Assembly: GCF_029688735.1 (NCBI RefSeq)
Contig: NZ_JARULD010000001.1
Location: 124,001 to 188,000, forward strand
DNA: 64,000 nucleotides
Reading direction: 5' to 3'
Origin: Qipengyuania flavescens
Lineage (GTDB): Bacteria > Pseudomonadota > Alphaproteobacteria > Sphingomonadales > Sphingomonadaceae
The position numbers and the translations under genes were made by a program. The notes beneath the pieces were generated by a model that was not told the origin of the DNA, searched no databases, and saw only the letters and a program-made list of their open reading frames with translations. Below, one piece after another: positions 1-64,000 of this stretch (position 1 is the stretch's first letter; each line of letters begins with the position of its first letter).

Positions 1-582
1 GCCGTTGGGCCGGACCGCCAGCCAGCGCGACAGGGCAGCCTTGGCACGGCGACTGACCGGCACCATGCGCGCTTGCCCGCCCTTTCCTGTCACCGTCAGG
101 AATGGCGCATCGCGCGGGACGGCAGCGAGCGGTAGCGAGACCAGCTCTGTCGCGCGCAATCCCGAGCCGTAAAGCATTTCCAACAGGACGAGCATTCGGA
201 TCGCCTGAGGAGAATCGCTCGCGGCCTCTTCTTCCGCAGTCCTGAACAATCGTTCGATCTCGTCGTGAGAGAGAATTTTGGGGAGCGGCCTTCGCGTCGT
301 CGGACGCGGCAGGGCGTGGGTCGGATCGTCCGGACGCAGGCCCTCGTCGACGAGAAAGCCGAAGAACTGCCTCAGTGCGGACAGCTTGCGCGCGACCGTC
401 GACGGGGCGAGAGCGGACCAGCCTTGAGCGAGCTTCGCCAGTTGTGCAGGTCGCGCTTGCGCCAGTTCGCCGCCAAGCATTTCCTCTGCCTGTTCGAGAT
501 CGCGGCCATAAGCCAGGATCGTGTTTCGAGCGGCTCCGCGTTCTGCGGAGAGCATAGCCAGAAAATCGTCGATCGCATTCAC
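1..582 (-). CDS. xerD: tyrosine recombinase XerD-like (3' end cut by window)
   Basis: Site-specific tyrosine recombinase, probably the XerD partner that resolves chromosome dimers at dif. I translated 194 codons from a GTG start. The N-terminal SAM-like core-binding domain (NAIDDFLAMLSAERGAARNT, then VARKLSALRQFFGFLVDEG) is followed by the start of the catalytic domain: LPKILSHDEIERLF, and the first catalytic arginine in LYGSGLRATELVSL. The rest of the catalytic domain, with the nucleophilic Tyr, lies beyond base 1. The GTG is chosen because a GAGG lies about 8 nt upstream, inside the end of the preceding gene, which suggests translational coupling. XerC cannot be excluded from this part alone. 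Confidence 0.88.
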   Translation of the reverse strand, partial: MNAIDDFLAMLSAERGAARNTILAYGRDLEQAEEMLGGELAQARPAQLAKLAQGWSALAPSTVARKLSALRQFFGFLVDEGLRPDDPTHALPRPTTRRPLPKILSHDEIERLFRTAEEEAASDSPQAIRMLVLLEMLYGSGLRATELVSLPLAAVPRDAPFLTVTGKGGQARMVPVSRRAKAALSRWLAVRPNG

Positions 583-591
583 TGCCCGACC

Positions 592-2430
592 TCAGGCCCG
601 CGCGACCGCCTCCGCGGCGATCATGCGCGCTTCGGCTTCCAGTCCCACGCGGCGCAGCGCGGACACGATATGGAAGAGATGCCGCGCCGTCATACGGTCC
701 CAGCTGTCGCCCTGCATGCCGAGGCCGGCGAGAATGGCCACCAGCGCCGGATTGCCCGCGTTCGCCGCCGCATCGATAGCCCGGGTCCAGCGCGTCTGGC
801 CGCCAAGGCTCATGGAAAGCCGACGGCTGTATTCGTCGATCTCGCCCGATCCCACACGTTCCAACCCGGCAAGCCCGGCAAGAAACATGCGCGACTTGCG
901 TTGCCCGCCCGATTCATCGGCATCGACGAAACTGTCGAGTTCGCCGTCGGTGACAGCTTCGCTACGCGTCGGCGCAGCCAGGGCCAGCAAGGCCCAGCCG
1001 AGGCTTCCCTCCTCGACGATGCCCGACCAGCGCATCGCGTCACGATCGAGGCCGGCAGTAAGCATGGAAGCAATGAGTTCGCCTGCTTCGTCTTCCAGCG
1101 CATCGTCCGCAGGCAAGCGCGCCGCGGCATAGGCGGTCAGCACGCGGCGTCCATAACCGAAGTCTCCGCCGTCTCCCCACACATCGCGGATGGCGCCGAG
1201 GCGAGTGGAAGGATCGCTGCCGACATAGGCTTCGCGAAGGCGCGAGGCGCGGCGGTAGGCTTCGCTGTCCTCGCCCCCATCGGCGAAAATCTGGCCATAC
1301 AAGTCGACCATCGCACTGGCCGAGAAAATGCCGCTCTGCGCCGCAATATCCGCTGCATCGGAACGCTCGGCAGCGCTCAGAGCCGGCGTGAGAGCCGCGC
1401 TTTTCAAAAGCTGCGGACCCAAACCTTCCATCAAGTCTTCGGGGATCGGCTCGCCCAGGGCGTTGGCCATGGCGAAGCGCCAGGGCGTGATCTGCTCCAC
1501 GCCATCCCACTCGATGGTCACCGCGCGCCGGCCATCTCCTGCCGCCCCGGCAAACCTCTGGGCAAAGAGGACATCGATCGTTTCGCCCTGGCCGCGGGAC
1601 TGCAGGCGGCGCAGGTCGTTCTGCGCGCGGGTGGCCTCGCCGGCGTAAGCATTGCAGATGCCCGCCAGCATGTTCCATTGCGGATCCTCGCGATCGGTGT
1701 CGACCAGGCGCACTGCCGGACAAGCACCGACGATATCGGCCGTACCGATGTAAGCGTCGATCGCGGCATCGACGAGCGCGGGCGAATAATTCGCCGTGTC
1801 GATATCCTGCACCAGGGCGCGTGCGACCGCGTATTCGCCCATCGCGTTCAGGGCTCGCACGCGCAGCGTGGCGAACTCGATCGGGTCCATGCCCTCGGGC
1901 GCGGCCAGACGGCTGGCGAGCGCACGGCGAAGCAAGATGTGGCCCCAGCGTGACACCAGCGGCGATTGCGTCCCGGCCAATGCAGCGCGGACGAGAGCGG
2001 CAGGCTGCCGCGCCAGCGATGCACGGGGCAAGCCGCCCTCAGCCGTCGAAATCACTCCCGCACGCTCGGTCGAGCGCCGGGCGGCGGGCGGAATGTCGAA
2101 TTTGGGCTTCAGGCCGAGTAGCTCGTCGAGTTCGTCGGTCGACATGTTTTCCAGCTGCTCCAGCGTCGGCAGACGCGAGAGGTCGAGACTGGTCGAATTG
2201 GAACTTGAGCTTTCGGCGGGCTGATCGGGGATCGGCTGGACGATCTCGCCCGAACGACTGGGAGGCGTCGCTCCGGAACTCGGCGTCGCCGATGGTGCCG
2301 GAGAAGGGGTGGGAGTGGGCGCGGGATCTTCGAACCCCGGCGGCAGCAGATCGGTCGGCGCCGATTGTGCGAGGACGAGCGATGAACACAGCGCCAGTGC
2401 CGCGCCGCCGACCAGCCATGCAGCCTTCAT
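592..2430 (-). CDS. secreted helical-repeat protein of unknown function
   Basis: I do not recognise a named family. The 612-aa protein starts with a clear Sec signal peptide (about residues 1-21, ending LVLAQ). A Pro/Thr/Ser-rich linker follows (about 35-90), then a short acidic segment with LPTLEQLENMSTDELDELLG. The rest is an Ala-rich helical array resembling a TPR or alpha-solenoid, so an exported periplasmic scaffold is likely. Its ATG overlaps the stop of the small membrane gene upstream (ATGA), and it ends 10 nt before xerD. The three appear to be one transcription unit, divergent from aroK-aroB. No catalytic motif is visible. Confidence 0.8.
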   Translation of the reverse strand: MKAAWLVGGAALALCSSLVLAQSAPTDLLPPGFEDPAPTPTPSPAPSATPSSGATPPSRSGEIVQPIPDQPAESSSSNSTSLDLSRLPTLEQLENMSTDELDELLGLKPKFDIPPAARRSTERAGVISTAEGGLPRASLARQPAALVRAALAGTQSPLVSRWGHILLRRALASRLAAPEGMDPIEFATLRVRALNAMGEYAVARALVQDIDTANYSPALVDAAIDAYIGTADIVGACPAVRLVDTDREDPQWNMLAGICNAYAGEATRAQNDLRRLQSRGQGETIDVLFAQRFAGAAGDGRRAVTIEWDGVEQITPWRFAMANALGEPIPEDLMEGLGPQLLKSAALTPALSAAERSDAADIAAQSGIFSASAMVDLYGQIFADGGEDSEAYRRASRLREAYVGSDPSTRLGAIRDVWGDGGDFGYGRRVLTAYAAARLPADDALEDEAGELIASMLTAGLDRDAMRWSGIVEEGSLGWALLALAAPTRSEAVTDGELDSFVDADESGGQRKSRMFLAGLAGLERVGSGEIDEYSRRLSMSLGGQTRWTRAIDAAANAGNPALVAILAGLGMQGDSWDRMTARHLFHIVSALRRVGLEAEARMIAAEAVARA

Positions 2431-2561
2431 CGCGCCGCTCCCGGCAGGGTAATTTCTTGCTCGATCGGATGCAGCGGTTCTTCGCCGCCATCGATCCAGG
2501 CCAGGATGCAGAGCGCGACAATAATCAACCCCGCGATGCCTCCCATCCGCTTGCTGTCCAT
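2427..2561 (-). CDS. small single-pass membrane protein (44 aa)
   Basis: A short ORF that size cut-offs miss. MDSKRMGG is followed by one hydrophobic segment (IAGLIIVALCILAWI, about residues 9-23) and a short acidic/polar tail. Its TGA overlaps the ATG of the secreted helical protein downstream, which is the main support for it being translated. I see no strong Shine-Dalgarno. It would sit at the head of the xerD-containing unit, 75 bp from the divergent aroK start. No function can be assigned; assisting the exported neighbour is a guess from position only. Confidence 0.6.
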   Translation of the reverse strand: MDSKRMGGIAGLIIVALCILAWIDGGEEPLHPIEQEITLPGAAR

Positions 2562-2636
2562 GGCCAAGTTTTTCGCGTCCCGCTTCAAGTGCTGATACCT
2601 TGCCCGCGCCCTAGCCCATGTCTAGGCACGGCGGCA

Positions 2637-3203
2637 ATGACCGAAGCGCCCGCCATCACACAAGATGCCATTTCCGCCATCATCCGGCGGATCGACCGGC
2701 CGGTGGTGCTGGTCGGCTTGATGGGAGTCGGCAAATCCACGGTCGGGCGGCGCTTGGCGGCCTTGATGCACACCGACTTCATCGATGCCGACGACGAAAT
2801 CGAGCGGGCGGCGGACCGCAGCATCGCGGAAATTTTCGAGGCGCACGGAGAAGCCTATTTCCGTGAAGGCGAACGCCGCGTGATCGCGCGGTTGATGGAG
2901 GAGGACCACGGCGTCATCGCGACGGGTGGCGGCGCATTCATCGATGCCGAGACCCGGGCGCTGATCGTCGATAATGCCATCGCAGTCTGGCTCGATTGCG
3001 ACATCGACACGCTGGTCGAACGGACCGGCAGGCGCAACACCCGTCCCCTGCTGAAAAAAGGCGACCCGAGAGAGATCCTCACGAACCTGAAGGACCAGCG
3101 CAGCGGCGCCTACGCGCAGGCACAGCTGCATGTGGTGACCGACGACGGGCCGCATCACCAGACCGCGCTGCGCATCTTGGAGGCGATCGACGCATGCCTG
3201 TGA
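2637..3203 (+). CDS. aroK: shikimate kinase
   Basis: Phosphorylates shikimate to shikimate-3-phosphate in the aromatic amino acid pathway; cytosolic. The 188-aa protein has the Walker A loop GLMGVGKSTVGRRLA near residue 30, the substrate-binding D-D pair in FIDADDEIE, the GGGAF shikimate-binding loop, and the lid arginine in RRNTRPLL. The ATG is chosen because the family begins about 20-25 residues before the P-loop; the reading frame is open far upstream, but that part shows no kinase sequence. The gene overlaps aroB by 10 nt, the classic aroKB arrangement. Confidence 0.96.
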   Translation: MTEAPAITQDAISAIIRRIDRPVVLVGLMGVGKSTVGRRLAALMHTDFIDADDEIERAADRSIAEIFEAHGEAYFREGERRVIARLMEEDHGVIATGGGAFIDAETRALIVDNAIAVWLDCDIDTLVERTGRRNTRPLLKKGDPREILTNLKDQRSGAYAQAQLHVVTDDGPHHQTALRILEAIDACL

Positions 3204-4315
3204 TCCCGGTCGAACTCGCTGGCAGAAGCTACGAAGTGCATGTCGGCAAGGGGTTGCTGGACGAAGCGCTCTCGCTCGCATGCGCTTTCATCGAGCCCTA
3301 TCATGGCCGCAAAGTACCGGTCGTAGCCGATCGCAATGCCTTGAAGCACCACGGCGAGCGCCTCGCGCATTCGCTTGCAGCCGACGGCTTCGAAATCGCT
3401 TGGTACCTCGTCGAGCCGGGCGAGGCCGCGAAAAGCTGGGCGGGACTGCAGGACTTGGTCGATTGGCTGCTCGGTCTCGGCATCACGCGTGGCGATCACG
3501 TGTTCGCGCTAGGCGGGGGGGTGGTCGGCGACCTTACCGGCTTCGCATGCTCCATCGTCAAGCGTGGCTGCGGTTTCGTGCAATTGCCCACGACGCTCCT
3601 CGCCCAGGTCGACAGTTCGGTCGGCGGCAAGACCGCGATCAATACATCGGCAGGCAAAAACCTTGTCGGCGCGTTCCACCAGCCCTCGCTGGTTCTCGCC
3701 GATCTCGATGCGCTGGCAACTTTGCCCGAGCGCGAGATGCACGCAGGATATGCCGAGGTGCTGAAATATGGGGTTCTGGGCGATGCAGGTTTTTTCGACT
3801 GGCTGGAAGACCATGGCAACAAGGTTCTCGCACTCGAAGAAGCCCCGCTCGAATATGCCGTCGCGACCAGCGTCGCCGCGAAAGCCCGCATCGTTGCCGA
3901 GGACGAGCGCGAGACCTCCGGCACCCGCGCGTTGCTCAATCTCGGCCACACTTTCGGGCATGCGCTCGAGGCGGAGACCGGCTTTTCCGATCGCCTGCTG
4001 CACGGCGAAGGCGTCGCGCTCGGCATAGTGCTGGCCGCTCGCTATTCGGCGCGGCGCGGCGAAATTTCCGAGGACGAGGCTGCACGTGTGACCCGCGCTA
4101 TCGACAAAGCTGGACTGCCCGCAGAGATCGCCGCACTGGAGCTCGAATGCGATGGCAGCGCGCTGGTGGCGCACATGCTGCACGACAAGAAAATGGACGC
4201 GGGCGGCACGCTGCCCTTCATCCTGCTCCGCGGTATCGGCGAGGCGTACCTTGCGAAAGACGTCGATCTGGCGGACGTTGCCGCCTTTCTCGACGCGCAA
4301 TTGCAGGCGCATTGA
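3194..4315 (+). CDS. aroB: 3-dehydroquinate synthase
   Basis: Converts DAHP to 3-dehydroquinate using NAD+ and a divalent metal. The 373-aa length fits the family. Visible motifs are the NAD-binding ALGGGVVGDLTGFA, the substrate loop PTTLLAQVDSSVGGKTAIN, and the metal-binding histidines in LGHTFGHALE and LLHGEGVALG. The start at MPVIPVEL lies inside the end of aroK, so translation is probably coupled. Together with aroK it supplies steps 2 and 5 of the shikimate pathway. Confidence 0.97.
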   Translation: MPVIPVELAGRSYEVHVGKGLLDEALSLACAFIEPYHGRKVPVVADRNALKHHGERLAHSLAADGFEIAWYLVEPGEAAKSWAGLQDLVDWLLGLGITRGDHVFALGGGVVGDLTGFACSIVKRGCGFVQLPTTLLAQVDSSVGGKTAINTSAGKNLVGAFHQPSLVLADLDALATLPEREMHAGYAEVLKYGVLGDAGFFDWLEDHGNKVLALEEAPLEYAVATSVAAKARIVAEDERETSGTRALLNLGHTFGHALEAETGFSDRLLHGEGVALGIVLAARYSARRGEISEDEAARVTRAIDKAGLPAEIAALELECDGSALVAHMLHDKKMDAGGTLPFILLRGIGEAYLAKDVDLADVAAFLDAQLQAH

Positions 4316-4347
4316 CGCGCGAAAACGCTGCGCTCATGCTGCGCAGC

Positions 4348-5115
4348 ATGACGCGCTTCATCGACCTGTCGATCCCCATCACGAACGACGTCGTGTCCGA
4401 TCCCGAAGTGATGCGGCCGAAGATCCGGTACATGACCCACGAGAGCACGTGGGAGCAGATCGCAATGTTCTTTCCCGGGCTGGAAAAGGACGATCTGCCG
4501 GATGGCGAAGGCTGGGCGGTCGAGATGCTCGAACTATCGACGCACAATGGCACGCATATGGACGCGCCGTGGCACTATCACTCCACCACGGATAGCGGTA
4601 CCAGCCCTGCCCCCAGCATCGACGAAGCGCCGCTCGACCGTTTCCTGCGGCCCGGTGTTAAGCTCGATTTCAGCCACCTTCCGCACGGCCATGTGGTCAG
4701 CGGGGCCGAGGTTGAGCAAGCGTTCGCCACGATCGAATACGAACTCCAGCCGCTCGACATCGTGCTGGTCCAGTCCGGCGCGGTCTACGGCACGGAGAAC
4801 TTCACGGACCAAGGCGTCGGCCTCGGCGCGGAGGCCACTCTATGGCTGACCGAGCGCGGCGTCGAAGTCGTCGGCACCGATGCCTGGAGCTGGGATGCAC
4901 CTTTCAGCCACACGGCAAAGCGCTGGGCGCAGGAGCGCGATCCGGCGATCATCTGGGAAGGCCACAAGGCCGGTCGCATCCGGCCCTATTACCAGATCGA
5001 GAAGCTCACCAATCTCGCCGCCCTGCCCGCGCAAGGCTTCACCGTGAGCTGCTTCCCGGTCAAGATCGAACGCGCCAGCGCAGGATGGATTCGCGCGGTC
5101 GCGATAGTCGACTGA
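4348..5115 (+). CDS. cyclase-family (kynurenine formamidase-like) metal hydrolase
   Basis: Belongs to the cyclase/kynurenine formamidase superfamily of metal-dependent amide or lactone hydrolases. The diagnostic HNGTHMDAPWHY (H-x-G-T-H-x-D-x-P-x-H type) is present near residue 70, with FIDLSIPI at the N terminus. The 255-aa start MTRFIDLS is chosen because it aligns with the family N terminus; another ATG lies 12 nt upstream. The substrate cannot be read from sequence: kynB, isatin hydrolase and uncharacterised members share the motif. It follows aroB by 32 nt and may be read through from it, but no tryptophan catabolic genes are adjacent. Confidence 0.82.
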   Translation: MTRFIDLSIPITNDVVSDPEVMRPKIRYMTHESTWEQIAMFFPGLEKDDLPDGEGWAVEMLELSTHNGTHMDAPWHYHSTTDSGTSPAPSIDEAPLDRFLRPGVKLDFSHLPHGHVVSGAEVEQAFATIEYELQPLDIVLVQSGAVYGTENFTDQGVGLGAEATLWLTERGVEVVGTDAWSWDAPFSHTAKRWAQERDPAIIWEGHKAGRIRPYYQIEKLTNLAALPAQGFTVSCFPVKIERASAGWIRAVAIVD

Positions 5116-5376
5116 TCAGCTCGCTCGTGGTTCCAGCCGGGTGACCTTCGCCCCGGCGCCGACCGGCTGGTAATCCGCCATCATCGCATCGTGTTCGGCG
5201 AACAACCGCTCGATTTCGCCGCGCCGCTCCAACAGCATTTGCGCAATGCCTGGGGCGAGACTGTCGCCATCGCCGATCTTGCCGAGAATGCCTGCGAGGT
5301 CCGCGATCGTCGCGTCCTCCGGGGTCTTGTGATAATTGCCCCGCGTATCGAAGAACCCTGTTCCCCTGTGTGCCAT
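5116..5376 (-). CDS. conserved-looking small protein, unknown function
   Basis: An 86-aa soluble protein without signal peptide or membrane segment. It is predicted largely helical (ATIADLAGILGKIGDGDSLA, then LLERRGEIERLFAEHDAMM). AGGAG lies about 7 nt before the ATG. It converges directly on the cyclase gene, whose stop abuts its stop. I do not recognise the family. Confidence 0.6.
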   Translation of the reverse strand: MAHRGTGFFDTRGNYHKTPEDATIADLAGILGKIGDGDSLAPGIAQMLLERRGEIERLFAEHDAMMADYQPVGAGAKVTRLEPRAS

Positions 5377-5556
5377 GCCTAACTCCTGTGCCTGGTGCCT
5401 CAGAAGCGAACCGAAGGGGCACAGTATCGGTCATAAACCGAGTCGTTCAAAGCGCCTTCACCACGTTTGCCCCGTGCAGGGACGAAATAATCGTGCGATG
5501 GCGCATTCTGGCAATATTCGTTCGACAGCCTGAAGCCTTTGGACAGGCTGGCTGGT

Positions 5557-7614
5557 CTATTCGAGCTCCAGGATGATTTCATCGACTGCGAGACTATCTC
5601 CCTCTCCGGCGTTGATCTTGCTAACGACGGCCTCTTTCTCGGCGCGCAGGATGTTTTCCATCTTCATTGCCTCGACCGTGGCGAGAGGCTGGCCGGGCTG
5701 CACTTCGTCGCCCTCGGCGACATGCAGCTTCACCAGCAGGCCCGGCATCGGGCAGATGAGCATCTTCGAAAGATCGGGCGGCTCTTTCTCGATCATGTGA
5801 CCGGCAAGGTGCGCAATGCGGCTCTGCAGGATACGCAACTGGTGCGTCGCGCCGCGGGTAGTGACGGCATAGCCAGTGCGCGTCGGCGATAGCTGCAGGG
5901 TATAGGTTGCTTCAGGCTCGGCGGAGTCTTCTCCGAAGAGCGCGACCTCGACCATGGTCTCGCCCGGCGTGTATTCCATCTCGAGGACCACCGGCTCGCC
6001 ATCCACGGTGATCGCGTCCTCGACCAGCCTCACTTCGTGAGTGGTCGAACCTTCCTCGCGTTCGCCAATCCGTACGTTCCAGTCGCCCGGGGCGTAGAAG
6101 TCGCTATCGAGTTGCTGGTCGATCCGCCGCGCACGGTCGGCATCGGCGGTGGCAATCACACCGCCGACGGCTGCGAGAACGCGCGTAAGCTGCGTATCGG
6201 CGGGTGCGCCTTCGAAGCCCTCCGGATATTCCTCGGCGATAAAGCCGGTCGTCAGCTCGCCCGAGCGGAAGCGCGGATGCTGCATGATTGCGCTGAGGAA
6301 ATCGACATTGTGGCCCAGCCCCTCGATCCGGAACGCATCGAGCGCCTTGATCTGCAGGTCCGCCGCTTTGTCGCGCGTCTCGCCCCAGGTCACCAGCTTG
6401 GCGATCATCGGGTCGTAGTGAATCGAGACCTCGCCGCCCTCGTAAACGCCATCGTCGACGCGAATGCCGTCGACACCGCGGCGGCCGTTCTCGGAGCCGT
6501 CGTCGGTCCAGGGTTCGACCGGTGGCTGATAATGCACCAACCGCCCGATGCTCGGCAGGAACCCGCGATAGGGATCTTCGGCATAGACGCGGTTCTCTAT
6601 CGCCCAGCCGTCTATCTTCACATCGTCCTGCGTCATGGCGAGCTTCTCGCCCGCTGCCACCCGGATCATCCATTCGACCAGATCGACGCCGGTGATCATC
6701 TCGGTCACCGGGTGCTCCACCTGCAGGCGGGTGTTCATTTCGAGGAAGTAGAAGCTCTCGCCGGTCTTGTCCGCGCCGCTGACGATCAGTTCGACCGTGC
6801 CGGCACTGTGATAGCCGACGGCCTTCGACAGGGCGACGCACTGCTCGCCCATGGCCTTGCGCATCTTGGGTGTGACGAAAGGCGACGGCGCTTCCTCCAC
6901 TACCTTCTGGTGGCGGCGCTGGATGCTGCATTCGCGCTCGTTGAGATAGAGCACGTTGCCGTGTTTGTCGCCGAGGATCTGGATTTCGATGTGGCGCGGA
7001 TCTTCGATGAATTTCTCGATGAAGACGCGGTCGTCGCCGAAGCTGTTGAGCCCTTCGCGCTTGGTCGCTTCGAAGCCTTCGCGCACGTCCTTCTCGCTAT
7101 AGGCGAGGCGCATGCCCTTGCCTCCGCCGCCCGCGCTGGCCTTCATCATCACCGGATAGCCGATGTCGTCGCTGATCTCGACCGCGTGGTCCGTATCGCG
7201 GATTTCTCCGACGAAGCCGGGGACGACGTTCACCCCCGCCTCGCGCGCGATCTTCTTGGATTCGATCTTGTCGCCCATCGCGGCGATCGCGTCGGCGGGC
7301 GGGCCGATGAAGGCGATGTTCTCGGCGGCGAGCGCCTCGACGAAGCTCGCACGCTCGGACAGGAAGCCGTAGCCCGGATGCACAGCCTCGGCCCCGGTCT
7401 GCTTGCACGCGGCGATGATCTTGTCCGCGACGAGGTAGCTTTCCGACGCCTGCGCCGGGCCGATATGCACCGCCTCGTCCGCCATGCGCACGAAGGGGGC
7501 GCGCGCGTCCGCATCGGAATAGACCGCAACGGTGGCGATCCCCATGCGCTTGGCAGTCTTGATGACGCGGCAGGCGATTTCGCCGCGATTGGCAATCAGG
7601 ATTTTCGAGAACAT
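5557..7614 (-). CDS. pccA: propionyl-CoA carboxylase, biotin carboxylase/BCCP subunit alpha
   Basis: ATP-dependent carboxylation of biotin, which PccB then uses to make methylmalonyl-CoA from propionyl-CoA. The 685-aa protein contains a biotin carboxylase N-domain (FSKILIANRGEIACRVI), an ATP-grasp with KASAGGGGKGMR, the FLEMNTRLQVEHPVTE active-site segment, and a C-terminal biotinyl domain with the lysine in EAMKMEN. The whole acceptor domain is fused, as in acyl-CoA carboxylases. The start is at MFSKIL, overlapping the stop of the LprI-like gene by one base. PccB, the mutase and the epimerase in the same region make propionyl-CoA rather than acetyl-CoA the likely substrate. Confidence 0.94.
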   Translation of the reverse strand: MFSKILIANRGEIACRVIKTAKRMGIATVAVYSDADARAPFVRMADEAVHIGPAQASESYLVADKIIAACKQTGAEAVHPGYGFLSERASFVEALAAENIAFIGPPADAIAAMGDKIESKKIAREAGVNVVPGFVGEIRDTDHAVEISDDIGYPVMMKASAGGGGKGMRLAYSEKDVREGFEATKREGLNSFGDDRVFIEKFIEDPRHIEIQILGDKHGNVLYLNERECSIQRRHQKVVEEAPSPFVTPKMRKAMGEQCVALSKAVGYHSAGTVELIVSGADKTGESFYFLEMNTRLQVEHPVTEMITGVDLVEWMIRVAAGEKLAMTQDDVKIDGWAIENRVYAEDPYRGFLPSIGRLVHYQPPVEPWTDDGSENGRRGVDGIRVDDGVYEGGEVSIHYDPMIAKLVTWGETRDKAADLQIKALDAFRIEGLGHNVDFLSAIMQHPRFRSGELTTGFIAEEYPEGFEGAPADTQLTRVLAAVGGVIATADADRARRIDQQLDSDFYAPGDWNVRIGEREEGSTTHEVRLVEDAITVDGEPVVLEMEYTPGETMVEVALFGEDSAEPEATYTLQLSPTRTGYAVTTRGATHQLRILQSRIAHLAGHMIEKEPPDLSKMLICPMPGLLVKLHVAEGDEVQPGQPLATVEAMKMENILRAEKEAVVSKINAGEGDSLAVDEIILELE

Positions 7615-8033
7615 TATTCGGGGCTCTCCGCCAGTTCGCGCAACTGTTTCGTGCGATCTTGAGTGAGGTCGGTGAGGCAGAAGCTCACCAACATGGGTTC
7701 CATGGTGCCGCCCCGTGCCTGATAGCCCGCGCTGGCGCAATGCGCGTCGCGATAGGCGATCCAGGCGCGCTGGGACTTCAGCAGCGTATCGAAATAAGTC
7801 GGCCTGCCGTCATCCGGCACGAAGTCGCCGCGATCCATGGCGCGCATTGCCGCGGCGGTTTTCTTCCATTGAATGTTCAGCGCACGATCGGCCTTGAGAT
7901 AGTCGCGGTGCGCGCAGAAATTCATCGCGCTTTGTACCCCGCGCTCGGCCCGTGCGCGGTCGCACGGCGGCAGCGGATTGGGCTTCGTGGCGGCCTGCGC
8001 GGCCATGACCAGCGCAGCGGCGATTAGGCTCAT
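7614..8033 (-). CDS. LprI/DUF1311-family secreted protein
   Basis: A 139-aa protein with a short signal peptide (ending MAAQAA) and the Cys-containing DUF1311 (lysozyme inhibitor LprI N-terminal) pattern: C in PLPPCDRAR, NFCAHRDYLKADRALN, then SQRAWIAYRDAHCA and FCLTDLTQDRTKQL. Some members inhibit lysozyme, but most are uncharacterised. It is translationally linked on both sides: its start overlaps the N-demethylase-like gene by 4 nt and its stop overlaps the pccA start by 1 nt. A role in propionate metabolism is not implied by sequence. Confidence 0.75.
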   Translation of the reverse strand: MSLIAAALVMAAQAATKPNPLPPCDRARAERGVQSAMNFCAHRDYLKADRALNIQWKKTAAAMRAMDRGDFVPDDGRPTYFDTLLKSQRAWIAYRDAHCASAGYQARGGTMEPMLVSFCLTDLTQDRTKQLRELAESPE

Positions 8034-8824
8034 GACGTTTCCTCTCGCCGGTTCGCATAGCCGATTAACGCGCCAGCGTAAGCCCCCGCGCCGCGCCGGT
8101 CGCCCTCGCCTTCGATAAGGCTGGCGACAGCTGCGACGAGACGTTGGCGGTTCGACTGCGAAAGTTCTCCGAACGGCGCAACGTAGATGCCGATCGTGAA
8201 GAGGATTGCGCCGGTCTGCGGCAGGCGGCGCAGCGTCTGGCGCTCCGAGCGGACGAACAGCGTCTCACCCGCGTTCTCGGGCGTGACATGGGCGAAGGCC
8301 TGTTCGGGTGGCTCGGCGACCCAGCGCTTGTCGCCGGTAGCGGCGATGAACCAGTTGCAGCGCCCGTAGATCGCGCCGGGTTTCAGCTTGGCCATGAAGT
8401 TGTCGACGCCGCTGGCGAGCTGCTCCTCATAGCCGTGGATGGGCGCGTGGAGCGAGCGCAGGGGCAGCCCCAACTTGTCGGCCGGCGTCCAGTCAGATGG
8501 CCACGCGACCGCCGCACCGACGAGGCGGTATTGGTCTTCTCCTGGGCGCAGGGTGAGGAGGCACATATCCTCGTGATACGCGCGAGCTGCTTCGGGCAGG
8601 CCGCCAGACACTCCGAGCATGGCGGCGAGTTCTGCCCCAGGTGCCTCGCTTTCGGGTGAGAGCTGGATACCCTCGGGGTAGGTAGCAAAGCCTTCGGCAC
8701 GCGCTTCAACGTCGGGATCGGGTTGGAGCCACTCACCCTCGTGCAATTTGGCAAGCCCAATCTTGAGCACGCCTCCACCCCGAGCGCGGGGCAGCAGTTC
8801 GTCGACAGAGAAACCTAGAGTCAT
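8030..8824 (-). CDS. heme-dependent oxidative N-demethylase-like protein (DUF3445)
   Basis: A 264-aa protein matching the DUF3445 / heme-dependent oxidative N-demethylase alpha-like family by its core: LRSLHAPIHGYEEQLA, then GRCNWFIA, then LFVRSERQTLRRLPQTGAI and the aromatic IGIYVAPFGEL. Known relatives oxidise methylated amines with a heme and partner subunits; none of those partners is nearby, so the function here is open. It heads the pccA subcluster (ATGA overlap with the LprI-like gene). A paired repeat element separates it from bioB. Confidence 0.75.
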   Translation of the reverse strand: MTLGFSVDELLPRARGGGVLKIGLAKLHEGEWLQPDPDVEARAEGFATYPEGIQLSPESEAPGAELAAMLGVSGGLPEAARAYHEDMCLLTLRPGEDQYRLVGAAVAWPSDWTPADKLGLPLRSLHAPIHGYEEQLASGVDNFMAKLKPGAIYGRCNWFIAATGDKRWVAEPPEQAFAHVTPENAGETLFVRSERQTLRRLPQTGAILFTIGIYVAPFGELSQSNRQRLVAAVASLIEGEGDRRGAGAYAGALIGYANRREETS

Positions 8825-8832
8825 CTATCCCT

Positions 8833-8934
8833 CGTCATTGCGAGGAGCTGCAGGCGACGCGGCAATCCATCGCGCTGCGACGGCGGACAGCTCGGGAGAT
8901 GGATTGCCGCGCGGCTTCGCCGCTCGCAATGACG
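8833..8934. repeat. paired palindromic repeat, ORF-less form
   Basis: Two inverted arms, 39 and 37 bp. Each reads CGTCATTGCGAG, then a small GC-rich internal stem, then GGCAATCCATC. They point toward each other across 26 bp. The right arm contains GCGGCGAAGCCGC, a short hairpin. The same two arms recur around the GIY-YIG gene near 39.1-39.5 kb. The element fills the gap between bioB and the DUF3445 gene. This is a REP/BIME-like structure by appearance; I see no T-run typical of a terminator. Confidence 0.85.
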
Positions 8935-8944
8935 GTGAGTAGTG

Positions 8945-9961
8945 TCACTCCGCCGGCTCGCGCTCCGCCATCTTGCACGCACGCATCGGCTCCTCCTGCT
9001 GCAGCGCCGTCATGCCGAGCTTCGCCAGCAGCGCGCTGTCGCTGTCGTCGCCCGCATTGGGTGCAGTCAGCAGCTTGTCGCCGGTGAAGATCGAGTTCGC
9101 TCCCGCCATGAAACACAGCGCCTGTGTGGCTTCGGACATCGACTCGCGGCCTGCGGAGAGGCGCACCATGCTCATCGACATCGTGATCCGCGCCACGGCA
9201 ACAGTGCGGACAAATTCGATATCGTCGATCTTGGCGAGCGGCGTGTCGGCCAGCATATCGCCCAGCACCGTGCCCTTGACCGGGACCAGCGCGTTCACCG
9301 GCACGCTCTCGGGATGCCGCTCCAGCGTGGCGAGCGTGTGGACGAAGCCCACCCGATCCTCGCGCGTTTCGCCCATGCCCACGATCCCGCCGCTGCACAC
9401 GTTGATGCCCGCATCGCGCACGTTCTGCAGCGTATCGAGCCGGTCCTGGTAGTTGCGGGTCGAGATCACGCGCTCGTAATATTCCGGCCCGGTGTCGACA
9501 TTGTGATTGTAGTAATCGAGGCCCGCTTCCTTCAGCATGTCCGCCTGTTTCGGCGTCAGCATGCCCAGCGTCATGCAGGTCTCCAGCCCCATCGCGCGCA
9601 CGCCCTTCACGATCTCGACGATGGCGGGCATGTCGCGGTCCTTAGGGTTGCGCCACGCCGCGCCCATGCAGAAGCGCTGGGAGCCTGCATCCTTCGCCTG
9701 CGCCGCGCGCTGGAGGACCGATTGCACCTCCATCAGCTTGGTCGCCTCGACCTCGCTGTCGGCCTTCACCGACTGCGAGCAATAGCCGCAATCCTCCGGG
9801 CACCCGCCAGTCTTGATCGACAGCAGCGTGCAGAGCTGGATTTGCTCGGGCGAATGGAACTCGCGGTGGACCGTGGCCGCGCGGAACAGCAGCTCGGTAA
9901 AGGGAAGATCGAAGAGGTCCGCGATTTCCTCGCGGGTCCAGTCAGTGCGGATTTCAGTCAT
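8945..9961 (-). CDS. bioB: biotin synthase
   Basis: Radical-SAM enzyme inserting sulfur into dethiobiotin. The 338-aa protein has the [4Fe-4S] cysteines in [13 protein letters not shown] (C54, C58, C61), the YYNHNVDT motif, and the Arg/Cys-containing segments that hold the second cluster ([21 protein letters not shown]). Its position between pccA and the mutase gene makes sense because PccA needs biotin. The other bio genes are absent from the window. It ends 10 bp from the paired repeat, and its start overlaps the small membrane gene by 8 nt. Confidence 0.96.
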
Positions 9962-10190
9962 TCGAGATTACTTTCCAAGCGATAAAGGTCCGCACGGCTT
10001 CTACGATGAACAGGAATGCAGCCAGCCCAACCACCAGCCAGCCGGAGCGCGAGACGCAGTGCTCGAGTGCTGGCCCCACCGAGTGGTGAAGCTGACAGTC
10101 GTTCGCGAAAGATACCCGGATGCCCCAAAGGATTGCTGCCACAGAGCCCCACACCATTAAGCTCAACAGCAATAGTGCCTTCTTATTCAA
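9954..10190 (-). CDS. small two-helix membrane protein
   Basis: A 78-aa protein with two hydrophobic helices (about residues 5-24 and 51-70, [17 protein letters not shown]). Between them is a loop with two cysteines (DCQLHH and EHCVS) that could form a disulfide if periplasmic. Its stop lies 8 nt inside bioB, so it is probably co-translated between the mutase gene and bioB. I do not recognise it. Confidence 0.6.
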
Positions 10191-10206
10191 TTGCGTTCCC
10201 CTATCT

Positions 10207-12363
10207 TCACTCCGCCGCCTCGTCCAGATCCTCGCCCGCTGGCGGCATGTTGTGACCGAGCAGGCGCAGCACGTCGGCGGCGCATTCGATCACGTTGCTG
10301 CCCGGGCCGTAGATGCCCTGCACCCCGGCATCGCGCAGGAAGTCGTAGTCCTTCTGGGGGATCACGCCGCCAGCGATCACCTTGATGTCGCTGCGGCCCG
10401 CTTCCTTGAGCAGGCCGATCAGTTCGGGAATGAGCGTCTTGTGGCCCGCCGCGAGGCTGCTTGCGCCGATGGCGTCGACATCGTGTTCGAGCGCCATGTC
10501 GCGGGTTTCCGCCGGCGTCTGGAACAGCGGGCCGGAGACGACCTCGAAGCCCATGTCGGCAAAGGCGCTGGCGATCACATTGGCGCCGCGGTCGTGGCCG
10601 TCCTGCCCCATCTTGGCGACCATCAGCTTCGGCGCGCGTCCCAGTCGCCGCTCGACCGCCTTCACCCCTTCGACCACCTGCGCATAGCGGTCATCGTCCG
10701 AATAGGCCTCGGAATATACGCCGCGCACGGGCTTCGGCATGGTGTCGTAGCGGCCATAGGCGTCTTCCATCGCCTGGCTGATTTCGCCCAGTGTCGCGTC
10801 GTGGCGGGCTGCTTCTACCGCCAGCGCGAGGAGATTGCCCTCACGCTGCGCCGCGCCGCGAGCCAGCGCGTCGAGCGCCGCCTTGCAGGCGAACTCGTCG
10901 CGGCCCGCCCGGACCTTTTCGAGCCGCTCGATCTGGCTTTGGCGGACGGCGTGGTTGTCGATATCGAGCGTGTCGATCTCGTCTTCCTTGTCGCGGCGAT
11001 ATTTATTCACGCCGACGATCACGGTCTCGCCCCGATCGACGCTGGCCTGCTTGGCGGCGGCCGCTTCCTCGATCTGCGCTTTCGGCTTACCGCTGGCGAC
11101 ATATTCGGTCATGCCGCCCGCCGCCTCGACCTCGTCGAGCATCTGTTTCGCTTCGTCTACCAGCGCTGCGGTTAGACTTTCGATGTAATAGCTGCCGCCC
11201 AGCGGGTCGGCGACATTGGTGATGCCAGTCTCTTCCTGGATCACCAGCTGCGTATTGCGCGCGATGCGGGCGGAGAAGTCGGTCGGCAGCGCGATCGCTT
11301 CGTCCAGCGCATTTGTGTGGAGCGACTGCGTGCCGCCCAGCACCGCTGCCATCGCCTCCACCGTGGTTCGGATGACGTTGTTGTAGGGGTCCTGCTCCTG
11401 CAGACTCACGCCGCTGGTCTGGCAGTGCGTACGGAGCATCTTCGACTTGGGGTTCTGCGCGCCCAGCCCTTCCATGACATCGTGCCACAGATGGCGCGCG
11501 GCGCGCATCTTAGCGATCTCCATGAAGAAGTTCATGCCGATGCCCCAGAAGAAGGACAGGCGCGGCGCGAAGGCATCGATATCGAGGCCCGCTTCCATCG
11601 CGCGCTTGGCGTATTCCTTGCCGTCGGCGATGGTGAACGCGAGTTCCTGCACCGCCGTCGCCCCGGCCTCGTGCATGTGGTAGCCCGAAATCGAAATGCT
11701 GTTGAATTTCGGCATGTTGGCCGAGGTATATGCGATGATGTCGGAGACGATCCGCATGCTCGGTTCGGGCGGGTAGATATAGGTGTTGCGGACCATGAAC
11801 TCCTTCAGAATGTCGTTCTGGATGGTCCCGGCGAGCTTGCCCTGGCCCACCCCCTGCCGCTCCGCCGCGACGATGTAGAAGGCGAGTACGGGGATCACCG
11901 CGCCGTTCATCGTCATCGACACACTCATGGTGTCGAGCGGGATCTGGTCGAACAGGATTTCCATGTCGCGAACGGTATCGATCGCGACGCCCGCCTTGCC
12001 GACATCGCCGACCACGCGCGAATGGTCACTGTCGTAGCCGCGATGCGTGGCAAGGTCGAAAGCGACGCTCAGGCCCTTTTGCCCTGCCGCGAGGTTGCGG
12101 CGATAGAAGGCGTTCGATTCCTCGGCGGTCGAGAAGCCCGCATACTGGCGGATCGTCCACGGCCGGCCTGTGTACATCGAGGCATAGGGCCCGCGCGTGA
12201 ATGGCGCGATGCCGGGGACGCCGGGATCGAGCCCCTCGGTGTCCTCGCTCGTGTAGAGCGGCTTCACATCGATGCCCTCGGGGGTGTGCCAGGTGAGGTC
12301 GCGGCCCTTCACCTCCTTGTCGGCGAGAGGCTTCCAGTCGTCATAGGTGGGTTTGTCGGTCAT
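10207..12363 (-). CDS. scpA: methylmalonyl-CoA mutase, adenosylcobalamin-dependent
   Basis: Isomerises (R)-methylmalonyl-CoA to succinyl-CoA. The 718-aa protein has the TIM-barrel substrate domain ([32 protein letters not shown]) and a C-terminal B12 domain with the DxHxxG cobalt-ligand motif in GQDGHDRGA and the GASSL / GG downstream motifs. Its size and single-chain form match the large, self-sufficient type. The start is [10 protein letters not shown]. The GST gene begins only 8 bp upstream, so no cobalamin riboswitch can fit there. The mutase chaperone gene meaB is not in the window. Confidence 0.96.
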
Positions 12364-12371
12364 GATTGCAC

Positions 12372-12983
12372 TCAGGCTTTTGCACTCGGGCGGGCGGACA
12401 CGCGCTCGTGCCAGCCGCGCAGGTTTTCGCAATCCTCTGGCATGCCGCAGCCGACGAACTCGGCGAAATCGGCTGTCGTCAGCAGGAGGATGTCGGCCGC
12501 GCTATAGGCCGGTCCGGCGAGAAAGTCGCGGCCCGCCAGCGACTGGTCGAAGAAGCGGAAAGCCTCGGCGACGCGCGGGCGGTTGGCTTCGCCCCACTCG
12601 GCATTGCGGCCGGGCAGTGCAGCGGTAAACGGATGCGTGTGGACCCACACCGCAGCGATCGGCGGCATCGCGATCATCTCGACCCGGCGGCTCCACATTT
12701 CTATCTCCGCGATTTCGAGCGGGGTCGTGCCGAACAGCGGCGGATCGGGGTGCAGCGCCTCGAGATAGCGCATGATCGCCACGCTTTCGGCGATCACCGT
12801 GCCATCGTCGAGCTCGAGGATCGGCGTCTGCCCGCGCGGGTTCTTGGCGACATAGTCCGGCGCCTTCTGCTCGCGCTTGGGAATGGAGACTTCGCGGGCA
12901 GGCAGTTCGATGCCCTTCTCTGCCGCAAAGATGCGCACGCGCCGCGGGTTGGGTGCCGGGTTTGGGCTGTCGTAGAATAACAT
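12372..12983 (-). CDS. glutathione S-transferase family protein
   Basis: A 203-aa cytosolic GST. The thioredoxin-fold N-domain begins [18 protein letters not shown], a Ser/Asn-type active-site region, and includes the cis-Pro and glutathione-binding [17 protein letters not shown]. The helical C-domain has [16 protein letters not shown]. It lies between the epimerase and mutase genes with gaps of 23 and 8 bp, so it is very probably co-transcribed with them. The substrate is unknown; GSTs of this type are often stress or detoxification enzymes. Confidence 0.85.
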
Positions 12984-13006
12984 CGTGGTCCTCTCTCCCG
13001 CGCGGC

Positions 13007-13468
13007 TCAGTTCGACCAGTGCGTCGTTCCCTTGGGTGTTTCCATGATCTCGGTCAGCTGGCCCATCATGTCCTTCGGGTGGAGGAAGAAGATCGGGGTG
13101 CCATGCGCGCCGATGCGCGTTGGGCCGAGGATGCGCTTGCCCTTCTCCTCGAACCAGCTGCGCGCTTCCTCGATATCCTCGACTTCGTAGCACAGGTGGT
13201 GCTGGCCCCCTGCAGGGTTCTTGGCGAGGAAACCGGCGATGGGCGAGGCATCGGACAAGGGCTCGATCAGCTCGATCTGCGTGCCGAAGCTGGGGCCGCT
13301 CTCGGTCGGATCGCCGGGCGTATCGACGAAGCAGACCTTCACGCCCTGCTCTTCCAGATCGAACGGCTCGCGGATCTTCGTCGCGCCCATCACGTCGCGG
13401 TAATAGGCGATCGATTCCTCGATCGATGGCGTGGCGACGCCGATGTGGTTGAGACGGCCGAGTTTCAT
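13007..13468 (-). CDS. mce: methylmalonyl-CoA epimerase
   Basis: Converts (S)- to (R)-methylmalonyl-CoA between PccAB and the mutase. The 153-aa VOC-fold protein has metal-binding residues in LNHIGVATPS (His), GTQIELIEP (Glu), AGGQHHLCYEVEDI (His) and the C-terminal glutamate in MMGQLTEIME. Length and order are typical of the family. It is the first gene of the mce-GST-mutase run. Confidence 0.93.
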   Translation of the reverse strand: MKLGRLNHIGVATPSIEESIAYYRDVMGATKIREPFDLEEQGVKVCFVDTPGDPTESGPSFGTQIELIEPLSDASPIAGFLAKNPAGGQHHLCYEVEDIEEARSWFEEKGKRILGPTRIGAHGTPIFFLHPKDMMGQLTEIMETPKGTTHWSN

Positions 13469-13548
13469 GCGCCTGCTCCTGCAAAAACGAATGGCGCGAT
13501 CCCGCTAACGGAACCGCGCCACTCAATGCAATGCCTAGCCGCGCGAAA

Positions 13549-15588
13549 TCATTCGCCGGTGGAAATATCCCCAAGCCCTTCTACATATTCGGCGCCTGCG
13601 AGGATTTCCGCCGAGCTGCCTTCGAAGCTGTCGCCGATCGGCTGCACACGCCCGCCGAGGCAGGTGCCGAGGAAGCCTTCCATCGCGGCGAAAAAGCTCT
13701 GGCGGTTCTCCGGCTTCTGGAAGCCGTGCCCTTCGTCGGGATAGTTGATGTAGGTCACCGGCAGGTTCTTCGCCTGCATGGCCGCGACGAGATTGTCGGC
13801 CTCCGGCTTGGTCACGCGCGGGTCGTTACCGCCCTGCCCGACCAGCAGCGGCACCTTGATATCGTCGATCCGGCTGATGGCGGAGCGGGCCAGCAGGTCC
13901 TCGCGCGCCGCGGGATCGGTCGGGTCGCCGACGTAGCGATACCACGTCCCGGCCAGGAACGGCTTCCAGTATTCGGGAAAGCTCTCGATCAGCGTGACGA
14001 GGCTGGACGGGCCGACTATGTCCACACCGCAGGCGAATTTGTCCGGCGTGAAGGTAACGCCGATCAGCGTGGCGTAGCCGCCGTAGCTGCCGCCACCGAT
14101 GGCAACCTTGTCTTCCTGCGCGATGCCCTCGCCCACGGCCCAGTCGACCGCGTCGATCAGGTCGTCATGCATCTTGCCGGCAAATTCGCCGACCGCGGCA
14201 TTGGTGAACTCCTTCCCGAACCCGGTCGAGCCGCGGTAATTCACGCTGAGCACGGCATAGCCGCGATTCGCCATCCACTGGTGGATCGTATTGTAGCCAT
14301 AGCCATCGCGCGCCCAGGGCCCGCCGTGAACCCACAGCAGCATCGGCACCGCTTCGTCCGGCCGCCCGTCGCCATCGGCATCGCTGCCCGGCGGCAGGGT
14401 GAGGTATGACACCAGCGTCTTGCCGTCGCGCGACGTCAGCTCCAGCGGATGCATAGGCTGCAGCGGCGCATCGGCGAGATCGGGCCGCGTGGCGAACCAC
14501 GGCGTCAGCGTGTCGGCGGTGCGGTCGTAGACATAATACTGACCGGGTGCCTGTGCCGAGCCGTCGTAGACGATCCAGGTGTTGTCGTCCTGCGAGCGCG
14601 AGGTGACCGAGAATTCGCCCTCCAGATTGGCATCGAGGAAGTCGAGCTCGGCCTGCGCCTCTTCGGTCAGCGCGGTCCACTCGCTCTTCAGGTAATTGGT
14701 CGAATAAGCAATCGGCTCGTAAGTATCGTTGTCGACCATGATGTTGCTGAGATCGGCCTGTTCCGGCTCGACGATCACGCGCCGTTCTCCGGTCGTGAGA
14801 TCGACCGCGACGCCTGCCGCGAGGTTCCGGTCGCGGCTGTCGATCATGTAAACCGTGTTGTTGTCGCGCGAGAACTGGACGATGTTGGTGTTCAGCATGT
14901 CCTCGCTGGGAATGTCCGCGAACACCTCGCCCGGCGTCAGGTCCTCGTTGAGATAGACCGCCTGCATTCCGCCATCGGGCTGCGGGATCATCGCCATGCG
15001 CGGCTTGTAGGTATTGTCGGTGATGAAGGACGCATAGCCGGGATTCTCGGCGATCAGCGTCCGCTCGCCGGTCTCGATATCGTATTCGTAGAGATCGGTC
15101 AGCTGCGGGTTGCGCTCGTTCGTGCCGACCAGGATCACGCCGGGGCGGTCGCGGCTGGCGCCCATCAGCTGCGCGCGAATGCCGTCGTCCAGCGGCGTCA
15201 GGTCGCGCGTTTCGCCGGTGCGCGGGTCGGTGGCATAGACATGGAAGTTCTCGTCCCCGTCATTGTCCTTCACGAAGAGGACGTACTTGCTGTCGACCGA
15301 CCAGAGATGGTTGGAAATCCCGCGATGGCGATCGTCGGTGACGACCTTGCCGTTGGAGGGATCGGAGGCCGGCGCGACCCAGACGTTCATCACGCCATCG
15401 TCGGGCGCGATCCAGCTGACCCACTGGCCATCCGGGCTGATGCGCCCCTGGCTGGCGACCGGATTGCCGAACAATTCGCTCCGGTCGATCAGTTCGTATT
15501 CGGACAGTGCGTGATGTTCGGCATGGCCGACGCCGGTCATCATAGTCGAAGCGGCAAGCGCCGAGGCTGCCAGCAAGTTCTTCTTCAT
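13549..15588 (-). CDS. secreted S9-family prolyl oligopeptidase/dipeptidyl peptidase
   Basis: A 679-aa exported serine peptidase. The signal peptide (MKKNLLAASALAASTMM..GHAE) is followed by a beta-propeller of repeated WD-like blades and a C-terminal alpha/beta hydrolase. The nucleophile is in GGGSYGGYA, the catalytic Asp region in GQGGNDPRV, and the His in DEGHGF. AGGAGG lies about 9 nt before the ATG. It probably cleaves peptides in the periplasm. Its place between pccB and mce has no obvious pathway logic, though peptide uptake could feed Val/Ile degradation to propionyl-CoA (inference). Confidence 0.92.
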   Translation of the reverse strand: MKKNLLAASALAASTMMTGVGHAEHHALSEYELIDRSELFGNPVASQGRISPDGQWVSWIAPDDGVMNVWVAPASDPSNGKVVTDDRHRGISNHLWSVDSKYVLFVKDNDGDENFHVYATDPRTGETRDLTPLDDGIRAQLMGASRDRPGVILVGTNERNPQLTDLYEYDIETGERTLIAENPGYASFITDNTYKPRMAMIPQPDGGMQAVYLNEDLTPGEVFADIPSEDMLNTNIVQFSRDNNTVYMIDSRDRNLAAGVAVDLTTGERRVIVEPEQADLSNIMVDNDTYEPIAYSTNYLKSEWTALTEEAQAELDFLDANLEGEFSVTSRSQDDNTWIVYDGSAQAPGQYYVYDRTADTLTPWFATRPDLADAPLQPMHPLELTSRDGKTLVSYLTLPPGSDADGDGRPDEAVPMLLWVHGGPWARDGYGYNTIHQWMANRGYAVLSVNYRGSTGFGKEFTNAAVGEFAGKMHDDLIDAVDWAVGEGIAQEDKVAIGGGSYGGYATLIGVTFTPDKFACGVDIVGPSSLVTLIESFPEYWKPFLAGTWYRYVGDPTDPAAREDLLARSAISRIDDIKVPLLVGQGGNDPRVTKPEADNLVAAMQAKNLPVTYINYPDEGHGFQKPENRQSFFAAMEGFLGTCLGGRVQPIGDSFEGSSAEILAGAEYVEGLGDISTGE

Positions 15589-15707
15589 CGAAATGCCTCC
15601 TCCTGATTACGGGAGGAAAGCTATCGTGGAGAACAGACCGAGTCTAGCCGTGAACCTTAACGTGTAGACTACCGCGATACTTCCATCTGGCCAGCAATGA
15701 GGGGTGT

Positions 15708-17240
15708 CTAGAGAGGAATATTATCGTGCTTCTTCCACGGGTTCTCGAGCTGTTTCGTCCGCAGCTTCCTTAGCCCCAGCGCGATCCTCCGCCGCGTGGA
15801 GTGCGGGTAGATCACCTCGTCGATATAGCCGCGCGAGGCTGCCACGAAGGGGTTGGCGAAGCGGTCTTCGTATTCCCTGGTTTTCTCGGCGATCTTGTCC
15901 GGGTCGTCGCGATCCTGGCGGAAGATGATCTCCACCGCGCCTTTCGCGCCCATCACGGCGATCTCGGCGGTGGGCCAGGCGTAGTTGAGGTCGCCGCGCA
16001 AATGCTTGGAGGCCATCACGTCGTAGGCACCGCCATAGGCCTTCCGGGTGATCACGGTGATCTTGGGCACGGTCGCCTCGGCATAGGCGAACAGCAGCTT
16101 CGCGCCGTGCTTGATGATACCGTTATGCTCCTGCGCGGTGCCGGGGAGGAAGCCGGGCACGTCGACGAAAGTCAGGATCGGGATTTCGAAAGCGTCGCAG
16201 AAGCGCACGAAACGCGCGGCTTTCTTGGACGATGCGATGTCCAGCACGCCGGCAAGCACCATGGGCTGGTTCGCCACCACGCCCACCGTGCGCCCCTCCA
16301 CCCGGCCGAAGCCGCAGATGATATTGGCCGCATGGTTCGGCTGAATCTCGAAGAAATCGCCCTCGTCCAGCGTCTTCCGGATGACTTCGTGCATGTCATA
16401 AGGCTGGTTGGCATTGTCGGGGATCAGCGTGTCGAGGCTCGGCTCCTCGCGGTCCCAGGCGTCGGCGGTCGGGCGCTCGGGCACGTCCTCGCGGTTCGAC
16501 AGCGGGAGGTAATCGACAAAATTGCGCGTCGCGAGCAGGGTTTCGATGTCGTTCTCGAACGCATTGTCCGCGACCGAGGTCTTGGTCGTATGAGTCTTCG
16601 CCCCGCCCAGTTCCTCTTGGGTGACGACCTCGTTGGTCACCGTCTTCACCACGTCGGGGCCGGTGACGAACATGTAGCTGCTGTCCTCGACCATGAAAAT
16701 GAAGTCGGTCATCGCGGGGCTGTAGACCGCCCCGCCCGCGCATGGTCCCATGATCAGGCTGATCTGCGGCACCACACCGCTCGCCAGCACGTTTCGCTGG
16801 AACACCTCGGCATAGCCGCCGAGCGAGGCCACGCCCTCCTGGATGCGCGCGCCACCGCTATCGTTGAGGCCGATCACCGGCGCACCGACCTTCATCGCGG
16901 TGTCCATCACCTTACAGATTTTCTCTGCGTGTCGCTTGGAAAGAGAGCCGCCGAAGACGGTGAAATCCTGAGAGAAAACGTAGACCAGACGACCGTTGAT
17001 GGTGCCCGACCCGGTAACCACCCCGTCGCCGGGGATCTTCTGGTCCTCCATGCCGAAATCGACGCAGTCGTGCTCGACATATCGGTCGAGCTCTTCGAAG
17101 CTGCCCTCGTCCAGCAGCACATCGAGCCGTTCGCGCGCGGTCAGCTTGCCCTTGGCGTGCTGCGCATCGATGCGTTTCTGCCCGCCGCCCAGCTCGGCAG
17201 CTTCGCGGCGACGTTCCATTTCGGCGATATTGGCGGACAT
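15708..17240 (-). CDS. pccB: propionyl-CoA carboxylase, carboxyltransferase subunit beta
   Basis: Transfers CO2 from carboxybiotin to propionyl-CoA. The 510-aa crotonase-fold protein has the two acyl-CoA oxyanion regions ([17 protein letters not shown] with [11 protein letters not shown]; later [20 protein letters not shown] with [10 protein letters not shown]). The ATG is preferred over an in-frame TTG 27 nt upstream because GGAGAG precedes it by about 4 nt and 510 aa is the usual length. It is the first gene of the propionate region on this strand and the catalytic partner of pccA about 8 kb downstream. Confidence 0.95.
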
Positions 17241-17294
17241 GCTCTCTCCGTAAAATCTCTCGGACAAGCGCCTAGAGCCGAGCGAGCCGCAGCG

Positions 17295-18032
17295 TCAATG
17301 TCGGAGCGCACTTATCAGGAATTCGACATTGCCCTCCGGCCCGGTGATCGGGCTCTCGACGATGCCCTGAACCGCGAAGCCGAGGCCCTCGGCCCAGTCG
17401 CGCACTTCGTCGCAGACCCGGCTATGCAGGGCGGGATCGCTGACCACGCCTTTCTTGCCGACTTCTTCGCGTCCGACCTCGAATTGCGGCTTGATCAGCG
17501 CGACGAGGCGGCATTCGCGCTCGGCCAGTTCGAGCGGACGTTCCAATACCTTGGCGAGGCCGATGAAGCTCGCATCGCAGACCACCCAGCCGACCGGACG
17601 GTCGATCATATCGGGCGTCAGGATGCGCGCGCTCGTTTGCTCTAGCACGGTGACGCGCGGGTCCTGCCGCAGTTTCCAGGCGAGCTGGTTGGTGCCGGAA
17701 TCGACCGCGAAGACATGCTCCGCCCCGCCCTGCAACAACACGTCGGTGAAGCCCCCGGTCGAGCTGCCGATATCCATGGCCGTTGCGCCGCTTGGGTTCA
17801 GCCCGAAATGTTCGATCGCATGGGCGAGCTTGATGCCGCCGCGGCTCACCCAAGGATGATCGCGTCCTCGCACATCGAGCGGCGCGTCCTCCGCCAGTTG
17901 CTGGCCCGGCTTGGCAAGCTTCTGCTCGCCGGAGAATACCAGCCCCGCCATTACCAGCGCCTGCGCGCGGGTCCGGCTTTCGACCAGCCCGCGGTCCACC
18001 AGCATCTGATCGAGGCGTTTCTTTCTCGGCAT
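17295..18032 (-). CDS. tlyA: TlyA-family rRNA 2'-O-methyltransferase
   Basis: A 245-aa protein with an N-terminal S4 RNA-binding domain (RLDQMLVDRGLVESRTRAQA) and a FtsJ-type Rossmann methyltransferase domain (AMDIGSSTGGFTDVLLQGGA). TlyA members 2'-O-methylate rRNA cytidines; older annotations call them hemolysin A. The catalytic K-D-K-E style residues are consistent (DASFIGL, ALIKPQFEVG). It is transcribed away from the lipoprotein gene 34 bp upstream, so the two share a short divergent promoter region. Confidence 0.92.
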   Translation of the reverse strand: MPRKKRLDQMLVDRGLVESRTRAQALVMAGLVFSGEQKLAKPGQQLAEDAPLDVRGRDHPWVSRGGIKLAHAIEHFGLNPSGATAMDIGSSTGGFTDVLLQGGAEHVFAVDSGTNQLAWKLRQDPRVTVLEQTSARILTPDMIDRPVGWVVCDASFIGLAKVLERPLELAERECRLVALIKPQFEVGREEVGKKGVVSDPALHSRVCDEVRDWAEGLGFAVQGIVESPITGPEGNVEFLISALRH

Positions 18033-18066
18033 CGGAAAGAAAGCGCGTAGCGGGCATTGAGGCTAT

Positions 18067-18642
18067 ATGAAACCGATCTATGCCCACGCCGCAGGCGCGC
18101 TCGCGCTGAGTTTCACCATCGCCGCCTGCGTGCCGGCACCGGACTCGACGCCAGCTCCCGAGCAGGCTGCGACAGCTACGCCACCTGCGACTCCCACGCC
18201 GAGCGCGACCCCGCTGCCGCCACCGCCAGTGGAGGCGAACTGGATCGATCGCCCGCAGACGGCGGGCACCTGGCGCTTCAGCGGGAACCAGGCAGCTTTC
18301 GTCGAACGTGATAGCCAAGGTGGTCCGGTCGCGCCGAGCACTCCCCTGTTTATCATGGAATGCAACGGGAATGCCGTGCGGCTCTCGACTCAACTGCCCC
18401 GACCAGGCGCTCGCGTCATGGCCATACGCACCGAAACCGCGTCGCGGACATTACCACTCTCGCCAGTTTCTGCAGGCGGCGAACCCGCGTTCGCCTTCAC
18501 AGACCTGCAACCGCGCGACCCCCTTCTGGACGCGATGGCTTTGACGCGAGGCCGCTTCGCCGTCGAGGTACAAGGCGCGCCCTCGCTCTATCTCCCTGCC
18601 TGGGCGGAGGTGACGCGCGTGATCGAGGACTGTCGCAGATAG
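18067..18642 (+). CDS. putative lipoprotein, unknown function
   Basis: A 191-aa protein with a lipobox-like signal (LSFTIAACVP, Cys about residue 20) followed by a long Pro/Ala/Thr-rich tether (about 25-55) and a compact beta-rich domain. The domain has WRFSGNQAAFVERD, LFIMECNGNAVRLS and a C-terminal EDC; its two internal cysteines could pair. It is probably anchored in a membrane facing the periplasm. The domain is unknown to me. It stands alone between tlyA and a structured intergenic region. Confidence 0.75.
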   Translation: MKPIYAHAAGALALSFTIAACVPAPDSTPAPEQAATATPPATPTPSATPLPPPPVEANWIDRPQTAGTWRFSGNQAAFVERDSQGGPVAPSTPLFIMECNGNAVRLSTQLPRPGARVMAIRTETASRTLPLSPVSAGGEPAFAFTDLQPRDPLLDAMALTRGRFAVEVQGAPSLYLPAWAEVTRVIEDCRR

Positions 18643-18643
18643 C

Positions 18644-18671
18644 AAAAAGGCCCGCGCAAATTTGCCGGGCC
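18644..18671 (-). terminator. minus-strand terminator-like hairpin without an obvious gene
   Basis: A 6-bp GGCCCG/CGGGCC stem encloses an 11-nt loop that is itself self-complementary (GCAAATTTGC). Read on the minus strand it is followed by five Ts. On the plus strand no T-run follows, so it does not look like the terminator of the lipoprotein gene. No minus-strand gene is visible to its right. Confidence 0.45.
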
Positions 18672-18808
18672 ACAAAAACCAATTCTGACGTGGGAAAACT
18701 TTTTTTCAAGCCTTGAATTGCGCGCCGCGGCGCAACAAATTGGCAATCAAGATCAGCGGGTAGCGCGGTCTTGGCCCCCGGTGAAACGGGGATCTAGCTC
18801 ACAAGCTT

Positions 18809-18823
18809 GAAAGGAGGTGATCC
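18809..18823 (+). promoter_or_regulatory. 15-nt perfect complement of 16S rRNA 3' tail (extended Shine-Dalgarno)
   Basis: GAAAGGAGGTGATCC is the exact complement of the alphaproteobacterial 16S rRNA 3' end GGATCACCTCCTTTC. The GGAGG core ends 7 nt before an ATG. Ordinary ribosome binding sites match 4-7 nt, so this is an extreme case. A 5-bp CCCCG/CGGGG hairpin lies 18 bp upstream (18776-18791). Confidence 0.85.
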
Positions 18824-18824
18824 G

Positions 18825-18881
18825 ATGTCTCATGGTTCAGTAGCGAGGTCGGTGAAGATCCCTACGGAGCATATTCGGTAA
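18825..18881 (+). CDS. 18-codon small ORF behind a perfect anti-16S site
   Basis: ATG to TAA encodes MSHGSVARSVKIPTEHIR, a basic hydrophilic peptide with no membrane segment. The ideal spacing to the extended Shine-Dalgarno and the strong intrinsic terminator about 50 bp downstream suggest a stand-alone short transcript. It could make a micropeptide, act as a leader or decoy RNA that binds 30S subunits, or be a structured ncRNA in which translation is incidental. It is not rich in Leu/Ile/Val, so a classic ilv attenuator peptide is unlikely although ilvE is next. Confidence 0.55.
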   Translation: MSHGSVARSVKIPTEHIR

Positions 18882-18933
18882 CATTCCTGCCGAGTAAGGC
18901 TACGTGAGCGGCGCTTCCGGCCGCTGACCATGC

Positions 18934-18978
18934 GAAGGCCAGTCTCTCCTTAGGGCGAGGCTGGCCTTCTCATTTTTT
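18934..18978 (+). terminator. intrinsic terminator of the small-ORF transcript
   Basis: GAAGGCCAG and CTGGCCTTC form a perfect 9-bp stem, extended inward by CTC/GAG, followed by CATTTTTT. A second hairpin (AGCGGC/GCCGCT, 18907-18925) precedes it. It would separate the small-ORF transcript from ilvE. Confidence 0.85.
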
Positions 18979-19026
18979 CTGGTGCGAATTCTTTTTTGGG
19001 TGCGCTATCGACATCCGTCGATAGCT

Positions 19027-19111
19027 TGCGGCACCAGCCCACTCCCCCACCCGGCCACCCAATCAGTATAGTGCCGTGGGTGGCCGGGTGGGGGAGTGGG
19101 CTGGTGCCGCA
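19027..19111. repeat. perfect 35-bp inverted repeat with G-rich arms
   Basis: Two 35-bp arms, perfectly complementary, are separated by 15 bp. The right arm on the plus strand carries four G-runs (GGG, N5, GGG, N1, GGGGG, N3, GGG), a canonical G-quadruplex pattern; the left arm has the same on the minus strand. No T-run follows, so it is not a standard terminator. The spacer contains TATAGT. Two smaller stems follow before ilvE: GCGGAA/TTCCGC at 19120-19136 and GGTCAGGA/TCCTGACC at 19175-19196. Confidence 0.9.
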
Positions 19112-19262
19112 CGGAAAGCGCGGAAGCGGTTTCCGCACGCGACAAGAATCCGGAGTGTGCCGGTGCCGCCGCAAGGTCAGGACCGATATCCTGACCGCAC
19201 CAATCTCAAACACTCTCTCCCAAATCTTGCGAAAAATCCCCGCTGGCCTTACGCGCGCAGGC

Positions 19263-20342
19263 ATGGATTTCGAGCACCTCCCCCACCCCGCCCCCGTCCC
19301 CGGCGAGACGCGCCAGCAGGCGTTGCAGGACCCAGGCTTCGGCAAGCTCTTCACCGACCACATGGTCGTGATCGATTACGATGCCGATCAGGGCGGCTGG
19401 CACAAGGCGACGCTCGGCCCGCGCGAGCCGATCAGTCTAAATCCGGCAGCGGCCGTCCTGCATTACGCGCAGGAAATCTTCGAAGGCATGAAAGCATACA
19501 AGCAACCGGACGATGGCCTCGCCCTGTTCCGCCCCGAACAGAATGCCCGCCGCTTCAACGAAAGCGCGCGGCGCATGGCGATGCCCGAGCTGCCGGAAGA
19601 GCTGTTCCTCGAATCGATCCGGCAACTGGTCGGGGCGGACCGCGACTGGGTGCCGAGCGACCCCGACGGCTCGCTCTACCTGCGCCCCTTCATGTTCGCC
19701 TCCGAAGCCTTTCTCGGCGTACGTCCGGCCCGGCAGTACAAATATATCCTGATTGCCAGCCCCGTCGGCCCATATTTCAAGGGCGGCGCCAAGCCGGTGA
19801 AAATCTGGGTCAGCCGCAACTATACGCGCGCCGCCCCCGGCGGGACCGGCGCCGCGAAGACCGGCGGAAACTACGCCGCCAGCCTCGTCCCGCAGGCCGA
19901 GGGCATCGAAAACGGCTGCGACCAGGTCGTCTTCCTCGATGCGGTCGAGAAGAAATGGATCGAGGAACTGGGCGGCATGAACCTGTTCTTCGTGTTTGAC
20001 GACGGCACGGTGGTTACCCCACCCCTGACCGGCACGATCCTGCCTGGCATCACCCGCGACAGCCTCATCCAGTTGCTGCGCGAAGAGGGCCTGCAGGTAC
20101 GCGAGGAACCTTACAGCATCGACCAATGGCGCGCCGATGCCACTAGGGGCAAGCTGCTCGAGACGATGGCTTGCGGAACGGCTGCCGTCGTCACTCCGGT
20201 CGGCACGGTCCTTGGCCCGGATGGCGAATTCACCATCGGCAGCGGCGGCACCGGGCAAATGACCACCAAGGTCCGCGAGAAACTGGTCGGCATCCAGAAG
20301 GGCCGCGTCGCTGATACGAACGGCTGGGTGATGCGGCTGTAA
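19263..20342 (+). CDS. ilvE: branched-chain amino acid aminotransferase
   Basis: PLP enzyme exchanging amino groups between Leu/Ile/Val and 2-oxoglutarate. The 359-aa class IV fold protein has the PLP lysine in GAAKTGGNYAAS, the EIFEGMKAY substrate region, LYLRPFMFAS, and GTAAVVTPVG at the cofactor end. The start MDFEHLPHPAP fits the family N terminus; the frame is open for 270 nt upstream but crosses the inverted repeat and has no family sequence. The Shine-Dalgarno is weak (AGG close to the ATG). Structured DNA upstream may influence expression. Confidence 0.94.
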   Translation: MDFEHLPHPAPVPGETRQQALQDPGFGKLFTDHMVVIDYDADQGGWHKATLGPREPISLNPAAAVLHYAQEIFEGMKAYKQPDDGLALFRPEQNARRFNESARRMAMPELPEELFLESIRQLVGADRDWVPSDPDGSLYLRPFMFASEAFLGVRPARQYKYILIASPVGPYFKGGAKPVKIWVSRNYTRAAPGGTGAAKTGGNYAASLVPQAEGIENGCDQVVFLDAVEKKWIEELGGMNLFFVFDDGTVVTPPLTGTILPGITRDSLIQLLREEGLQVREEPYSIDQWRADATRGKLLETMACGTAAVVTPVGTVLGPDGEFTIGSGGTGQMTTKVREKLVGIQKGRVADTNGWVMRL

Positions 20343-20380
20343 GGCGCGTGCCACGCGCAGTTTACGCTCCTTCAAGGTCC

Positions 20381-20782
20381 ATGGGCTATGCAATGGCGAT
20401 GAGCACGACCGACCGTATCGTAACCGCCCAACTCGACGAGGCGCATGACGAACTGCATTACCGCTGTGGCGGTTTGTGGGACGTGCAATCGATCGACGAG
20501 TTGTTCGCCTGCCTCAACGAGGCCTGCCTGCCCTTGGTCAAGCAGCGCAAGGCGATCTATTCGCTCGGCGATTTCACCACTGCCGTGCCCCAGGATCGCG
20601 AGACTGCGGAAAAAATCGGCGACTATCTTCGCACCGCCAAGCAATTCGGCCTTAACCGGACCGCGATCTACGGTGCCCCGGTGCTGATGCGCATGCAGTA
20701 CAAGCGTGTCGCGCCGGATGTGATTGTCGAGTTCTTCGACACGAAACCCGAAGCGCTGCAATGGCTGCGCGCCGATCGCTGA
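20381..20782 (+). CDS. SpoIIAA/STAS-like small protein
   Basis: A 133-aa soluble protein. The pattern LHYRCGGLWDVQSIDELFAC, AIYSLGDFT, and a C-terminal FFDTKPEALQWL resembles the SpoIIAA-like fold seen in many proteobacterial orphan proteins; this assignment is by impression of the C terminus and is tentative. Three in-frame ATGs occur within 19 nt, so the true start could be up to 6 codons later (MSTTDRIV). It follows ilvE by 38 bp and converges with the LysR gene, to which it is directly adjacent. Confidence 0.65.
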   Translation: MGYAMAMSTTDRIVTAQLDEAHDELHYRCGGLWDVQSIDELFACLNEACLPLVKQRKAIYSLGDFTTAVPQDRETAEKIGDYLRTAKQFGLNRTAIYGAPVLMRMQYKRVAPDVIVEFFDTKPEALQWLRADR

Positions 20783-21685
20783 TCAGTCAGCGCATTCCTT
20801 CAAGGCATCGCGCATCGCATCGATCAGCCAGCTGGCGGCCGTCCTCGGCCGGGCATCGCGCCGCCACAAGGCGCTGAGCGTGTAATCGGCGCCTGGCTTT
20901 TCAGGCAGATCGAGCTCACACAATCGCCCTTCCACTAAATCGGCAGCGATAGTGTGTCGCGGCATGTTGCCCCAGCCGATCCCTTCCTTCAGCAGGGCAT
21001 GCTTCGCGCCGAGATCGGCCAGCCGCCAGCTTTGCGGAGACAGGACGGAGAACTCCCGCCCTTCGGTCAGTGGCGATCGATCGGACAGGACAAGCTGCAA
21101 GTGCTTGCGACTTTCGCCTGGCTTCACACCTGATCGCGCCAAGGGATGATCCGGCGCGGCGACCGGCACCAACTCGACCCGACCGATAGCCTGCCGTTCG
21201 AGCTCCTCGTGGCCGGCCAGCACAGGGCCGCCAATGGCAAGGTCGGCGCTGCCGTCCAGCAGACATGCGGCCACTGCTCCCAATGCTTCGACTTGTAGCC
21301 GCAGCGCGGTGGTCGGAAACATCGTCCGGAATCGACGCAGGACAGTCGCCGTAACTTCGCCCGGCATCATCACATCGACGACCAGCGAGACCTCGCTCTC
21401 GAGGCCCGCGTGGAGGCTCTGCGTTTTCGCCAAGAGCGTATCGATGCCATCGGCCACCGCCTTGGCTTCCACCAGCAGGCCCTTACCCGCCTCGGTCAGC
21501 ACCGGGCGGCGCGATCCCTCGCGCTCGAACAGCGACACGCCGAGCTGCGCCTCCATCTGCGAGATCCCGTAGCTGACGGCCGATACCGCCCGCCCCATCT
21601 TGCGCGCGGCTGCGCCGAAACTTCCTTCCTCGGCCACCGCGAGGAAGATGCGCAACTGATCGAGGCTAGGCTCGCCCAGCTTCAC
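20783..21685 (-). CDS. LysR-family transcriptional regulator
   Basis: A 300-aa regulator with an N-terminal winged helix (LDQLRIFLAVAEEGSFGAAA, then AVSYGISQMEAQLGVSLFE) and a periplasmic-binding-like effector domain. It is divergent from the pirin-azoR pair across 106 bp, the usual arrangement for a LysR and its target. Electrophiles or quinones are a guess at the signal, based only on the target genes. Confidence 0.92.
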   Translation of the reverse strand: MKLGEPSLDQLRIFLAVAEEGSFGAAARKMGRAVSAVSYGISQMEAQLGVSLFEREGSRRPVLTEAGKGLLVEAKAVADGIDTLLAKTQSLHAGLESEVSLVVDVMMPGEVTATVLRRFRTMFPTTALRLQVEALGAVAACLLDGSADLAIGGPVLAGHEELERQAIGRVELVPVAAPDHPLARSGVKPGESRKHLQLVLSDRSPLTEGREFSVLSPQSWRLADLGAKHALLKEGIGWGNMPRHTIAADLVEGRLCELDLPEKPGADYTLSALWRRDARPRTAASWLIDAMRDALKECAD

Positions 21686-21791
21686 TGTTCTGATTTCCTG
21701 AACATCTTGCCGCGTTTTATCGCAGTTATCGGAACAAGCAGCAAGGCCTATCTGCTAGTCCAACGACACCTTCCCTCACAGGAGCAGGCAA

Positions 21792-22493
21792 ATGATCGAA
21801 CACCGTCCCTTCGACAGTCTCGGCAAGGCCAATCATGGCTGGCTGGACGCGAACCACCACTTCTCCTTCGCCGGTTACCACGATCCTTCGCGCGTTAATT
21901 GGGGCGCGCTGCGCGTCTGGAACGACGACAAGATCGCGCCGAAGAGCGGCTTCCCTACCCATCCCCACAACGACATGGAAATCATCACCTATGTCCGCAC
22001 AGGCGCCATCACCCATCGCGACAGCATGGGCAACGAAGGCCGCACCGAAGCGGGCGATGTCCAGGTGATGAGCGCCGGGCGCGGCGTCGCGCATTCGGAA
22101 TTCAACCTGGAAGACGAAGAAACCACGCTGTTCCAGATCTGGATCATCCCGGAAGAGCGCGGCGGCGATCCGGGCTGGGGTGCGCGACAGTTTCCCAAAG
22201 GCGACCGCGCCGGACAGTTCGTGCCCCTCGCCAGCGGCGTCGCCAATGACGATGATGCCCTCCCCATCCGCACCGATGCCCGCGTGCTCGGCGCGACCGT
22301 GAAGGTGGGCGAAAGCGTGACATACACGCCGCGTACTGCCGACCGTCACCTCTACCTCGTGCCCGCCACCGGCAGCATTCGCGTGGGCGACATCGAAGCG
22401 CAGGCCCGCGATGGCATCGCCATTACCAAGGAAGACAGCATCACCATTACCGCCCTCGAGGACAGCGAACTCGTCCTCGTCGATGCGGCCTGA
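21792..22493 (+). CDS. pirin family protein
   Basis: A 233-aa bicupin. The N-terminal cupin has the metal-ligand set HPHNDMEIITYV and GEVQVMSAG-like VQVMSAGRGVAHSE; the length matches YhhW-type pirins, some of which have quercetinase activity. GGAGCAG lies just before the ATG. It is followed after 14 bp by azoR, so the two are one operon under the divergent LysR. Together they suggest protection against aromatic electrophiles or quinones (inference). Confidence 0.9.
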   Translation: MIEHRPFDSLGKANHGWLDANHHFSFAGYHDPSRVNWGALRVWNDDKIAPKSGFPTHPHNDMEIITYVRTGAITHRDSMGNEGRTEAGDVQVMSAGRGVAHSEFNLEDEETTLFQIWIIPEERGGDPGWGARQFPKGDRAGQFVPLASGVANDDDALPIRTDARVLGATVKVGESVTYTPRTADRHLYLVPATGSIRVGDIEAQARDGIAITKEDSITITALEDSELVLVDAA

Positions 22494-22507
22494 GCAGGAG
22501 TAGAGCC

Positions 22508-23092
22508 ATGACGAATATCCTCCACATCACCAGCAGCATCCGCGGCGATGACAGCGTTTCGACCAGCCTCGGCAACAGACTGGTCGAAAAGCTCGCTGGC
22601 AAGAACGTCGTCACGCGCGACCTCGCCAAGAACGACCTACCCTTCATCGATGCCGAACGGCATGCGGCCAACCTTGCGCCCTACGCCGACCGTTCGGAGA
22701 CGCAGCATGGTCTAGCGAAGATCGCCGACGAGCTGATCGACGAACTCGAGGCAGCCGATACGATCGTCTTCAGCGTACCGGTCTACAACTTCACGATTCC
22801 CGCCACGCTGAAGGCCTGGGCCGATCTCGTCGCGCGCGCCGGACGAACCTTCCGCTACACGCAGAACGGACCGGAAGGCCTGCTAACCGGCAAGACGGTT
22901 TATATCACGGCAGCGACCGGCGGAACGGCGATCGGCAGCGATATCGATTTCATGTCGCCCTGGTTGAAGTTCTTCCTCGGCTTCCTCGGCATGACCGATG
23001 TGCGGATAGTCGCAGCGGACGGCATCATGGGCGAAGGCGGCGAAGAGAAAATTGCCGAGGCCCATCAGGAAGTCGAACGGCTGGCCGCGTAA
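22508..23092 (+). CDS. azoR: FMN-dependent NADH-azoreductase/quinone reductase
   Basis: A 194-aa flavodoxin-like enzyme that reduces quinones and azo compounds with NADH. The FMN-binding N terminus NILHITSSIRGDDSVST, the FSVPVYNFTIPATLKAW segment and the AATGGTAIGSDIDF loop are typical of AzoR. It is transcribed with the pirin gene and ends at a strong terminator that also overlaps the 3' end of nadE. Confidence 0.93.
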   Translation: MTNILHITSSIRGDDSVSTSLGNRLVEKLAGKNVVTRDLAKNDLPFIDAERHAANLAPYADRSETQHGLAKIADELIDELEAADTIVFSVPVYNFTIPATLKAWADLVARAGRTFRYTQNGPEGLLTGKTVYITAATGGTAIGSDIDFMSPWLKFFLGFLGMTDVRIVAADGIMGEGGEEKIAEAHQEVERLAA

Positions 23093-23125
23093 TCCTCCGA
23101 CCCTCCCCTCCCTTACGCGCCAGCG

Positions 23126-23167
23126 ACGTGCCGGGAAGTTCTATCAGCTTCCCGGCACGTTTCTTTT
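23126..23167 (+). terminator. azoR terminator overlapping the nadE 3' end
   Basis: ACGTGCCGGGAAG and CTTCCCGGCACGT form a perfect 13-bp stem with a 9-nt loop, followed by TTCTTTT on the plus strand. The convergent nadE reads through the right arm and its stop codon lies in the loop, so the stem also encodes the last NadE residues. Confidence 0.9.
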
Positions 23168-25204
23168 GAGGTCGTCGAGCCAGACATCGGCCACCGCATC
23201 GCTGGGTGCCCGCCAGTCGCCACGCGGGGAGAGCGCCCCGCCTGCGCTGACCTTCGGGCCATTGGGCAAGGCGCTGCGCTTGAACTGGCTGAATTCGAAG
23301 AAGCGCTTCAGGAAATTCTCGAGCCACTTCGCGATCGTGGCGAGGTCGTATTCGTTCTTCCGATTTTCGGGAAAATCTATCGGCCACAGGCCTTCCTTCG
23401 CATCCTTCCACGCATGCCATGCAAGGAACGCGACATGGCTCGGGCTCTGTCCCCAGCGGACAATGTGGTGGAGGAAGAAGTCGTTCAACTCGTAGGGCCC
23501 GATGATCGACTGGGTGGACTGGATCGCGCCGTCCTCACCCGCAGGCACAAGCTCCGGGCTGATCTCGGTATCGAGAATGGCGAGCAGCACGTCGTCGCAT
23601 TGCTCGTCGAACTGGCTGGTCGTTGTGGTCCAGCGGATCAGGTACTGGATCAGCGTCTTGGGAACGCCTGCGTTGACGGCGTAGTGGCTCATCTGATCGC
23701 CCACACCATAGGTGCACCAGCCGAGCGCCAGTTCCGACAGATCGCCCGTGCCAATCACGAACCCCGAATGATGGCCCGCCAAGCGGAAGAGGTAGTCGGT
23801 ACGCAGCCCGGCCTGCACGTTCTCGAACGTCACATCGTAATGCGGCTCGCCATCGGCAAAGGGGTGGCCGATGTCTTCGAGCATCTGCCGCGCGGCGGGC
23901 TTGATATCGATTTCTTCCGCGGTGATCTCGAACGCTTTCATGAGCTTCCATGCGTTCGACTTGGTGTCGTCCGACGTCGCAAAGCCGGGCATGGTGTAGC
24001 CGCGAATGTCGCTGCGTGAGCGCCCGAGTCGATCCATCGCCTTGGCCGCCACCAGCAAGGCATGCGTGCTGTCGAGCCCGCCCGAAATGCCGATCACCAG
24101 CGATTTCGCACCGGTCGCCTGTATGCGGCGCATCAGCGCATCGACCTGGATGTTGAAGGCCTCGTAGCAATCCTCGTCCAGCTTGTGCGCGCGGTTGGGC
24201 ACGAAAGGGAAGCGGCGGATCGGGCGGATAAGATCGGCACCGTCCGGCTCATATTGGTGCGTAAATAGGACCGTGCGGTAGAAGTCCTCTGGTCGTCCCG
24301 CTGCTTCGGCTGCATCATTGAAGGTCTGCATCCGCATGCGGTCGTTGAGAATCCGCCCCGTATCGATGTCGGCAATGCATAGTTCGGGCTCGAGATCGAA
24401 CCGAACGCTTTCCGCCAGGAGATCGCCCAGTTCGTAAATCATTCCCTGACCATCCCAAGCGAGGTCGGTGGTACTCTCTCCGTGTCCACTTGCCGAATAA
24501 GCGTAGGCGCAAACGCAGCGAGACGAGCTTGCACGACTCAGTAAGTGACGTTCGTCCGATTTCCCGATCGTGATGTTCGACGCCGACAAGTTCAAGATCA
24601 TCGTGGCCCCTGCGAGCGCGGCCAGGACGCCAGGTGGCTGCGGTGCCCAAAAATCCTCGCAAATCTCTATGCCGAATACGAAACCTTCAAGGTTTTCTGC
24701 CGAGAACAGGATGTCCGTTCCAAAGGGGACCTGCTTGTCTCCGACGCAAATTTCCAACCCTTGGATGCTGCGGCCGTGAGCAAACCATCGTTTCTCGTAG
24801 AATTCACGATAGTTGGGAAGATAGCTCTTCGGAATTACCCCGAGTATCTTGCCCCGCGCGATCACGATCGCACAATTGTAGATTCGACCCTTATGCCGCA
24901 GAGGAGCGCCGATTACGAGAACGGGCGACAAATCCCTTGAAGCATCACGGATTTGCTCAAGGTGGAGTTCTACCGATTCCAGTAGCGCCGTCTGCAGGTG
25001 AAGATCGTCGATCGCGTAGGAGGAAAGGCAAAGCTCCGGATAAAGCAGCAGGTCGACATGCAGCTCATCTGCTTTTTTTGCCTGCTCCACGATACCTTGC
25101 GCATTGTAAGCTACGTCGGCTGTCCGCACTTTCGGCGTTGCAGTCGCTAGCCGGACAAACCCATGCGTATGCCTGTCGAAGAAAGGATGGAGATCGCCGG
25201 TCAT
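23144..25204 (-). CDS. nadE: glutamine-dependent NAD+ synthase
   Basis: Amidates nicotinate adenine dinucleotide to NAD+, with ammonia from glutamine. The 686-aa protein has an N-terminal nitrilase-type amidase domain (Glu in LLLYPELCLSSYA, Lys in VIPKSYLPNYREFYEKRWF, Cys in FGIEICEDFW) and a C-terminal synthetase domain with the PP-loop GISGGLDSTHALLVA. This is the long two-domain type. Its start overlaps the pncC-like gene by 4 nt, linking de novo and recycling steps. The C-terminal codons are constrained by the azoR terminator stem. Confidence 0.95.
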   Translation of the reverse strand: MTGDLHPFFDRHTHGFVRLATATPKVRTADVAYNAQGIVEQAKKADELHVDLLLYPELCLSSYAIDDLHLQTALLESVELHLEQIRDASRDLSPVLVIGAPLRHKGRIYNCAIVIARGKILGVIPKSYLPNYREFYEKRWFAHGRSIQGLEICVGDKQVPFGTDILFSAENLEGFVFGIEICEDFWAPQPPGVLAALAGATMILNLSASNITIGKSDERHLLSRASSSRCVCAYAYSASGHGESTTDLAWDGQGMIYELGDLLAESVRFDLEPELCIADIDTGRILNDRMRMQTFNDAAEAAGRPEDFYRTVLFTHQYEPDGADLIRPIRRFPFVPNRAHKLDEDCYEAFNIQVDALMRRIQATGAKSLVIGISGGLDSTHALLVAAKAMDRLGRSRSDIRGYTMPGFATSDDTKSNAWKLMKAFEITAEEIDIKPAARQMLEDIGHPFADGEPHYDVTFENVQAGLRTDYLFRLAGHHSGFVIGTGDLSELALGWCTYGVGDQMSHYAVNAGVPKTLIQYLIRWTTTTSQFDEQCDDVLLAILDTEISPELVPAGEDGAIQSTQSIIGPYELNDFFLHHIVRWGQSPSHVAFLAWHAWKDAKEGLWPIDFPENRKNEYDLATIAKWLENFLKRFFEFSQFKRSALPNGPKVSAGGALSPRGDWRAPSDAVADVWLDDLKRNVPGS

Positions 25205-25710
25205 TTGAGAAGTGCGTTCTTCATCATCATGAGCGCCACTTCAAGTGCTGCAAGCCGGACGCCGTCCCGCCCGATTTCCCCAAAATGCCGTTCGCAGTGC
25301 TCCGAGGCTTCTCCTTTGAGCAGACATGCGAAATGAACAAGCCCCTCTTCGTCCGTAGGCCCGGCCGGCCCGGCAAAACCGGTAATCGATACGACGACAT
25401 CCGCTTCGGATTTTTGCAGTGCGCCCTGCGCCATGGCAATTGCGACTTCCCGGCTGACTGCACCACAATTTTCGATCTCGCTGCTGTCGCAATCGAGCAT
25501 CTCACATTTTGCTTCATCCGAATAGGTGACGAAAGCTCGTTCGAAAACGTGCGATAAACCGCTGACATCGGTCAACACAGCTGCCAACAGCCCGCCGGTG
25601 CAGCTTTCCGCCGATGCGAGCCGCAGACCCTTCGTCTTGGCCAACTCGAGGACGTGCTCGGCTAAAGTAGAAATTTCCTCAGGAAGTATGGGGTCGATCG
25701 TCTCGGCCAT
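25201..25710 (-). CDS. pncC: CinA C-terminal family, NMN amidohydrolase
   Basis: A 169-aa stand-alone CinA C-terminal domain: LASAESCTGGLLAAVLTDV, VTYSDEAKCEML and SITGFAGPAGPTDEEGLVH. Such proteins deamidate nicotinamide mononucleotide to nicotinate mononucleotide, returning the by-product of DNA ligase to NAD synthesis. The ATGA overlap with nadE gives a functional reason for the pairing, since NadE completes the same route. The N-terminal MoCF/CinA domain is absent, which is normal for PncC. Confidence 0.9.
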   Translation of the reverse strand: MAETIDPILPEEISTLAEHVLELAKTKGLRLASAESCTGGLLAAVLTDVSGLSHVFERAFVTYSDEAKCEMLDCDSSEIENCGAVSREVAIAMAQGALQKSEADVVVSITGFAGPAGPTDEEGLVHFACLLKGEASEHCERHFGEIGRDGVRLAALEVALMMMKNALLK

Positions 25711-25777
25711 AGCCGCTTTCCCTCTGAAACAAGTCGGGCTGTGTGTCTAAACGCAGCTACTACCCAACCTTGCCAGA

Positions 25778-26854
25778 TCAGACCGGTTCCTGTTCTTTCA
25801 TTCGCATCTCGTTGCGAAACCCGTTCAACACCGGGCCCGCCGAATGCGTCGCTCCGGCTTGATGTGCGAAGGCAAGCATCAGGTTGTTGCCCAAGCCACC
25901 GGGATTGAGCTTGATTGCCTCCTCGCCGACCCCGTCGTCCTCGATAGTCAGTCGCCAGCCACCATCGACCGATTGCAGAAACACACCGATCTTGCCGAGC
26001 CGACCTTCGGGGAACGCGTATTTCGCACAGTTCGAGATGGCCTCGTTAAGGTAGAGGCCGATCGCCACTGCCGTTTCGCTCGGCAGCCTCATCGGTTCTA
26101 TTTCGCGATATACATGGATATTGTCGGTCAGTGCAGCGCGCTCGATCCGGTCCAGCAGGACATCGAGGTAGGGCTTCATCGCGACATCGCCGCCTTCTTC
26201 GTGGTCCATCGTCAAAGTTGAATAGGCATCGGCGAAGGTCCGCACGCGGCCGACGGCATCTTCCAACGCGCCATGCAGGGCGGGATCGGGCATCTGCCGT
26301 TTCTGGATTTCGAGCAGGCTGGCCACGAGCGCGAAGTTGTTCTTGGTGCGATGCTCGAGCTCTGCAAGCAGCGTCAGCCGTTTATCCGCGCGTTCGCGAA
26401 TTTCCTTCATGGTACTTTGCGCGGCTCGGCGAAACGCTTCGGCAAAAACGATGACGATCAGGCAGCAAACGGCGTTGAGCAGCACGCGCGCCGGATCGGT
26501 AGGATTCGTCAGGAGGAAGGACGACTGCCCCGGCAATACGAAATACCACGCCCAAAAGAAGGTGACGATGAAAGCCACCAGCCCCGCCCGCCAGTGACCA
26601 TAGAAGGTCGCCAGCAACACTGTCGGATAAATCAGCGCGAACGGCCCGGACTCCGGCGCCCACATATCATAGAGCGACCGCAGCCCAATCATCGCCGCTG
26701 CACAAATAGCACCGAACGTCAGCTGCGCCGCGAGCTTCCCGCGACCAGTGATGAATTGTCGACTGACATCGAATTCCGCGAGACGCTGCACCCCGTCTCT
26801 CCCATCGGGGAAGCTAATTCCGTAAGCACGTTGCGGTTCGGAAAGCCGAAACAC
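25778..26854 (-). CDS. membrane sensor histidine kinase (DUF4118 and HisKA_2 type)
   Basis: A 358-aa protein. An N-terminal DUF4118-like membrane region with about four helices (residues 40-140, including LIYPTVLLATFYGHWRAGLV) is followed by a HisKA_2/HWE-like dimerisation segment with the phospho-acceptor His168 in ELEHRTKNNFALVASLLEIQ. The HATPase has NEAISNCAKYAF and LTIEDDGVG. Kinases of this class often feed the alphaproteobacterial general stress response, but no response regulator, PhyR or NepR is beside it. The signal is unknown. Confidence 0.88.
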   Translation of the reverse strand: MFRLSEPQRAYGISFPDGRDGVQRLAEFDVSRQFITGRGKLAAQLTFGAICAAAMIGLRSLYDMWAPESGPFALIYPTVLLATFYGHWRAGLVAFIVTFFWAWYFVLPGQSSFLLTNPTDPARVLLNAVCCLIVIVFAEAFRRAAQSTMKEIRERADKRLTLLAELEHRTKNNFALVASLLEIQKRQMPDPALHGALEDAVGRVRTFADAYSTLTMDHEEGGDVAMKPYLDVLLDRIERAALTDNIHVYREIEPMRLPSETAVAIGLYLNEAISNCAKYAFPEGRLGKIGVFLQSVDGGWRLTIEDDGVGEEAIKLNPGGLGNNLMLAFAHQAGATHSAGPVLNGFRNEMRMKEQEPV

Positions 26855-26919
26855 CCCGAGGCATCGGCTCCGCTCTTATATTGAGATTATTGCAACCTGT
26901 CGACTCGTCTTGCGCACAA

Positions 26920-27924
26920 TCAGGCGGCAGCGAGCAATTCAGCCGCGCTGGGACTTTCCTGCAACAGCTCGATTAGGCCACGTTCCTCACGGGTCAGCCA
27001 TCGCGTTGCACGCGGCAGCCGCAGGCCTTGCCTCCATTCCTCTTGCCGATCGACAAGGTCGATGACAGCCGGGTGGATATAGCTCTTGCGCGTCACCGCA
27101 GGTGTGTTGCCTAGCTGCCCAGCCACACAGTCGAGCAGCGCCTTCATCGGCATCCGGCCCTCGCCCGCGCGGAGGCACTCTAATCCCATCACGCTGGCGT
27201 GCCAGGTGCGGAAATTCTTTGCTGTAAAGCGCTCGCCCATGCAGGCTTCGAGGTATTCGTTCACGTCGCCTGAATCGACGGTCTGCACCTCGCCATCTTC
27301 GTCGATATATTTGAAGACGTTCTGGCCGGGTAGGTCCTGCATCTTGCGCACCGCCCGGGCGAGGCTGCCGTCGGTCAGCGTGACTTCGCGCATCTTGCCG
27401 GACTTGCCCTTGTACCGCAGTTTGAGCGTCTTTCCGGTCACCTCGGCATGCTTGCGCCGCAAGGTCGTCGCGCCGTAGCTCTTGTTGCGCTCCGCATAGC
27501 CCGTGTTGCCGACACGAACCGCGCCGAGGTCAAGCAGGCGGATGACACTGGCCGTCGCCCGTTCTCGCGTCAGCTTGCTTCCTTTCAAATCCTCCTCGAC
27601 CTTCTTGCGCACCAAGGGCAGAAGGCTGCCGAACTCGATGCAGCGGTCGAACTTTTCGCCCTCGCGCTCGGCGCGGAAATCGGGGTGATAGCGATATTGC
27701 TTGCGGCCTTTCGCATCGATCCCGGTGGCGAGGATATGGCCATTGGGCGCGGGGCAGAACCATTCGTCGACATAGGCCGGCGGCAAGGCGATCGCGTTGA
27801 GCCGTTGCTTCTCCCCCCGATCGGTAATGAGCCGGCCTTTCGGATCGTAATAGGCCCATCCCTTCCCCGCACCCTTGCGGGTGATGCCGGGCAAATCGTC
27901 GTCGACATAGATGAGCTTCGTCAT
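26920..27924 (-). CDS. DNA topoisomerase IB
   Basis: A 334-aa poxvirus-like type IB topoisomerase that relaxes supercoils through a 3'-phosphotyrosine. Visible are the N-terminal YVDDDLPGITRKGAGKGWAY, the catalytic-domain RLLDLGAVRVGNTGYA, KFRTWHAS-type FRTWHASVMGLE, and the tyrosine in VTRKSYIHPAVI. The start MTKLIYVDDD matches the family; the frame is open upstream without similarity. Its 5' end is divergent from the YghU-type GST across 93 bp. Confidence 0.94.
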   Translation of the reverse strand: MTKLIYVDDDLPGITRKGAGKGWAYYDPKGRLITDRGEKQRLNAIALPPAYVDEWFCPAPNGHILATGIDAKGRKQYRYHPDFRAEREGEKFDRCIEFGSLLPLVRKKVEEDLKGSKLTRERATASVIRLLDLGAVRVGNTGYAERNKSYGATTLRRKHAEVTGKTLKLRYKGKSGKMREVTLTDGSLARAVRKMQDLPGQNVFKYIDEDGEVQTVDSGDVNEYLEACMGERFTAKNFRTWHASVMGLECLRAGEGRMPMKALLDCVAGQLGNTPAVTRKSYIHPAVIDLVDRQEEWRQGLRLPRATRWLTREERGLIELLQESPSAAELLAAA

Positions 27925-28017
27925 GGCGTAGCGATAAACCGTGGGTGGGCTGTCACGGTTCCCCACCTTGCGACGAATGGATTGGCAGACTAGCCCACGT
28001 GCAAGAGGAGACCACGA

Positions 28018-28869
28018 ATGGCCGATGCGACCTATACCCCGCCCGAAGTCTGGACCCACGATGCCGAGAACGGCGGCCGCTTCGCCAATATCAACCGCCC
28101 GACTGCCGGCGCGCGCGAGGAAAAGGACCTTCCCGTCGGCGAGCACGACTTCCAGCTCTACTCCCTCGCAACGCCCAATGGCGTGAAGGCGACGGTGATG
28201 TTCGAGGAGCTCCTCGAAGCGGGACACTCCGACGCGGAATACGACGCCTGGACGATCAATATCAGCGAAGCGCAACAGTTCACCAGCGGCTTTGTCGAGG
28301 TAAATCCCAACAGCAAGATCCCCGCCCTGCTCGACCGCAGCAGCGACCGCCCAGTCCGCGTGTTCGAAAGCGGCGCGATCCTGCTGCACCTCGCAGAGAA
28401 GTTCGGCGCTTTCGTGCCAACGGATCATAACCGCGCCGAGGTGCTTAGCTGGCTGTTCTGGCAAATCGGCAGCGCACCGTTCATCGGTGGCGGATTCGGC
28501 CACTTCTACGCCTATGCGCCCGAGAAGTTCGAATATCCGATCAACCGCTACGCCATGGAAACCAAGCGTCTGTTCGATGTAGCCGATCAGCGTTTGGCGC
28601 GGTCGGAATATCTCGGCGCCGACAATTACACCATCGCTGACATCGCAGCCGCGCCGTGGATGATCCCCTTCGTCGAAGGCACCATCTACAACGAGGCGCG
28701 CAAATTCCTTTCGATCGACGAATACACGAACGTCGAGCGCTGGGCGAAGCAGATCGCCGCGCGCCCCGCCGTGAAACGCGGACGGATCGTCAACAAGGCT
28801 TGGGGCGACGAGGATACCCAGCTGCTCGAGCGGCACTCAGTCGCCGATTTCGAGGGCAAGAAACTCTAG
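28018..28869 (+). CDS. yghU: YghU-type glutathione S-transferase / disulfide-bond reductase
   Basis: A 283-aa protein of the Nu-class GST group, which has disulfide reductase activity with glutathione. The family-specific N-terminal extension (VWTHDAENGGRFANINRPTA) precedes the thioredoxin fold with LYSLATPNGVKATVMFEEL, NPNSKIPALLD and FESGAILLHLAEKFG. The helical domain has YTIADIAAAPWMIP. AGGAG is placed about 8 nt upstream. Expression is divergent from the topoisomerase gene. Confidence 0.93.
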   Translation: MADATYTPPEVWTHDAENGGRFANINRPTAGAREEKDLPVGEHDFQLYSLATPNGVKATVMFEELLEAGHSDAEYDAWTINISEAQQFTSGFVEVNPNSKIPALLDRSSDRPVRVFESGAILLHLAEKFGAFVPTDHNRAEVLSWLFWQIGSAPFIGGGFGHFYAYAPEKFEYPINRYAMETKRLFDVADQRLARSEYLGADNYTIADIAAAPWMIPFVEGTIYNEARKFLSIDEYTNVERWAKQIAARPAVKRGRIVNKAWGDEDTQLLERHSVADFEGKKL

Positions 28870-28936
28870 CTCGGAGCTCACGGCTGGAGGCGGGATCGAC
28901 CTCCGGCCAGCTCCGCGCGTGTCGCGCTCCGCTTCC

Positions 28937-28966
28937 GAACCTGCCCCTCGCTTCGCGAGCAGGTTC
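28937..28966. repeat. 8-bp inverted repeat between yghU and tRNA-Gln
   Basis: GAACCTGC and GCAGGTTC flank CCCTCGCTTCGCGA, which contains its own TCGC/GCGA stem. No T-run follows, so it is weak as a terminator. It lies in a 126-bp gene-free stretch downstream of yghU. Confidence 0.5.
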
Positions 28967-28995
28967 GATCCTGAGCTGGCGTCGCGGGGAAAAAC

Positions 28996-29070
28996 TGGCT
29001 GGGGTGGCAGGATTCGAACCTGCGCATGCCGGTACCAAAAACCGGTGCCTTACCGCTTGGCTACACCCCA
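28996..29070 (-). tRNA. tRNA-Gln (TTG)
   Basis: Folds as a standard cloverleaf on the minus strand: acceptor TGGGGTG/CACCCCA, D-arm GCCAAGCGGTAAGGC, anticodon stem CCGGT/ACCGG with loop TTTTGGT (anticodon TTG), and T-arm GCAGGTTCGAATCCTGC. The CCA end is encoded (discriminator G). Confidence 0.95.
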
Positions 29071-29194
29071 GCAGGCGAGCGCCCCTATAGCCGAGCCGCG
29101 CGCAATGTGAAGGGGCGCGATCCGCATTTTTCGCCATCGCGAACAGAAGCGCCCGCGTAGCCCGAAGTGTTTTCCACTTAGCGCTTTCATAAGA

Positions 29195-29271
29195 TGGTAG
29201 CGGAGGAGGGACTCGAACCCCCGACACGCGGATTATGATTCCGCTGCTCTAACCACCTGAGCTACTCCGCC
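29195..29271 (-). tRNA. tRNA-Met (CAT), elongator
   Basis: Cloverleaf on the minus strand: acceptor GGCGGAG/CTCCGCT with a G1-U72 pair, anticodon stem GCGGA/TCCGC with loop ATCATAA (anticodon CAT), T-arm GGGGGTTCGAGTCCC-like, and encoded CCA. The body matches the usual alphaproteobacterial elongator Met form. The initiator features and the Ile(k2C) body are absent. Confidence 0.92.
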
Positions 29272-29398
29272 GCACCAAGTCTGCCTTGGGAGGCATGCCG
29301 GGGCTTTCGGCCCGCGCGGCAGGCGGCGCATTTACGGCGCAGGGAGCATGGGGTCAACCGCGCAATTCGCGGCTACGCAATTTTCTTTCGCGGTGGAT

Positions 29399-29926
29399 CT
29401 ACGCAGTGTCTTTGCCGCGGAAAGCGAAGGTCTTCACATGCTCCCACGGACCGCCGCGATAGTGGAAGAGGGAGAGGCCGGGAAAGGTGAAATTGCGCGG
29501 CAGGATCGTCCCGTCGAGCTGCGCTTGCAAGGCCTTGGCTTCCTTGCCGCTGACCTTGTTCTGGATGGTCACGTGCAGGCGCGGGCGGTGCTGGTCCTGT
29601 TGGGTCAGGAGGCCATGAAAACCGTCGGCGAGCAGGTCGCGCAGGCGCAGCATGGCCAGGCTTTCGAGCTTGATCGCCGTCCCCCGCCCCAATGACATGA
29701 GCCCCACCACTTTACCAGGCACCGGCGCAAAGTCGCGCGCCATGCGCTCGCACACCGTGACCACCTCGCCCTCGCACATTCCCGGCAGCGCGTGGAACAG
29801 CGTCACATGCGCTTCGAGGTAGTTGCGCTCGGGCGGGAAATGCGCGTCGCGCAGCGCGGTGTAGCGCGCATGCATGTCATCGGGCAGCTGCGCCGTCAGG
29901 ATGAGCGATGCGTCGCCCTCGCTCAC
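29399..29926 (-). CDS. 2'-5' RNA ligase / 2H phosphoesterase family protein
   Basis: A 175-aa protein with two HxT motifs of the 2H superfamily, in EAHVTLFHALPG and RLHVTIQNKVSG, about 80 residues apart as in ThpR-like enzymes. Typical members act as 2',3'-cyclic phosphodiesterases on RNA ends. It overlaps the start of its neighbour mltG by 4 nt (ATGA), with mltG downstream-proximal to fabF; a functional link to cell-wall genes is not apparent. Confidence 0.85.
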   Translation of the reverse strand: MSEGDASLILTAQLPDDMHARYTALRDAHFPPERNYLEAHVTLFHALPGMCEGEVVTVCERMARDFAPVPGKVVGLMSLGRGTAIKLESLAMLRLRDLLADGFHGLLTQQDQHRPRLHVTIQNKVSGKEAKALQAQLDGTILPRNFTFPGLSLFHYRGGPWEHVKTFAFRGKDTA

Positions 29927-30897
29927 ATCTCACCGCGCTGGCGGCGGATCTCGAACCACTTCGCGACATTGGCATTATGCTCGTCGAGCGTCTCGGCAAA
30001 AGCATGGCCGCCGGTTCCGTCCGCCACCATGTAGCGCGCCGTCGTATCCGCCGGGTTCAGTACCGCCGCGATGGATTCGCGGCCCGGATTGGTGATCGGC
30101 CCCTTGGGCAGGCCGACCATGGTGTAGGTATTGTAGTCGTTGATCGCCGCGATTTCCGACTGGCGGATGCGGCGGCCGAGCGGCTTGCCCTTAGTGATCG
30201 GATAGATGATCGTCGGGTCCGCCTGCAGCAGCATGCCGTCTTTGACGCGATTGGAATAGAGGCCGGCCACCATCCTGCGTTCACGTGCGACGCCGGTTTC
30301 CTTCTCGACGATCGAGGCAAGGATTACCGCTTCCTCGATGCTGTCGACCGCGATGTCGTCGCCGCGCTTGGGCCAGGCTTCGGCGAGGTAGTTCTTCATC
30401 GCCGCCTGCATCCGCGCAAGCACCTCGCCCCGGCTTTCGCCACGCTCGAAATCATAAGTGTCGGGCAGGACCGATCCTTCTGCAGGTACCGGGATCTCGC
30501 CGGTCAGCAGGTCTTCCGCCATGAGCCGCTCGTAGACCATGATCGAGGGCAAGCCTTCGGGAATGGTGACGAAACGTCGGATCACCTCGCCGTGCTGGAA
30601 CGTGTCGAGAATGCGCGCAGGGCTGGCGCCCGACGGCAGCAGGAATTCGCCCGCCTTGATCGGATCGCCCGAGCCGAGAATTTTCGCGCGCAGCAGGAAG
30701 CCGTCGGCAGAACCGATAAGCCCCTCGTCCTCCAGCTTGTTCGCGACCGAGGTCAGCGTCGCACCGGAGGGGACGATGAAATTCGTATCCTCCTCCACAT
30801 CCGCGCCGCCCCACCAGCCGGAGGCGAACCAGATCGCGCCGATCGCCAGGACGAGCGCGGCAATCGCGCCGATAATCAGCGCACCGGTCTTTTTCAC
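29923..30897 (-). CDS. mltG: endolytic murein transglycosylase
   Basis: Inner-membrane YceG-like lytic transglycosylase that cuts nascent glycan strands. The 324-aa protein has one N-terminal TM helix (about residues 6-28), a LysM-like segment (FIVPSGATLTSVANKLEDEG), and the catalytic domain with the active-site Glu in LASIVEKETGVARER, plus LLQADPTIIY and YNTYTMVGLPKGPI. It starts one base after the fabF stop region; the fabF-mltG order is widely conserved. Confidence 0.95.
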   Translation of the reverse strand: MKKTGALIIGAIAALVLAIGAIWFASGWWGGADVEEDTNFIVPSGATLTSVANKLEDEGLIGSADGFLLRAKILGSGDPIKAGEFLLPSGASPARILDTFQHGEVIRRFVTIPEGLPSIMVYERLMAEDLLTGEIPVPAEGSVLPDTYDFERGESRGEVLARMQAAMKNYLAEAWPKRGDDIAVDSIEEAVILASIVEKETGVARERRMVAGLYSNRVKDGMLLQADPTIIYPITKGKPLGRRIRQSEIAAINDYNTYTMVGLPKGPITNPGRESIAAVLNPADTTARYMVADGTGGHAFAETLDEHNANVAKWFEIRRQRGEM

Positions 30898-30898
30898 G

Positions 30899-32158
30899 TC
30901 AGTCGACTTTCTTGACGATCAGCGAGGCATTGGTCCCGCCGAAACCGAAACTGTTGTTGAGCGCGGCATGCACTTCGCGCTTTTTCGCGGTGTGCGGCAC
31001 GAGGTCCACGCCTTCGGTGCCTTCGTCCGGATCGTCGAGGTTGAGCGTCGGCGGGACGATCTGGTCGCGGATCGAAAGGATGCAGAAGATCGCTTCCACC
31101 GCACCCGCGCCACCGAGCAGGTGGCCGATGGCGGACTTGGTCGAGCTCATCGATGCGCCGCCGAGATTATCGCCCAGCACGCGCTTCACCGCGCCGAGCT
31201 CGATGGTGTCGGCCATGGTCGAAGTGCCGTGGGCATTGATGTAATCGATATCGCTCGCCTCCATGCCCGCTTTCTTCAGCGCCATGCGCATGGCGAGTTC
31301 GGCGCCCTTGCCTTCGGGGTGGGGGGCAGTGACATGATAGGCATCGCCCGACAGGCCATATCCGACCACTTCGGCATAGATTTTCGCACCGCGGGCCTTG
31401 GCGTGCTCGTATTCCTCCAGCACCACTACGCCCGCGCCCTCGCCCAGCACGAAGCCTTCGCGGTTCTTGTCGTAAGGGCGGCTGGCCTGTTCGGGGCGGT
31501 CGTTGAAACCGGTATTCAGTGCGCGCGCTTGCGCGAAGCCCGCAACGCCGAGCGGGTTGATGGTCGACTCAGAGCCGCCGGCAAGCATGATGTCGGCATC
31601 GTCGTCGCGGATCATGCGCGCGGCATCGCCGATCGAGTGCGCCCCGGTCGAACAGGCGGTCACGACGGCATGGTTCGGCCCCATCAGGCCATAGCGAATC
31701 GAGACCTGCCCGCTGACAAGATTGATGATCCGGCCGTGGACGAAGTGCGGGCTGACGCGGCCCGGACCGCGTTCGTGGAGGTTGACCGACTCCTGCTCGA
31801 TCCCCGGCAGGCCGCCGATGCCGGCGCCGATCGAAACGCCCGCGCGTTCCTTGGTAGCCTGGTCCATCTCGGTGAGACCGGCATCTTCCAGAGCCTGCCC
31901 GGCGGCGTCGAGGCCGTAGACGATGAACGGATCGACCTGCCGCTGGATCTTGGGATCGACGCGCTTGTCCGGATCGAAGCCCCATTCATGGTCCTTGGGC
32001 TTCACCTCGCAGGCGATCTGCGCCTTCTGGTTGCTGGCGTCGAAGCGGGTGATCGGCCCCGCCCCGCTCTTGCCCGCGATCAGGTTGGACCAGCTGGTTT
32101 CCACATCGCCGCCCAGGGGGGTGACGAGGCCAAGACCGGTTACGACCACACGACGCAT
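30899..32158 (-). CDS. fabF: beta-ketoacyl-ACP synthase II
   Basis: Condenses malonyl-ACP with acyl-ACP in fatty-acid elongation. The 419-aa thiolase-fold enzyme has the Cys-His-His triad in VTACSTGAHS, NAHGTSTMADT and AIGHLLGGAGAVEA. The start MRRVVVTGLG is preceded by CGGAGA about 8 nt upstream. That ribosome site follows immediately after a terminator-like hairpin, so fabF expression from the acpP promoter is probably attenuated. Confidence 0.97.
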   Translation of the reverse strand: MRRVVVTGLGLVTPLGGDVETSWSNLIAGKSGAGPITRFDASNQKAQIACEVKPKDHEWGFDPDKRVDPKIQRQVDPFIVYGLDAAGQALEDAGLTEMDQATKERAGVSIGAGIGGLPGIEQESVNLHERGPGRVSPHFVHGRIINLVSGQVSIRYGLMGPNHAVVTACSTGAHSIGDAARMIRDDDADIMLAGGSESTINPLGVAGFAQARALNTGFNDRPEQASRPYDKNREGFVLGEGAGVVVLEEYEHAKARGAKIYAEVVGYGLSGDAYHVTAPHPEGKGAELAMRMALKKAGMEASDIDYINAHGTSTMADTIELGAVKRVLGDNLGGASMSSTKSAIGHLLGGAGAVEAIFCILSIRDQIVPPTLNLDDPDEGTEGVDLVPHTAKKREVHAALNNSFGFGGTNASLIVKKVD

Positions 32159-32171
32159 GTATTTCTCCGAA

Positions 32172-32211
32172 TAAAAAACAACAGGCCCGGCCCTTATCGG
32201 GTCGGGCCTGT
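32172..32211 (-). terminator. intrinsic terminator/attenuator between acpP and fabF
   Basis: On the minus strand, ACAGGCCCG pairs with CGGGCCTGT and the stem continues inward with GACCC/GGGCC-like pairs around a short loop. TGTTTTTTATT follows directly. The fabF ribosome site begins within 10 nt of the T-run. Partial read-through would give abundant acpP and less fabF mRNA. Confidence 0.85.
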
Positions 32212-32265
32212 CCGTTCCCGCCAATGAAGCAGGTTTGCCGAAAAGCGGCGAGCGTAGCCCTCGGC

Positions 32266-32502
32266 TTAGCCCTTATGCTCTTCGATGTACTTGGTCGCAT
32301 CGCCGACGGTCGAGATCTTCTCGGCTGCATCGTCGGGGATTTCCACGCCGAATTCTTCTTCGAAGGCCATGACCAGCTCGACGATGTCGAGGCTGTCTGC
32401 ACCGAGATCGTCGATGAAGCTGGCTTCCTGGGTCACCTTGTCGGCTTCGACGCCGAGGTGCTCGACGACAATCTTCTGCACGCGGTCGGCAGTATCGCTC
32501 AT
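32266..32502 (-). CDS. acpP: acyl carrier protein
   Basis: A 78-aa acidic carrier holding growing acyl chains on 4'-phosphopantetheine. The attachment Ser is in [19 protein letters not shown]. Helix 1 ([12 protein letters not shown]) and the [14 protein letters not shown] loop are typical. GAGAGGGAC precedes the ATG. It is transcribed toward fabF, with a strong hairpin between them. Confidence 0.97.
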
Positions 32503-32598
32503 TTTTGTCCCTCTCGAATTCATGGGGGTTTGGAAATTGGCTTTCGCCCTAATGAACGCCGCGAGCGAGCGCAAGGGGCTGGCGCATCTCGCATACAA

Positions 32599-32626
32599 TT
32601 GACCTGTCACACGCTGGGCGTATTAT
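32599..32626 (+). promoter_or_regulatory. sigma70-type promoter for the serine hydrolase gene
   Basis: TTGACC and TATTAT are separated by 16 bp, ending 28 bp before the ATG; AAGGAG is present in between. This is one of the clearest -35/-10 pairs in the window. It is divergent from acpP. Confidence 0.65.
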
Positions 32627-32654
32627 CCGCGCAATACGCAAGGAGACCATCGTC

Positions 32655-34634
32655 ATGAAACGCCTCGCTTTTGCCGCATCCGCTCTGCTCGCTGCCGCAT
32701 CCCCCCTTCCCTTGCTGGCGCAGGATGCCGCGCCCCAGGAAAGTGCTGCGGCCCTCGATACCGGCACAGGCGCGCAGATGACGCCGATCCCGGGCTGGAA
32801 CCGCGAGATGCGGGGCGATGCAATGGTATTCACCGCGCCAGAAGGCGATGCCACCGCCGCGATCGTCGGGGTCGACGAGGCGGCCGACGGCGCAGCCGCT
32901 GTTGCCGCCGCCTGGGCGAAGCTGGACCCGGCATTTGAGCGCGAGGTGCTGATCGCACAGGATCCCCCGGCCCGCGACGGCTGGGACCAGATCACGGTGG
33001 TGAACTACAAGACGTCTCCAGCCGAGCAGCTCGCCATACAAGGCATCGGCCTGCGCAAGGGCGACACCTGGACCGTGGTGCTGATCAATGGCGCAATCGC
33101 GACCATTGCCAAGCGTGGGGCACAGCTCAATCAAGCCTTCGGGTCACTGCGTCCGACCGACTTCGAGCGCGAAACATTTGCCGGTCGTGATGCCAACGAA
33201 TTGACGCCCGCCCGCATCGCCGAGCTGAGCGGCTACCTGAGCGAGGCGATGGAGGGGCTCGAGATACCCGGCGTCGGGCTGGCGCTGGTGCAGAACGACC
33301 GGATCATCTGGGAAGGCGGCCTCGGCACCACCGAAATCGGCGGCGGGCAGGAAGTGGACGAGGACACCAGCTTCATGGTCGCCTCCAACACCAAGGGCAT
33401 GGCGACGTTGTTGCTCTCGACGCTGGTCGACGAAGGCAAGCTCGCCTGGGACCAGAAGGTGACCGAGGTCTATCCCGAATTCCGCCTCGGCAGCGCGGAG
33501 ACGACCGACAGCGTGCTGGTCGAGCACCTCATCTGCGCCTGCACCGGCCTGCCCCGCAAGGACATGCAGTGGGTAATGAACACCAGCCGCGAGACCCCGG
33601 CGAGCGACACTTTCGTCCAGCTCGCCGCGACAGAACCGACCAGCGGCTTCGGCGAAGTGTTCCAGTACAACAACCTGATGGCCAGCGCGGCAGGCTACAT
33701 CGGCGGGCACTTGGTCTATCCCGACATGGAGATCGGCGCTGCCTTCGACCGCGCCATGAACGAGCGTATCTTCGGTCCGCTCGGCATGACGCGCACGACC
33801 TTCGACTACGCCAAGGCGATGGACGACAACTGGGCACGGCCGCATGCGCGCGGCTTTGCAGGCCCGGTCGAAACCGCGCCGATGCAGTGGAACTGGATGG
33901 TTTATCCCTACCGCCCCGCCGGCGGCGTATGGTCCTCCGCGCACGACATGGCGCTCTATGCGCTGAACGAGCTGCGCGAAGGCACGCTGGCCGACGGGAC
34001 CGATCTCGTCTCGGCGGAGAACCTGCTGAAGCGACGCGAGCGGTATGTGCCGATCGGTGAGGATAGCTGGTACGGCATGGGCTTGATGGAGAGCGCGAAC
34101 CTCGGCAAGTCGATCTATTACCACGGCGGCAGCTTGATCGGCTTCAAGAGCAATTTCTGGTTCATTCCGGAAGATGGCGTGGCGGCGGTGCTGCTGACCA
34201 ATTCGGATACCGGCCAAGGCCTGCTCGGTCTGTTCCAGCGCAAGCTGCTCGAAGTCCTCTACGACGGTGACGACGAGGCGGACGAAAACCTCGTCGCAGC
34301 GGTCAGACTTGGCGCGGAAGCGCGCGAAAAGGGGCGCGAGGGGATCGTCGAGAAGGGCGATGCCGATGTGCTCGGCGCTCTCGCCCCGCGCTACGTGAAT
34401 GACGAACTGGGACCGCTGACCATCAGCAGCGAGGATGGAACGACGTTTGCGACCGTCACTTCGGGCACGACTGCCATCGGCACGAAAGCCAATGACGACG
34501 GCACCCAATCGATCATCATGATGACCCCGGGCTTCTTTGGCTTCCCGTTAGTCGTGGGTGAAAGCGACGGCAGACGCACGCTGACCCTGCTGGATGCCCA
34601 GCATAATTACGTGTTCGTGGAAGAGGCAGGCTGA
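32655..34634 (+). CDS. exported serine hydrolase, beta-lactamase/penicillin-binding family
   Basis: A 659-aa periplasmic protein with a signal peptide (to about residue 22, LPLLAQ). An N-terminal beta-rich domain (about 40-165) precedes a class C beta-lactamase-like domain with the SxxK nucleophile in MVASNTKGMATLLL and the YxN in FQYNNLMASAAGY. Near its end is YYHGGSLIGFKSN, the H-G-G equivalent of KTG. A C-terminal lipocalin-like tail follows. It is more likely a D-amino-acid peptidase or esterase than an antibiotic-resistance enzyme; the substrate is unknown. Confidence 0.9.
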   Translation: MKRLAFAASALLAAASPLPLLAQDAAPQESAAALDTGTGAQMTPIPGWNREMRGDAMVFTAPEGDATAAIVGVDEAADGAAAVAAAWAKLDPAFEREVLIAQDPPARDGWDQITVVNYKTSPAEQLAIQGIGLRKGDTWTVVLINGAIATIAKRGAQLNQAFGSLRPTDFERETFAGRDANELTPARIAELSGYLSEAMEGLEIPGVGLALVQNDRIIWEGGLGTTEIGGGQEVDEDTSFMVASNTKGMATLLLSTLVDEGKLAWDQKVTEVYPEFRLGSAETTDSVLVEHLICACTGLPRKDMQWVMNTSRETPASDTFVQLAATEPTSGFGEVFQYNNLMASAAGYIGGHLVYPDMEIGAAFDRAMNERIFGPLGMTRTTFDYAKAMDDNWARPHARGFAGPVETAPMQWNWMVYPYRPAGGVWSSAHDMALYALNELREGTLADGTDLVSAENLLKRRERYVPIGEDSWYGMGLMESANLGKSIYYHGGSLIGFKSNFWFIPEDGVAAVLLTNSDTGQGLLGLFQRKLLEVLYDGDDEADENLVAAVRLGAEAREKGREGIVEKGDADVLGALAPRYVNDELGPLTISSEDGTTFATVTSGTTAIGTKANDDGTQSIIMMTPGFFGFPLVVGESDGRRTLTLLDAQHNYVFVEEAG

Positions 34635-34732
34635 AGCGAGACAAATCCGCGCCGCATCGCAGCCGGGGCCGGACCTGCTTTCCGTGTGAGGGGTTGGTTC
34701 AATATCAACCTCTTACACAAGGGAAGCACATC

Positions 34733-35164
34733 ATGAGCAGTACGACTTTCAAGAGCTTGGCCGACACCACTTTCGATTCGGTCGAAGGCTATCGCAAGGC
34801 TGCCGAAAAGGCCGACAGTCCGCAGCTGAAGCAGGCCCTCAACCAACGCCTCCAGCAGCGTGAACAGACGCTTCGCCAAATGAACGCGGAACTCGAGCGT
34901 CAAGGTGACGAGCTCGTCACCAAGGGCACGATGACCGGCGAGGCGCATCAGATGTTCGCGAGCATCTCCGACATGTTCGAAAGCGGCGACGAAGCCGCTG
35001 CCGAACGCGTCGAGGAAGGTGAGGACTATATCAAGAACAAGTTCCAGGAAGCGATCGAGAGCGACCAACTCGAAGCGCAGGAACGCGCCGTGGTCGAGCA
35101 GTGCTATAACGAAATCTGCGAAGGCGAACAGTTCGGCGATATGATCGAAAAGCAGTACGACTGA
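34733..35164 (+). CDS. PA2169/DUF2383-like four-helix-bundle protein
   Basis: A 143-aa all-helical acidic protein: FKSLADTTFDSVEGYRKAAE, LNQRLQQREQTLRQMNAELE, EAHQMFASISDMFESGDEAA and AVVEQCYNEICEGEQ. This matches the ferritin-like PA2169/DUF2383 group, whose role is unknown and often stress-linked. GGGAAG lies before the ATG. It is a single-gene unit ending at a clear terminator. Confidence 0.82.
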   Translation: MSSTTFKSLADTTFDSVEGYRKAAEKADSPQLKQALNQRLQQREQTLRQMNAELERQGDELVTKGTMTGEAHQMFASISDMFESGDEAAAERVEEGEDYIKNKFQEAIESDQLEAQERAVVEQCYNEICEGEQFGDMIEKQYD

Positions 35165-35187
35165 TCCCTCAATCAGTCACAACGGAA

Positions 35188-35214
35188 GGGCGCGGAGCGA
35201 TCCGCGCCCTTTTT
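35188..35214 (+). terminator. intrinsic terminator after the DUF2383-like gene
   Basis: GGGCGCGGA and TCCGCGCCC form a perfect 9-bp stem with a GCGA tetraloop, followed by TTTTT. Confidence 0.93.
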
Positions 35215-35375
35215 CGTGTGCGGTTTTGTATCTCGCTTCTCCAGCTAAACCGGCCAGCTACCGATTGGGTAGTGCACCCAAGCTAGCTCCGCTGGTAGAT
35301 ATGGACAGCGCAAGCGAAACGATAACTCCGCTGGCACCAATGCAATCAAGCGATTGGCCAACAGGAGGCATGACC

Positions 35376-35591
35376 ATGCAAACTCTCAACCAAAACGAAC
35401 TCGACCTGATCGGCGGTGCAGGACCGCTCGATGATGCCGGAACCGCGCTGCAGGTAGCTGCCGGTGTCGGCGGAGCAGCAGCTCTCGTCCCGACCCCGGC
35501 ATCGCCGTATCTCGCCGGTTTTGCTATCGTGTCCGGCACTCTCGGCACGATGCTGAGCTACGCCGACTCGAAAATCGACTGGACCGAGTGA
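35376..35591 (+). CDS. double-glycine leader peptide precursor, bacteriocin-like
   Basis: A 71-aa precursor. The leader MQTLNQNELDLIGG fits the GG-type rule for C39-peptidase ABC export: hydrophobic positions Leu4, Leu9 and Ile12, Glu8, and Gly-Gly at 13-14. The predicted 57-aa mature peptide starts AGPLDDAG and carries Gly/Ala-rich hydrophobic stretches (LQVAAGVGGAAALV, then LAGFAIVSGTLGTML), as in class II bacteriocins. AGGAGG lies 7 nt before this ATG; an ATG 6 nt upstream is too close to it. No C39 transporter is in the window. It could be a bacteriocin, a signal peptide or an uncharacterised exported peptide. Confidence 0.7.
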   Translation: MQTLNQNELDLIGGAGPLDDAGTALQVAAGVGGAAALVPTPASPYLAGFAIVSGTLGTMLSYADSKIDWTE

Positions 35592-35660
35592 ACGCTGGCC
35601 CAGCACATACGGGACCATCGCTGCCGATCGCACCGATGGTCCCCACTCTTGGAAGACAAC

Positions 35661-35852
35661 ATGACACCACGCATATCACGTACGAAGGTCTGGGCCTTGA
35701 TGCTCGCATCGCTGACCGCAGCGGTCGTGCTCGCGCTTGGAATCCAATTCGTCGCGCGATTAAGCCAATTGCAGCCAGCTCCGTGGGTCGAACTGGCACT
35801 GCCCATCCTTCCCGTCGTCCTTGTCGGCATATACATCTTGCGCCGACGATGA
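35661..35852 (+). CDS. small two-helix membrane protein, possible immunity partner
   Basis: A 63-aa protein, basic at both ends (MTPRISRTKV, ILRRR), with two TM helices (about residues 11-31 and 43-60, ALPILPVVLVGIYI). GGAAG lies 9 nt before the ATG. It follows the GG-leader gene by 69 bp on the same strand. Size, topology and position are those of many bacteriocin immunity proteins, but there is no sequence proof. It stops 11 bp before the convergent aspS end. Confidence 0.6.
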   Translation: MTPRISRTKVWALMLASLTAAVVLALGIQFVARLSQLQPAPWVELALPILPVVLVGIYILRRR

Positions 35853-35863
35853 GGCTTTAGACC

Positions 35864-37735
35864 TTAGCCGGAGTGATCCTCGCTGCGTTCCGGCGCATCG
35901 CGCTTAGCAGCGTTGCTGTTCATGTCGGTTTTCTCGGCCTCGCTGGCGGCCTTCTGTGCTTCCAGCGCCGCTCCGCCCAGGCGGATGTGGACATCGCGAA
36001 GCTGGCTGGGCGCGACCACGCTCGGGGCGCCCATCATCAGGTCCTGCGCCTTCTGGTTGAGCGGGAAAGCGATCACCTCGCGAATGTTCGGTTCGTCGGC
36101 GAGGAGCATCACGATCCGGTCGATGCCGGGCGCGGAGCCGCCGTGCGGCGGTGCGCCGAGCTTGAACGCCTCGATCATGCCGCTGAAGTTCGCATCGACA
36201 TCTTCCTGCGAATAGCCGGCGATTTCGAAGGCCTTGTACATGATGTCCGGGCGGTGGTTACGGATGGCGCCACTGGATAGCTCGTAGCCGTTGCAGACGA
36301 TGTCGTACTGCCATGCGAGGATATCGAGCGGGTCCTTGCTTTCCAGCGCTTCCATCTCGCCCTGCGGCATGGAGAAGGGGTTGTGGCTGAAATCGACCTT
36401 TTTCTGGTCCTCGTCGTACTCGAACATCGGGAAGTCGACGATCCAGCAGAACTTGAAGCAGTCCTCCTCGATCAGGCCGAGTTCTTCCGCCACTCGGGTG
36501 CGCGCGGCACCGGCCAGCTTGGCGGCGTCCTTTTCCTTGCCTGCTGCAAAGAACAGGCCGTCGTTCTCGCCCAGCCCCAGTTCGGCATAGAGCTTTTCCA
36601 TGCCCTCGGACCCGTGGTTCTTCGCGATCGGGCCGCCGAACTCGCCACCCTTGCGGGTGACGTAACCGAGCCCGGCAAAGCCTTCGCGGCGCGCCCAGTC
36701 GTTCATCTCGTCGAAGAACTTGCGGCTCTTCTCATGCGTGTTCGGCGCTGGGATCACGCGCACCCGGCCACCGCCGCCGACGATCTTTTCGAACAGGCCG
36801 AAGCCTGATTTCTCGAAATGCGATGTGACGTCCGAAATAATCAGCGGGTTGCGCAAATCGGGCTTGTCGCTGCCGTATTTCAGCATCGCTTCGGCATAGG
36901 GGATGCGCGGGAACTCGCCCGCGGGCGTCACGCTCTTGCCGTCTGCGAACTCCTCGAACACGCCGGCGAGCACCGGTTCGATCGCCTGGAAGACGTCTTC
37001 CTGCGTGACGAAGCTCATTTCGAAGTCGAGCTGGTAGAATTCCGGACTGCGGTCGGCGCGCAGGTCTTCGTCGCGGAAGCAGGGCGCGATCTGGAAATAG
37101 CGGTCGAAACCGGCAACCATCAGCAGCTGCTTGAACATCTGCGGCGCCTGCGGAAGCGCGTAGAAGCGGCCCGGATGCAAGCGGCTCGGCACGAGATAGT
37201 CGCGCGCGCCTTCGGGGCTCGAAGCACCCAGGATCGGCGTCTGGAATTCGCTGAAGCCCTGGTCGGTCATGCGGCGGCGCAGGCTGGTGATGACCTGGTT
37301 GCGCAGCATAATGTTTTTGTGCACGCGCTCGCGCCGCAGGTCGACGAAGCGGTACTTGAGGCGCGTTTCTTCCGGATAATCCTCGGCGCTGTTCACGATG
37401 AGCGGCAAATCGTCCGCGCGGCTTTGCACCTCGACCGAACGGGCGAAGACCTCGATCTCGCCGGTCGGCAGGTTTTTGTTCACAGCCACATCGTCGCGCG
37501 CCTTCACCGTCCCGTCGATGGTGACGACCGATTCCAGCTTGATCCGGTCGAGGATCGGCAGCGCCTCGCTATCCTCGTCCGCCACGATCTGGGTGATGCC
37601 GTAATGGTCGCGCAGGTCGACGAACAGCACGCCGCCATGGTCGCGCTTGTTATGCACCCAGCCCGACAGGCGGACGGTATCGCCGACATTGTCCTTCGTC
37701 AGCTGTGCGCAATTGTGGGTACGATAGGCGTGCAT
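35864..37735 (-). CDS. aspS: aspartyl-tRNA synthetase
   Basis: Charges tRNA-Asp (in alphaproteobacteria commonly non-discriminating, also tRNA-Asn). The 623-aa bacterial-type class II enzyme has the anticodon-binding OB fold ([20 protein letters not shown]), motif 2 ([19 protein letters not shown]), the GAD insertion domain, and motif 3 (GIDRIVMLL). The last about 25 residues form a charged tail beyond the usual end. It is divergent from rnd. Whether gatCAB is needed cannot be judged here. Confidence 0.97.
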
Positions 37736-37900
37736 CTAAAATCTTTCCATTTTCGGAGCTATGGCGCTAGGGGCGTCCCGACTTTGGGGCGACGCGCTCC
37801 TCTAGCAGGAAACGCGCGCGCTAACAGGGCACCTGCGGCTTTTTGTCAAGGCTCGCAGCGGCCGAGGGCGGTACTCCGCCCCACAGACAGAAAAGACACG

Positions 37901-39103
37901 ATGAAGATACACGATCTGATTACCACTTCCGACGCGCTGGCCGATCTGTGCGAGCGTCTGGCGAAAAGCGATTTCGTCACCGTCGACACCGAATTCATGC
38001 GCGAGAACACCTATTGGCCGGAACTGTGCCTGGTGCAGATCGCCAATGAAGAAGAGGCCGCGGCGATCGACCCGCTGGCCGACGGTATCGACCTTTCCCC
38101 CCTGTGGGACCTGATGTGCGACAATGAGAACGTGCTCAAGGTCTTCCACGCGGGCGGACAGGACGTCGAGATCGTTTACAACTTCACGCAGCGGACCCCG
38201 CATCCGATCTTCGACACGCAGATCGCAATGATGGCGATCAGCCAGTCCGAACAGATCGGCTATGCCAATCTCGTTGAAAGCTGGCTCGGCATCACGGTCG
38301 ACAAGGGTGCGCGCTTCACCGACTGGAGCCGCCGCCCGCTGACCGACCGGCAGATCGAATATGCCATCGGCGATGTGACGCACCTGTCGAAGATCTTCCC
38401 CAAGATTCTCAAGAAGCTCATCAAGACCGAACGCGGCGGCTGGCTCGACGCGGAAATGGACAAGCTGGCCGATCCGGAGAACTACGCCAACGACGCAGGC
38501 CAGGCGTGGAAGCGCATCCGCTCGCCCGGTCGCAATCCGCAGGTGCTCGGCCGGCTGAAGGCGCTGGCCGCCTGGCGCGAAGGCGAGGCGCAGCACAAGA
38601 ATATCCCGCGCGGCCGCATCATGCGCGACGAGACGCTGGCCGATATCGCCAGCCACCCGCCCAAGAAACAGCCCGACCTCACGAAGGTGCGCGGCCTGTC
38701 GAATGCATGGAAAGACAACGACATCGGTAAGCGTCTGATGAAAGTGCTCGAAAAGGCGGAGCCGTTGTCGAAGGACGAGATGCCCGACAAGCCCAAACGC
38801 GGCGCCCCGCTCGGCAAGGAAGGCGCGCTGGTGGCGGACCTCCTGAAGCTGCTACTCAAGATCCGCGCTCGCGAGATCGACGTCGCCCCGCGACTGCTGA
38901 CCAGGGCGGACGAAATGGAAGCTCTTGCCGCCGGTGTGCGCGACCTGCCGATCCTGCAGGGCTGGCGCTACGAGGTGTTCGGCAAGGATGCGCTCGAACT
39001 GGTCGAGGGCCGCATGGCCTTCGCCGTGCGCGACGGGCGCCTGCTGATGACCCATATCGACGACATGCAGAGCGAGATGGTCGAAACGCAGGCGGCGGAG
39101 TGA
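37901..39103 (+). CDS. rnd: ribonuclease D
   Basis: 3'-5' exonuclease trimming tRNA and other small RNAs. The 400-aa protein has the DEDDy exonuclease domain (Asp/Glu in VTVDTEFMRENTYWPELCL, Asp in FHAGGQDVEI, Tyr/Asp in YAIGDVTHL) and two HRDC-like C-terminal helical domains. It starts at MKIHDLI. It is divergent from aspS and ends just before the repeat-bounded GIY-YIG gene. Confidence 0.95.
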   Translation: MKIHDLITTSDALADLCERLAKSDFVTVDTEFMRENTYWPELCLVQIANEEEAAAIDPLADGIDLSPLWDLMCDNENVLKVFHAGGQDVEIVYNFTQRTPHPIFDTQIAMMAISQSEQIGYANLVESWLGITVDKGARFTDWSRRPLTDRQIEYAIGDVTHLSKIFPKILKKLIKTERGGWLDAEMDKLADPENYANDAGQAWKRIRSPGRNPQVLGRLKALAAWREGEAQHKNIPRGRIMRDETLADIASHPPKKQPDLTKVRGLSNAWKDNDIGKRLMKVLEKAEPLSKDEMPDKPKRGAPLGKEGALVADLLKLLLKIRAREIDVAPRLLTRADEMEALAAGVRDLPILQGWRYEVFGKDALELVEGRMAFAVRDGRLLMTHIDDMQSEMVETQAAE

Positions 39104-39115
39104 TCAATCCAACTT

Positions 39116-39490
39116 CGTCATTGCGAGCGTAGCGAAGCAATCCATCTCCCATGCCTCGCGAATTGGAACCAGCTGTCTACATGATGGCCAACCGCAAGAA
39201 TGGCGCGATATACATTGGAGTAACATCCAATCTCCCCGGTCGCGCGTGGCAGCATCGCGAAGGCGCGACCGACGGGTTTACCAAACGCTATGGGTGCAAA
39301 CTGCTCGTCTGGTTCGAAATGCGTGAGGACATGGAACAAGCCATCCTTCGCGAAAAGCAATTGAAGGCAGGGTCGCGCAAAAAGAAAATCGCGCTTATCG
39401 AAGGGGCGAACCCGGTCTGGCGAGATCTGTACCCGGAAATCGCCGCCGGATGATGGATTGCCGCGTCGCCTGCGGCTCCTCGCAATGACG
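39116..39490. mobile_element. repeat-bounded GIY-YIG unit (putative minimal element)
   Basis: The left arm (39116-39146) and right arm (39452-39490) are inverted copies of the CGTCATTGCGAG...CAATCCATC repeat also found at 8833-8934. Between them is only the GIY-YIG ORF: it starts 4 nt after the left arm, and its stop overlaps the right arm by 2 nt. I see no target-site duplication and no transposase. Whether it moves, or is moved by another enzyme, is unproven; the call rests on the exact fit and on the ORF-less copy elsewhere. Confidence 0.55.
39151..39453 (+). CDS. GIY-YIG nuclease family protein
   Basis: A 100-aa single-domain protein of the COG2827-like GIY-YIG group. Visible are VYMMANRKNGAIYIGVTSN (the GIY at 9-21 region and YIG at 21-23), the catalytic Arg in LPGRAWQHR, and the AILREKQLK helix with a candidate metal-binding Glu. 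The usual KKIALIEGANPVWRDLYPE tail is present. Relatives of this size have been called putative endonucleases without a defined target. Its boundaries coincide with palindromic repeat arms, suggesting that the repeat could be its substrate. No good Shine-Dalgarno lies between arm and ATG. Confidence 0.85.
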   Translation: MPRELEPAVYMMANRKNGAIYIGVTSNLPGRAWQHREGATDGFTKRYGCKLLVWFEMREDMEQAILREKQLKAGSRKKKIALIEGANPVWRDLYPEIAAG

Positions 39491-39508
39491 TGCTAGGGAT
39501 TACTTGCT

Positions 39509-40405
39509 TTGTCCACCTACCTCCCCACCCTCAAACAGCTGCAATATCTCGTGGCGCTGCACGAGCATGGCCATTTCGGCCGCGCGGCGGAGGCGAGTTT
39601 CGTGTCGCAATCGACGCTCTCCGCCGGGATTCGGGAGCTGGAATCGCTGCTCGGCGTGACGCTGGTCGAGCGCAGCCGCCGCGTGGTGCGTTTCACCGCG
39701 CTGGGCAATCAGGTCGTGGACAAGGCGCACCGCATCCTGCGCGAGGCGGAGGAGCTGGCGGACCTCGTGCAGGCCGCAGGCAAGCCGCTCGCGGGGCAGC
39801 TCCGCATGAGCGTAATCCCGACGATCGCGCCCTTCCTCCTGCCGCGCTTCCTGCCGCGCCTGCGCAAGGAGCGCCCCGACCTCGAGCTGTTCCTGCGCGA
39901 GGAAACCAGCCACGACGCGGTCGAATCGCTGCAGCACGGGCGGGTCGATTGCGTGCTGCTCGCCCTGCCCTTCGCCACCGGCGAGGTCGAGATGGCGCAT
40001 ATCGCCGACGACGAGCTTTACGTCGCCTTCCCCGAAAACGACCCGCGCGATCCGCCCGAAAGCGTCCCGCCGAGCATGATCGACGACGGCCGCCTGTTGC
40101 TGCTGGAAGACGGCCACTGCCTGAAGGACCACGCGCTCGCCGCCTGCAACCGCCCCGAACTACGCGGCTCGACCACGATGATCGGCACCAGCCTGCACAC
40201 GCTGGTGCAGATGGTCGACAACGGCCTCGGCCTGACGATGCTGCCGAAAATGGCCGTCGATGCGGGCATATTGAACGGCACCAAGGTCGTCGCCCGCCCC
40301 CTCAAGAGCAAGGGCGCCACCCGCGAGATCGCCCTGATCTGGCGCAAGAACTCGCCCCGGCGTGACGATTTTGAGTTGCTGGCTGAGGAGCTGCGGGCGG
40401 GGTAA
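39509..40405 (+). CDS. oxyR: hydrogen peroxide-inducible LysR regulator OxyR
   Basis: Activates peroxide defence genes when a disulfide forms. The 298-aa protein has the LysR winged helix (LKQLQYLVALHEHGHFGRAA) and the OxyR redox segment GHCLKDHALAAC, whose two cysteines match the peroxide-sensing pair. The apparent start is TTG (STYLPTLKQ); no ATG fits the family N terminus. Only 18 bp separate this TTG from the right arm of the GIY-YIG element, so its promoter must lie within or beyond that element. Confidence 0.93.
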   Translation: MSTYLPTLKQLQYLVALHEHGHFGRAAEASFVSQSTLSAGIRELESLLGVTLVERSRRVVRFTALGNQVVDKAHRILREAEELADLVQAAGKPLAGQLRMSVIPTIAPFLLPRFLPRLRKERPDLELFLREETSHDAVESLQHGRVDCVLLALPFATGEVEMAHIADDELYVAFPENDPRDPPESVPPSMIDDGRLLLLEDGHCLKDHALAACNRPELRGSTTMIGTSLHTLVQMVDNGLGLTMLPKMAVDAGILNGTKVVARPLKSKGATREIALIWRKNSPRRDDFELLAEELRAG

Positions 40406-40524
40406 GCGAGCGCATGCGTAGAACGCTATGTGCCCAAAAGCGGAAGTTCAGCTAGCGACCCGATTGCAGACATCTGCAAAATCTGGCTAGGTTGTCGCTA
40501 CTAGGCCACTCCGAAGGATGGTGA

Positions 40525-40752
40525 ATGGTCCTATCAATATGTCGATTAACACTCATTGTCCTGACAGCTCTCGGTATTCTCTTGGTAACCGTTCGAGTGG
40601 GTGAGACTTGGCAACAGGGTTATTTCCAGCTTCTCGGCTGGCTCGCGCTCGTATTCTCAATTCCGTTGCTCGCTCTTGTCCAATGGCTTTGGTGGAAGAG
40701 GAATAATAGAACTGAAAATGCGGCACGCCGAGAGCAGCGGACGGGCTCATAA
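40525..40752 (+). CDS. small two-helix membrane protein, unknown
   Basis: A 75-aa protein with two TM helices (about residues 6-22 and 34-56, LLGWLALVFSIPLLALVQWL) and a basic C-terminal tail. AAGGA lies 7 nt before the ATG. Base composition is lower in GC than its neighbours and codon use is less biased, hinting at acquired DNA. I do not recognise it. Confidence 0.55.
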   Translation: MVLSICRLTLIVLTALGILLVTVRVGETWQQGYFQLLGWLALVFSIPLLALVQWLWWKRNNRTENAARREQRTGS

Positions 40753-40846
40753 TACTGTCCGCTTACCACCCCAGTTGCGTACTGGGTCCGAGCCTGCCAC
40801 CCAACCTTTGGATGGATGCTAAGACAAAGGTGTAGGGACCGCTGAA

Positions 40847-41128
40847 ATGCTTGAACCACTCATCATATTGGCAGTTGCAGCGATGTATTGCAGATATGCC
40901 TATCTTTACGCCCCACCATCTTTGGAAAGGTGGGATCGGATCCTTTACTCATGCATACCACTCGCATCGCTTGTCTTCATGGTATGCGTCGGCGCTATTG
41001 CCCCCCATTTGGATGAGGAATGGCAGGTCATCGTGATTGGTTCGTTTGCCTTACTTATCCTGACCGTTTCCTTCGTCGCAGTGAAAACTTTGCGGAATAT
41101 GGCCCACGCGAAAGGCAAAGATTTTTAG
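40847..41128 (+). CDS. small three-helix membrane protein, unknown
   Basis: A 93-aa protein with three hydrophobic segments (about 4-21, 34-53, 61-82; VIVIGSFALLILTVSFVAV) and a short basic tail. AGGGA lies 9 nt upstream. Like the preceding small membrane gene, it is lower in GC than the surrounding core genes. The following 278 bp, up to the pgsA stop, hold nothing I can support. Confidence 0.55.
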   Translation: MLEPLIILAVAAMYCRYAYLYAPPSLERWDRILYSCIPLASLVFMVCVGAIAPHLDEEWQVIVIGSFALLILTVSFVAVKTLRNMAHAKGKDF

Positions 41129-41406
41129 TAAATCAATGCGTAGCGCGCGTCCGCTCCCCACCCTAAAGGCAGAGATTCCGGCAATTTTCCTACAGGTCCA
41201 TTTTCTGCCATTCGAACCGAATGTTTGGCGGATTGGACAGACAAGCACAAAATGCGCGGTTTCTGCCCCACATTGGCTTGCTTCAGTTTGCAAACCGGAA
41301 GGTGACACATCGGCCCGTCGAATTGCCCGCAATCCCGCTCTCTCCGCTCCTTCCCGTCGAAATCGCAGTTTTGCAAAACACCCCGGTCGCTGGTCCACGC
41401 CCCCGC

Positions 41407-42000
41407 TCAATCCATGTGTTTCAAACCGACCCGCAGGTAGTCCCACCCGGTAATTACCGTCAGTACTGCCGCGGCCCACAGGCTCACGAGGCCGTAGGTG
41501 TGCGGCACATTCGCCTCCATCGCACCGACCATCACGGTCCAGTCCGGCAGGCCCTGCCCCAGGATGAGCGAGCCCAAGGCCATCATCTGGAAGGTCGTCT
41601 TCCATTTGGCGAGGCGGCTGACGGGGACGGAGACCTGCAGCGGCCCGAGGAATTCGCGCAGGCCCGACACGGCGATCTCGCGCATCAGAATGATCAACCC
41701 GGCGATCACATGCGCATCGCCCACGTATGGCCCGCGCAGCACGCCCTGCGCCGCCAGCACGAGGATCACCGCGGCGACCATGATCTTGTCGGCGATCGGA
41801 TCGAGGAAGATGCCGAGCTTCGACACCGTCCCGCTGGTGCGCGCGAGGTAGCCGTCGAAATAGTCGGTGATGCCCATCGCGCAGTAAAGCACGAAGGCGG
41901 CGAGATAGCCTTGCTCCCACCCCGGCCACCACAGCAGGAAGGCCAGCAACGGGATCGCGAAGATGCGCGTCAGCGTCAGGATGTTGGGCAAGGTGAGCAT
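41407..42000 (-). CDS. pgsA: CDP-diacylglycerol-glycerol-3-phosphate 3-phosphatidyltransferase
   Basis: Makes phosphatidylglycerol phosphate in the inner membrane. The 197-aa protein has the CDP-alcohol phosphotransferase signature D-G-x2-A-R-x8-G-x3-D-x3-D, seen from DYFDGYLARTSG through KLGIFLDPIADK, and about five TM helices. The start MLTLPNILTLTRI is typical. It is divergent from the LplT-like transporter gene 114 bp away. Confidence 0.95.
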   Translation of the reverse strand: MLTLPNILTLTRIFAIPLLAFLLWWPGWEQGYLAAFVLYCAMGITDYFDGYLARTSGTVSKLGIFLDPIADKIMVAAVILVLAAQGVLRGPYVGDAHVIAGLIILMREIAVSGLREFLGPLQVSVPVSRLAKWKTTFQMMALGSLILGQGLPDWTVMVGAMEANVPHTYGLVSLWAAAVLTVITGWDYLRVGLKHMD

Positions 42001-42114
42001 CGCCCATCCCCTAGCGAGTTACGGCTCGCCGCAAAAGTCGCCGATTGTCCTTGTCCGCTACGGCGTTGCGCCTCTACACGGGTCGCCGAGTGACGGGGCC
42101 ATTCCCGGGGGGTC

Positions 42115-43452
42115 ATGCTTACATCCACGCATCTGCTGCGCACGAGGCGATTCCTGCCGCTGTTCGTCACGCAGCTGTTCAACGCCTTCAACGACAACCT
42201 CTACAAGACCACCATGGTCCTGTTTGTGGTCTATGCGGTCTACAGCGACCCGGCGACCGAGGCGAGCTTCAGCGGGCTGGCATCGGGCCTGTTCATCCTG
42301 CCCTTCTTCCTCCTTTCCGCGCTGGCCGGGCAGCTGGCCGACATGCGCGACAAGGCTAAGATCATCCGCATAGTGAAGGCGTGCGAGATTGGGCTGATGA
42401 TCATCGGCGCGTGCGGGCTCTATCTCGCCTACAACGGCATCATGGTGCACACGGTGGCGATCCCGCTGCTGCTGCTGGCGCTGTTCCTGACGGGTGTGCA
42501 ATCCACCTTCCTCGGCCCGATCAAATACGCGATCCTGCCGCAGCATCTGAAGAAGGACGAGGTGCTGGCAGGCACCGGGCTGGTCGAGGCCGGAACCTAT
42601 GTGGCGATCCTCACCGGCACGATCCTCGCCGGGCCGATCGCGGTGGACTACACCGGCTGGGCGGCCATCGGCATCATCGTGACCGCCTGCATCGGCTATC
42701 TCGTCAGCCGGCAAGTGCCCTCCGCCCCGCCCATGGGCGAGATCGAGAAGCTCGACTGGCATATCCTGCGCGCCTCGGTGAAGCTGGTGCGCGACACAAT
42801 GCACAACAAGGAAGTCTATTACGCGATCCTCGCGATCAGCTTCTTCTGGACCATCGGCGCGGTGCTGTTCATCCAGTTCCCTCCGCTGGCCAAGAATACG
42901 ATCATGGCCAGCCCCGAAGTCGCGAGCCTGTTCCTCGTGGTCTTCTCGATCGGCGTCGCGATCGGATCGGTCGCGGTCAATGCACTGCTGAAAGGCCGCG
43001 TTTCGGCGCGCTACTCGCCGGTGTCGGTGATCATCATGGGGCTATTCGTCGTCGCGTTCTATGTTGTCGCGAAAATGTGGCAGGCCGACCAGCCGGAGAC
43101 ACTGCTCTCAGTCAGCGAGTTCATCGCGTGGCCCATGGCGGCCGTGCTGCTGCTGTGCTTGCTGGGCATCTCCATCGCCGGGGGTATGTTCGTAGTGCCG
43201 CTTTACGCCTTCCTCACCACCCGCGTCTCGCCCGACCGCGCATCGCGCACGATCGCGGCGAACAATATCGTCAATTCGGGGGCGATGGTGGCCGGTTCGC
43301 TGGCTGCCATGGCGCTGAGCGCGGCGGGCGTGCCGATCACCGAACAGGTGCTGCTGTGCGCGGCGATGTGCCTGTTCTCGGCCTGGCTCGGCAAGCGCTT
43401 GGTCGACGCGGAGAATGCCGCAGCAGAGGCCGCCGCGGCTGCCGGGGCCTAG
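42115..43452 (+). CDS. MFS transporter, lysophospholipid transporter LplT-like
   Basis: A 445-aa, 12-TM major facilitator. The N terminus FVTQLFNAFNDNLYKTTMVL, followed by LSALAGQLADMRDKAKIIR and FLGPIKYAILPQHLK, is characteristic of the LplT group that flips lysophospholipids across the inner membrane. No acyltransferase/Aas domain is fused or adjacent, though pgsA is divergent next to it, giving a membrane-lipid theme. Confidence 0.87.
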   Translation: MLTSTHLLRTRRFLPLFVTQLFNAFNDNLYKTTMVLFVVYAVYSDPATEASFSGLASGLFILPFFLLSALAGQLADMRDKAKIIRIVKACEIGLMIIGACGLYLAYNGIMVHTVAIPLLLLALFLTGVQSTFLGPIKYAILPQHLKKDEVLAGTGLVEAGTYVAILTGTILAGPIAVDYTGWAAIGIIVTACIGYLVSRQVPSAPPMGEIEKLDWHILRASVKLVRDTMHNKEVYYAILAISFFWTIGAVLFIQFPPLAKNTIMASPEVASLFLVVFSIGVAIGSVAVNALLKGRVSARYSPVSVIIMGLFVVAFYVVAKMWQADQPETLLSVSEFIAWPMAAVLLLCLLGISIAGGMFVVPLYAFLTTRVSPDRASRTIAANNIVNSGAMVAGSLAAMALSAAGVPITEQVLLCAAMCLFSAWLGKRLVDAENAAAEAAAAAGA

Positions 43453-43643
43453 ATGATGAAGGCGAGCACCGCGGCGACCGTCGCGAAATAGGTCGTCGCG
43501 ACACCACGAACGTCGCTGGCGGTGAGAGCCCAGCTGACCGGCTCGTTCGCCGGCATGTCGGCAAAGGCCATGCGGCGCTGTGGCAGACTTGCCCGGAACC
43601 AGTGCCGGGCGGCTTCGCTCGAAAGAACAAGTGCGCGTCTCAT
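43449..43643 (-). CDS. small C-terminally anchored protein, unknown
   Basis: A 64-aa ORF with a basic N-terminal part (RHWFRASLPQRRMAF) and one C-terminal TM helix (VATTYFATVAAVLAFII). It converges on the MFS gene with a 4-nt overlap of stops. No ribosome site is visible before its ATG, so its reality is uncertain. Confidence 0.45.
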   Translation of the reverse strand: MRRALVLSSEAARHWFRASLPQRRMAFADMPANEPVSWALTASDVRGVATTYFATVAAVLAFII

Positions 43644-43776
43644 AGTGAGGAGTTAACGCTTTCTTAACTGTTTGGTATCCCCCCGGCTTTCAACTGTCGC
43701 AAAACGGTACGAAACGGCCCAAATTAACCATGTTCGCCGATTGCCAGCCGCACGACGCGGAGTTAGTCGCGCTACC

Positions 43777-45444
43777 ATGAGAGAGACCCACACTCCCGCC
43801 GCCGCCCGCCTGCTGGTCGATTGTCTGATCGAGCAGGGATGCGACCGGATCTTCACCGTGCCCGGCGAAAGCTTCCTTCAAGTCCTGGACGGGCTGGGCC
43901 AGCAGGACGCTATCGATGTCGTGACCTGCCGACAGGAAGGCGGCGTTGCGTTCATGGCTTGCGCCGATGGAGCGATGACCGGGCGGCCCGGCGTGGCCTT
44001 CGTCACCCGCGGCCCCGGCGCGACCAATGCCAGCATCGGCGTGCATGTTGCGATGCAGGATTCGCAGCCGATGATCCTGTTCGTGGGCGACGTCGACAGC
44101 TCGATGCGCGACCGCGAAGGTTTCCAGGAGGTCGATTTCAGCGCTTTCTTCACACCGATCGCCAAATGGGCCGCGCGGATCGACAGCGCGGATCGCATTC
44201 CGGAATATGTCGCCCGCGCCTATGCTACCGCCATCTCGGGCCGGCCGGGCCCGGTCGTGCTGGCGCTGCCCGAGGACATGTTGAGCCGGGACACCGATGC
44301 CACGCCGCGCCCGAGAGTGGAGCGCCCGGCGCAAGCGCCCTGCCCCGATGCGATGCAGGCAATGATGGCGCTGATCGCCGATGCCGCCGCGCCGCTCGCG
44401 ATCATCGGCGGAGCGGGCTGGAACGCCAAGGCGCGCGAGCATTTCCAGCTGTTCGCCGAGCGGCTTGGCATTCCCGTGTCCACGGCCTTCCGCAGGCAAG
44501 ATGCGATTTCTCCGACCAGCCCGGTTTACGCCGGCAATCTCGGCTACGGCCCCAATCCTCAGCTAGTCGAGCGGGTGAAATCGGCCGACCTGATCCTCGC
44601 CGTCGGCGCCCGGCTCGGCGAGGCGACGACCGACGGCTACACCGTCCCGCCGCTGAGTGCGCCGGACCGCAAGCTGATCCACGTCCACCCCGATGCCAAC
44701 GAGCTCAACAGCGTCTATCCCGCCGATCTCGCGATCTGCGCCAGCATGGACGAATTCGCCGAGAGCGCCGCGCTATGGGACGAAGGCGAAGTGATCGATT
44801 TCGATGCCGGAGCCGAAGCACATGCCCAATGGGAAGAGTGGGCCACCGCCCACCCCAACGGCCACACGCTCGACATGGGGCGGGCGGTGCAATTCATGCG
44901 CGATACCCTCCCCGCCGACACGATCGTGTGTAACGGCGCGGGGAATTTCGCGGGCTGGTGGCACCGCTACTGGCGCTACAACGGCTTTCCCAGCCAGCTC
45001 GCCCCGACCTGCGGCGCGATGGGGTATGGCGTGCCTGCCGCCGTAGCTGCTGCGCTGCGCTTTCCGGAGCGAACGGTCGTAGCGGCTGCGGGCGATGGCG
45101 ACTTCCTGATGAACGGACAGGAATTGGCCACTGCCGTCCAGCATAACGCGGACCTGATCGTGATCGTGGTCGATAACGGCGCCTTTGGCACCATCCGCAT
45201 GCACCAGGAACGCGAATTTCCGGGCGAGAACCGGATCAGCGCGACGCGCCTTGCCAATCCCGATTTCGCGAAGATGGCCGAAGCCTTCGGAGGCTGGTCC
45301 GCCACTGCGGAGACGACCGAACAGTTCAAGGACGCGCTCGTGGCCGCCGAAGGCCGCAGCGGACTGCGCCTGATCCATTGCCGCGTCGATATCGAGCAAC
45401 TCGCAGCGAGCGGCGCAAGCGTCAGCGGTCTGCGCGAACGCTAG
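43777..45444 (+). CDS. thiamine diphosphate-binding acetolactate synthase-like enzyme
   Basis: A 555-aa ThDP enzyme with the three-domain POX/ALS layout. The Glu activating the cofactor is in CRQEGGVAFMACADG, and the GDG...N ThDP-Mg motif runs from AGDGDFLMNGQEL to IVVDNGAFG. It is a single-gene unit without an ilvH regulatory subunit, and several catalytic-ALS signature residues differ, so it is probably a decarboxylase or carboligase of unknown substrate rather than IlvB. It ends at a terminator shared with csbD. Confidence 0.87.
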   Translation: MRETHTPAAARLLVDCLIEQGCDRIFTVPGESFLQVLDGLGQQDAIDVVTCRQEGGVAFMACADGAMTGRPGVAFVTRGPGATNASIGVHVAMQDSQPMILFVGDVDSSMRDREGFQEVDFSAFFTPIAKWAARIDSADRIPEYVARAYATAISGRPGPVVLALPEDMLSRDTDATPRPRVERPAQAPCPDAMQAMMALIADAAAPLAIIGGAGWNAKAREHFQLFAERLGIPVSTAFRRQDAISPTSPVYAGNLGYGPNPQLVERVKSADLILAVGARLGEATTDGYTVPPLSAPDRKLIHVHPDANELNSVYPADLAICASMDEFAESAALWDEGEVIDFDAGAEAHAQWEEWATAHPNGHTLDMGRAVQFMRDTLPADTIVCNGAGNFAGWWHRYWRYNGFPSQLAPTCGAMGYGVPAAVAAALRFPERTVVAAAGDGDFLMNGQELATAVQHNADLIVIVVDNGAFGTIRMHQEREFPGENRISATRLANPDFAKMAEAFGGWSATAETTEQFKDALVAAEGRSGLRLIHCRVDIEQLAASGASVSGLRER

Positions 45445-45449
45445 ACACC

Positions 45450-45490
45450 AAGAAGGGCCGCCTCGGCATTCCGGAGCGGCCCTTCTTTCT
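45450..45490. terminator. terminator hairpin between the convergent ThDP-enzyme and csbD genes
   Basis: AAGAAGGGCCGC and GCGGCCCTTCTT form a perfect 12-bp stem around a 14-nt loop. The A-rich and T-rich stem ends let it work on both strands; the T-run on each side is short. Confidence 0.75.
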
Positions 45491-45506
45491 GGTTAGCTTG
45501 GCAACC

Positions 45507-45677
45507 TTAGACGTCGTTGCCTAGCTTGCCTTCGACTTCGCCCTTGAACTGCTGGGCTTCGCCTTTGGCTTCCTGTTGGCGGCCTTCGGCGCGGGTCTCG
45601 GGATCGTTCGACTGCTGCTTCACATTACCGGCAGCTTCGTTGGCATTGCCTTTGATCTTTTCGGTAAGTTCACCCAT
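45507..45677 (-). CDS. CsbD family stress-response protein
   Basis: A 56-aa hydrophilic protein, MGELTEKIKGNANEAAGNVK then GRQQEAKGEAQQFKGEVEGK, the CsbD repeat-like pattern. Members are abundant under stress, with no defined biochemistry. AGGAGAG lies before the chosen ATG; the frame is open further upstream without family sequence. Confidence 0.9.
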   Translation of the reverse strand: MGELTEKIKGNANEAAGNVKQQSNDPETRAEGRQQEAKGEAQQFKGEVEGKLGNDV

Positions 45678-45797
45678 GGGTTCTCTCCTATGCTGTGGAG
45701 CGCAATTTTCTGCGCTGTTACAGGCAATTAACGGAGGCATGGTGTCGTGGTTCCGCTTGGCTGCGCCAGTGCGAAACGACAGCGCGACAAGCCGACA

Positions 45798-46547
45798 TCA
45801 GCGCTTCGTCATCCCGCCATCCACCATATATTCCGACCCGGTCACGTAAGACGCGGCATGGGACAACAAGAACAGCGCCACATTCGCGACTTCTTCTGCA
45901 TCACCGAAACGACCGAGCGGGACCTGAGACTTCACCTGCTTGCGAAATTGCTCTTCGCGCTTCTCGTCCATGTCGGCCCCGTTGATGAAGTTGGTCTCGA
46001 TCGGCCCGGGCGACACCGCATTCACCCGGATGTTCCGCTCCGCCAGCGCGCTGGCCCAGCTGCGTGCGAGCGAGAGGCAGGCAGCCTTGGTCGCGGCATA
46101 GACCGCACCTTGCGCCTGGCCAAGATATGGGGCGACCGAAGCGCTGAGCAGCACCGCACCGCCGTCTTTGATGTCGTCCATCAGCTCGGCCATCTGCAAC
46201 ACCGGCCCGCGAACATTCGTGTTCATCATCTGGTCGAAGAAATCAGCGTCATTCTTCTGGTTCGGGCGAAACTTGCCCTAGCCGGCATTGAGCCACAGCC
46301 CGTCGATGCCATCCCAATTTTCGCGTACGGCTTTTGCGAGATCCCCCACTGCGCCCGGATCGGAGGCATCGTTCTTGAGCACGAGGGACCCTTCGGGCAA
46401 TGCCTAGCGCGCATCCTCGAGATGGTCGTCGCTATGGCCGGTGACGGCGACACGGCCGCCTTCGCTGGCGATCGTCTTGGCGGCTTCGAGGCCGAAGCCG
46501 CTGGTGCCGCCGGTAATCAGGACAGTCTTGTTTTCGAAACGGCTCAC
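45798..46547 (-). pseudogene. short-chain dehydrogenase/reductase gene with two in-frame amber stops
   Basis: The frame runs unbroken from a GTG (VSRFENKTVLITGGTSGFG) to DGGMTKR*, except for TAG at 46404-46406 and TAG at 46278-46280. Rossmann TGGTSGFG, NAG (just before the second TAG), and the catalytic SASVAPYLGQAQGAVYAATK with Y-x3-K are all intact. No frameshift exists. The sequence after the second TAG, GKFRPN, suggests that a Tyr codon became TAG. Expected product about 249 aa. It is most simply a recent pseudogene; sequencing error or stop read-through are alternatives. Confidence 0.8.
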
Positions 46548-46620
46548 GGGGTTCTCATGATGGGTGTGCTTCACGCCACCAACCACGGGCCCTGCCGCGC
46601 CGTTCCTCCGTTTCGCCGCG

Positions 46621-47028
46621 TCAGATGCCCGCCATCTCGAGAATGACCGACCATTCCTCCGGCTTGATCTCCGCCACCGAAAGGCGCGACAGCTTCACCA
46701 GCTCGCAGTCGGCAAGCTGGGGCTCTGCCTTGATCTGCTTGAGCGTGACCGGACTCGGCAATTTGGTCTTGGGCTTTACCTTCACCGCAGCCCACTTGCC
46801 TTCCGGATCCGTCGGATCGGTGATCCCCGCGACGCTAACCTCGCAAATGCCGACGATCTCCAAGCCTTCTCGCGAGTGATAGAAGAACGCCTGGTCGCCG
46901 ACCTCCATGGCCGCGAGATTGTTCTTGGCGCGGTGATTTCGGACGCCGTCCCACGTGCCTTCCTTCTCGGCGACAAGGTCGTCCCAGCTATATTTGAAGG
47001 GTTCCGATTTCATCAGCCAATAGCGCAT
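46621..47028 (-). CDS. EVE domain-containing protein
   Basis: A 135-aa single EVE domain, PUA-like and thought to bind modified bases in RNA or DNA. MRYWLMKSEPFKYSWDDLV, WDGVRNHRAKNNL, AFFYHS and the C-terminal RLSVAEIKPEEWSVI are typical. It stands alone, 73 bp upstream-side from the SDR remnant. The target modification is unknown. Confidence 0.92.
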   Translation of the reverse strand: MRYWLMKSEPFKYSWDDLVAEKEGTWDGVRNHRAKNNLAAMEVGDQAFFYHSREGLEIVGICEVSVAGITDPTDPEGKWAAVKVKPKTKLPSPVTLKQIKAEPQLADCELVKLSRLSVAEIKPEEWSVILEMAGI

Positions 47029-47182
47029 CGCGTGCTTCGTCCTCTTCGTGTTCCGGGTCTCGCGGCCGCGGCCTAGCCCCTAGGGGTTGCCGTGACCAGA
47101 CCCGCGACCCGAAACTGCGAGGTTAACCGCTTCTTAGGGTGCGCCCGATAGTTCGATCAGATCGAATTCTTGGGGGTCCTAA

Positions 47183-48877
47183 TTGTCTGAACAATCGTCA
47201 GCGTCGTCGAAGGCAGAACGCGCCGGTCGCGCTGTGCTGCCCGCGACACGCAAGCACGATATAGTCACGCTCGGTATCGCGCTGGCCGCGATCATCCTTT
47301 TCGTCGGCACCGCTGGCGTCGTCCTACCGACTCTCATCCGCGCCTTCCAAGGTGCAGCGCCATCGCCCGATCTCGCACTGACGAATGCGCTGCTCCTCAA
47401 CATCGCGCTCATTCTCCTCGGCTGGAACCGCTACAAGGCCCTGACAGCAGAGCTCGCGCGCCGCTGCGCATCCGAGGAAGAGGCGCGCCGTCTCGCCGAC
47501 ATGGATCACCTGACAGGCTGCTTCAACCGCCGTAGCCTGACCGTCGCCCTCGCCGATCTGCTGGCCGAGAAAGCCCATCGCGAACGCGCGTTGGCAGCTG
47601 TCGCTGTCGACCTCGATAATTTCAAGCAGATCAACGATCTCAACGGGCACCTTGCCGGAGACGAGGTGCTGCAAGCGATCGCGCGCCGGATACAGCGCCT
47701 TATGCCCGAGGGTGGCCTGCTGGCGCGCCTGGGCGGCGACGAATTCCTGTGTGTCGTCCCCTATCACCCGCAGGTTCCCGACCGGATCGACCAGCTTGCC
47801 TCGCGTATGATCGAAAGCGTCGCCGTGCCGGTCGATCACGAAGGCAATTCGATCGACGTCACGATTTCCGTTGGCATCGCATCGAGCACCCAGCTGGATC
47901 TTACCGGTCAGGGCACCGTCTCGGCCCAGAAGCTGATGCACAAGGCGGATATCGCCATGTATCACGCCAAGAAGCAGGGCAAGAACCGCTTCTTCTGGTT
48001 CGAACCGCCGATGGAAAACGAGCTGCGCTTCCGCAACGAGCTGGAAACGGGCATTCGCCGCGGCATCGCGCAGGGCGAATTCCGGCCCTATTACGAACAG
48101 CAGGTGGACCTCGAAACGGGCGAACTGACAGGCTTCGAAATGCTGGCCCGCTGGGACTCGCCCGAACTCGGCGTGATCGGCCCCGACATCTTCATTCCGA
48201 TCGCCGAGGAGATCGGCGTCATCGGCGAAATGAGCGAGCGATTGATTTCGCAGGCGTTCGAGGATGCCAAGCAGTGGGCGCCGGAACTGACGTTGTCGGT
48301 CAATATCTCGCCCGTGCAGATGCGCGATCCGTGGTTCGCGCAGAAGCTGCTCAAGCTGATGGTGAAGCACAATTTCCTGCCCAACCGTCTGGACATCGAA
48401 ATCACCGAAAGCTGCCTGCACGAGAATATCGGCATGGTCCGCTCGATGATCACCTCGCTGCGGAACCAGGGCGTGCATGTCAGCCTCGACGATTTCGGGA
48501 CCGGCTATTCCAGTCTCTCGCAACTTCGTACCCTGCCCTTCGACCGGCTCAAGATCGACCGCGCCTTCATTTCGGAGCTGACCGACGAGGCGCATGGCGG
48601 CAAGCTAGTCGATGCGATCATCTCGATGGGCGACGGGCTCAAGCTGCCGATCACGGCCGAGGGCGTGGAGAACGAGCAGGTGCTCGAGGCGCTGAAGGCG
48701 ATGGGCAAACTCAAGGGCCAAGGCTATCACTATGGCCGCCCCGAACCTGCCGACAAGGTGCTCGAGCGCCTGCAAAGGCAAGGACGCCTGTCCGAGGAAG
48801 AGGCGAGCAACGTAGCAGCGGTCGATTTCGGCGACAGGGGCTCTCCGGAACCCGAAAGCGACGCACGGGCCAGCTAG
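47183..48877 (+). CDS. membrane GGDEF-EAL cyclic-di-GMP protein
   Basis: A 564-aa protein. Two TM helices (about residues 27-52 and 66-81) precede a GGDEF domain with an intact GGDEF active site (184-188) and an EAL domain. In the latter the signature is EML (319-321) while DDFGTGYSS (436-444) and NISP-type residues are kept, so both cyclase and phosphodiesterase activity are possible. No recognisable sensor domain lies between. The start codon is TTG with GGGGGT upstream; the true start might be further in. Confidence 0.92.
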   Translation: MSEQSSASSKAERAGRAVLPATRKHDIVTLGIALAAIILFVGTAGVVLPTLIRAFQGAAPSPDLALTNALLLNIALILLGWNRYKALTAELARRCASEEEARRLADMDHLTGCFNRRSLTVALADLLAEKAHRERALAAVAVDLDNFKQINDLNGHLAGDEVLQAIARRIQRLMPEGGLLARLGGDEFLCVVPYHPQVPDRIDQLASRMIESVAVPVDHEGNSIDVTISVGIASSTQLDLTGQGTVSAQKLMHKADIAMYHAKKQGKNRFFWFEPPMENELRFRNELETGIRRGIAQGEFRPYYEQQVDLETGELTGFEMLARWDSPELGVIGPDIFIPIAEEIGVIGEMSERLISQAFEDAKQWAPELTLSVNISPVQMRDPWFAQKLLKLMVKHNFLPNRLDIEITESCLHENIGMVRSMITSLRNQGVHVSLDDFGTGYSSLSQLRTLPFDRLKIDRAFISELTDEAHGGKLVDAIISMGDGLKLPITAEGVENEQVLEALKAMGKLKGQGYHYGRPEPADKVLERLQRQGRLSEEEASNVAAVDFGDRGSPEPESDARAS

Positions 48878-48929
48878 GCGGCCCTGCACACTGGACGCTG
48901 CGGCTGCCAGTGCATAGATGCGCGGCATC

Positions 48930-49739
48930 ATGCGCGTCGAATTCTCCAAGATGCACGGTCTCGGCAACGACTTCATCGTGCTCGATGCGCGCGAGGTCAG
49001 CTTGCCTGCCATCGACACCACTGTCGCGCGTGCGCTGGCGGACCGGCGTACGGGGATCGGTTGCGACCAGCTGATCGTGCTGGAGCCGAGCGAGACTGCG
49101 GACTTCCGTATGCGCATCTTCAATCAGGATGGCGGCGAGGTCGGGGCCTGCGGCAATGCCAGCCGCGCGGTGGCCCTCCTGCATGGCTCTGCGGCGAGCG
49201 TCGAGACGTCGGGCGGCACGATCAGGGTGGAACCGACGGAGAATGGCGCCAGCGTCGACATGGGCGAGCCGCGCTTCGACTGGGACGCCATCCCGCTCGA
49301 ATACGCAATGGACACGGCTACGATGCCGGTCGGCTGGGACGGCCTCGACCAGCCGGGCGCGGTCAATGTCGGCAATCCGCATGTGATCTTTTTCGTCGAG
49401 GATACCGGAGCTGTGCCCCTCGACAGGATAGGCCCGGAGATCGAGACCGATCCGCTGTTTCCAGAGCGCGTTAACGTGAACGTGGCGACGATCGAGAGCC
49501 GTACTCACATCCGCCTGTGCGTCTGGGAGCGCGGCGCAGGCCTCACCCGCGCCTGCGGCACCGGCGCGTGCGCCACTGCGGTCCACGCAATGCGACGCGG
49601 CCTCGTCGAGCGCGAGGTGACCGTCACCCTGCCCGGCGGCGATCTCCTGATCGTGTGGGGCGAGGATAATCGCATTCGCATGACCGGTCCCGCGACCGAA
49701 AGCTATCGCGGCAGTTTCGAATGGAGCGACTTCGCGTGA
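48930..49739 (+). CDS. dapF: diaminopimelate epimerase
   Basis: Interconverts LL- and meso-diaminopimelate for lysine and peptidoglycan. The 269-aa protein has both active-site cysteines, in GGEVGACGNASRAVA and TRACGTGACATAV, and the KMHGLGNDFI N terminus. MRVEFSKMHG is taken as start; another ATG lies 12 nt upstream. It is the first gene of the overlapping dapF-mtaB-ftsY-yciB run. Confidence 0.96.
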   Translation: MRVEFSKMHGLGNDFIVLDAREVSLPAIDTTVARALADRRTGIGCDQLIVLEPSETADFRMRIFNQDGGEVGACGNASRAVALLHGSAASVETSGGTIRVEPTENGASVDMGEPRFDWDAIPLEYAMDTATMPVGWDGLDQPGAVNVGNPHVIFFVEDTGAVPLDRIGPEIETDPLFPERVNVNVATIESRTHIRLCVWERGAGLTRACGTGACATAVHAMRRGLVEREVTVTLPGGDLLIVWGEDNRIRMTGPATESYRGSFEWSDFA

Positions 49740-50911
49740 GCGAAGCGCAGGTCATTTCGCTCGGCTGCCGGCTCAACATTTCCGAGAGCGAGCAGATCCG
49801 CGCGATGCTGGCGCAGGAGCGCGACATCGTGGTCGTCAATAGCTGCGCCGTAACCAGCGAGGCCGTGCGCCAGACGCGACAGGCGATCCGCCGCGCGCGC
49901 CGCGCCAACCCGCATGCCCGCCTGTTGGTGACCGGCTGCGCCGCCGATATCGAGCGCGATCAACTCGCCGCCATGCCCGAAGTGGATGGCTTGGTAGCCA
50001 ACACCGCGAAGCTCGATGCGCGAGCCTGGAACGTGCCGGTCGACACGCCGCCGGTCCCGCAGGATCGCACTCGCGCCTTCATCGCGGTCCAGAACGGCTG
50101 CGACCATGCCTGCACCTTTTGCGTGATCCCGCAGGGCCGCGGGCCGAGCCGCTCGCTGACCATTCCGCAGGTGCTGGCCGAAGTGGAGCGGCACTTGGCC
50201 CATGGCGCGCCGGAGATCGTGATAACCGGCGTCGATGTGACGTCCTGGGGCCACGATTTGCTCGACACGCCGCCGCTTGGCGCCCTGGTGCAGGCGGTGC
50301 TCGACACCTTCCCCGACCTCCAGCGCCTGCGCATGTCCTCGCTCGACGGGATCGAGATCGATCCGCTGCTGTTCGAGCTGTTCGCGAGCGAGGAGCGTCT
50401 GATGCCGCACCTGCACCTCTCGCTGCAACACGGGCACGATTTGATCCTCAAGCGGATGAAGCGGCGGCACTTGCGCGATGATGCGGTGGACCTCGTTCAG
50501 CGCCTGAAGGACAAACGCCCGGACATCGCCATCGGCGCGGACCTCATCGCCGGTTTCCCGACCGAGACCGAGAAACACCACGCAGCCAATCTCGCCATTA
50601 TCCGCGAGCTGGGCATCGTCTACGCCCACATCTTCCCCTATTCGCCCCGTCCCGGCACGCCCGCTGCGCGAATGCCTCAAGTCGACCGCGCCATCGTGAA
50701 GCGACGCGCTGCCGAACTGCGCGCTGTCGCCTGCACGACGCGCGACGCGTGGCTGGCATCGCTCGTCGATAAGCCGCACAGCGTCCTCGCCGAGCGCGAC
50801 GGAACGGGCTACACACCGCACTTCGCAAGAGTTTCCGTGCCCCAAGGCACACGCGCCGGTGACATCCTTACCGTGACGCCCACCCGAGACGAGAACGGCC
50901 TGCTGCTATGA
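49736..50911 (+). CDS. mtaB: tRNA t6A37 methylthiotransferase
   Basis: Radical-SAM methylthiotransferase converting t6A to ms2t6A at tRNA position 37. The 391-aa protein has the N-terminal cluster cysteines (SLGCRLN, NSCAVTSEAV, TGCAA), the radical-SAM CDHACTFCVIPQGRG, and a short C-terminal TRAM-like segment. The GTG overlapping the dapF stop (GTGA) is preferred; an in-frame ATG 15 nt upstream is the alternative. It overlaps ftsY by 4 nt. Confidence 0.92.
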   Translation: MSEAQVISLGCRLNISESEQIRAMLAQERDIVVVNSCAVTSEAVRQTRQAIRRARRANPHARLLVTGCAADIERDQLAAMPEVDGLVANTAKLDARAWNVPVDTPPVPQDRTRAFIAVQNGCDHACTFCVIPQGRGPSRSLTIPQVLAEVERHLAHGAPEIVITGVDVTSWGHDLLDTPPLGALVQAVLDTFPDLQRLRMSSLDGIEIDPLLFELFASEERLMPHLHLSLQHGHDLILKRMKRRHLRDDAVDLVQRLKDKRPDIAIGADLIAGFPTETEKHHAANLAIIRELGIVYAHIFPYSPRPGTPAARMPQVDRAIVKRRAAELRAVACTTRDAWLASLVDKPHSVLAERDGTGYTPHFARVSVPQGTRAGDILTVTPTRDENGLLL

Positions 50912-51834
50912 GCGACAAACCCAGCTGGACAGAGCGCCTGTTCGGCGGCTTCCGCAAGACTTCCGAAAAGCTGACCAGCAACCTCACGGAAGTGGTCGGC
51001 ACCGCCAAGCTCGACGATGCGACGCTGGACGATGTCGAGGATGCGCTGATCCTCTCCGATCTCGGCCCCAGCGCCGCCGCTCGCATCCGCGAAAAGCTGC
51101 GCGAGAAGCGCTTCGGGCTCGAGATCAGCGAGGCCGAGCTCAAGGAAGCCGTCGCCGAGGAAATCGCCGCGATCCTGCGCACGGTGGCCAAGCCGCTCGA
51201 AATCACCGCCTTCCCGCGCCCGCAGGTGCTGCTGGTGATCGGCGTCAACGGCAGCGGCAAGACCACCACTATCGCGAAGCTCGCTCACCTGTTCCAGGAG
51301 GACGATTACGCCGTCATGCTGGCCGCGGGCGACACCTTCCGCGCCGCCGCGATCGGCCAGCTGCAGACCTGGGCCGATCGCATCGACGTGCCGATCGTGC
51401 GCGGCCCCGAAGGCGGCGATCCCGCCTCGATCGTCTTCGACGCGGTCAAGCAGGCGACCGACATCGGCACCGATGTGCTGATCGTCGACACGGCAGGACG
51501 CCTGCAGAACAAGCGCGAATTGATGGACGAGTTGGCGAAAATCCGGAAAGTCCTCGGCCGCCTCAACCCCGAAGCGCCGCATGACGTGGTGCTGGTGCTC
51601 GACGCGACCAACGGCCAGAACGCTCTCAGCCAGATCGACGTGTTCAAGGAGGTCGCAGGCGTGACCGGCCTGGTTATGACCAAGCTCGACGGCACGGCAC
51701 GCGGCGGCGTGCTGGTGCAGGCGGCGGAACAATATGGCCTGCCGATCCATGCTATCGGTGTCGGCGAGAAGATCGACGACTTGCGGCCCTTCGACCCGGA
51801 TCTGGTGGCTCGCGTGATTGCAGGGGTGGCGTGA
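50908..51834 (+). CDS. ftsY: signal recognition particle receptor FtsY
   Basis: SRP receptor GTPase that docks ribosome-nascent chains to SecYEG. The 308-aa NG-domain form lacks the long acidic A domain. It has the helical N domain, G1 GVNGSGKTTTIAKLA, the insertion-box region LAAGDTFRAAA, G3 VDTAGRL and G4 TKLDGTARGG. It overlaps mtaB (ATGA) and yciB (TGATG). Confidence 0.97.
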   Translation: MSDKPSWTERLFGGFRKTSEKLTSNLTEVVGTAKLDDATLDDVEDALILSDLGPSAAARIREKLREKRFGLEISEAELKEAVAEEIAAILRTVAKPLEITAFPRPQVLLVIGVNGSGKTTTIAKLAHLFQEDDYAVMLAAGDTFRAAAIGQLQTWADRIDVPIVRGPEGGDPASIVFDAVKQATDIGTDVLIVDTAGRLQNKRELMDELAKIRKVLGRLNPEAPHDVVLVLDATNGQNALSQIDVFKEVAGVTGLVMTKLDGTARGGVLVQAAEQYGLPIHAIGVGEKIDDLRPFDPDLVARVIAGVA

Positions 51835-52484
51835 TGACCGAAGCCGATTCCAAGGCCAAGCCCAAGTCCGGCTGGCTCAATATCCTCGTCGATTACGGCC
51901 CGCTGCTGGTCTTCCTCGGCGTCTACAAGTTCTACCAGCCGCCCGCCGATTCCACCTTCGGAGAGATCGCGGCGGTAATCTACGGCACCATCGCCTTCAT
52001 GATCGCCGCCGTCGTCGCGCTGGTCTTTAGCAAATTCAAGTTCGGGCATGTCAGCCCAATGCTGATCCTCTCGACCGCGCTGATCGTGGGCTTCGGCGGC
52101 CTGACCATCTGGTTACAGGACGAGCGTTTCATCCAGCTTAAGCCGACCGCGATCTACCTGCTGTTCGGCGTGCTGCTGGTCGGCGGCTGGCTGCGCGGCA
52201 AGGCGCTGCTCCAGATCCTGCTCGAGGCTGCGTTCGAGGGCGTCGACCGCGAAGGCTGGCTCAAGCTCTCGCGCAACTGGGGCTTCTTCTTCTTCGCGCT
52301 GGCCGCGCTGAACGAGGTGCTGGTGCGGGTGATGGACTTCGAAGGCTGGCTCTGGGCCAAGCTGTGGGTGTTCATGCCGCTGAGCTTCCTGTTCACCTTC
52401 ACCCAGATCCCGATGTTGCTGCGCCACGGCTTCGCGCTGGACGACGCCGAGGAAGTGGCCAAGGACGAGCCGCCGACGGCGTAA
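51834..52484 (+). CDS. inner membrane septation protein A (YciB/IspZ family)
   Basis: A 216-aa protein with five to six TM helices, matching the YciB/intracellular septation protein A family: LVDYGPLLVFLGVYKFY, SPMLILSTALIVGFGGLTIW, KPTAIYLLFGVLLVGGW, and the conserved W-x-K-L..WGFFFFALAALNE. Members influence cell-envelope synthesis. The ATG shares one base with the ftsY stop; a GTG 3 nt upstream is also in frame. Confidence 0.92.
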   Translation: MTEADSKAKPKSGWLNILVDYGPLLVFLGVYKFYQPPADSTFGEIAAVIYGTIAFMIAAVVALVFSKFKFGHVSPMLILSTALIVGFGGLTIWLQDERFIQLKPTAIYLLFGVLLVGGWLRGKALLQILLEAAFEGVDREGWLKLSRNWGFFFFALAALNEVLVRVMDFEGWLWAKLWVFMPLSFLFTFTQIPMLLRHGFALDDAEEVAKDEPPTA

Positions 52485-52534
52485 CGCCTACCTTTCCATC
52501 GAAAATCGCGGGGTCGGTTATTTGGATTGCCGCC

Positions 52535-53218
52535 TTACGCGCCCATGAGGAACATGTTGATGGTCAGCCGACCCTTTGCCGGATCGGCGGACAGGCTCGC
52601 GCTTTTCGGTATCACACCGGAGTGGAGCGACCAGCCGCGATAGAGGATGAACCGGTCGGGCTGCGCTTCGATCTCTCCGATCATCTCGTACCGGTCGTTG
52701 TCGCCATAATGATAAGCGGGGCCCGGTTCGTCCGAATGGTCCTCGGCTCGCACCGCGTCCTCGTATCTTGCCTGACGTTCAGGGGTGATCGCCTCGAAGC
52801 CGGTTGCGCGGTGGCGATAGAAGGCGGTGCCGCCGCTCTCGGGACCGAGCAAATAGTGCATTACCGCGATCAGTCCGGCTTCGGAGCCGTCGTAATGCGG
52901 GCGGCGCTGACCGGGCGAGAGATCGTCCGCGCGCTTCGTGACGAGCGAAAACGTCGAAGCTTCGAGCTTGATACCCCGTCTGATTCCGAAAACCTTTTGC
53001 AAAACCTCGAACATGAGGCCGCGGCGACGGTCGAGATAAGAGGGATCGGCCCAGGCGCGGATGCCCGGATAGGCGGCACCGCCTGGCTGGTATTCAGCTT
53101 TCGTGGCTTGGTCGCGCAGCCTGTCGGCCATCCCGCTGAAGCCGTCGATTACGACCACGGGCTGCCGGTCAGCACCGAACTGGCGAACGTCGATCTGCGG
53201 GCGGGTAAGCGTCTGCAT
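52535..53218 (-). CDS. DUF6445-like 2OG-Fe(II) oxygenase-type protein
   Basis: A 227-aa protein with a jelly-roll-like arrangement: H-x-D in RRPHYDGSEAGLIAVMHYL, GGTAFYRHRATGF, a distal His in LYRGWSLHSGVIP, and an Arg in KGRLTINMFL. These fit the Fe(II)/2-oxoglutarate facial triad and 2OG-binding Arg. The assignment to DUF6445 is from memory and tentative; the substrate is unknown. MQTLTRPQID is taken as start; a TTG 36 nt upstream is also open. Confidence 0.7.
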   Translation of the reverse strand: MQTLTRPQIDVRQFGADRQPVVVIDGFSGMADRLRDQATKAEYQPGGAAYPGIRAWADPSYLDRRRGLMFEVLQKVFGIRRGIKLEASTFSLVTKRADDLSPGQRRPHYDGSEAGLIAVMHYLLGPESGGTAFYRHRATGFEAITPERQARYEDAVRAEDHSDEPGPAYHYGDNDRYEMIGEIEAQPDRFILYRGWSLHSGVIPKSASLSADPAKGRLTINMFLMGA

Positions 53219-53275
53219 GGGGTCGATGGTCCACGGGCCGACCGCCGATGTCAAACGGTAGCTTTCGCCGGAGAG

Positions 53276-55222
53276 TCAGATCTCGACCTGACTTCCCAAC
53301 TCGACCACACGATTGGTCGGCAGGCGGAAGAAATCCATCGCGGTTGCGGCATTCCGCAGCATCCACGCGAATATCTTCTCGCGCCAGATCGGCATGCCTG
53401 GCTTGTCGCTGGCGAGCAGGGTCTGGCGGCTGAGGAAGAAGCTGGTGTGCATCATGTCGAACTTGCCGCCGCAGCGCTCCATCTCCTTCAGCCCTTCCGG
53501 CACGTTCGTCTCTTGCATGAAGCCATAGTGCAGGATCGCGCGGTAGAAGCCATCGCCGAGGTCGTGGATCTCGCAGCGCTTGTCGCTTTCGACATAGGGG
53601 CTGTCGGCGATCAGGACGGTCAGGATGATGACCCGTTCGTGCAGCACCTTGTTGTGCTTGATGTTGTGCAGCAGCGCGCTGGGCACTCCAGCGGTCTGGC
53701 TGGCCATGAAGATGGCGGTGCCCGGCACGCGGGTGGCGGAGTTCTTGGCGCTCTTGGCGAAAATCTCGATCGGCAATGCCGTCTCGCTCATCCGCTCGCG
53801 CATCAGCCTGCGCCCGCGCGCCCAAGTGGTGAGCAGCGTGAAGGCGACGAGGCCGACCACCAGGGGGAACCAGCCGCCATCGGGCACCTTCACGAGGTTT
53901 GCGGCAAAATACGCCCCGTCCACGATCAGGAAAAACACCACGATCGGCAGGGCGACCCACCATTTCCACTTCCACACGCCGACGAACAGCACGCCCATCA
54001 GGATCGTATCGATCGTTACCGCGCCGGTCACCGCGATGCCGTAAGCCGCGGCGAGGTTGGACGAGGTCTGGAAGGTCAGCACCAGCACGATCACCGCGAC
54101 CATCAGCGCCCAGTTGATCACCGGAATGTAGATCTGCCCCGCCTCGGTCTCGCTGGTGTGGCGGATCGAGAGGCGCGGCATGAAGCCCAGCTGCATGGCC
54201 TGGTGGGTGATGCTGAATGCGCCCGAGATGACGGCTTGGCTGGCGATGAAGGTCGCCATGGTGGCAAGGATCACCAGCGGCAGGCGATATTCTTCGCTCG
54301 CCAGCAGGAAGAACGGGTTGCGGACGACTTCGGCCGCCTGCTCGGGAGGCAGCCCCGCAATCATCGCGCCCTGCCCGAAATAGTTGAGCAACAGGCACGG
54401 CATAACGAAGCCGAACCAGCTCAAGCGCATCGGGCCGCGCCCGAAGTGGCCCATGTCCGAATACAGCGCTTCGGCCCCGGTCACCGCCAGCACCACCGCG
54501 CCCAGCGCAAGGAAGGCGATCACGCCGTCGGTCACGAAGAACATGACCGCATAATAGGGATTGAGCGCCCAGAGGATGTCCGGGTTCTGCACGATCTGGT
54601 TGAGCCCCAGCCCGGCGATCACCGCGAAATAGACGATCATCACCGGCGCGAAAAGCGCCCCCACCTTGGCCGTGCCGCGTGCCTGCAGCAGGAACAGTCC
54701 AACCAGCAGGACCAGGGCGATGGGGATCACCAACGGGTCGAGCCGGTGATCGACCACCGTCAGGCCCTCGACCGCTGAAAGCACCGAGATTGCGGGCGTG
54801 ATCATGCTGTCGCCGTAGAACAGCGAGGTCGCGAACACGCCAAGTAGCACCACCAGCCAGGCGTATTTCGTCTGTCCGATATGGCGGCTGATCAGCGCGA
54901 GCAGGGCAAGGCTGCCCCCCTGCCCCTTGTTGTCCGCGCGCATCAGGATCGTGACGTACTGGATCGCCACGACAACCGTCATCGACCAGAAGATCAGGCT
55001 GACCACGCCCAGCACATGCATCCGGTCGATGGCGATGCCGACCGACCCGGAGAAGGTCTCGCGGAAGGCATATAGCGGGCTGGTGCCGATGTCGCCGAAG
55101 ACGACGCCGATTGCACCGACTGCCAGGGCCGTGCGCGATGCGCCGCCATGGCCATTGCCGTGGCCGCCGGTGGAGGGAGCACCCTCGGGCACCGGGTCCT
55201 GGACGGTTGCGCTATCGCTCAT
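53276..55222 (-). CDS. kup: KUP-family potassium transporter
   Basis: A 648-aa, 12-TM K+/H+ symporter. [19 protein letters not shown] at the N terminus is the family signature, with [40 protein letters not shown] and [16 protein letters not shown] following. The hydrophilic C-terminal domain (from about residue 480) ends [10 protein letters not shown]. It is followed on the same strand by the DUF6445-like gene 57 bp away. Confidence 0.97.
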
Positions 55223-55341
55223 GAGGAAAAGATGTCCGGCCGCATTGCGTCATTCGCCTGAATGGCAGGGCACTGCCCCGCGCAGGGCGCGCCGATTAGC
55301 AGCATGGCTGCCCGCCCGCAATACGGTGCCGCACGACTGTC

Positions 55342-55998
55342 TCATTCGGCTGCTTCGGCTTCTTCGGCGGCCGAAGAGATGCCGAGCAGGCCGTCGAGCC
55401 GCGCGATGCGTTCGGCCAGCAGCGGGCGCCAGTCGGCGTCCTCAGGCGCCTCCGCCAGCAGCTCCACCCAGAGTTCGCGCGTGCGCTGCGGTTCACCGGC
55501 CCGCAGCCATGCGAGGCCGAGGAAATAGATCGGCGCCGGGTTGCCGCGCCCGACCGCGTCGGCACGTTCGTAGGCGTTGAGGGCCGCCGGGGTCAGCTGC
55601 CCCTCGGCATGCTCAACCAGCGAGTTGCCCAGCGCCAGCCAGGCTTCTGAATCGTTCGGGTTCTCGGCGAGGGCGTTGCTAAGGAAACGCGCCGACTGGT
55701 CGAACTGGCCGCGGCGCGCGAAGGCATCGGCGGTCACCACGAAGCGGGAGGGTAGCACGCCCTCGGCATAGAATTCGCGCCGGGCCTGCACCATGGCCTC
55801 GCCCGATCGCGCGGTTTCGCCTCCGGTTGCGACGCGAGGCGCGCCCGCCTGCCCGGGCGAACCCTGAATCGCATAGCCCGCCAGCCCGAAAAGGAGCGCG
55901 GCCCCGAATAGCGCCCAAACGCTGCGCGGCAGCTTCAGCAGGAAGACGGCCCCGGCGAAGGTCAACAGCGCCAGCAGCAGGATCGGCACCCAGCTCAC
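55342..55998 (-). CDS. ccmI: c-type cytochrome biogenesis protein CcmI (CycH-like TPR)
   Basis: Holds apocytochrome c for heme ligation. The 218-aa protein has two N-terminal TM helices (about residues 3-20 and 26-42) and a periplasmic TPR region (DAFARRGQFDQSARFLSNAL, SEAWLALGNSL, NPAPIYFLGLAWLRAGE). GTG is the start, overlapping the ccmH stop (GTGA). It is the last gene of the ccm operon and ends 119 bp before the kup start. Confidence 0.88.
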   Translation of the reverse strand: MSWVPILLLALLTFAGAVFLLKLPRSVWALFGAALLFGLAGYAIQGSPGQAGAPRVATGGETARSGEAMVQARREFYAEGVLPSRFVVTADAFARRGQFDQSARFLSNALAENPNDSEAWLALGNSLVEHAEGQLTPAALNAYERADAVGRGNPAPIYFLGLAWLRAGEPQRTRELWVELLAEAPEDADWRPLLAERIARLDGLLGISSAAEEAEAAE

Positions 55999-56405
55999 GA
56001 TGCGCGCCTCCGCAGGCGGCTTGCCAGCACCGCAGCCGCGATCAGCACCAGCAGCGCGGGGATGGCGAACAGCGGCCAGGTTACAGCGCTTACCTCGGGC
56101 CGATAGCTGACGTAATCGCCATAGCGCTGGACCAGCCACGCGCGCACCGCCTCCGGGTCTTCGCCAGCCGCGATGCGAATGCGGACCTGATGCCGCATGT
56201 CGCCCGCCATCGGTGCATCGCTATCGGCGATGGACTGCGACTGGCACTTCAAGCAGCGCAGCGTCTCCATGAGGTCCTGCGCGGCAGCCTCCTGCGCCGG
56301 GTCGTCGAGCTGGCGATAGGCGAAGGGTGCGGGAGGCATGCTGTCTTGCGCGGCAAGCGGCAACGCAAGGCTCAACGCGAGCAGACAGAGCGCCAACCGG
56401 CTCAT
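55995..56405 (-). CDS. ccmH: cytochrome c biogenesis protein CcmH
   Basis: Membrane-anchored thiol-disulfide protein that reduces the heme-binding cysteines of apocytochrome c. The 136-aa protein has a signal peptide, the LRCLKCQ motif (L-R-C-x2-C) in LMETLRCLKCQSQSIADSDA, the RIRIAAGEDPEAVRAWLVQRYGDYV-type segment, and a C-terminal TM helix. ATGA overlaps on its 5' side and GTGA on its 3' side. Confidence 0.95.
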   Translation of the reverse strand: MSRLALCLLALSLALPLAAQDSMPPAPFAYRQLDDPAQEAAAQDLMETLRCLKCQSQSIADSDAPMAGDMRHQVRIRIAAGEDPEAVRAWLVQRYGDYVSYRPEVSAVTWPLFAIPALLVLIAAAVLASRLRRRAS

Positions 56406-56926
56406 CGCGCCTTCTCCAGTTCGGCCAAAAGCGTCGGCACATCGCGTTCGCGAATATCGCCGAGGTGCTGGTAGCGGATGATGCCCCGGCCATCGATGAC
56501 GAAAGTCTCGGGCACCCCCGACGAGCCGATCGCCAGCTGGACTTCCGACAAATCGTCGCGCGCGATACGCGTGTAGGGGTTGCCATGCTGCGCCAGAAAG
56601 CGCGCCACATCCTCGGGCCGGTCGCGGATCGCGATGCCGACGATGGGCACACCCGCCTCCTTCAGCCGCTCCAGCTGCGGCGCTTCGGCAATGCACGGCA
56701 GGCACCAGCTGGCCCAGATATTGAGCAAGCGGGGCGTCCCGTCCTTGAAGTCGGTAGTCGCGGCACCACTTGCGCCCTCGGTCGCGGGCGGAAGGTCGAA
56801 ATAGGGCAGCGCCTCGCCGATCATCCCGCTCTCGACGAAATCGTCCTTCGGCTGGGTCAGCTGGTAGGCGGCCAGGCCAAGGAACCCAGCGAACAGGAAC
56901 AGCGGAAGCCACACGCGCCAGCTCAT
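56402..56926 (-). CDS. ccmG: thiol:disulfide interchange protein CcmG/DsbE
   Basis: A 174-aa periplasmic thioredoxin-fold protein with an N-terminal anchor (about residues 5-22) and the redox motif WASWCLPCIAEAP, cis-Pro in SSGVPETFVID. It passes electrons to CcmH and apocytochrome c. The start MSWRVWLP overlaps the ccmF stop by 4 nt. Confidence 0.95.
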   Translation of the reverse strand: MSWRVWLPLFLFAGFLGLAAYQLTQPKDDFVESGMIGEALPYFDLPPATEGASGAATTDFKDGTPRLLNIWASWCLPCIAEAPQLERLKEAGVPIVGIAIRDRPEDVARFLAQHGNPYTRIARDDLSEVQLAIGSSGVPETFVIDGRGIIRYQHLGDIRERDVPTLLAELEKAR

Positions 56927-58878
56927 GCCATCGCCTCCATCTCCGCGCGCCGCTCGACGATCCGCCGGGCGATGCGCCGTCGCCGGATGTCTGCGATCAC
57001 GCGACCGACCAGCGCAAGCGCGCCGCCCAACGCGACCAGCAGGCCGCCGTACCAGATCAGCGTGACGAGCGGCTTCCACCACAACCGCAGCTGCCAGCGG
57101 CCATCCAGCGTCCGGTCGCCGATGACGGCATAGAGCTGGCCATTCCACCGCGTCGACAGCGCGCTCTCGGTGGTTTCCTGCGGCGGTGCCCAGAACCGCC
57201 GCGCCTGCGGATTGAGCATGACCGGCTCGGCTCCGTCATAGCTCGCTGTCAGGCGACCCTCGATGGCCGTCCAGTTGGGCCCTGCGACCGGCATCACCTC
57301 GCTCAGCGTCACGGTCCAGGGGCCGACCTGCGTGCTCTGTCCTGCCTCGACTGCCGCGAGACGTTCCTTCGAGAAAGCGCTTTCGCTCGCCATGCCGATC
57401 AGGGCCACGGCGATACCGAAATGGGCAACGATCATACCCCACGTCGCCAGAGGAACGCGCTTCAGATTGCGGCCCCGCAGCGGGAGGAAGCTGGCCACGC
57501 CAAGTCCGATCCCGAGGGCGAGCCCTAGCAAGGGCAGGATCGCGACGCCGGTGACGAAGCCGAAGAATATCAGCGATACGAGCACGAGCGCCGCGAACAG
57601 CGCCAGCTCTGGCCGGATGCGCTCCAGCCGGTCCTGGCGCCAGCGCAGCAGCGGTCCCACGGCCATGACCAGCAGCATGGGAACGACGAAAATCGCCGAA
57701 ACCGGATTGAAATAAGGCGGGCCGACGGACACGCGCATGTCGAAGGCTTCGGTCAGCAGCGGATAGAGCGTGCCGAGCAGCACAATCGCAAGAATGGCGC
57801 TCAACATCACATTGTTAAACACCAGCGCACCCTCTCGGCTGGTCGCTGTAAAGCGCTGACCTTCATTGATCGTATTGGCGCGCAGGGCGAACAGCAACAG
57901 CGCGCCGCCGATGAAGAGGCCCAGCAGCACGAGGATAAAGCTCCCCCGTTCCGGGTCGACGGCGAAGGCGTGGACGCTGGTGAGAATGCCGGAGCGCACG
58001 AGGAACGTCCCCACCATGCTCATCGAGAATGCAACCACGCCGAGCATGATCGTCCACACGCGCAGGGCATCGCGGCTGGCGAGGACGCTGGTCGAATGCA
58101 GCAAAGCCGTCGCGGCCAGCCAGGGCATAAGCGAGGCATTCTCGACCGGATCCCAGAACCAGTACCCGCCCCAGCCAAGCTCGTAATAGGCCCAATAAGA
58201 CCCAGCCACGATGCCGAGCGTCAGGAACACCCATGCCCCAAGCACCCAGGGCCGCATCGCACTGGCGAAATCCGGCGTGACTTGCCGCGTCAGCAGTGCG
58301 CCGACGGCGAAGCTGAAGGCGACCGAGAGGCCGACATAGCCCATGTACAGCGTCGGCGGATGGAAGGCGAGGCCCAGGTCCTGGAGCAGCGGATTGAGGC
58401 CAAGGCCCTCCGGCGCGGGCACCGGCAATCGCTCGAATGGATTGGAACTCAGGATCAGGAAGGCATAGAAGCCCAGCGAAACGAGGCCCTGCGCCGCCAG
58501 TGTCGCCTGCATCGTGCGCTCCGGCAGGCGCCTTTCTGCAAGCGCGATAAGCCCGCCCGAGAGCGACATCACCGTCACCCACAACAGCATGGAGCCTTCG
58601 TGGTTGCCCCATGCACCGGAAAGCTTGAACACCAGCGGCTTTAATGAATGGGAGTTGGCTGCAACCAGCTTCACCGAGAGATCGGTGATGGCGAACAGCC
58701 ACAACAGCATGGCGAAGGCAATGCTGGCGAGCGCGGCCTGCACGACCGCACTCGGCCTTACCAACCTGGCGATCTCGCTCCCCTCGCCGGCGCGAACGGC
58801 GAGGAACCCGGCGGCCATCTGAAGCGCGGCAAGCGCGGCGGCGAGCCACAGCGCGGCATGACCGAGTTCGGCGATCAT
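56923..58878 (-). CDS. ccmF: heme lyase subunit CcmF
   Basis: A 651-aa polytopic protein that, with CcmH and CcmI, attaches heme to apocytochrome c. The tryptophan-rich WWD motif WGGYWFWDPVENASLMPWL is present, flanked by heme-ligand histidines (AFHPPTLYMGY; LLHSTSVLASR). About 14-15 TM helices are seen. The start MIAELGHAAL overlaps the ccmE stop (ATGA). Confidence 0.97.
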   Translation of the reverse strand: MIAELGHAALWLAAALAALQMAAGFLAVRAGEGSEIARLVRPSAVVQAALASIAFAMLLWLFAITDLSVKLVAANSHSLKPLVFKLSGAWGNHEGSMLLWVTVMSLSGGLIALAERRLPERTMQATLAAQGLVSLGFYAFLILSSNPFERLPVPAPEGLGLNPLLQDLGLAFHPPTLYMGYVGLSVAFSFAVGALLTRQVTPDFASAMRPWVLGAWVFLTLGIVAGSYWAYYELGWGGYWFWDPVENASLMPWLAATALLHSTSVLASRDALRVWTIMLGVVAFSMSMVGTFLVRSGILTSVHAFAVDPERGSFILVLLGLFIGGALLLFALRANTINEGQRFTATSREGALVFNNVMLSAILAIVLLGTLYPLLTEAFDMRVSVGPPYFNPVSAIFVVPMLLVMAVGPLLRWRQDRLERIRPELALFAALVLVSLIFFGFVTGVAILPLLGLALGIGLGVASFLPLRGRNLKRVPLATWGMIVAHFGIAVALIGMASESAFSKERLAAVEAGQSTQVGPWTVTLSEVMPVAGPNWTAIEGRLTASYDGAEPVMLNPQARRFWAPPQETTESALSTRWNGQLYAVIGDRTLDGRWQLRLWWKPLVTLIWYGGLLVALGGALALVGRVIADIRRRRIARRIVERRAEMEAMA

Positions 58879-59345
58879 TCGATGCCGACCGTCGTCTCTT
58901 CGGCCATCTTCGCGGCCTGCATCTCGCTCATGCCCTCGAGTTCCTTGGGCACGTAATTCTCGTCATGCTTGGCTAGCAAGTTGTCGGCCACGAAGGTGCC
59001 GTCGGGGCCGAGCCGTCCCTCGGCAACCACGCCGGAGCCCTCGACAAACAGGTCGGGCGCGATGCCGCTGAAGCGTACCGGAATGCGCGAGCCGTCATTG
59101 CCGGTGACTGCAAAGCGCAGCGTCACACCGTCGTTATCGGTCGTAAGCGAACCCTGTTCGACCATGCCTCCCAGCCTCACGGCCTGGCCCACGGCGGGCG
59201 GATCGGCCTGCATCTGCTCCGGCAGGTAGAAGTAGTTCGCCTGATTGCGCAGCGCATAGGCAGCCAGCAGCCCCGCGCCGACAAGCGCCACGAGAGCCAG
59301 GACCACGAGGATCAGCCGCTGATGCTTGGGTTTGAGCGCGCTCAT
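58875..59345 (-). CDS. ccmE: heme chaperone CcmE
   Basis: A 156-aa periplasmic OB-fold protein carrying heme covalently on the histidine of LLAKHDENYVPKE. It has one N-terminal TM anchor (about residues 12-31) and RLGGMVEQGSL. It overlaps ccmD (ATGA) and ccmF. Confidence 0.96.
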   Translation of the reverse strand: MSALKPKHQRLILVVLALVALVGAGLLAAYALRNQANYFYLPEQMQADPPAVGQAVRLGGMVEQGSLTTDNDGVTLRFAVTGNDGSRIPVRFSGIAPDLFVEGSGVVAEGRLGPDGTFVADNLLAKHDENYVPKELEGMSEMQAAKMAEETTVGIE

Positions 59346-59482
59346 TTCCGACGGCTTTCCGCGCGGCGACGTTCGGCCCGCTTCATATCGACCCACGCCC
59401 AGGCGATCATCGCCAGCGTGCCGACGACCCCCACCGCATAAGCGGCAAGGACGAAATCCCACTGGTCGAGCGCTTCGCGCAT
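59342..59482 (-). CDS. ccmD: heme exporter protein CcmD (46 aa)
   Basis: A short gene missed by length cut-offs. MREALDQWDFVLAAYAVGVV begins a single TM helix and is followed by a highly basic cytoplasmic tail (DMKRAERRRAESRRK), as in CcmD, which helps release holo-CcmE from CcmABC. It shares one base with the ccmC stop (TGATG) and 4 nt with the ccmE start, exactly filling the gap. Confidence 0.92.
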   Translation of the reverse strand: MREALDQWDFVLAAYAVGVVGTLAMIAWAWVDMKRAERRRAESRRK

Positions 59483-60204
59483 CAGACGGCCTCGCTCGCT
59501 CGGCGCCGCAGGCGCGCTTCGGCCTGGATGTCGGCCAGCAGCGCTCGCATGCGTGCCAGCACGATCCCGCCGAAGATCAGCGAGAAGCCGACGACTGCGA
59601 CCAGCAGCGGCGCAAGGTATTCGCCATCGATCGCGCTATTACCCATGGTAATGCTCGGCGGCTGGTGGAGCGAGTTCCACCAGACGACGCTGCGATTGAT
59701 GATCGGAATGTTGATCGCACCAACCAGCCCGAAGATCGCCGGGATGCGGGCGCTCACTCCCTCACGGGCAGCGGCTTGCGCCAGCGCGATATAGGCGGCG
59801 TAGAGGAAGGCCAGCACCAGCATGCTGGTCAGCCTGCCGTCCCATACCCACCAAGTCCCCCAGGTCGGGCGACCCCAGATCGAGCCGGTGACGAGGCAGA
59901 TCAGCGTGAAGACGAGGCCGGGCACTGCCGCTGCACGCGCGGCAAGTGCCGCGAGCGGGTGCCGCCACACGAGGTATACGAGGCTGGAAATAGCAATTGC
60001 GGTCCATCCTCCCATGCCCAGCCATGCTGCGGGCACGTGCAGGAACAGGATGCGCACCGTCTCACCCATCAACCGGTCGGGCGACACCTGCGTCAGCCCC
60101 CACCATAGCGCGCCTGCGCTCAGCACGAGCCCTGCCACAAGCAACAGCGGCGTCAGCCAGCTGGCGAGCGTTTGGAACCGTTTGGGATTGGCGAAGCCGT
60201 GCAT
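59482..60204 (-). CDS. ccmC: heme exporter protein CcmC
   Basis: A 240-aa, six-TM heme handling protein with the WWD motif WGTWWVWDGRLTSMLVLAF and heme-ligand histidines (ILFLHVPAAWLGM; VWWNSLHQPPSI). It loads heme onto CcmE. It is the first gene of the operon here; ccmA and ccmB do not precede it and must lie elsewhere. Confidence 0.96.
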   Translation of the reverse strand: MHGFANPKRFQTLASWLTPLLLVAGLVLSAGALWWGLTQVSPDRLMGETVRILFLHVPAAWLGMGGWTAIAISSLVYLVWRHPLAALAARAAAVPGLVFTLICLVTGSIWGRPTWGTWWVWDGRLTSMLVLAFLYAAYIALAQAAAREGVSARIPAIFGLVGAINIPIINRSVVWWNSLHQPPSITMGNSAIDGEYLAPLLVAVVGFSLIFGGIVLARMRALLADIQAEARLRRRASEAV

Positions 60205-60264
60205 GATGTAAGCCGTGCGCGCGCTTTTACAGGCCCGCGCCTGACCCGCAAGTGAAGATGGTCC

Positions 60265-61332
60265 CTAAGCGCGCCCGATCAGGCGTTGGGCCATGCGATC
60301 GGCGACCTGATCGGGAGAAAGGCCGCTTTCGTCGCTCTCGGTCCAGATCTGCTCGAGACGACCGGGGATTTGCGCAATGCGCTTGCGGACCTCGTTGATG
60401 TCGCACGGCGCTTTGTCACACCGGCAGAGGTATTCGAGCGTCACCGAGATGATGCCGCCAGCGTTGATGACATAGTCCGGCGCGTAGAGAATGCCGCGCT
60501 CTGCCAGCATGGGGCCATGTTCGGGCCGTCGCAGTTGATTGTTCGCCCCGCCAGCCACGATTTTACAGTCCAGCCGGGCAATCCCTTCGTCGTCGAGCAC
60601 TGCACCAAGCGCATTCGGACTGAATACGTCGCAGGCAATGGACATGACCGCATCGGGCGCGGCAGTATCGGCACCGAGTTCTGCGGCGAGCGATTCGGCG
60701 CGGTCCTGGTTCACGTCCGACAGCGTCAGCTTTGCGCCCTCCTTGGCGAGCAATCGGGCGACTCCGCCACCGACGCTGCCGGTGCCCTGAATCGCGACAT
60801 GCACGCCTTCGACGCTGTCCTTGCCGAGCTTGTGCTGCACCGCGGCCTTGATGCCGAGGAAGATGCCAAGCGCGGTGAAGGGCCCCGGATCGCCACCCGC
60901 GGCGTCCTCGCCCTCGACCGGAAGGCCGGAGACATATTGCGTGCGCTCGGCGACGGCCGCCATGTCGGCTTCGGAGATACCGACGTCCTCGGCGGTCACA
61001 TACTTGCCGCCGAGACCTTCGACGGCATCGGCGAAAGCGGCGAGCATTTCGGGCGTCTTGCTCTTGTCTTCCGGTGCGAGGATCACGGCCTTGCCGCCGC
61101 CCATGGGCAGGCCGGCCATGGCGTTCTTGTAACTCATCCCGCGCGAGAGGCGCAGGGCATCGCGCATGGCATCGCCGGGTTCGGCATAGTGCCAAAAACG
61201 CGTGCCGCCCGCGCCGGGGCCGAGATGGGTGGAATGGAGCGCGATAATCGCCGTGAGGCCGCTTTTCCGGTCACGCACGAAATGCACGAGTTCGTGATCG
61301 TCGTAGTCCGCTTCGGTCCAGAAAGCCGTCAT
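60265..61332 (-). CDS. Leu/Glu/Phe/Val dehydrogenase family enzyme
   Basis: NAD-dependent oxidative deamination of an amino acid, probably branched-chain. The 355-aa protein has substrate lysines K69 (SYKNAMAGL) and K81 (PMGGGKAV), the dinucleotide-binding IQGTGSVGGGVARLLAKEG, and IVAGGANNQL. Length and motifs fit leucine or valine dehydrogenases rather than GdhA. The start MTAFWTEADYDD is clear; open frame upstream crosses tRNA-His. It lies 60 bp upstream of ccmC, possibly in the same unit. Confidence 0.92.
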   Translation of the reverse strand: MTAFWTEADYDDHELVHFVRDRKSGLTAIIALHSTHLGPGAGGTRFWHYAEPGDAMRDALRLSRGMSYKNAMAGLPMGGGKAVILAPEDKSKTPEMLAAFADAVEGLGGKYVTAEDVGISEADMAAVAERTQYVSGLPVEGEDAAGGDPGPFTALGIFLGIKAAVQHKLGKDSVEGVHVAIQGTGSVGGGVARLLAKEGAKLTLSDVNQDRAESLAAELGADTAAPDAVMSIACDVFSPNALGAVLDDEGIARLDCKIVAGGANNQLRRPEHGPMLAERGILYAPDYVINAGGIISVTLEYLCRCDKAPCDINEVRKRIAQIPGRLEQIWTESDESGLSPDQVADRMAQRLIGRA

Positions 61333-61384
61333 CGCCAAAATGCCCCTGCAAGCTGTGCGGAGCGGTCTAATCTCGGAGGGAAAA

Positions 61385-61462
61385 TGGGGCGATCGAGGGG
61401 TCTCGAACCCCCGACCTCCGGTACCACAAACCGGCGCTCTAACCAACTGAGCTACGATCGCC
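61385..61462 (-). tRNA. tRNA-His (GTG)
   Basis: Cloverleaf on the minus strand with the extra G-1 pairing C73, the His identity element: G plus acceptor GCGATCG/CGATCGC. Anticodon stem CCGGT/ACCGG has loop TTGTGGT (anticodon GTG). T-arm GGGGGTTCGAGACCCC-like; CCA is encoded. Confidence 0.95.
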
Positions 61463-61654
61463 ACAAGCCCCCGGAACCGCCCGGGAAGGGGGCCTGATAC
61501 GCCCGCACGATTGGGCGTCAACCCGTCCCGTGCAGCGGCGTGGGCCTGTTGCACAACACTCTGCAAATGGGAAGCGAAAAAGCGCGAAGGCGGCACAACG
61601 CGCAACATTATGTCGCGACTTGCCTGAAGGCTCGGCTCGGCTAGTCTGCGCTGC

Positions 61655-62290
61655 ATGACGGGGTCGGGCGAATCTTCGGCAGAGCGACTGCTCGCGCAGG
61701 ACGGCATGCAACGCGTGCCGAACCCGAAGGCCGAGCTGTTCCAGCTACGCGATTTCGTGCCGCCGGAGCTGTGCGCCGAACTGATTGCCCTGATCGAGAC
61801 GGACCGCCGCCCCTCCACCCTCGCCGATGCGGGCGACGACCATTATTTCCGCACCAGCGAGACCTGCGACCTGTCGGCTGACGAGCCCGCGGTTCAGGCG
61901 CTGGAAAACAAGCTCCATGCGCTGACCCGGATCGACCCCGCACATGGCGAGCCGCTGCAGGGCCAGCGCTACGATGTCGGCCAGGAGTTCAAGCCGCATT
62001 GCGACTATTTCAATCCCGGCGGGCAGGACTGGGAGAAATACTGCTCGGTCGCCGGCCAGCGGACCTGGACCTTCATGATCTATCTCAACGATGTGGAGGC
62101 CGGGGGCGCGACGCGGTTCAAGGCGATCGGCAAGACCTTCCAGCCCGAAGCGGGCAAGCTGCTCGGCTGGAACAACCGCCGCCCCGACGGCCGAGAGAAC
62201 CCGAACACAATCCATCACGGGATGAAGGTGCGGAAGGGCGTGAAATACGTGATCACGAAGTGGTATCGCGAGAAGGAGTGGGGGTGGTGA
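61655..62290 (+). CDS. 2OG-Fe(II) oxygenase, prolyl 4-hydroxylase alpha-like
   Basis: A 211-aa jelly-roll oxygenase. The Fe(II) triad is H-x-D in EFKPHCDYF and the distal His in TIHHGMKVRKG; the 2OG-binding Lys is in VKYVITKWY. RTSETCDL and TFMIYLNDVEAGGATRF match bacterial P4H-like proteins. The substrate is unknown; bacterial relatives hydroxylate proline in proteins such as EF-Tu. The downstream membrane gene starts in its stop codon (GTGA). Confidence 0.92.
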   Translation: MTGSGESSAERLLAQDGMQRVPNPKAELFQLRDFVPPELCAELIALIETDRRPSTLADAGDDHYFRTSETCDLSADEPAVQALENKLHALTRIDPAHGEPLQGQRYDVGQEFKPHCDYFNPGGQDWEKYCSVAGQRTWTFMIYLNDVEAGGATRFKAIGKTFQPEAGKLLGWNNRRPDGRENPNTIHHGMKVRKGVKYVITKWYREKEWGW

Positions 62291-62601
62291 GCCGGGAAGG
62301 CGTTTGGGGCATCGCTGCAATATTCGGCACAGTTGGCTTGGGTTTTAGTGCCTTCTGGTTTGTGTCCAACTACACGATCTTGCATAATCGACATGACGTC
62401 GTGACCGAGGCTCGACTTGTCTGGACTGGAGGCGCAAAACCGATGTCACGCCTCCCTTGGGGCGACTATATCGTGCGGGTTGACGGTGATGCAGGAATCG
62501 AAATCACCTGCCGCGATGGAACCGTAACGAACGGTGGCTACGTCACCGGATTGATGGCCGAGGACTACACCGTCACGCGCGACTGCAAAATCATATCGTA
62601 A
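62287..62601 (+). CDS. small membrane-anchored protein, unknown
   Basis: A 104-aa protein from a GTG that overlaps the P4H-like stop. One N-terminal TM helix (about residues 7-25, GIAAIFGTVGLGFSAFWFV) is followed by a soluble beta-rich domain with two cysteines (EITCRDG, TRDCKIIS). Translational coupling is the main support. It converges with rpmE. Not recognised. Confidence 0.6.
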   Translation: MSREGVWGIAAIFGTVGLGFSAFWFVSNYTILHNRHDVVTEARLVWTGGAKPMSRLPWGDYIVRVDGDAGIEITCRDGTVTNGGYVTGLMAEDYTVTRDCKIIS

Positions 62602-62610
62602 CTCAGAATG

Positions 62611-62636
62611 AAAAAAGGCGGCCCCGCAGGACCGCC
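62611..62636 (-). terminator. rpmE intrinsic terminator
   Basis: On the minus strand GGCGGTCC pairs with GGGCCGCC (one T-G pair) around TGCG, followed by TTTTTTC. Confidence 0.88.
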
Positions 62637-62666
62637 CTCTCGAATACGCGCGACTGGCGCGGGTGC

Positions 62667-62894
62667 TCAGTTCTTCTTGAGCGACAGCCCGCCGAAACGC
62701 TTGTTGAAGGCTGCGACGCGGCCGCCTTCCTGAAGCTGCTGCTTGCCGCCGGTCCACGCCGGGTGGCTCGTCGGGTCGATTTCGAGCGTCAGCGTGTCGC
62801 CTTCGCTGCCCCAGGTCGAGCGCGTCTGGAATTCGGTGCCATCGGTCATCTTGACCGTGATCATGTGATAATCGGGGTGGCCATCGGTCTTCAT
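62667..62894 (-). CDS. rpmE: 50S ribosomal protein bL31
   Basis: A 75-aa ribosomal protein: [20 protein letters not shown], then [16 protein letters not shown] and [11 protein letters not shown]. It lacks the CxxC zinc motif, so it is the Zn-independent form (C- type). It is a monocistronic unit with its own terminator. Confidence 0.96.
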
Positions 62895-62988
62895 GATAGT
62901 CGTCCTTTGAGCTTCGGAGCGGTTCCGACCGGTCCAGCTGTGTTTGGGAAAGGCGCGCGCATAGCGGCGAGCGCCGAGATTGGCAACC

Positions 62989-63447
62989 TTATTCAGGTGC
63001 GTCGGCGATCATCGCGGTGAAGCTGACCTCGCAAGTCACTTTGCCCTCGACGCTAGCCTCGCCCGCAAACTTGCAGACGCGCGCGCGTTTCTGGACGAAT
63101 TCGGCCTTGAGGTCGAGCAGCACGCCCGGCGTCACGGGCGCGCGAAACTTCGCGTTCTCGATCGCCATGAAATAGACGAGCTTGCCCGATCCCGCGAGGC
63201 CGAGGCTTTCGACCGCGAGTACGCCCGCAGCCTGCGCGAGTGCCTCGATCTGAAGCACGCCGGGCATGATCGGCGAGCCGGGGAAGTGGCCCTGGAAAAA
63301 ATCCTCGTTGAAGCTGACCGCCTTGATCGCGTGTATGCGCTCGTCGACGACCAGCTCTTTCACCCGGTCGACCAGGAGCAGGGGATAGCGATGCGGCAGG
63401 CGCTTGAGAACCTGCACTACGTCGAAACCGGTCGTTTCCTCGCTCAT
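62989..63447 (-). CDS. fabZ: 3-hydroxyacyl-ACP dehydratase FabZ
   Basis: Dehydrates 3-hydroxyacyl-ACP in fatty-acid synthesis. The 152-aa hot-dog protein has [13 protein letters not shown], the active-site His in [20 protein letters not shown] and the Glu four-helix residue within the latter. The start [10 protein letters not shown] is 22 bp after the OmpH/Skp-like stop. The skp-(lpxD)-fabZ region is conserved in proteobacteria; lpxD is missing between them here. Confidence 0.95.
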
Positions 63448-63469
63448 CGCCCTGCTCCCGTCGTCAGGA

Positions 63470-64000
63470 TCAGCGGCCGGCCGGCTGCTGCTGCGCGGGC
63501 TGCTGGCCCTGCTGCTGCGCGGCTTGCTGGGCGGCCTGCTGTTGCGCGACACCGACAAGGATTTGCGAGACCGTTTGCTGGGTCTGCAGCGATTCCTGGC
63601 GCGGACGCCAGTTCGCCGGCGGCGTGATCTGCACGCTCGGCACGCGCTGGTTCATGACGGTGACGAGATCGTTCGTCACGTTGAGCGTTTCGGGTGCCCA
63701 CTGGACCGCATCCGGCGACAGCAGGAGCTGGATGTTCTTCTGCTGCACGACCTGCTGCTGCACATTGCTGTAGTCGTTGATGAGCTGCTCGATGGCATAG
63801 GTCTGTGCCAGCACGATCGGCTGCGAAGCCTGCTGGATCTGCTGTTCCTTTTGCTGGATCTGCTGCACGACGGAGGGATTGGCCTGCGCTTCGGCCTGGG
63901 TCAGCTGGCCGTCGTTATTGGTGTCGAGGCTCTGCTGCAGCGTCGCTGCTTCCTGGCGCAGGGTGCGTATCTGGGTGAGTTGCGCCGTATATTGCTGCTC
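63470..64000 (-). CDS. OmpH/Skp-family periplasmic chaperone (5' end beyond window)
   Basis: The visible 176 residues are a coiled-coil-rich, Gln-rich protein ([30 protein letters not shown]) with a compact segment ([15 protein letters not shown], then [10 protein letters not shown]) and a Gln/Ala-rich tail of about 30 residues. Position directly before fabZ supports the Skp/OmpH outer-membrane chaperone family. Unusually it contains [12 protein letters not shown], a canonical EF-hand loop (63890-63925). The N terminus and signal peptide are outside the window. Confidence 0.85.

Follow-up and report, generated by a model that had tools for sequence, protein, structure and literature searches.

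The CuckooR sRNAs carry an anti-Shine-Dalgarno (anti-SD) motif and exploit the SD/anti-SD interaction. This interaction is also used by BbsR14 of Bartonella bacilliformis, which, in the parts of the report devoted to it, bears the anti-SD side and would pair with the SD sequences of mRNAs (PMC7717549). The element described here, found in the window (the whole 64,000-nt stretch of Qipengyuania flavescens DNA that was analyzed), bears instead the SD side, for the ribosome. Pairing with the 16S tail that extends towards the start codon has likewise been described for the extended SD sites of Staphylococcus aureus, but there, according to the sections treating these sites, a couple of extra pairs are formed on ordinary mRNAs (PMC13009471), whereas the complement in the window element reaches up to 15 nt and belongs to a small free-standing RNA. 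Dual-function sRNAs and small mRNAs, of which rnTrpL/peTrpL of Sinorhizobium meliloti is an example, likewise combine a short RNA with a short ORF that is translated. As portrayed in the relevant passages, rnTrpL is a leaderless derivative of the trp attenuator and encodes an active peptide (PMC10117765); by comparison, the window element has a maximal SD, shares no common attenuated gene among its relatives, and gave no sign of peptide selection. The portions of the same study that deal with short ORFs place 33% of its 54 new translated sORFs on annotated sRNAs (PMC10117765), and ribosome profiling in Caulobacter found two previously predicted ncRNAs to be translated, which section 14 of that report leaves unnamed (PMC4117421).

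The closest described RNA is CC2171 (Rfam RF01867), which is catalogued as a Caulobacter sRNA with no known function. Its paper of origin is said to be that of Landt in 2008. RF01867/CC2171 appears in a table row of the Rfam 15 paper (PMC11701678) and is given in another table row for MH_s33 of Mesorhizobium huakuii (PMC5596092). Among the papers that literature searches on this family listed, none describes an ORF or a 16S complement for it in its title or abstract opening.

A divergent relative of RF01867

The initial annotation knew of no named family with the layout of this locus. When compared with RF01867, however, window positions 18801–18967 aligned with the complete model (1–159 of 159) at 43.5 bits, with an E-value of 9.2e-8 in 701 bases, and in a genome-wide search the element was the sole match in its own genome (E 9.5e-8). 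Because this score does not reach the gathering cut-off of 75 bits, below which matches also occur by chance at terminators, the element is a divergent relative and not a curated member; the relationship itself is almost certain.

The element shares with CC2171 a CAACAA-like 5′ end, the sequence GAAAGGAGGUGAUCC, a start codon at the corresponding position, which is GUG in the Rfam consensus, a terminator, and a helix that joins the codons after the start to the segment before the terminator. It differs in its MSHGS instead of VSHCH start, in a shorter frame, and in having its own helices P1b and P3 (described below). We refer to the CC2171-like loci (MSHCH..) as type A and to the MSHGS loci, including the window element, as type B. 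Type B, found family-wide in Sphingomonadaceae, is a real and widespread variant of the RF01867 family. One genome of the family (G041) carries both a CC2171-like copy starting MSHCH.. (68.9 bits) and a separate MSHGS copy, and thus the two lineages can coexist. The G041 copies are L244 (G041:C1:805104–805255) and G041:C1:2921849–2922077.

Organization of the locus

Judged from its sequence, the element is a predicted free-standing small RNA gene. A stretch of 216 nt containing it folded better than 200 of 200 shuffles (z −3.44) and had a single match in its own genome. All of its parts lie on the plus strand. The first ones came from a same-genus alignment of 14 of the 26 loci scanned, for which a single strand was searched: a conserved block, CTGACGTGGGAAAACTTTTTTTCAAGCCTTGAATT, at 18685–18719, which is perhaps the −35 region of a predicted promoter together with its A/T-rich upstream element, and an inverted repeat, CAAGATC...GGTCTTG, at 18748–18773, upstream of the docking site. 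A small hairpin, CCCCGGTGAAACGGGG (18776–18791, letters verified), precedes the docking site, and within the genus its stem is altered on both sides in one locus, L005 (TTCC/GGAA). The ribosome-docking site, GAAAGGAGGTGATCC, occupies 18809–18823, and is followed at 18825 by the ATG of an 18-codon ORF, MSHGSVARSVKIPTEHIR, whose TAA is at 18879–18881 (18825–18881 as a whole). An intrinsic terminator, a hairpin with a T-run, is at 18934–18978; one terminator-like site was found, against 0.7 expected in shuffles. The perfect 15-nt complement to the 16S tail, ATG, 18-codon frame, preceding hairpin, and terminator that had been pointed out initially are therefore all in place.

Upstream of the element is an ORF of 191 aa (18067–18642), which matches no Pfam or NCBIfam family and whose start suggests a lipoprotein-like protein; further upstream, on the other strand, is a TlyA-family gene. 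Downstream is ilvE (19263–20342), for a branched-chain aminotransferase. Since ilvE follows here and at 83 of the 173 type-B loci (80 among the 153 with more than 1.3 kb of sequence downstream), the element could be read as an attenuating leader of the gene after it; a leader as such was among the first proposals for it. This reading needs a constant downstream gene and is disfavored on that account, since ilvE is missing from the remaining loci. Moreover, the frame has no run of branched-chain codons, the terminator follows the frame and intervenes before ilvE, and helix P1 does not overlap the terminator stem. The most constant neighbor is instead the upstream 191-aa gene (155 of 173 type-B loci), a constancy that looks like plain synteny. 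A leader, of ilvE or in general, is thus hardly credible.

Between the terminator and ilvE, at 18993–19145, there is an inverted repeat with 69-nt arms that are 77% complementary and 15 nt apart. It draws spurious Rfam microRNA matches, and its 20-nt core was not found in any of the seven related loci checked.

Distribution

The 216-nt stretch was matched in 23 of 24 genomes of the same genus, the missing one being 75% complete, and in none of 16 genomes from other families of the order. The shorter motif AAAGGAGGTGATCCNATG, which comprises the SD and ATG, occurs as a single copy in 146 of 199 genomes of the family, representing 77 of 96 genera, while its reversed control had no match among these 199 genomes. 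Among the 53 genomes without the motif, 11 carry a longer motif with up to three mismatches. Of the 42 then left, 40 were covered by a search with the Rfam model, which matched in 27 of them at E ≤ 0.01, 23 of these at E ≤ 5e-6.

A survey of the order gave matches in 27 of 35 genomes of the family and in three of 83 genomes of other families. These three (L058, L059, and L060) look unrelated on inspection and were rejected as relatives. In L058, at about position 1500 of the minus strand, AAGGAGGTGATCCAACCTCC stands beside an ATG; on the opposite strand this sequence resembles a 16S 3′ end, away from any obvious rRNA gene. A scan of named genomes returned at least 118 stretches, and among the matches listed were Sphingomonas, Novosphingobium, Erythrobacter, Qipengyuania, and Sphingobium, together with five records of Azospirillum and one of Devosia.

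A looser pattern, AAGGAGGTGATCCNRTG, was used for a survey of the phylum. It was present in 81 of 397 genomes, which by row count are 80 of 161 alphaproteobacteria (17 of 21 within the family and 63 of 140 outside it) versus one of 236 other Pseudomonadota. The class-wide rate was lower, 30 of 385, when the ATG was required and families were sampled evenly. With any distance of 1–8 nt allowed between SD and ATG, matches came from 25 genomes outside the family; 24 of them have a hit with exactly 1 nt, and the 25th has a GTG in that position. The layout that recurs outside the family consists of a CAACAA-like sequence, a long SD, an MS.. start, a frame of 18–36 codons (56 in L208), and, in most cases, a terminator. 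When 20 such loci (19 from these genomes and that of Devosia) were compared with Rfam, all 20 matched RF01867, 16 of them at E ≤ 0.003, two at 0.02–0.03, and two at 0.13 and 1.1. Longer ORFs, of 56–59 aa where counted in most, occur in L107, L124, L128, L153, L155 (Azospirillum), L198, and L208. Past MSHGA.. the long ORFs of these relatives are hydrophobic, as if turned into a signal-peptide-like protein.

A search with RF01867 itself matched at E ≤ 0.01 in 42 of 172 alphaproteobacterial genomes that are at least 90% complete, six of them above the cut-off; this tally includes at least four genomes (G432, G377, G388, and G471) with terminator-like matches only, and counts the terminator-only matches L281, L283, and L285–L291, which were excluded from the locus sets. 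Two of 14 control genomes matched, Caulobacter vibrioides and Deinobacterium chartae, one of them above the cut-off.

Complementarity to the 16S rRNA tail

The 16S gene of the same genome ends in GGATCACCTCCTTTCT, and hence the docking site is an exact complement, over 15 nt, of its own 16S tail, GGATCACCTCCTTTC. The pattern recurs throughout the family. Judged from the loci aligned, GGAGGTGA is its firm core, and the full 15-nt complement is frequent but not universal. In a locus set of which 18 of 20 members were parsed (L323 and L331 were left out), seven loci of six genera (L336–L342) have GGTGACCG, one base shorter, in which the start-proximal pairing with 16S rRNA is broken. The variants GACCC, GATCG, and GCCC were also found at the docking site in some loci.

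In many other variants the pairing is kept by means of G-U pairs, as in GGTCC (several lineages), GATTC, GATCT, GAGAGG, and GAAGGG. Such preservation was set aside as a proof of pairing with 16S rRNA, because pairing is lost in GACCC and GATCG and with the one-base deletion GACCG. Among 31 genomes queried for matching variants of the tail, the 16S tail was recovered for three, and all three were standard. A second candidate, the pairing of a conserved stretch, CGATGTCTCATGG, with an internal region of 16S rRNA, was rejected, as 84 of 100 shuffles paired equally well. Internal copies of the anti-SD at a level of ≤0.05 in a shuffle test were present in six of 51 type-B loci versus 20 of 66 loci of other class members, a mild enrichment that is suggestive, outside Sphingomonadaceae, of a putative switch in which the RNA would sequester its own SD; in type B the signal is weak.

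Selection on the stop position, not on the peptide

Frame lengths in 166 unique type-B sequences are 15, 16, 18, 19, and 20 codons, 141 of the sequences having 18. On a tree of these sequences, 42 stop-type changes were counted against 12 changes of length, while the other two frames have 41 and 37 different lengths and underwent 82 and 101 changes. A similar picture was obtained for 73 other members of the class, in which 71 frames have 18–36 codons (interquartile range 22–26); the other two frames fall in this range in 19 and 18 of the 73. By these counts, the position of the stop is evidently under selection, and a selected frame end implies translation.

The amino acids, to judge from the codon changes, are not under selection. 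In codons 6–18 of 95 unique 18-codon type-B ORFs, 128, 138, and 87 changes fell on codon positions 1, 2, and 3, respectively. In two loci of one genus, L052 and L053, a one-base deletion inside the ORF rewrites the C-terminus, and the frames still end, at 20 and 18 codons. The first four codons (MSHG) are invariant, in all 54 loci recruited without fixing them; in the sets of 166 sequences and 95 ORFs they are fixed by the recruiting pattern and filter, so that their invariance there is by construction. Because the synonymous sites of these codons are frozen as well, the constraint points to the RNA level.

A functional micropeptide of 18–20 residues, as had been suggested at first, would account for the stop, for a frame that stays open, and for the invariant MSHG. 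It does not account for the codon statistics: position 3 changes least, the C-terminus is freely rewritten, even by frameshift, and the invariant start is frozen also at its synonymous sites, where it forms P1. We regard a function of the peptide as improbable. Selection may act on translation as a process and not on what it produces. Measured against the initial requirement of spread beyond the closest strains and of an ORF free of stops and indels in relatives, the element is widely conserved and its stop is kept, but changes of length and one frameshift occur within the frame; the more general proposal of a compact ribosome-engaging RNA is supported by this conservation.

The conserved stop bears in addition on the proposal that the RNA is a decoy or trap for the 30S subunit, in which the long complement would zip onto the 16S tail, a hairpin from codon 3 would hinder entry into elongation, and free 30S would be held. 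The exact 15-nt complement of its own 16S tail, recurring with the ATG in 146 of 199 genomes of the family, fits such a trap, as does the start of P1 at codon 3. A pure trap makes sense of the long complement yet leaves the conserved stop unaccounted for, since a selected stop implies that ribosomes reach the end of the frame and a trap needs none; furthermore, the start-proximal pairing is broken in the seven loci of six genera mentioned above. A trap of this kind is, in our judgment, a serious but unlikely rival.

The ORF as an arm of a long hairpin

Folding of 39 diverse type-B sequences with RNAalifold gave a single interrupted hairpin, formed by the helices P1, P1b, and P3, whose 5′ arm takes up most of the ORF. 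The alignment, A1, comprises 39 of the 40 loci chosen (L102 was dropped). In the window, the 5′ strand of P1 is formed by codons 3–6 (18831–18841), with its partner at 18923–18932; that of P1b, GGUCGG, by codons 8–10 (18847–18852), with its partner CCGGCC at 18917–18922; and that of P3 by codons 13–16 (18863–18870), with its partner at 18899–18906. The 3′ strands of P3, P1b, and P1 make up the 3′ arm (18899–18932), which lies between the stop codon and the terminator.

Counted on the same alignment that was used to find the hairpin, 93.2% of its cells are paired, against 87.4% in shuffles, and 62 are altered on both sides, against 27.7; none of 500 shuffles reached either value. Covariation is strongest in P3, where all eight pairs show two-sided changes and the score is 0.546, as compared with at most 0.219 in slid registers. 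P1 is nearly invariant within the family; of 165 unique family sequences, 154 carry its 3′ motif and 11 have small variants of it. As the sequences were cut by this motif, P1 is in A1 partly by construction, which does not affect P1b and P3. Class-wide, however, the P1 strands of 53 loci pair better with their own partner (−15.67 kcal/mol) than with permuted ones (−10.3 kcal/mol, SD 0.43; none of 5000 permutations as good), and the same holds for 34 loci with one per distinct 5′ strand (−14.79 vs −9.69; 0 of 5000).

Of the two hairpins initially placed after the stop, the terminator stood, and the first one (GCGGC/GCCGC) did not. The latter is paired in 78.1% of cells with covariation not above that of shuffles, and it clashes with the long hairpin, part of whose supported pairs it would exclude. 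It is supported neither as a conserved helix nor as an alternative fold of the freed 3′ arm.

The covarying hairpin also bears on a simpler explanation, that of an ordinary trans-acting sRNA, whose ORF would be translated only for protection or processing of the RNA and whose extended SD would serve efficient initiation, with no sensing involved. This explanation draws on the same data as the ribosome-gated reading given below, and according to the parts of the S. aureus report on the subject, selection of the start benefits from extended SD pairing close to it (PMC13009471). By itself, though, it leaves unexplained why the ORF, beyond the flanks, makes the covarying 5′ arm, and we consider it rather unlikely.

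A possible ribosome-gated RNA

The arrangement of the parts suggests a regulatory RNA that is mRNA-like and gated by the ribosome, reading out ribosome engagement, with the peptide as a by-product. We see this proposal as evenly poised between right and wrong. A start codon stands at a fixed spacing from a 12- to 15-nt complement of the 16S tail and is followed by the ORF; the stop codon falls within the apical loop, directly past the last 5′ strand, and the 3′ arm begins after the stop and reaches to the terminator. The RNA would have two exclusive states, an open one under translation and a closed one without it. Loaded ribosomes would unwind the 5′ arm, halt in the apical loop, and never enter the 3′ arm, which, freed and single-stranded, may adopt another fold, base-pair with a target, or undergo cleavage. 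Upon failure of initiation, the hairpin would close. Selection of the stop with the codons left free would follow if the ribosome opens the 5′ arm and leaves before the 3′ arm.

There is, then, evidence that RF01867 RNAs are mRNA-like and that selection keeps their translation, not the peptide. New here are the selected stop position, the unselected peptide, and most of the ORF as the 5′ arm of a covarying hairpin. The relatives of a Caulobacter sRNA have thus become an alphaproteobacterial group with a specific and testable property. If the ribosome-gated reading is true, these bacteria own an RNA for which translation itself is the means of sensing ribosome engagement, and even partial support for it questions the label "non-coding" for a family found in 42 of 172 to 80 of 161 alphaproteobacterial genomes, depending on method and sample.

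A bolder version is a class-wide sensor of ribosome availability, with the free 16S 3′ tail as its ligand, in which translation of a dummy ORF would open the hairpin and switch a regulatory 3′ arm. We put it forward tentatively and with some doubt; if true, it would tie alphaproteobacterial gene regulation to the supply of initiating ribosomes. The 3′ arm yielded no conserved target-like segment. Just 5′ of this arm, after the ORF, a second CATGGTC or CATGGGTC occurs in six of the 39 sequences of A1 (for example, L269 and L276), and this copy could compete with codons 3–6 for the 3′ strand of P1.
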